Positions 1 to 10,263 of a stretch of 10,263 bases of DNA are shown here, piece after piece (the stretch's first letter is position 1; each line of letters begins with the position of its first letter). Source of the DNA: Verrucomicrobia bacterium GWC2_42_7 (GTDB lineage: Bacteria > Verrucomicrobiota > Verrucomicrobiia > Opitutales > GWC2-42-7-A); contig MIDO01000124.1 in the NCBI GenBank assembly GCA_001831055.1, positions 1 through 10,263 of the forward strand. The letters run 5' to 3'. A program made the position numbers and the translations under genes. The notes under the pieces were generated by a model. It made no database searches. It worked only from the letters and a program-made list of their open reading frames with translations, and was not told the origin of the DNA.

Positions 1-653
1 ATATAGGCGTTAATAGTAAAAAGGAAGCCCTGAAGCTGATTTCTATCGGAGATGCGGCTGTCTATGATCATGATTTTGAAATCATTAATGGAAATATAGC
101 GACCGCACGTGCATTTGACGATAAGATTGGTTCATACGTGATTAGTGAAGTTCTCCGCAGATTAGCGAAAAGTAAAGAAAAGCTAGTCGCAAAGGTGGTA
201 TCCGTATCAACCACACAAGAAGAAATCGGAACCCGTGGCGCAACCACAGCGTGTTATGCAGTTGACCCTCAAATAGGTATAGCCGTTGACGTAGGCCATG
301 CAACCGATTCCCCTGATTGCGAAAAGACAAAATATGGTGACTTTAAATTAGGCGCAGGCCCCATCATTGCCCGAGGCCCAAACATAAATCCCCGTTTATT
401 TGAAGAACTAAAAAAATGTGCGGAAAAGCACGATATTCCTTACCAAATTGAAGCCGAAGCTAGGCCAACAGGTACCGATGCACGCGTTATCCAAATGACA
501 CGTCAAGGCGTTGCGACTGCCCTCGTATCCATCCCCTTACGCTACATGCATACACCTTGCGAGACCCTCAATCTTGAAGATGTCGAAAATACCATTAAGC
601 TCCTCTCTCACTTCATTCTTTCGCTTAAGAAGGAGTCATCTTTCCATTGGTAA
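1..653 (+). CDS. M42 family metallo-aminopeptidase (glutamyl aminopeptidase/endoglucanase-M type), 5'-truncated
   Basis: The reading frame is open from base 3 and gives the C-terminal 216 residues; the start lies before the window. M42 enzymes are cytosolic, di-metal, tetrahedral (TET) aminopeptidases that trim peptides from the N-terminus. Visible in order: AFDDKIG (residues 38-43 of this fragment) with the bridging metal Asp; TTQEEIGTRGA (70-80) with the catalytic Glu and the neighbouring metal Glu; DVGHATDSPD (96-105) with another metal Asp; GAGPIIARGPNINP; EARPTGTDA; and YMHTP (181-185) with the last metal His. All expected metal and catalytic residues in this portion are present, so the enzyme looks intact. 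A GTG at 138 lies inside the conserved region and is not the start. The TAA stop (651-653) abuts a family A repeat. The gene converges on ppx. The family is confident; the exact peptide specificity is not determinable. Confidence 0.93.
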   Translation, partial: IGVNSKKEALKLISIGDAAVYDHDFEIINGNIATARAFDDKIGSYVISEVLRRLAKSKEKLVAKVVSVSTTQEEIGTRGATTACYAVDPQIGIAVDVGHATDSPDCEKTKYGDFKLGAGPIIARGPNINPRLFEELKKCAEKHDIPYQIEAEARPTGTDARVIQMTRQGVATALVSIPLRYMHTPCETLNLEDVENTIKLLSHFILSLKKESSFHW

Positions 654-654
654 C

Positions 655-782
655 AGAAAAACATTATTTCAGTTTTTGAGTTCGTTGGGCAGCGGACTCA
701 CACTCCCTTACGTACGTAATGTACGCTCGGTCGTGTTCACCTTGCCCGCCTGCTCAAAATCCTGAACTAAAGTTTTTCAGGG
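655..782 (+). repeat. Family A palindromic element, copy A1
   Basis: An imperfect palindrome of about 128 bp with the left half first. The outer arm AGAAAAACATTATTTCAG is mirrored by CTGAACTAAAGTTTTTCAG at the far end, followed inward by TTTTTGAG / CTCAAAA. The inner left half reads TTCGTTGGGCAGCGGACTC and the inner right half CACCTTGCCCGCCTGCTC, and the centre is ACGTACGTAATGTACG. The same L-centre-R plan recurs at 5760-6027, 5824-5953 and 6583-6708. It begins one base after the M42 stop codon, so the M42 transcript would end in it. Confidence 0.85.
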
Positions 783-810
783 GGGAGTCTATGTTGGGGG
801 AGCATAAAAC

Positions 811-856
811 TTCACCTCATACGCCTTCTCGAAAGCTTAAACTAACATCTTTCTGA
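811..856 (+). repeat. Solo right half of a family A element
   Basis: The stretch CACCTCATACGCCTTCTCGA, continuing into AAGCTTAAACTAACATCTTTCTGA, matches the right half of family A, best the 5905-5953 arm (CACCTTGCCCGCCTGCTCAA, then AAGCTCAAACTAACCTCTTTCTG). No matching left half is present in front of it. It looks like a decayed or half-deleted copy sitting about 30 bp after A1. Confidence 0.7.
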
Positions 857-910
857 TCACCTGTCTTCTTTTTTAACAGCAATTTCCAAAGTTCATCCAA
901 AAGAAGAACT

Positions 911-1020
911 TTGCGCGGAAGAAAAATTCCTTTCAAAATTTTTCTTCCGCGCAAGTATCTCCTTTTCGGAAGGGGTTCGGGGAAACGCTTTCTGGGTGAC
1001 CAAAAGCAGTTTCCCCGAAA
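911..1020 (+). repeat. Family B two-hairpin element, copy B-911
   Basis: The first hairpin is a perfect 18-bp stem: TTGCGCGGAAGAAAAATT (911-928), an 8-nt loop, then its exact complement (937-954). The linker TCTCCTTTTCGGAAGGGG follows. The second hairpin (976-1019) pairs TTCGGGGAAAC with GTTTCCCCGAA, with an inner GCTTT/AAAGC stem and the loop motif GGGTGACC. It lies between the convergent M42 and ppx genes, 13 bp past the ppx stop, so it could end transcription from both sides. No U-tract is seen, so it is not a textbook intrinsic terminator. Confidence 0.88.
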
Positions 1021-1032
1021 AATTCCCCCCTC

Positions 1033-1980
1033 TTATAATAGACTAGCGGCGAGGCCGAAGCGGAGATTACGTTTGGAAAACAGAATGCGGGAGGTGGATA
1101 GGACATCCATAATGGCAATTATTGTAATCAGTCCTGTTGGGAAGATATCGGCTCTATTTTCTGTGATAGAAAATCTAAAAGCTCTTTCTTTACTAGTAAG
1201 TTGGATGAGGGAAGCGAGGATACTTTGGATATCAGATTTTTCCAAAAATTTTCCAACATTGCCTCTTTCTTGCAAGATGGATTTTAAGGTGGCAATGGTG
1301 CCTCCTGTGGCTACAAGTGGTGATTTTTTAACTATGAAAGGGGAATGTGTGGGTATGACGTTTGTAACATGTTCATAGATAGCGTCCAAGTTGCATTGAT
1401 GGATGGGTTCTTTGTAGTTTTTAATGAATTGTTCTGTCAATCGCACTGCGCCCAAAGGCAAGCTGGTTGTTTGCGTAAATATACCGCCTTCTACTTTAAT
1501 AAATTCTGCGCTTCCTCCTCCGATATCAACGATGGAAAAGTCTTTTAGAGCAGAACATAGGGGGTCCGTTAAAATTCCTCGGGCAATACCTTCAGCTTCT
1601 TCCTTGCCTGAAAGGATTTTTAGAAAAATGCCAAATTTTTTATGAACCATACTCGCAAAGGTACTGCCATTCGCCGCATCGCGTACCGCGCTTGTTGCTA
1701 CAATCTCAATCGTGGAAACCGTATAATTTTCAACAGCTTCTATTAAGGTGCCAATCGCATCCGCTGCCTCTTGCATTTTCTTTTCTGACAAAAAGTAGGG
1801 TTTTTTACAAATACCTTCACCTATTCGATTTTCTATGGCTTTTGTAAAGACGACCTCCAAGTCGTCTATTCCTTTTTTTGCCACCAAAATTTTTATTGTA
1901 TTGCTTCCCACGTCGATGACACCCACGGTCTTAGGTGTGACTTCTTGTTGGCAAGGATACTGTTTTTTGGTGGGTTCCAT
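1033..1980 (-). CDS. ppx: Ppx/GppA-family exopolyphosphatase / pppGpp phosphohydrolase (short form)
   Basis: A 315-residue protein of the ASKHA fold. Members release phosphate from polyphosphate chains and/or convert pppGpp to ppGpp in the cytosol. Visible: the phosphate-1 loop VGVIDVGSNTIKILV (19-33); VATSAVRDAANG (94-105); LSGKEEAEGIARG (123-135), which carries the catalytic Glu position; the phosphate-2 motif VDIGGGSAEF (151-160); SLPLGAVRLTEQF (173-185); and the adenosine/substrate loop LVATGGTIATLKS (222-234). Near the end, ENRADIFPTG matches the usual C-terminal motif of the two-domain form. The protein ends there, so the HD-like third and fourth domains of E. coli Ppx/GppA are absent; this short form is common and looks complete. 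Ppx and GppA cannot be told apart from sequence alone. ATG start at 1980, with no Shine-Dalgarno. Monocistronic by spacing: 198 bp from trmH. Confidence 0.92.
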   Translation of the reverse strand: MEPTKKQYPCQQEVTPKTVGVIDVGSNTIKILVAKKGIDDLEVVFTKAIENRIGEGICKKPYFLSEKKMQEAADAIGTLIEAVENYTVSTIEIVATSAVRDAANGSTFASMVHKKFGIFLKILSGKEEAEGIARGILTDPLCSALKDFSIVDIGGGSAEFIKVEGGIFTQTTSLPLGAVRLTEQFIKNYKEPIHQCNLDAIYEHVTNVIPTHSPFIVKKSPLVATGGTIATLKSILQERGNVGKFLEKSDIQSILASLIQLTSKERAFRFSITENRADIFPTGLITIIAIMDVLSTSRILFSKRNLRFGLAASLL

Positions 1981-2007
1981 TGTGCTTACAAAACCATTTT
2001 AATTAAA

Positions 2008-2098
2008 CGTTGCTCAAGGAAAAACTATTTTCCTCACTATCCGCACCCGCGCAAGAGTAAAAAGGGGAATATTTGGAAGGGGATTTGGAAAAATGATT
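2008..2098 (+). repeat. Probable decayed family B element
   Basis: GTTGCTCAAGGAAAA and TTTTCCTCAC pair partly, followed by CCGCGCAAGAGT, AAAAAGGGG and TTGGAAGGGGATTTGGAAAA. This follows the order of copy B-911 (GCGC arm, CGCGCAAG, linker, GGAAGGGGTT, GGGGAAA) but many positions differ. It lies in the short leader upstream of ppx. The call rests on eye alignment only. Confidence 0.4.
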
Positions 2099-2136
2099 TG
2101 TTATGTGGTAAATTAAATTTCTATTGACGATGCCGG

Positions 2137-2172
2137 ATCCCGTTTCTTTTTCTCCACAAAAAGGAAAGGGAT
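2137..2172 (-). terminator. Hairpin 3' of trmH, possible terminator
   Basis: A 15-bp stem with one mismatch and one wobble (ATCCCGTTTCTTTTT / AAAAAGGAAAGGGAT) around a 6-nt loop, starting 7 bp past the trmH stop codon. Its position suggests a transcript end for trmH. No T-run follows on the minus strand, so termination by itself is uncertain. Confidence 0.45.
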
Positions 2173-2178
2173 GCCTCA

Positions 2179-2859
2179 TCACATCGCATTGTGTTTAAAG
2201 CTTGTGGATTGGAGGAGCCATTCGAATTTCAGTTTATCGTAGTCGTCGGAAGGAAGGGCCCAGGGGATATTTGATGATTTAAGTTTTTGAACAATAGAGT
2301 AGAGGATAATGCCCGTTGTTACGGAAACATTAAGGCTTTGGGAAAATCCGGTCATGGGGACGTACATGTAAAGATCTGAGAGATTATGGGCTTCCTCCGT
2401 CATTCCGATTTTTTCTGTTCCCATCACGATTGCAAGGGGACGGTCTAGCGGTATCTCCGGTAGAGAAATGGCTCCTGGTCGTAGCGTTGTTCCTACAATT
2501 CTATAACCCTTTCTTTTTAAATCAGTTAAGCAATCGATGGTTTGATTGGAGGCCGCGATGGGTTTTTTGGAACTTTTGTTGGGTTTATTTGTCCACCAGT
2601 TAAGCGATAGCCATTTTTCACATCCTATGGCGACACTTGATTTTTCCGGCTGAAACAAGTTACGGTTTTCAACAATGTGAAGATCTTGAATTCCCATACA
2701 GTCGCAAGTTCGCATAATTGCAGCCGCATTATGGGGTTGATAGATATCTTCCAGGACAAGGCTTACATAACGCGTACGTTGAGCCAACACCCCCTCTATC
2801 CTCGATAAGCGTTCCGGTGTGACTATCTTTGATAAATATTCCGTATTTATAGTTTCCAT
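2179..2859 (-). CDS. trmH: tRNA (guanosine-18-2'-O)-methyltransferase TrmH (SpoU family)
   Basis: A 226-residue protein of the SPOUT superfamily, which has a trefoil knot and uses S-adenosylmethionine to 2'-O-methylate a guanosine in RNA. The match to TrmH runs nearly end to end: TPERLSRIEGVLAQR (14-28), VSLVLEDIYQPHNAAAIMRTCD (33-54) with motif 1 Asn and the catalytic Arg, then VMGTEKIGMTEEA (motif 2), then VPMTGFSQSLNVSVTTGIILY (motif 3, knot and cofactor site). The N-terminal PERL..I..VL.QR segment is typical of TrmH rather than of the rRNA enzyme RlmB, which supports the tRNA Gm18 assignment. The C-terminal tail is shorter than in E. coli TrmH. ATG start at 2859; no Shine-Dalgarno, but TACTAT lies just upstream (2863-2868), so the transcript may have almost no leader. 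A family C repeat lies 32 bp upstream of the start. Confidence 0.9.
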   Translation of the reverse strand: METINTEYLSKIVTPERLSRIEGVLAQRTRYVSLVLEDIYQPHNAAAIMRTCDCMGIQDLHIVENRNLFQPEKSSVAIGCEKWLSLNWWTNKPNKSSKKPIAASNQTIDCLTDLKRKGYRIVGTTLRPGAISLPEIPLDRPLAIVMGTEKIGMTEEAHNLSDLYMYVPMTGFSQSLNVSVTTGIILYSIVQKLKSSNIPWALPSDDYDKLKFEWLLQSTSFKHNAM

Positions 2860-2890
2860 AATATAGTAAAATCAGTTTAAGCTGACACAT

Positions 2891-2991
2891 CCGGAAACCT
2901 TTCTTTTTGAGAGAAAAGAAAGGTTTCCGGAACCTTCCAAAGAAAAACTAACGATCGCCTAATCAAAATCTTCTGATTTTGGTTAGGCGAT
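2891..2991 (+). repeat. Family C two-hairpin element, copy C-2891
   Basis: The first hairpin is a perfect 17-bp stem: CCGGAAACCTTTCTTTT (2891-2907), a 6-nt loop, then the exact complement (2914-2930). The linker AACCTTCCAAAGAAAAACTAA follows. The second hairpin pairs ATCGCCTAATCAAAATC (2954-2970) with GATTTTGGTTAGGCGAT (2975-2991), 17 bp with one G-T wobble and a 4-nt loop. The copy at 9414-9514 carries the same parts and linker in the opposite direction. It sits between the trmH start and the accA end. Confidence 0.9.
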
Positions 2992-3092
2992 AGAATGAGT
3001 TCCATCCTTTTGTTGATAATAGCCGTCAAAAGGAACCCAAGCTGTGTCATTATATTTTGAAATAGCTATAGTTCGGATGAGTGGTAGATTCT

Positions 3093-3205
3093 TTTGGGAA
3101 AAACCGCTTTTGGTGGACCAGGAAAGGTTTTCCCCAAAAACCCTTTCCGAAAAGGAGTTACTTGCTCAGCGCTAAAATCCCATACGGAATTTTATTCCTG
3201 CGCAA
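3093..3205 (-). repeat. Family B element, degenerate copy B-3093
   Basis: Read on the plus strand, the GGGGAAA-type hairpin comes first (TTTTGGGAAAAACC / GGTTTTCCCCAAAA, about 3093-3138). The inverted linker CCCTTTCCGAAAAGGAG follows, then a GCGC-type hairpin whose right arm (ATTTTATTCCTGCGCAAG) is kept while the left arm (CTTGCTCAGCGCTAAAAT) has drifted. The order is the reverse of copy B-911, so it is inverted. It lies in the 529-bp gap between trmH and accA. Confidence 0.75.
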
Positions 3206-3254
3206 GGTATTTCGGAACGTTTTTCTAACTCTCGGAATGCGAAATTTTATCTCT

Positions 3255-3352
3255 ATTTTGCGATCGAAATCTGCAAGATTTTGATCGCAAAATCATTCGC
3301 TTTTCTTTAGAAGAGCCCAAGAACCTTTCTTTTCTTGTGAAAAGAAAGGTTC
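3255..3352 (-). repeat. Family C element, diverged copy C-3255
   Basis: ATTTTGCGATCGAAATC (3255-3271) pairs with GATTTTGATCGCAAAAT (3277-3293) with one wobble. After a linker containing CGCTTTTCTTTAGAAGAG, a 14-bp perfect stem GAACCTTTCTTTTC / GAAAAGAAAGGTTC (3321-3334, 3339-3352) follows. The order matches the copy at 9414-9514 and is reversed relative to C-2891. It lies 36 bp past the accA stop codon, so accA transcripts would run into it. Confidence 0.8.
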
Positions 3353-3388
3353 TCGGTTATCTCTTCCTCCACTCTCCAAAATACGACC

Positions 3389-4369
3389 TTATGCGCCAAT
3401 GAGAGATTTTTCCTCAAAGATGCCCATTTTGCGATATTTTTGATAGCGTTTTTCGAGTAAGTCTTCGGTGTTTAGGGAGGATAGCTGTTGAAGATTTCTG
3501 AGGAGGGCCTCTTTGAGGTTGTCGGCAGCCTCTTTGTAATCGAGATGAGCGCCGCCAAAAGGTTCTTTAATTACTTCATCGACAATTCCCATTTCTAGGA
3601 GTTTTTCAGCAGATAAGCGTAATGCTTCGGCTGCTTTTGGGGCGTGTACGCGGTCTTTCCACAAAATAGCAGCACATCCCTCTGGAGAAATGACAGAGTA
3701 ATAGGCATTTTCAAAGATCATCACGATATCGGATACAGCAATCCCCAAAGCACCTCCAGAGCCACCTTCTCCTATAACAACGGCTATAGAAGGGACGCTA
3801 AATTGACTCATTTCTCTTAGATTGACTGCAATGGCTTCTGCGACATGTCGTTGTTCAGAACCGATTCCTGGATAAGCCCCAGGAGTGTCTACGAGTGATA
3901 TGATTGGTAATTTAAACTTTTCCGCCAATCTCATTAATCGGAGGGCTTTTCTATATCCTTCTGGATTAGGGGAGCCAAAATTACGCATCAAATTTTCTTT
4001 AGTGGATCGACCCTTTTGTTGTGCAATCAACATGATCGCCTGGCCATTTAACAAGGCTGTTCCGCCTATAATCGCTTGATCATCTCCAAAGCAGCGATCC
4101 CCGTGCAATTCTTGAAAATCTTCGAAAATTAACTTTATATAATCCAGCGAGTAAGGTCGCTTTGGATGTCTAGCCAATTGGACTTTTTGCCAGACGGTCA
4201 ATTTTTCATAAATTTCCTTCTTTGTCTTTTCTATTTTGGCCTCTATCGATTCTATTTCTGCTGAAACATCCACCTTTGACTCTTGTGAGATTCTACGCAA
4301 CCTCTCTAGTTCCTCAGCTAAGCTTCTTAGTGGTTTTTCAAAATCAAGAAGATATTTTGGAGTCTCCAT
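3389..4369 (-). CDS. accA: Acetyl-CoA carboxylase carboxyltransferase subunit alpha
   Basis: AccA with AccD forms the carboxyltransferase that moves the carboxyl group from biotin on AccB to acetyl-CoA, giving malonyl-CoA, the first committed step of fatty acid synthesis in the cytosol. With the chosen start it has 326 residues, close to the family's usual 319. Visible: an N-terminal helical segment (about 8-60) ending in VQLARHPKRPYSLDYI (63-78); FGDDQAIIGGTALL (94-107); QQKGRSTKENLMRNFGSPNPEGYRKALRLM (117-146); VDTPGAYPGIGSEQRHVAEAI (160-180); IGEGGSGGALGI (199-210), the oxyanion-forming glycine-rich loop; and SVISPEGCAAILW (225-237). ATG 4369 is preferred because family members begin shortly before the FE.P helix; ATG 4381 adds only four residues and overlaps the likely -10 box. 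accD is not in the window. The gene stands alone, with repeats on both sides. Confidence 0.95.
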   Translation of the reverse strand: METPKYLLDFEKPLRSLAEELERLRRISQESKVDVSAEIESIEAKIEKTKKEIYEKLTVWQKVQLARHPKRPYSLDYIKLIFEDFQELHGDRCFGDDQAIIGGTALLNGQAIMLIAQQKGRSTKENLMRNFGSPNPEGYRKALRLMRLAEKFKLPIISLVDTPGAYPGIGSEQRHVAEAIAVNLREMSQFSVPSIAVVIGEGGSGGALGIAVSDIVMIFENAYYSVISPEGCAAILWKDRVHAPKAAEALRLSAEKLLEMGIVDEVIKEPFGGAHLDYKEAADNLKEALLRNLQQLSSLNTEDLLEKRYQKYRKMGIFEEKSLIGA

Positions 4370-4380
4370 ATTCGCTATCA

Positions 4381-4409
4381 TTTACATAACGTTTTTTTTA
4401 ATAAGTCAA
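4381..4409 (-). promoter_or_regulatory. Possible sigma-70-type promoter of accA
   Basis: On the minus strand, TTGACT (4404-4409) and TGTAAA (4381-4386) are 17 bp apart. The -10 box overlaps the first possible ATG (4379-4381), so transcription would begin a few bases before the second ATG (4369), giving a very short or absent leader. The -35 is good and the -10 is only 4/6. Confidence 0.4.
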
Positions 4410-4419
4410 GGTGTATCTT

Positions 4420-4527
4420 GCTAGGGGGAGCCGCTTTTGGTCCCCCAAAAGCGGCTCCCCCTAGCCCCCTCCGAAAAGGAGATCTTTGCGCGGGAATAAA
4501 ATCCATTGGGATTTTATTCCCGCGCAA
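4420..4527 (-). repeat. Family B two-hairpin element, copy B-4420
   Basis: This is the most perfect copy. Hairpin one is an exact 21-bp stem (4420-4440 with 4445-4465) around TCCC; it begins GCTAGGGGGAGCCGC. The inverted linker CCCCTCCGAAAAGGAG follows. Hairpin two is an exact 19-bp stem, TTGCGCGGGAATAAAATCC (4486-4504) with 4509-4527, loop ATTG. The GCGCGG base of the stem is shared with the copy at 911, while the inner stem differs and still pairs perfectly. It is in reverse orientation and sits upstream of the accA promoter. Confidence 0.9.
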
Positions 4528-4606
4528 GAACTTCGTTTCAGTAGGAGCTTAATGAAATACATGAAAAAACAGTGTGTTGCCAGAAAATTGAACCGATATT
4601 TTTCTA

Positions 4607-4650
4607 TTGGGGAAACCCTTTCCTGGGTGACCCAAAGCAGTTTCCCCCAA
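4607..4650 (+). repeat. Family B element, second hairpin only
   Basis: TTGGGGAAAC (4607-4616) pairs with GTTTCCCCCAA (4640-4650). The inner part CCTTTCCTGGGTGACCCAAAG matches the 976-1019 hairpin of copy B-911 closely. The GCGCGG hairpin and linker are missing. It lies 16 bp past the stop codon of the kinase-like gene, where it may mark the transcript end. Confidence 0.75.
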
Positions 4651-4666
4651 ACGGCTGCGCTTTCTT

Positions 4667-5725
4667 TTATCTTTCTGTATAGGAGAGGACTTGGTTTACG
4701 CGATCCAAGATAGATTCGATATAAGCGTGATTGAAGAAGTCGCAATGTTTGGCTTCTTGAAATATTCTTTTTAAGACTTCTGCGTTTAATCCACGTAATT
4801 TTTTTAATGAACTTGGCGGGATTTTGTCCTTTCGTTGGAGGATCAAACGCTCATCGGAGAATGGCCACTGTCTCCACAATGTGCATTGATATAAAACGTA
4901 TTGGAGGGGGTTGTCTCCTTGTATCAAATTTTCAACGGTTAGGGAGGGGAGAACCTTACCAAATGTTTTTTCTATGCTTTCTACGGTGGGATGTTTTATT
5001 GTTTGGACGCTTTCAAACGGGAATTTATCTTGCCTATCGTTTGGAGAAACTAGCTTTTCGTTGTGGTAGACCTCGAGGAAGGGTCTTTCTCCTAGCTGGA
5101 CTTGTTGACGTTTCATGATAGCCCAATTGTCTATTGCGACTAAAATGGGATTTTCATCTTCATCTTTTTGATATTGGGCAATTAAATTTCCTGCATTTGA
5201 GTCCCATTGTCCAAAAATGAAATAAAACAGCTTCAAGTTTACCAAATCGATATTGTTAATTTTTTTGAGAAGCGTTTCAAAATTATTTGAAGAAAGCAAA
5301 TCTACACTGGGTTTGACATAGAGTTGAAGACTACCAATCTTACCTTTTATTTTACGAATAACCGTAGGAGGTATAATCGGAAACCCTAAATGAAGAGAGG
5401 CCTCATAGGCAGCGATTTCTGGATAAGCATCATCCAAAAAATCTGCTGATTCACAAGGTTTGAATACCGCCTTTAGTCCCCCCTTCAACGTGACAACCCA
5501 TACATTTCCCTTAAACCTTGCTTCATACTTCCGTTGGCTAAGGAACATTTTCATATCTTCGATATATTCAATCGGATCTGTTCTTAACCTTTCCAATATA
5601 GACGGGTCATCCACTTGCACTTTTTCTCCAGACTCGGTCAATATATAATTTCCTGCCCAACAAACCTTCCTGTTTGCGAGAAACAAAATTAACATTAATA
5701 AGAAATGGGGTAACTTTCTTTTCAT
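4667..5725 (-). CDS. Exported protein with PI3/4-kinase-like core
   Basis: A 352-residue protein with a probable signal peptide: MKRK, a hydrophobic run from about residue 8 to 17, then a polar stretch ending VCWAG near 25. The core resembles bacterial proteins annotated as phosphatidylinositol 3-/4-kinase-related (PIK/HipA/FAM20-like kinase fold): LKAVFKP (84-90) as a candidate ATP-binding strand and Lys; PEIAAYEASLHLGFPIIPPTVIR (102-124), very close in style to the E-AAY---LG---PPT motif of that group; KIGSLQLYV (129-137); FGQWDSNAGNLI (171-182), like the catalytic loop D-x-x-x-x-N; and VAIDNWAIM (196-204), with a candidate metal Asp199. Substrate is unknown: a lipid, protein or small molecule are all open. 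Export of such a fold suggests an envelope or host-directed role, which is inference. The open frame extends upstream to 5818 but runs into a repeat; ATG 5725 gives the signal peptide and is preferred. No operon partner. Confidence 0.72.
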   Translation of the reverse strand: MKRKLPHFLLMLILFLANRKVCWAGNYILTESGEKVQVDDPSILERLRTDPIEYIEDMKMFLSQRKYEARFKGNVWVVTLKGGLKAVFKPCESADFLDDAYPEIAAYEASLHLGFPIIPPTVIRKIKGKIGSLQLYVKPSVDLLSSNNFETLLKKINNIDLVNLKLFYFIFGQWDSNAGNLIAQYQKDEDENPILVAIDNWAIMKRQQVQLGERPFLEVYHNEKLVSPNDRQDKFPFESVQTIKHPTVESIEKTFGKVLPSLTVENLIQGDNPLQYVLYQCTLWRQWPFSDERLILQRKDKIPPSSLKKLRGLNAEVLKRIFQEAKHCDFFNHAYIESILDRVNQVLSYTER

Positions 5726-5759
5726 GGAATAAGCGTAATATATCGCTCGTCCCTTAGCA

Positions 5760-6027
5760 ATAGAAAAACATGAGTTCAATTTTCGAGTGTGTTGGACTGC
5801 GGACTCACCATCCGTCACGTACTGCAGAAAGAGGTTAGTTTAAGCTTTTGAGTGTGTTGGGCTGCGGATTCGGGCTCAGTCACGTACGTATTGTACGCTT
5901 CCTCGCCCTCACCTTGCCCGCCTGCTCAAAAGCTCAAACTAACCTCTTTCTGCGGCATTATGCAAGGGGGCAAAAGTTCGTATTTACTTTGGCCGGCCTG
6001 CTCGAAAAGTTGAACTGATTTTTTTCT
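5760..6027 (+). repeat. Family A element A3, split by an inserted copy
   Basis: The left half (5760-5822) reads TAGAAAAACATGAGTTCAAT, then TTTCGAGTGTGTTGGACTGC, up to CACGTAC at the centre. A matching right half (about 5978-6027) reads TTCGTATTT, GGCCGGCCTGCTCGAAAAG, TTGAACTGATTTTTTTCTA. The outer arms pair with each other (TAGAAAAACATGAGTTCAA with TTGAACTGATTTTTTTCTA). Between them lie element A2 (5824-5953) and about 24 bp of unrelated sequence. Confidence 0.72.
5824..5953 (+). repeat. Family A palindromic element, copy A2, nested in A3
   Basis: A full copy of 130 bp. The outer arm GCAGAAAGAGGTTAGTTTAA is mirrored by TCAAACTAACCTCTTTCTGC with one mismatch, and continues into GCTTTTGAG / CTCAAAAGC. 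The inner left half is TGTGTTGGGCTGCGGATTC, the inner right half CACCTTGCCCGCCTGCTC, and the centre CACGTACGTATTGTACG. The outer arms differ from those of A1, A3 and A5, yet pair nearly perfectly within this copy. Confidence 0.85.
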
Positions 6028-6058
6028 AAGGTGCTTAAAGAAGATCCTAAAACGTAGT

Positions 6059-6105
6059 CCTCACCTTGCCCGCCTTCTCGAAAAAATGGGCTAATATTTT
6101 TCTGT
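6059..6105 (+). repeat. Solo right half of a family A element
   Basis: CCTCACCTTGCCCGCCTTCTC, followed by GAAAAAATGGGCTAATATTTTTCTG, matches the right half of family A. No left half precedes it. Like the solo half at 811-856, it follows a complete A element by about 30 bp and is preceded by a TAAAAC-containing segment. Confidence 0.68.
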
Positions 6106-6240
6106 AAGCTTTTTTGATTGGGTTAGTGGTGTATTATGGACGTTTTGAGAATAGAGGTAATTGACGGTTTAAACAGGCGCATTGAACAAATTAAAGAATG
6201 AACAACGAGAACAACTAGGAATAGCTATCCATTAACGACT

Positions 6241-6282
6241 GGGGTCTATTGCATTGCGCCTTTGTAAAAAACAATAGACCCC
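6241..6282 (+). repeat. Isolated hairpin GGGGTCTATTG / CAATAGACCCC
   Basis: An exact 11-bp inverted repeat around a 20-nt loop, followed on the plus strand by the T-rich ATTCTATTCTTTT. It matches none of families A to C. It could be a terminator of a lost plus-strand gene, but the long loop makes this weak. Confidence 0.45.
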
Positions 6283-6390
6283 ATTCTATTCTTTTGAAGG
6301 GTATTTTTCAATAGAGGATTTGAAAAATTTCGGCGGTGATGGACATGCTCAATCCCGTCGATTCTCAATCAATTTGACTATACCCCCTTC

Positions 6391-6495
6391 CTGCGCGAAA
6401 GAAAAATTTGAAAAATTTTACTTTCTCGCATTACCTCCTTTTCGGAAAGGGGCTTGGGAAAAACCCATTTTGGGTGACTATGGTTTCTCTGCAGT
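6391..6495 (+). repeat. Family B element, decayed copy B-6391
   Basis: TGCGCGAAAGAAAAATTT and AATTTTACTTTCTCGCA form an imperfect GCGC-type hairpin. The linker CCTCCTTTTCGGAAAGGGG and a worn second hairpin (TTGGGAAAAACCCATTTTGG, GTGACTATGGTTTCTCTG) follow. The order is the same as copy B-911. The second half is the most worn. Confidence 0.7.
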
Positions 6496-6512
6496 TTTTA
6501 GAGGCCTCTAAC

Positions 6513-6582
6513 TTTGCGCGGATATAAGTTCATTGCAGGATTTATTTTATATCCGCGCAAGTGTCTCCTTCCCGAAAAGGGA
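6513..6582 (+). repeat. Family B element, first hairpin and linker only
   Basis: TTGCGCGGATATAA (6514-6527) pairs exactly with TTATATCCGCGCAA (6547-6560), followed by the linker TCTCCTTCCCGAAAAGGGAG. The GGGGAAAC hairpin that should follow is missing, and family A copy A5 begins at this point. Either A5 landed at the linker or the rest was deleted. Confidence 0.75.
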
Positions 6583-6708
6583 GTGAAAAAAACCAGTTCA
6601 AGATTTCGAGAAGGCGGACGAGGTGAACCTGAGGGAGCGTACATGCGTACGTGACCGAATGTGAATCCGATGTCCAACACACTCGAAAATTGAACTCATG
6701 TTTTTCAC
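6583..6708 (-). repeat. Family A palindromic element, copy A5 (inverted)
   Basis: Read on the minus strand it has the left-to-right order of the other copies. The outer arms GTGAAAAAAACCAGTTCAA and TTGAACTCATGTTTTTCAC pair; the inner halves are AGAAGGCGGACGAGGTGAAC and GAATCCGATGTCCAACACAC on the plus strand; the centre is GTACATGCGTACGTGAC. Its outer end overlaps the stop codon (6705-6707) of the debranching enzyme gene. Confidence 0.85.
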
Positions 6709-9140
6709 CTTACCCACAAAGCGCAAGATAATCCCGGGAGTGTGAAGGAGGTGGAATTGAGGGGGATGTTGCAAGAGGGTAGGCCTTGAGGTGAGAACCG
6801 TTCGATGTCAGCTATTTGAGTGAATTGGGTGAGATCGACATCTGGGATGTGGAAGGAAATGGGTTCTTTATGGGGGTTGATCGCGAAAAGCAGTTGCTGG
6901 TTTGTGTGAGTTAAGGAGAAGTCGGCGTTGTAGAGGGTGGCCACAGAGGAAAACCCTTCTTGGTGAAAAAATTTTATATAGTTTGCGGAGGGTAGGGCTT
7001 CGAGGCGGAGGAGCTGGCCGTTGTCTGATCGCCGGAAGCGGATCCATTGGCGGAAATAATCGGCAGTTGAGGGGTAATTTAATGCACGGAAATAGGAAAG
7101 CGCATTTAGGTCGCCTCTTTTATATGTATTGTTTTCGCTTTGTTTAGAACGCAAGAGATCCTGGCCTTCGGCTATCATGGGCATTCCCAGGGACATCATC
7201 AAGGTTGCAATCATGAGGTGGGTTCGACGCCGATCCTGAGCCGTTGGGTTTTCGCCCAAAAAGTTTGGGTTTTCGGTAATTTTATCTATCCAACAGCGGT
7301 CATCGTGCGATTCTGTATAATTTACGCTCTGACAAGGAAAGCGTGCCTGATAGTCTAGGGATCCTCGAAGGAAATAGCGTATGCCTTCCTGATTCCCTTG
7401 TCCGTGTACATATTTTGCTAAAAAGTCACGGTAACCGTCATTCCAAAAAGCGAAGCCGGTCTTTCTCAATGCGGGCCCCATATGACTTCTAAAGCTCCAG
7501 GGTTCTGCTATCAGAATGACATTGGGATTTTCTTTTTTTAGAGCCTTTTCTATATCGAGCAAAACCTCCATCCCCAGCAATTCGGCCAAATCGAATCGAA
7601 ACCCATCCACGTGATACATCCGCATTAGGTTGATGAGGCTATCTATTATCAATCGGCGACACATGGGCGCGTGAGTGCGCAAATCATTTCCGCAACCGCT
7701 CCAATTCATGAGATAGCCGTCGCTGTTGATCTCGAAATAATAGCGTTTATCGATAAAAAGCAAAAAATTGGGTTCGCCGACATGGTTGTATACGACATCT
7801 ACTATGACGGCAATTCCTGCTCTATGAAAGCTTTCTACTAGTTCCTGGAATTCAACAACTTGCGATGCTTTTGATGGATTTTTTGCATAGCTACTCTCTG
7901 GGGAAAAATAATTCGAAGTCATGTAGCCCCAGTGGTATTCTTCCATACAAATGTTGTCAAATTCCTGTATAGGCTGCAATTCTACCGCATTAATTCCCGT
8001 CTCTCGCAGGTAACAATCCTCTGATTGCAACCACTTCGTTAGACCCGAAAATCCCCGACGCTCTTCGGGCGTTAAATCGATGGGGGCATGCGTCAGCAAA
8101 TCCCTTACATGCGCCTCCATGATGACTAAATCATGCCAATGAGGGGGAGTGAAGTCCGAAAAAGGAAACGTTGCCTGTGCCCTATCTATAATAATTCCAG
8201 GACCCTTGCTATCTGCAGCGGCTAATGCGTAGGGATCCAGTATTTGAACGGTTTCGTCGAAAGCACTAAATTTATCCAGATTTTCACCCTTTACGGTATA
8301 ATGATAGTAGTGCCCGTGAAGGTTTTTTAAAAAATCTACCTCCCAAACGCCGTCATCGTCCTGCTGTAATTCAATCTGTTGAACGGTCTTTGCTGGCAAC
8401 TGTGAGTAAATGGAGACAATCACATGGCTTGCTCTAGGCGCAAACAACCTAAAAGTTGTCTTATCTCCATCCACAATGGCTCCCAATTCCTTATCGGACT
8501 TCAATGAGAGCAAAAAGCCGCTATAATCGACAATGCATTCATCACTGGTATTTGGACTGCTCCACAGAATCTTCTCTCCGTGCAGCAACCGAGAAGACGA
8601 TTCCTTTTCAAATGAAAAAACATGATGCCCTGTCCGTAAGGGATTTATGGAAAAATTGCGGATATTGTTTTCACAGAAACTAACGTTGGGCGCATCCCAG
8701 GGCACTTCAAGCCAAACCTTGTTCTCTGTGACAAACTTAAACAAGCTCTTTCCAGTCTTAAAACAAGTACCCGGAGGCAAATGCAATGTGAGCTTAACGT
8801 TCCCATTAATCTTTTCAGGCCTCAATTGCCATTTTTCCTGGCCAATCGCCTTATCCCAACCATTAAAACTGCCCCCCACATAAATTTTCTGCCTATCAAC
8901 GTCGTAATTCTCAAATACCTTTGGAGACAACACAAAAATAATCTCTCCGCCTTGCGTGCAGTAACCAGACAATTCTGCAAACTCAAAGGGCGACAGTTTT
9001 TTTATTTTCCGCAACGGATTATCCAAGTTATTTAAAAATAAAGGCGGCTGCCGAGTCTTTAAAAACCAGTCCTGATCAAGCTCCACCACCCCCTCGTACC
9101 GCGTTCGCCAATACGCCTTCAATAACTTGTGCTCCTCCAT
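6705..9140 (-). CDS. GH13 alpha-1,6-glucan debranching enzyme (pullulanase/isoamylase-like) with two N-terminal glucan-binding-type domains
   Basis: An 811-residue protein that should hydrolyse alpha-1,6 branch points in glycogen or related glucans. Layout: a CBM48/AMPK-like segment around 68-150 (KIYVGGSFNGWD at 86-97); a second CBM48 E-set domain about 218-283 (TTFRLFAPRASHVIVSIY at 228-245); then the GH13 barrel with region I DVVYNH (448-453), region II GFRFDLAE (513-520, nucleophile Asp517), region III IAEPW (544-548, acid/base Glu546) and region IV ESHDD (610-614); then NNTYKRGDLNALSYFR (670-685), typical of debranching enzymes; and a C-terminal beta domain from about 710. All catalytic residues are present. 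No signal peptide is seen, so it is probably cytosolic and acts on stored glycogen. The open frame can be extended to a TTG at 9176; ATG 9140 is preferred. The TGA stop lies in the end of a family A repeat. Pullulanase and GlgX-type roles cannot be separated here. Confidence 0.9.
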   Translation of the reverse strand: MEEHKLLKAYWRTRYEGVVELDQDWFLKTRQPPLFLNNLDNPLRKIKKLSPFEFAELSGYCTQGGEIIFVLSPKVFENYDVDRQKIYVGGSFNGWDKAIGQEKWQLRPEKINGNVKLTLHLPPGTCFKTGKSLFKFVTENKVWLEVPWDAPNVSFCENNIRNFSINPLRTGHHVFSFEKESSSRLLHGEKILWSSPNTSDECIVDYSGFLLSLKSDKELGAIVDGDKTTFRLFAPRASHVIVSIYSQLPAKTVQQIELQQDDDGVWEVDFLKNLHGHYYHYTVKGENLDKFSAFDETVQILDPYALAAADSKGPGIIIDRAQATFPFSDFTPPHWHDLVIMEAHVRDLLTHAPIDLTPEERRGFSGLTKWLQSEDCYLRETGINAVELQPIQEFDNICMEEYHWGYMTSNYFSPESSYAKNPSKASQVVEFQELVESFHRAGIAVIVDVVYNHVGEPNFLLFIDKRYYFEINSDGYLMNWSGCGNDLRTHAPMCRRLIIDSLINLMRMYHVDGFRFDLAELLGMEVLLDIEKALKKENPNVILIAEPWSFRSHMGPALRKTGFAFWNDGYRDFLAKYVHGQGNQEGIRYFLRGSLDYQARFPCQSVNYTESHDDRCWIDKITENPNFLGENPTAQDRRRTHLMIATLMMSLGMPMIAEGQDLLRSKQSENNTYKRGDLNALSYFRALNYPSTADYFRQWIRFRRSDNGQLLRLEALPSANYIKFFHQEGFSSVATLYNADFSLTHTNQQLLFAINPHKEPISFHIPDVDLTQFTQIADIERFSPQGLPSCNIPLNSTSFTLPGLSCALWVR

Positions 9141-9196
9141 GCCCACTATTTTCCCAAAATTTATGAAATTTATCAAGCTGGGAATGTTTAAAAACT

Positions 9197-9306
9197 CCGG
9201 GGAAACTGCTTTTGGTCACCCAAAAGCGTTTCCCCGGACCCCTTCCGAAAAGGAATTATTTTGCGCGGAAAGGATAATTCCATTCGGAATTTCCTTTCCG
9301 CGCAAA
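9197..9306 (-). repeat. Family B two-hairpin element, copy B-9197
   Basis: CCGGGGAAAC (9197-9206) pairs with GTTTCCCCGG (9228-9237), with an inner TGCTTTTGG / CCAAAAGC stem. The inverted linker CCCCTTCCGAAAAGGAA follows. The second hairpin pairs TTTTGCGCGGAAAGG with CCTTTCCGCGCAAAA and, further in, AATTCC with GGAATT (about 9259-9306), loop ATTC. It is in reverse orientation and lies about 57 bp upstream of the debranching gene start, between that gene and the small + strand gene. Confidence 0.88.
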
Positions 9307-9360
9307 ATTTCTTTTCATGATGGGTTTTAGGGAATCTATTAAAATAGAAAGAATGTTTTT

Positions 9361-9389
9361 TTGACAAGACTTTCCTTAAAGTGTATATT
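9361..9389 (+). promoter_or_regulatory. Near-consensus sigma-70 promoter of the 73-residue gene
   Basis: TTGACA (9361-9366) and TATATT (9384-9389) are separated by exactly 17 bp, the best promoter match seen in the window. Transcription should start near 9396, about 140 bp before the ATG at 9535, so the leader would carry a complete family C element. Confidence 0.72.
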
Positions 9390-9413
9390 TTACCTATTAC
9401 GGCCCATAAATCT

Positions 9414-9514
9414 ATCGCCTTATCAAAATCGCAAGATTTTGATAAGGCGATCATTAGTTTTTCTTTGGAAGGTTCCGGAAACCTTTCTTTTCCCTTAAAA
9501 AGAAAGGTTTCCGG
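9414..9514 (-). repeat. Family C two-hairpin element, copy C-9414
   Basis: ATCGCCTTATCAAAATC (9414-9430) pairs exactly with 9435-9451 around GCAA. The linker TTAGTTTTTCTTTGGAAGGTT follows. CCGGAAACCTTTCTTTT (9475-9491) then pairs exactly with 9498-9514. Both stems are perfect 17-mers. The CCGGAAACC stem and the linker are nearly identical to C-2891 in reverse, while the ATCGCC stem differs by a paired change (TAATC / GGTTA there, TTATC / GATAA here). Confidence 0.9.
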
Positions 9515-9534
9515 AAAAACACCCCTCAAAAAGT

Positions 9535-9756
9535 ATGGAGAATTTTTTAAAAAACAGGACGAAGATCGACAAGGACAATTTGCCGCAGAAGGCAGAAACG
9601 ACTGTCCAAAAGATTTCATTAGACAAGCCCATCTTGATTGAAGAGCCCAAACAGGATGAGCCCAAAGTAGAGGTCATCTCGCAGGATGGCGTCGTCAAAA
9701 AAATCCTAATTACTTGCACCTGTGGGCAGAAAATAGAACTGCAATGTAATTATTAA
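9535..9756 (+). CDS. Small protein of unknown function with C-terminal Cys cluster
   Basis: A 73-residue protein that I do not recognise as a named family. The first 50 residues are polar and charged, rich in Lys, Glu, Asp, Gln and Pro (for example IEEPKQDEPKVEV), and are probably unstructured. The last 18 residues, KKILITCTCGQKIELQCNY, form two short strands carrying C-x-C-G and a later Cys (Cys62, Cys64, Cys71), like half of a zinc ribbon; three Cys could bind metal with a further ligand or by dimerisation. No signal peptide or membrane segment. The gene is supported by a strong promoter (9361-9389), a sensible protein composition and a position free of other genes. There is no Shine-Dalgarno before ATG 9535. 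It converges on recN. Confidence 0.7.
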   Translation: MENFLKNRTKIDKDNLPQKAETTVQKISLDKPILIEEPKQDEPKVEVISQDGVVKKILITCTCGQKIELQCNY

Positions 9757-9772
9757 GCAGGAGAGTGAAAAT

Positions 9773-9872
9773 TTTGGGGAAACGGTGCTGACAGCAGTCC
9801 CTAGCAGAATCTCCTTTTCGGAAAGGGGATTGGGGAAAACGCTTTTAAGCGATTAAAAGCCGTTTTCCCCAA
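9773..9872 (+). repeat. Family B element, partial copy B-9773
   Basis: The linker CTCCTTTTCGGAAAGGGGAT is intact and is followed by hairpin TTGGGGAAAAC (9830-9840) / GTTTTCCCCAA (9862-9872), with inner GCTTTTAA / TTAAAAGC. The part before the linker (GGGGAAACGGTGCTGACAGC and on) does not form the GCGCGG hairpin and is rearranged. It fills the gap between the convergent small gene and recN and could serve as a two-way transcript end. Confidence 0.75.
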
Positions 9873-9884
9873 CCTTCCTTCCAA

Positions 9885-10263
9885 TTACCCTAATAATTCT
9901 TCAGCGTGTTTGAGGGCGGAGGGGGAGTTGCGATCGCCGAGCATACGGGCGAGTTCAGAGAGTCTTATTTCTTTGGATGGGTGGATGGGGCGTATGGAGA
10001 CAGAGGTGGACGTTAGTGATTGTTCTTTAGTTACGCAAAAGTGATTTTTTGCTTGGGCGGCCACTTGGGGGAGGTGAGTTACGCAAAAGACTTGGTGATT
10101 ATGGGCCAGTTTTGCTAATTCCCGTCCGACGACAGCGCCAATTTCGCCACCTACATTGGCATCGACTTCGTCGAAAACCAAAAGGGGGGTATGATCGACT
10201 TGAGCGAGAACGGTCTTGATCGCTAACATGACGCGGGCAAGCTCTCCGGAAGATGCAATTTTA
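9885..10263 (-). CDS. recN: DNA repair protein RecN, C-terminal part
   Basis: The last 125 residues of RecN, an SMC-like ATPase that helps join broken DNA ends during recombinational repair; the N-terminal part lies past the window edge. The frame is open to the edge, upstream of the internal Met at 10229. Visible: the ABC signature region IASSGELARVMLAIKTVLA, the Walker B and D-loop VFDEVDANVGGEIG, the H-loop segment HQVFCVTHLPQVAAQA, a typical HFCVTK strand and the closing SELARMLGD. The usual signature is SGGE; here it is SSGE, a mild change likely to be tolerated. The gene ends with TAA at 9885-9887, 12 bp from a family B hairpin. Confidence 0.96.
   Translation of the reverse strand, partial: KIASSGELARVMLAIKTVLAQVDHTPLLVFDEVDANVGGEIGAVVGRELAKLAHNHQVFCVTHLPQVAAQAKNHFCVTKEQSLTSTSVSIRPIHPSKEIRLSELARMLGDRNSPSALKHAEELLG

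Follow-up and report, generated by a model that had tools for sequence, protein, structure and literature searches.

The intergenic repeats of this genome are very probably a MITE expansion. In this reading, an intact IS630-type transposase would once have mobilised C187, a young subtype of repeat family C, and the other C subtypes would have been moved by transposases related to it, with insertions within genes being lost and insertions at gene edges being preferentially kept when their P-hairpin end faced the gene. An earlier note on this DNA had proposed that small, structured, non-autonomous elements have expanded genome-wide while avoiding genes, and this proposal is borne out: each of three covariance models (R1 for family C, R2 for family B, and R3 for family A) matched all of the 150 candidates scored for it, giving at least 150 matches per model in 1.30 Mb, and 253 of the 260 distinct copies in two contig samples (457 kb, neither of them random) lie outside called genes. 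With these results ERIC-like repeats, known from Gammaproteobacteria, are extended to another phylum, in a genome shared with a second, larger MITE superfamily, and a double-hairpin MITE gains an IS630-type partner. The polarity of the elements towards gene edges is testable, and bears on whether bacterial intergenic palindromes are tolerated junk or parts used by selection.

Abundance and placement of the repeats

The window (the whole stretch of DNA that was analysed, 10,263 nucleotides) contains the following features.

653..781, + strand: family A, ERIC-like (R3, 128.2 bits); left end at the stop codon of an aminopeptidase gene
805..853, + strand: right-half copy of family A (direct repeat family D2)
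911..1017, - strand: family B double hairpin (R2, 108.8 bits); P hairpin 15 nt from an exopolyphosphatase-like stop (1033)
2890..2991, - strand: family C double hairpin (R1, 122.1 bits); P hairpin 30 nt upstream of a trmH-like start (2859)
3094..3205, + strand: diverged family B, between two C copies (R2, 48.9 bits)
3255..3357, + strand: family C (R1, 90.3 bits); P hairpin 31 nt from the accA stop (3389)
4423..4527, + strand: family B (R2, 105.7 bits); P hairpin 41 nt upstream of the accA start (4381)
4607..4651, no strand assigned: lone P hairpin, part-copy of B (direct repeat family D1); about 15 nt from the stop at 4667
5762..5822, + strand: left-half copy of family A, adjoining the full copy at 5824 (direct repeat D3; 76% over 62 nt)
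5824..5953, + strand: family A, ERIC-like, full (R3, 138.2 bits)
5978-6026 and 6054-6102, + strand: two right-half copies of family A (direct repeat family D2)
6363..6382, - strand: terminal inverted repeat of the TATAG type found in the C/IS630 group (pattern match, 0 mismatches)
6391..6491, - strand: diverged family B (R2, 54.5 bits)
6514..6582, no strand assigned: part-copy of B, D hairpin and linker (direct repeat D4; weak R2 match at 6514-6608, 31.7 bits)
6582..6709, - strand: family A (R3, 119.4 bits); left end overlaps the debranching-enzyme stop (6705) by 5 nt
9198..9305, + strand: family B (R2, 103.1 bits); P hairpin 57 nt upstream of the debranching-enzyme start (called gene)
9414..9515, + strand: family C (R1, 124.8 bits); P hairpin 19 nt upstream of the ORF at 9535-9756
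9772..9870, - strand: family B (R2, 53.1 bits); P hairpin 14 nt from the recN stop (9885)

After overlap resolution the covariance models leave 12 copies in the window, three of A, six of B, and three of C (B and C kept above about 49 bits, A above 35 bits), with E-values of 3e-12 to 4e-30. At least 17 copies or part-copies had been reported here, and both their number and their positions hold, with 12 full or near-full copies and at least six part-copies. Chance is excluded as the source of the window repeats by the E-values of the 12 copies together with the B model, which has no match in 129 of the 132 genomes of the order. No Rfam family matched the window at its gathering score. None of the 12 copies lies inside a gene, in agreement with what had been seen by eye; overlaps with a stop codon, of 1 nt and 5 nt, occur for two A copies. 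It had also been claimed that nearly every gap longer than 100 bp is occupied; one such gap, at 1981-2178, holds no element. About 79 nt past the D hairpin of the C copy at 2890-2991 there is a possible distal end (TATAGC...).

The density of copies is uneven. The first sample (the window and contigs from the hit lists, biased high) holds 227 copies in 274 kb, 221-222 of them outside genes, while the second (contigs largely missing from the hit lists, biased low) holds 33 in 183 kb, of which 32 are outside genes; matches weaker than about 49 bits (B and C, either sample) were left out, the cut-off for A being 35 bits for the first sample and 70 bits for the second. At least one element is present in 104 of the 124 gaps of 200 bp or longer in the copy-rich sample. 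Two further genomes of the order, from other families, carry related elements with the same architecture. Searches of public collections gave no match for A and C in plasmids or for B in phages.

Family A and the double-hairpin families B and C

The earlier note recognised no named family among the repeats, a statement that no longer stands: judging from sequence, family A is ERIC-like, and it would be an ERIC-like MITE. The A model matches a 129-bp repeat of E. coli over model positions 1-128 with 50.1 bits, and the alignment of A with the E. coli copy has 85 identical of 140 columns and a local score of 47 (28 or less in 2000 shuffles). The E. coli repeat, which is intergenic and present in 5375 of 5426 genomes at a median of 13 places each (range 3-20), is presumably ERIC, although it is not annotated under this name. 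ERIC/IRU is described as a 127-bp element of Enterobacteriaceae and Vibrionaceae (PMC2229807, PMC10969869), and family A agrees with this description in its length of about 127 bp, its one long, imperfect palindrome, its conserved central core (GTCACGTAC...GTACGCTCCC), and its intergenic location. Family A is unlike ERIC in its Verrucomicrobiota host, its nested half-copies, and its left end, which often lies at gene edges, mostly stops. Because this host is outside Enterobacteriaceae and Vibrionaceae, we use the term ERIC-like and not ERIC; the best named relatives of two window proteins are from Opitutia/Verrucomicrobiota, and the relatives of AccA in genome contigs reach 69% at most. Polarity is not clear for the five A copies of the second sample, in which a gene lies within 80 nt on the left side in 2/5 and on the right side in 1/4. 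No terminal TA was seen at the A ends, which were placed by alignment and not by an empty site, and no mobiliser of family A was seen in the genome.

Three types of repeat are present, as had been reported, but their description as unrelated is unsupported, because the C model also picks up B copies of the window, at identical positions but on the other strand. Families B and C appear to be one and the same double-hairpin superfamily, each read in the reverse direction of the other, so that the three types are probably two superfamilies, and B would be an older branch of the one that it shares with C. Compensating changes in the paired arms amount to 48 cells in C (11 in shuffles), 77 in B (23), and 74 in A (23), and since these changes preserve the paired arms, the folded form appears to matter for movement or for the host. 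The C subtypes other than C187 bear their own TATAG ends, and extended alignments of family B showed no common ends. Single-linkage clustering of the copies fused nearly everything; copies shorter than 86 nt were excluded from the later subtyping.

Double-hairpin elements also exist in mitochondria. To our knowledge, neither these nor the Pae-1 and Efa-1 repeats have a transposon partner or a polarity. Pae-1 and Efa-1 are described as double-hairpin repeat families (PMC2267715), and by description the repeats studied here are like them, and like the mitochondrial elements, in being adjacent stem-loop pairs dispersed in a genome.

C187 and its IS630-type partner

C187 is a clear MITE. It is 186-187 bp long, has no transposase of its own, and carries 20-bp inverted ends starting with TATAG. 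The 11 full copies of the first sample are 90-98% identical, and their conservation stops at TATA. The TATAG-type TIR pattern was found at 197 sites of the genome, compared with one site for the reversed control. An IS630-type transposon unit in the same genome (L335:446-1378) has matches to PF13358 and PF01710 (DDE_3 and HTH_Tnp_IS630) in separate pieces, its transposase frame being broken, and its two ends are identical to those of one C187 copy at 18/20 and 19/20 positions.

Empty sites were sought for 15 copies, of which eight had a spanning match; two of these were set aside, their best match being their own region. Of the six remaining filled/empty comparisons, three are free of gaps and shifts at the junction and five score best with exactly one TA, all empty sites sitting inside other repeats and the genomes searched all being from other families. 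The uninterrupted copy shows TA in two of the three clean comparisons and reads TG in the other (L220), and at one site (L217) the score was slightly better with no TA. Insertion of C187 at TA with duplication of the TA is what these comparisons indicate. Among all subtypes and families, it is for C187 alone that ends, target site, and a transposon match are established.

Correia/NEMIS repeats begin with TATAG. These elements of Neisseria are listed with TA at their ends (table in PMC2229807); compared by description, the repeats studied here are unlike them in having a double-hairpin interior and an IS630-type partner. Another parallel by description is RUP of Streptococcus pneumoniae, an element of 107 bp for which IS630-Spn1 is the proposed mover and which is present in about 100 copies (PMC2229807). 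Like RUP as summarised there, C187 is small, non-coding, and intergenic, with a TA target and with ends similar to those of an IS630 element of the same genome, but it differs in its two stable hairpins with a conserved linker, its several subtypes with different ends, and its gene-edge polarity. Such a link to an IS630-type partner is described as indirect even for RUP.

Polarity towards gene edges

Among C copies, 39 of 66 have their P-hairpin end no more than 40 nt from a gene edge, compared with 0 of 60 for the D-hairpin end, a count based on the 66 typed copies among 81 (15 classed as "other" were dropped) with offsets per subtype taken from few copies. The polarity is present at starts and stops alike, and 35 of the 39 close P-ends fall at -17 to +8 of the start or stop codon. 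A first figure (D side 0/86 and 0/74 within 80 nt) was partly an artefact of the modelled C core, which is off-centre (D tail 39-79 nt, P tail 27-31 nt), and was discarded; the polarity of C persists after correction for the end offsets, the B counts being uncorrected. The second sample gave 15/25 for the P-end vs 1/27 for the D-end, and the two genomes of other families gave weaker polarity (11/13 vs 5/12 and 13/17 vs 4/16). Gaps with two elements are mostly bracketed, with the P hairpins towards the genes. When compared by eye with frequency products, the families to the left and right of such gaps look freely mixed, which led us to abandon the view of paired elements as opposite ends of a single larger transposon.

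We know of nothing that explains this polarity. A plain MITE model would not predict it, because TA-targeting elements should insert in both orientations. Under the MITE expansion that we favour, P-facing copies would be retained because a D-hairpin end at a gene edge would harm transcription or translation.

It is possible, though we incline to the contrary, that most copies are now domesticated gene-boundary elements which cap gene edges as mRNA stabilisers, terminators, or insulators, with selection holding the P hairpin next to coding sequence. The polarity at both starts and stops, its recurrence in the second sample and in weaker form in the two other-family genomes, and the architecture shared with these genomes are consistent with such caps, as is the free mixing of left and right families seen by eye, as if gene edges were independent. 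A terminator-like T-rich stretch (6 or more T in 12 nt) lies just past D in 36 of 60 B copies, against a background of 20/111, but in only 5 of 51 C copies; in C it occurs instead on the side of P that faces the gene (26 of 51). A single outward-terminator rule for B and C was rejected, as it fails for C. Also against capping, equal DNA polarity at starts and stops corresponds to opposite RNA strands, which is unexpected for an RNA function, young C187 copies also occur far from genes, and copies above the cut-offs are missing from 10 of the 20 second-sample contigs, so that many genes manage without one. We are more doubtful about a punctuation system, in which transposon-derived double-hairpin MITEs would have one hairpin placed or kept at the border of coding sequences, at starts and stops and regardless of which way these are transcribed, and in doing so would mark gene edges in the DNA.

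It is unlikely that the transposition machinery itself points the P-end to the gene edge at insertion, with no selection required. The polarity is already present in the youngest group, C187 (within 40 nt of a gene edge, P-end 9/18 vs D-end 0/14), and the narrow positioning of the close P-ends might reflect a TA target in stop codons and in TATG. However, C187 has also inserted within other repeats rather than at genes, and we know of no IS630-type element that senses gene edges.

Movement by a Y1 (RAYT) transposase, as for REP/BIME-type palindromes, is highly improbable. The repeats are like REP/BIME in being high-copy, intergenic hairpins, often 3' of genes and often in composite arrangements, but REPs are not known to have TIRs or a TA target, whereas C187 has both, and PF01797 (RAYT) had no match in the 64% of the genome searched, the same search being positive in 5 of 14 control genomes. 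That a chimeric or contaminated bin accounts for the density is hardly credible in spite of the strong differences in copy density among contigs, given the listed contamination of 0.06%, the similar GC of both samples (0.39-0.46), the opposite bias with which these were picked, and the presence of related elements in two further genomes of this order.

Intergenic repeats in the window and across the draft genome

The earlier note had claimed three types of repeats (A, B, and C) in the window, and a direct repeat search confirmed their presence there, while a search of the window against Rfam matched no family. The draft genome consists of 1,296,502 bases in 133 contigs and is 64% complete, the window being one whole contig (C124). 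By NCBIfam, with the curated cut-off passed by AccA only, the window genes appear to encode an M42 aminopeptidase, an exopolyphosphatase, TrmH, AccA, a protein without assignment, a pullulanase/debranching enzyme, and RecN. The named close relatives of AccA and the debranching enzyme belong to Verrucomicrobiota, class Opitutia, so that the host is probably an uncultured bacterium of or near this class; none of the relatives searched is from the same family as this genome. A 342-aa protein at 4667-5695 had no Pfam match at E 0.01, and its longer reading had a weak NCBIfam match to TIGR03843.

Copies retrieved with one query per type were aligned (25 of A, 21 of B, and 29 of C), giving the covariance models R3 (A), R2 (B), and R1 (C). 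The paired arms of all three types are under constraint: in structures predicted from the same alignments, where kinship of the copies inflates the independent events, cells changed on both sides numbered 48 for C, 77 for B, and 74 for A, as compared with 11.0, 23.1, and 22.8 in shuffled controls. Sliding of the pairing partners lowered these counts for A, B, and C alike, and the outer stem of C varies blockwise (e.g., one arm reads TTGG in place of CGCC, and the other arm has changed to match).

Each model matched the genome at least 150 times, with the R1 and R2 lists possibly overlapping in places, so the repeat expansion suspected earlier is real and extends beyond the window. The window and 20 contigs from the hit lists (274,116 bp, copy-rich) contained 227 distinct elements (56 A, 90 B, and 81 C), which cover 25% of the intergenic DNA, whereas a second sample of 20 contigs picked largely for their absence from the hit lists (183,094 bp) contained 33 (5 A, 9 B, and 19 C), indicating an uneven density; 10 of these 20 contigs held no element above the cut-offs. 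Our guess, an extrapolated figure rather than a count, is some 600-700 copies in the available genome sequence. Unlike the copy-rich contigs, the sequence pieces L345, L347, L349, and L352 (contigs C31, C39, C60, and C92) lack any element above the cut-offs, and their gaps are short, with medians of 14-76 nt; they are either regions of compact operons or a sign of genuine regional variation.

Judging from a home-made hexamer-based caller, which gives exact stops and estimated starts and overlooks short genes (e.g., the ORF at 9535-9756), 222 of the 227 elements of the first sample lie outside genes (221 with joint gene calls) and so do 32 of the 33 of the second, while 65 and 69% of the sequence, respectively, is coding. 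Elements occupied 104 of 124 gaps of at least 200 bp (84%) and none of 23 shorter gaps in the first sample, and 23 of 50 and none of 31, respectively, in the second. Insertions inside genes would presumably be lost.

B and C seem to form a single superfamily. At the coordinates of B copies, the C model finds matches on the other strand, as at window 4422-4526 (46 bits) beneath B 4423-4527 and at 7593-7693 of piece L235 (60 bits beneath a B copy of 93.5 bits), and both types share a layout of one hairpin (P), a linker with CCTTCC(G/A)AA, and a second hairpin (D). Of the 132 genomes searched in the order, only 3 matched the B model (this one, G012, and G022, from three different families), so that a double-hairpin shape alone is insufficient for a match; the C model also matches G012 and G022, with 32 of 35 relatives silent.

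The C187 subtype and an IS630-type partner

C187, a young 187-bp subtype of C, is a proper mobile element. The extended alignment showed that its ends are inverted repeats (TATAGT...), and its 11 copies in the first sample, with lengths of 186-187 bp, share 90-98% identity and cease to be conserved at TATA. The end pattern occurs at 197 sites in the genome, as compared with 1 for the reversed control. The copy and one TA were then removed, the flanks joined, and an uninterrupted match sought elsewhere for 15 copies; a spanning match was obtained for 8 and none for 7. Two of these 8 copies matched best to their own region and were excluded. Three of the six remaining comparisons showed high identity and a gap-free junction, the other three being weaker, and removal of exactly one TA scored best in five of the six. 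The P-hairpin loop of another element was the site of some C187 insertions.

Empty sites of C187 (L220, L222, L229, and L235 are sequence pieces of this genome)
L235 3591-3777, compared with L220 526-637: 91%, gap-free junction
L229 8553-8739, compared with L222 9436-9547: 94%, gap-free junction
L220 3636-3822, compared with L220 6050-6160: 91%, gap-free junction, uninterrupted copy reads TG

A 933-bp IS630 unit at 446-1378 of piece L335 has ends like those of C187; one C187 copy agreed with it at 18 of 20 positions (P-end with left end) and 19 of 20 (D-end with right end). Its transposase frame is broken: an IS630-type helix-turn-helix piece (PF01710) lies in one open frame of the unit and a DDE piece in another. 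DDE_3 (PF13358) had a single genome match, on contig C18, and no Y1 transposase was found in the draft genome (64% complete). IS630-type transposases would mobilise the elements. By our reading by eye, other C subtypes bear other TATAG ends (e.g., TATAGCATAAGACATTAAAG-like ends on both sides), which suggests further, unseen transposon partners. Next to the IS630 unit, and also to a copy of A, lies a FliP-family gene at L335:1499-2155 (PF00813, E 5e-71), of either flagellar or type III export.

As a kind of event, this is a MITE expansion, which is already known, and the nearest relatives are RUP with IS630-Spn1, and ERIC. A double-hairpin superfamily with an IS630-type partner is, to our knowledge, new.

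Polarity at gene edges

The elements tend to turn one particular end to genes, which is also new as far as we know. By core coordinates, a gene edge stood no more than 80 nt from the P side of 63 of 86 B copies and from the D side of none of 86, from the P side of 46 of 80 C copies and the D side of none of 74, and from the left side of 28 of 53 A copies and the right side of 1 of 53. Because the modelled cores are off-centre, C was recounted with end offsets: the P-end lay within 40 nt of a gene edge in 39 of 66 typed copies (21 stops and 18 starts), 35 of these 39 falling at -17 to +8 of the start or stop codon, and the D-end in none of 60. In the C subtype with the TTTGCGCGAACAAAAA hairpin, the estimated P-end is at most 4 nt from a stop codon in all five copies of the first sample. 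For B and C together, the second sample shows the same polarity (within 80 nt of the core, P 15 of 25 and D 1 of 27), while its 5 A copies are too few for A. Counts from core coordinates, which are weaker, were P 11 of 13 and D 5 of 12 in G012, with one copy inside a called gene, and P 13 of 17 and D 4 of 16 in G022, mostly at stops. Where a gap holds two elements, these mostly bracket it with P turned outward at either side, and by eye the two families look freely combined.

Both accA edges, the trmH start, and the recN stop exemplify the polarity in the window. Between B (9198-9305) and C (9414-9515) lies a near-perfect sigma-70-like promoter at 9361-9389 (TTGACA, 17 nt, TATATT); the C copy would then fall in the leader of the ORF at 9535-9756.

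Retention or targeting may favour the P-end towards the gene. Targeted insertion would explain the youngest subtype, C187, which is already polar (within 40 nt of a gene edge, P-end 9 of 18 and D-end 0 of 14). A terminator directed away from the gene would explain B, in which a T-rich stretch (at least 6 T in 12 nt) lies beyond D in 36 of 60 copies against a background of 20 of 111, but C has such a stretch there in only 5 of 51 copies and carries it instead on the gene side of P in 26 of 51.

Family A and its likeness to ERIC

Judging from sequence similarity, family A is ERIC-like. Its consensus matched 767 of 5,426 Escherichia coli genomes (E up to 10) at one place each, and the 20 listed matches, individually non-significant (E 4), all cover the same central 46 nt. 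The K-12 match sits between hsdR and hsdM, and the A model matched the 129-bp repeat located there over its full length (50.1 bits, E 2e-11, 848 bases searched). Local alignment of A with this repeat scored 47, as compared with a maximum of 28 in 2,000 shuffles, and global alignment gave 85 identities in 140 columns. The 129-bp repeat is probably ERIC, and its occurrence at 3-20 places per genome (median 13) in 5,375 of the 5,426 genomes is consistent with this. The name follows published descriptions of ERIC (PMC2229807; PMC10969869; PMC2267715), and a review gives the range of ERIC as Enterobacteriaceae and Vibrionaceae. The ends of the A alignment did not show the TA that is described at ERIC termini, and A is therefore called no more than ERIC-like.

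No report of ERIC in Verrucomicrobiota appeared among the open-licence papers that literature searches listed, and an ERIC-like element in this host phylum is new as far as we know. Weaker matches to A turned up in 9 more genomes of this order, which with the present genome makes 10 of 132. The window contains a nested A composite at 5762-6102, made up of a left half, a full copy, a short spacer, and right halves, and several other A copies are likewise flanked by half-copies.
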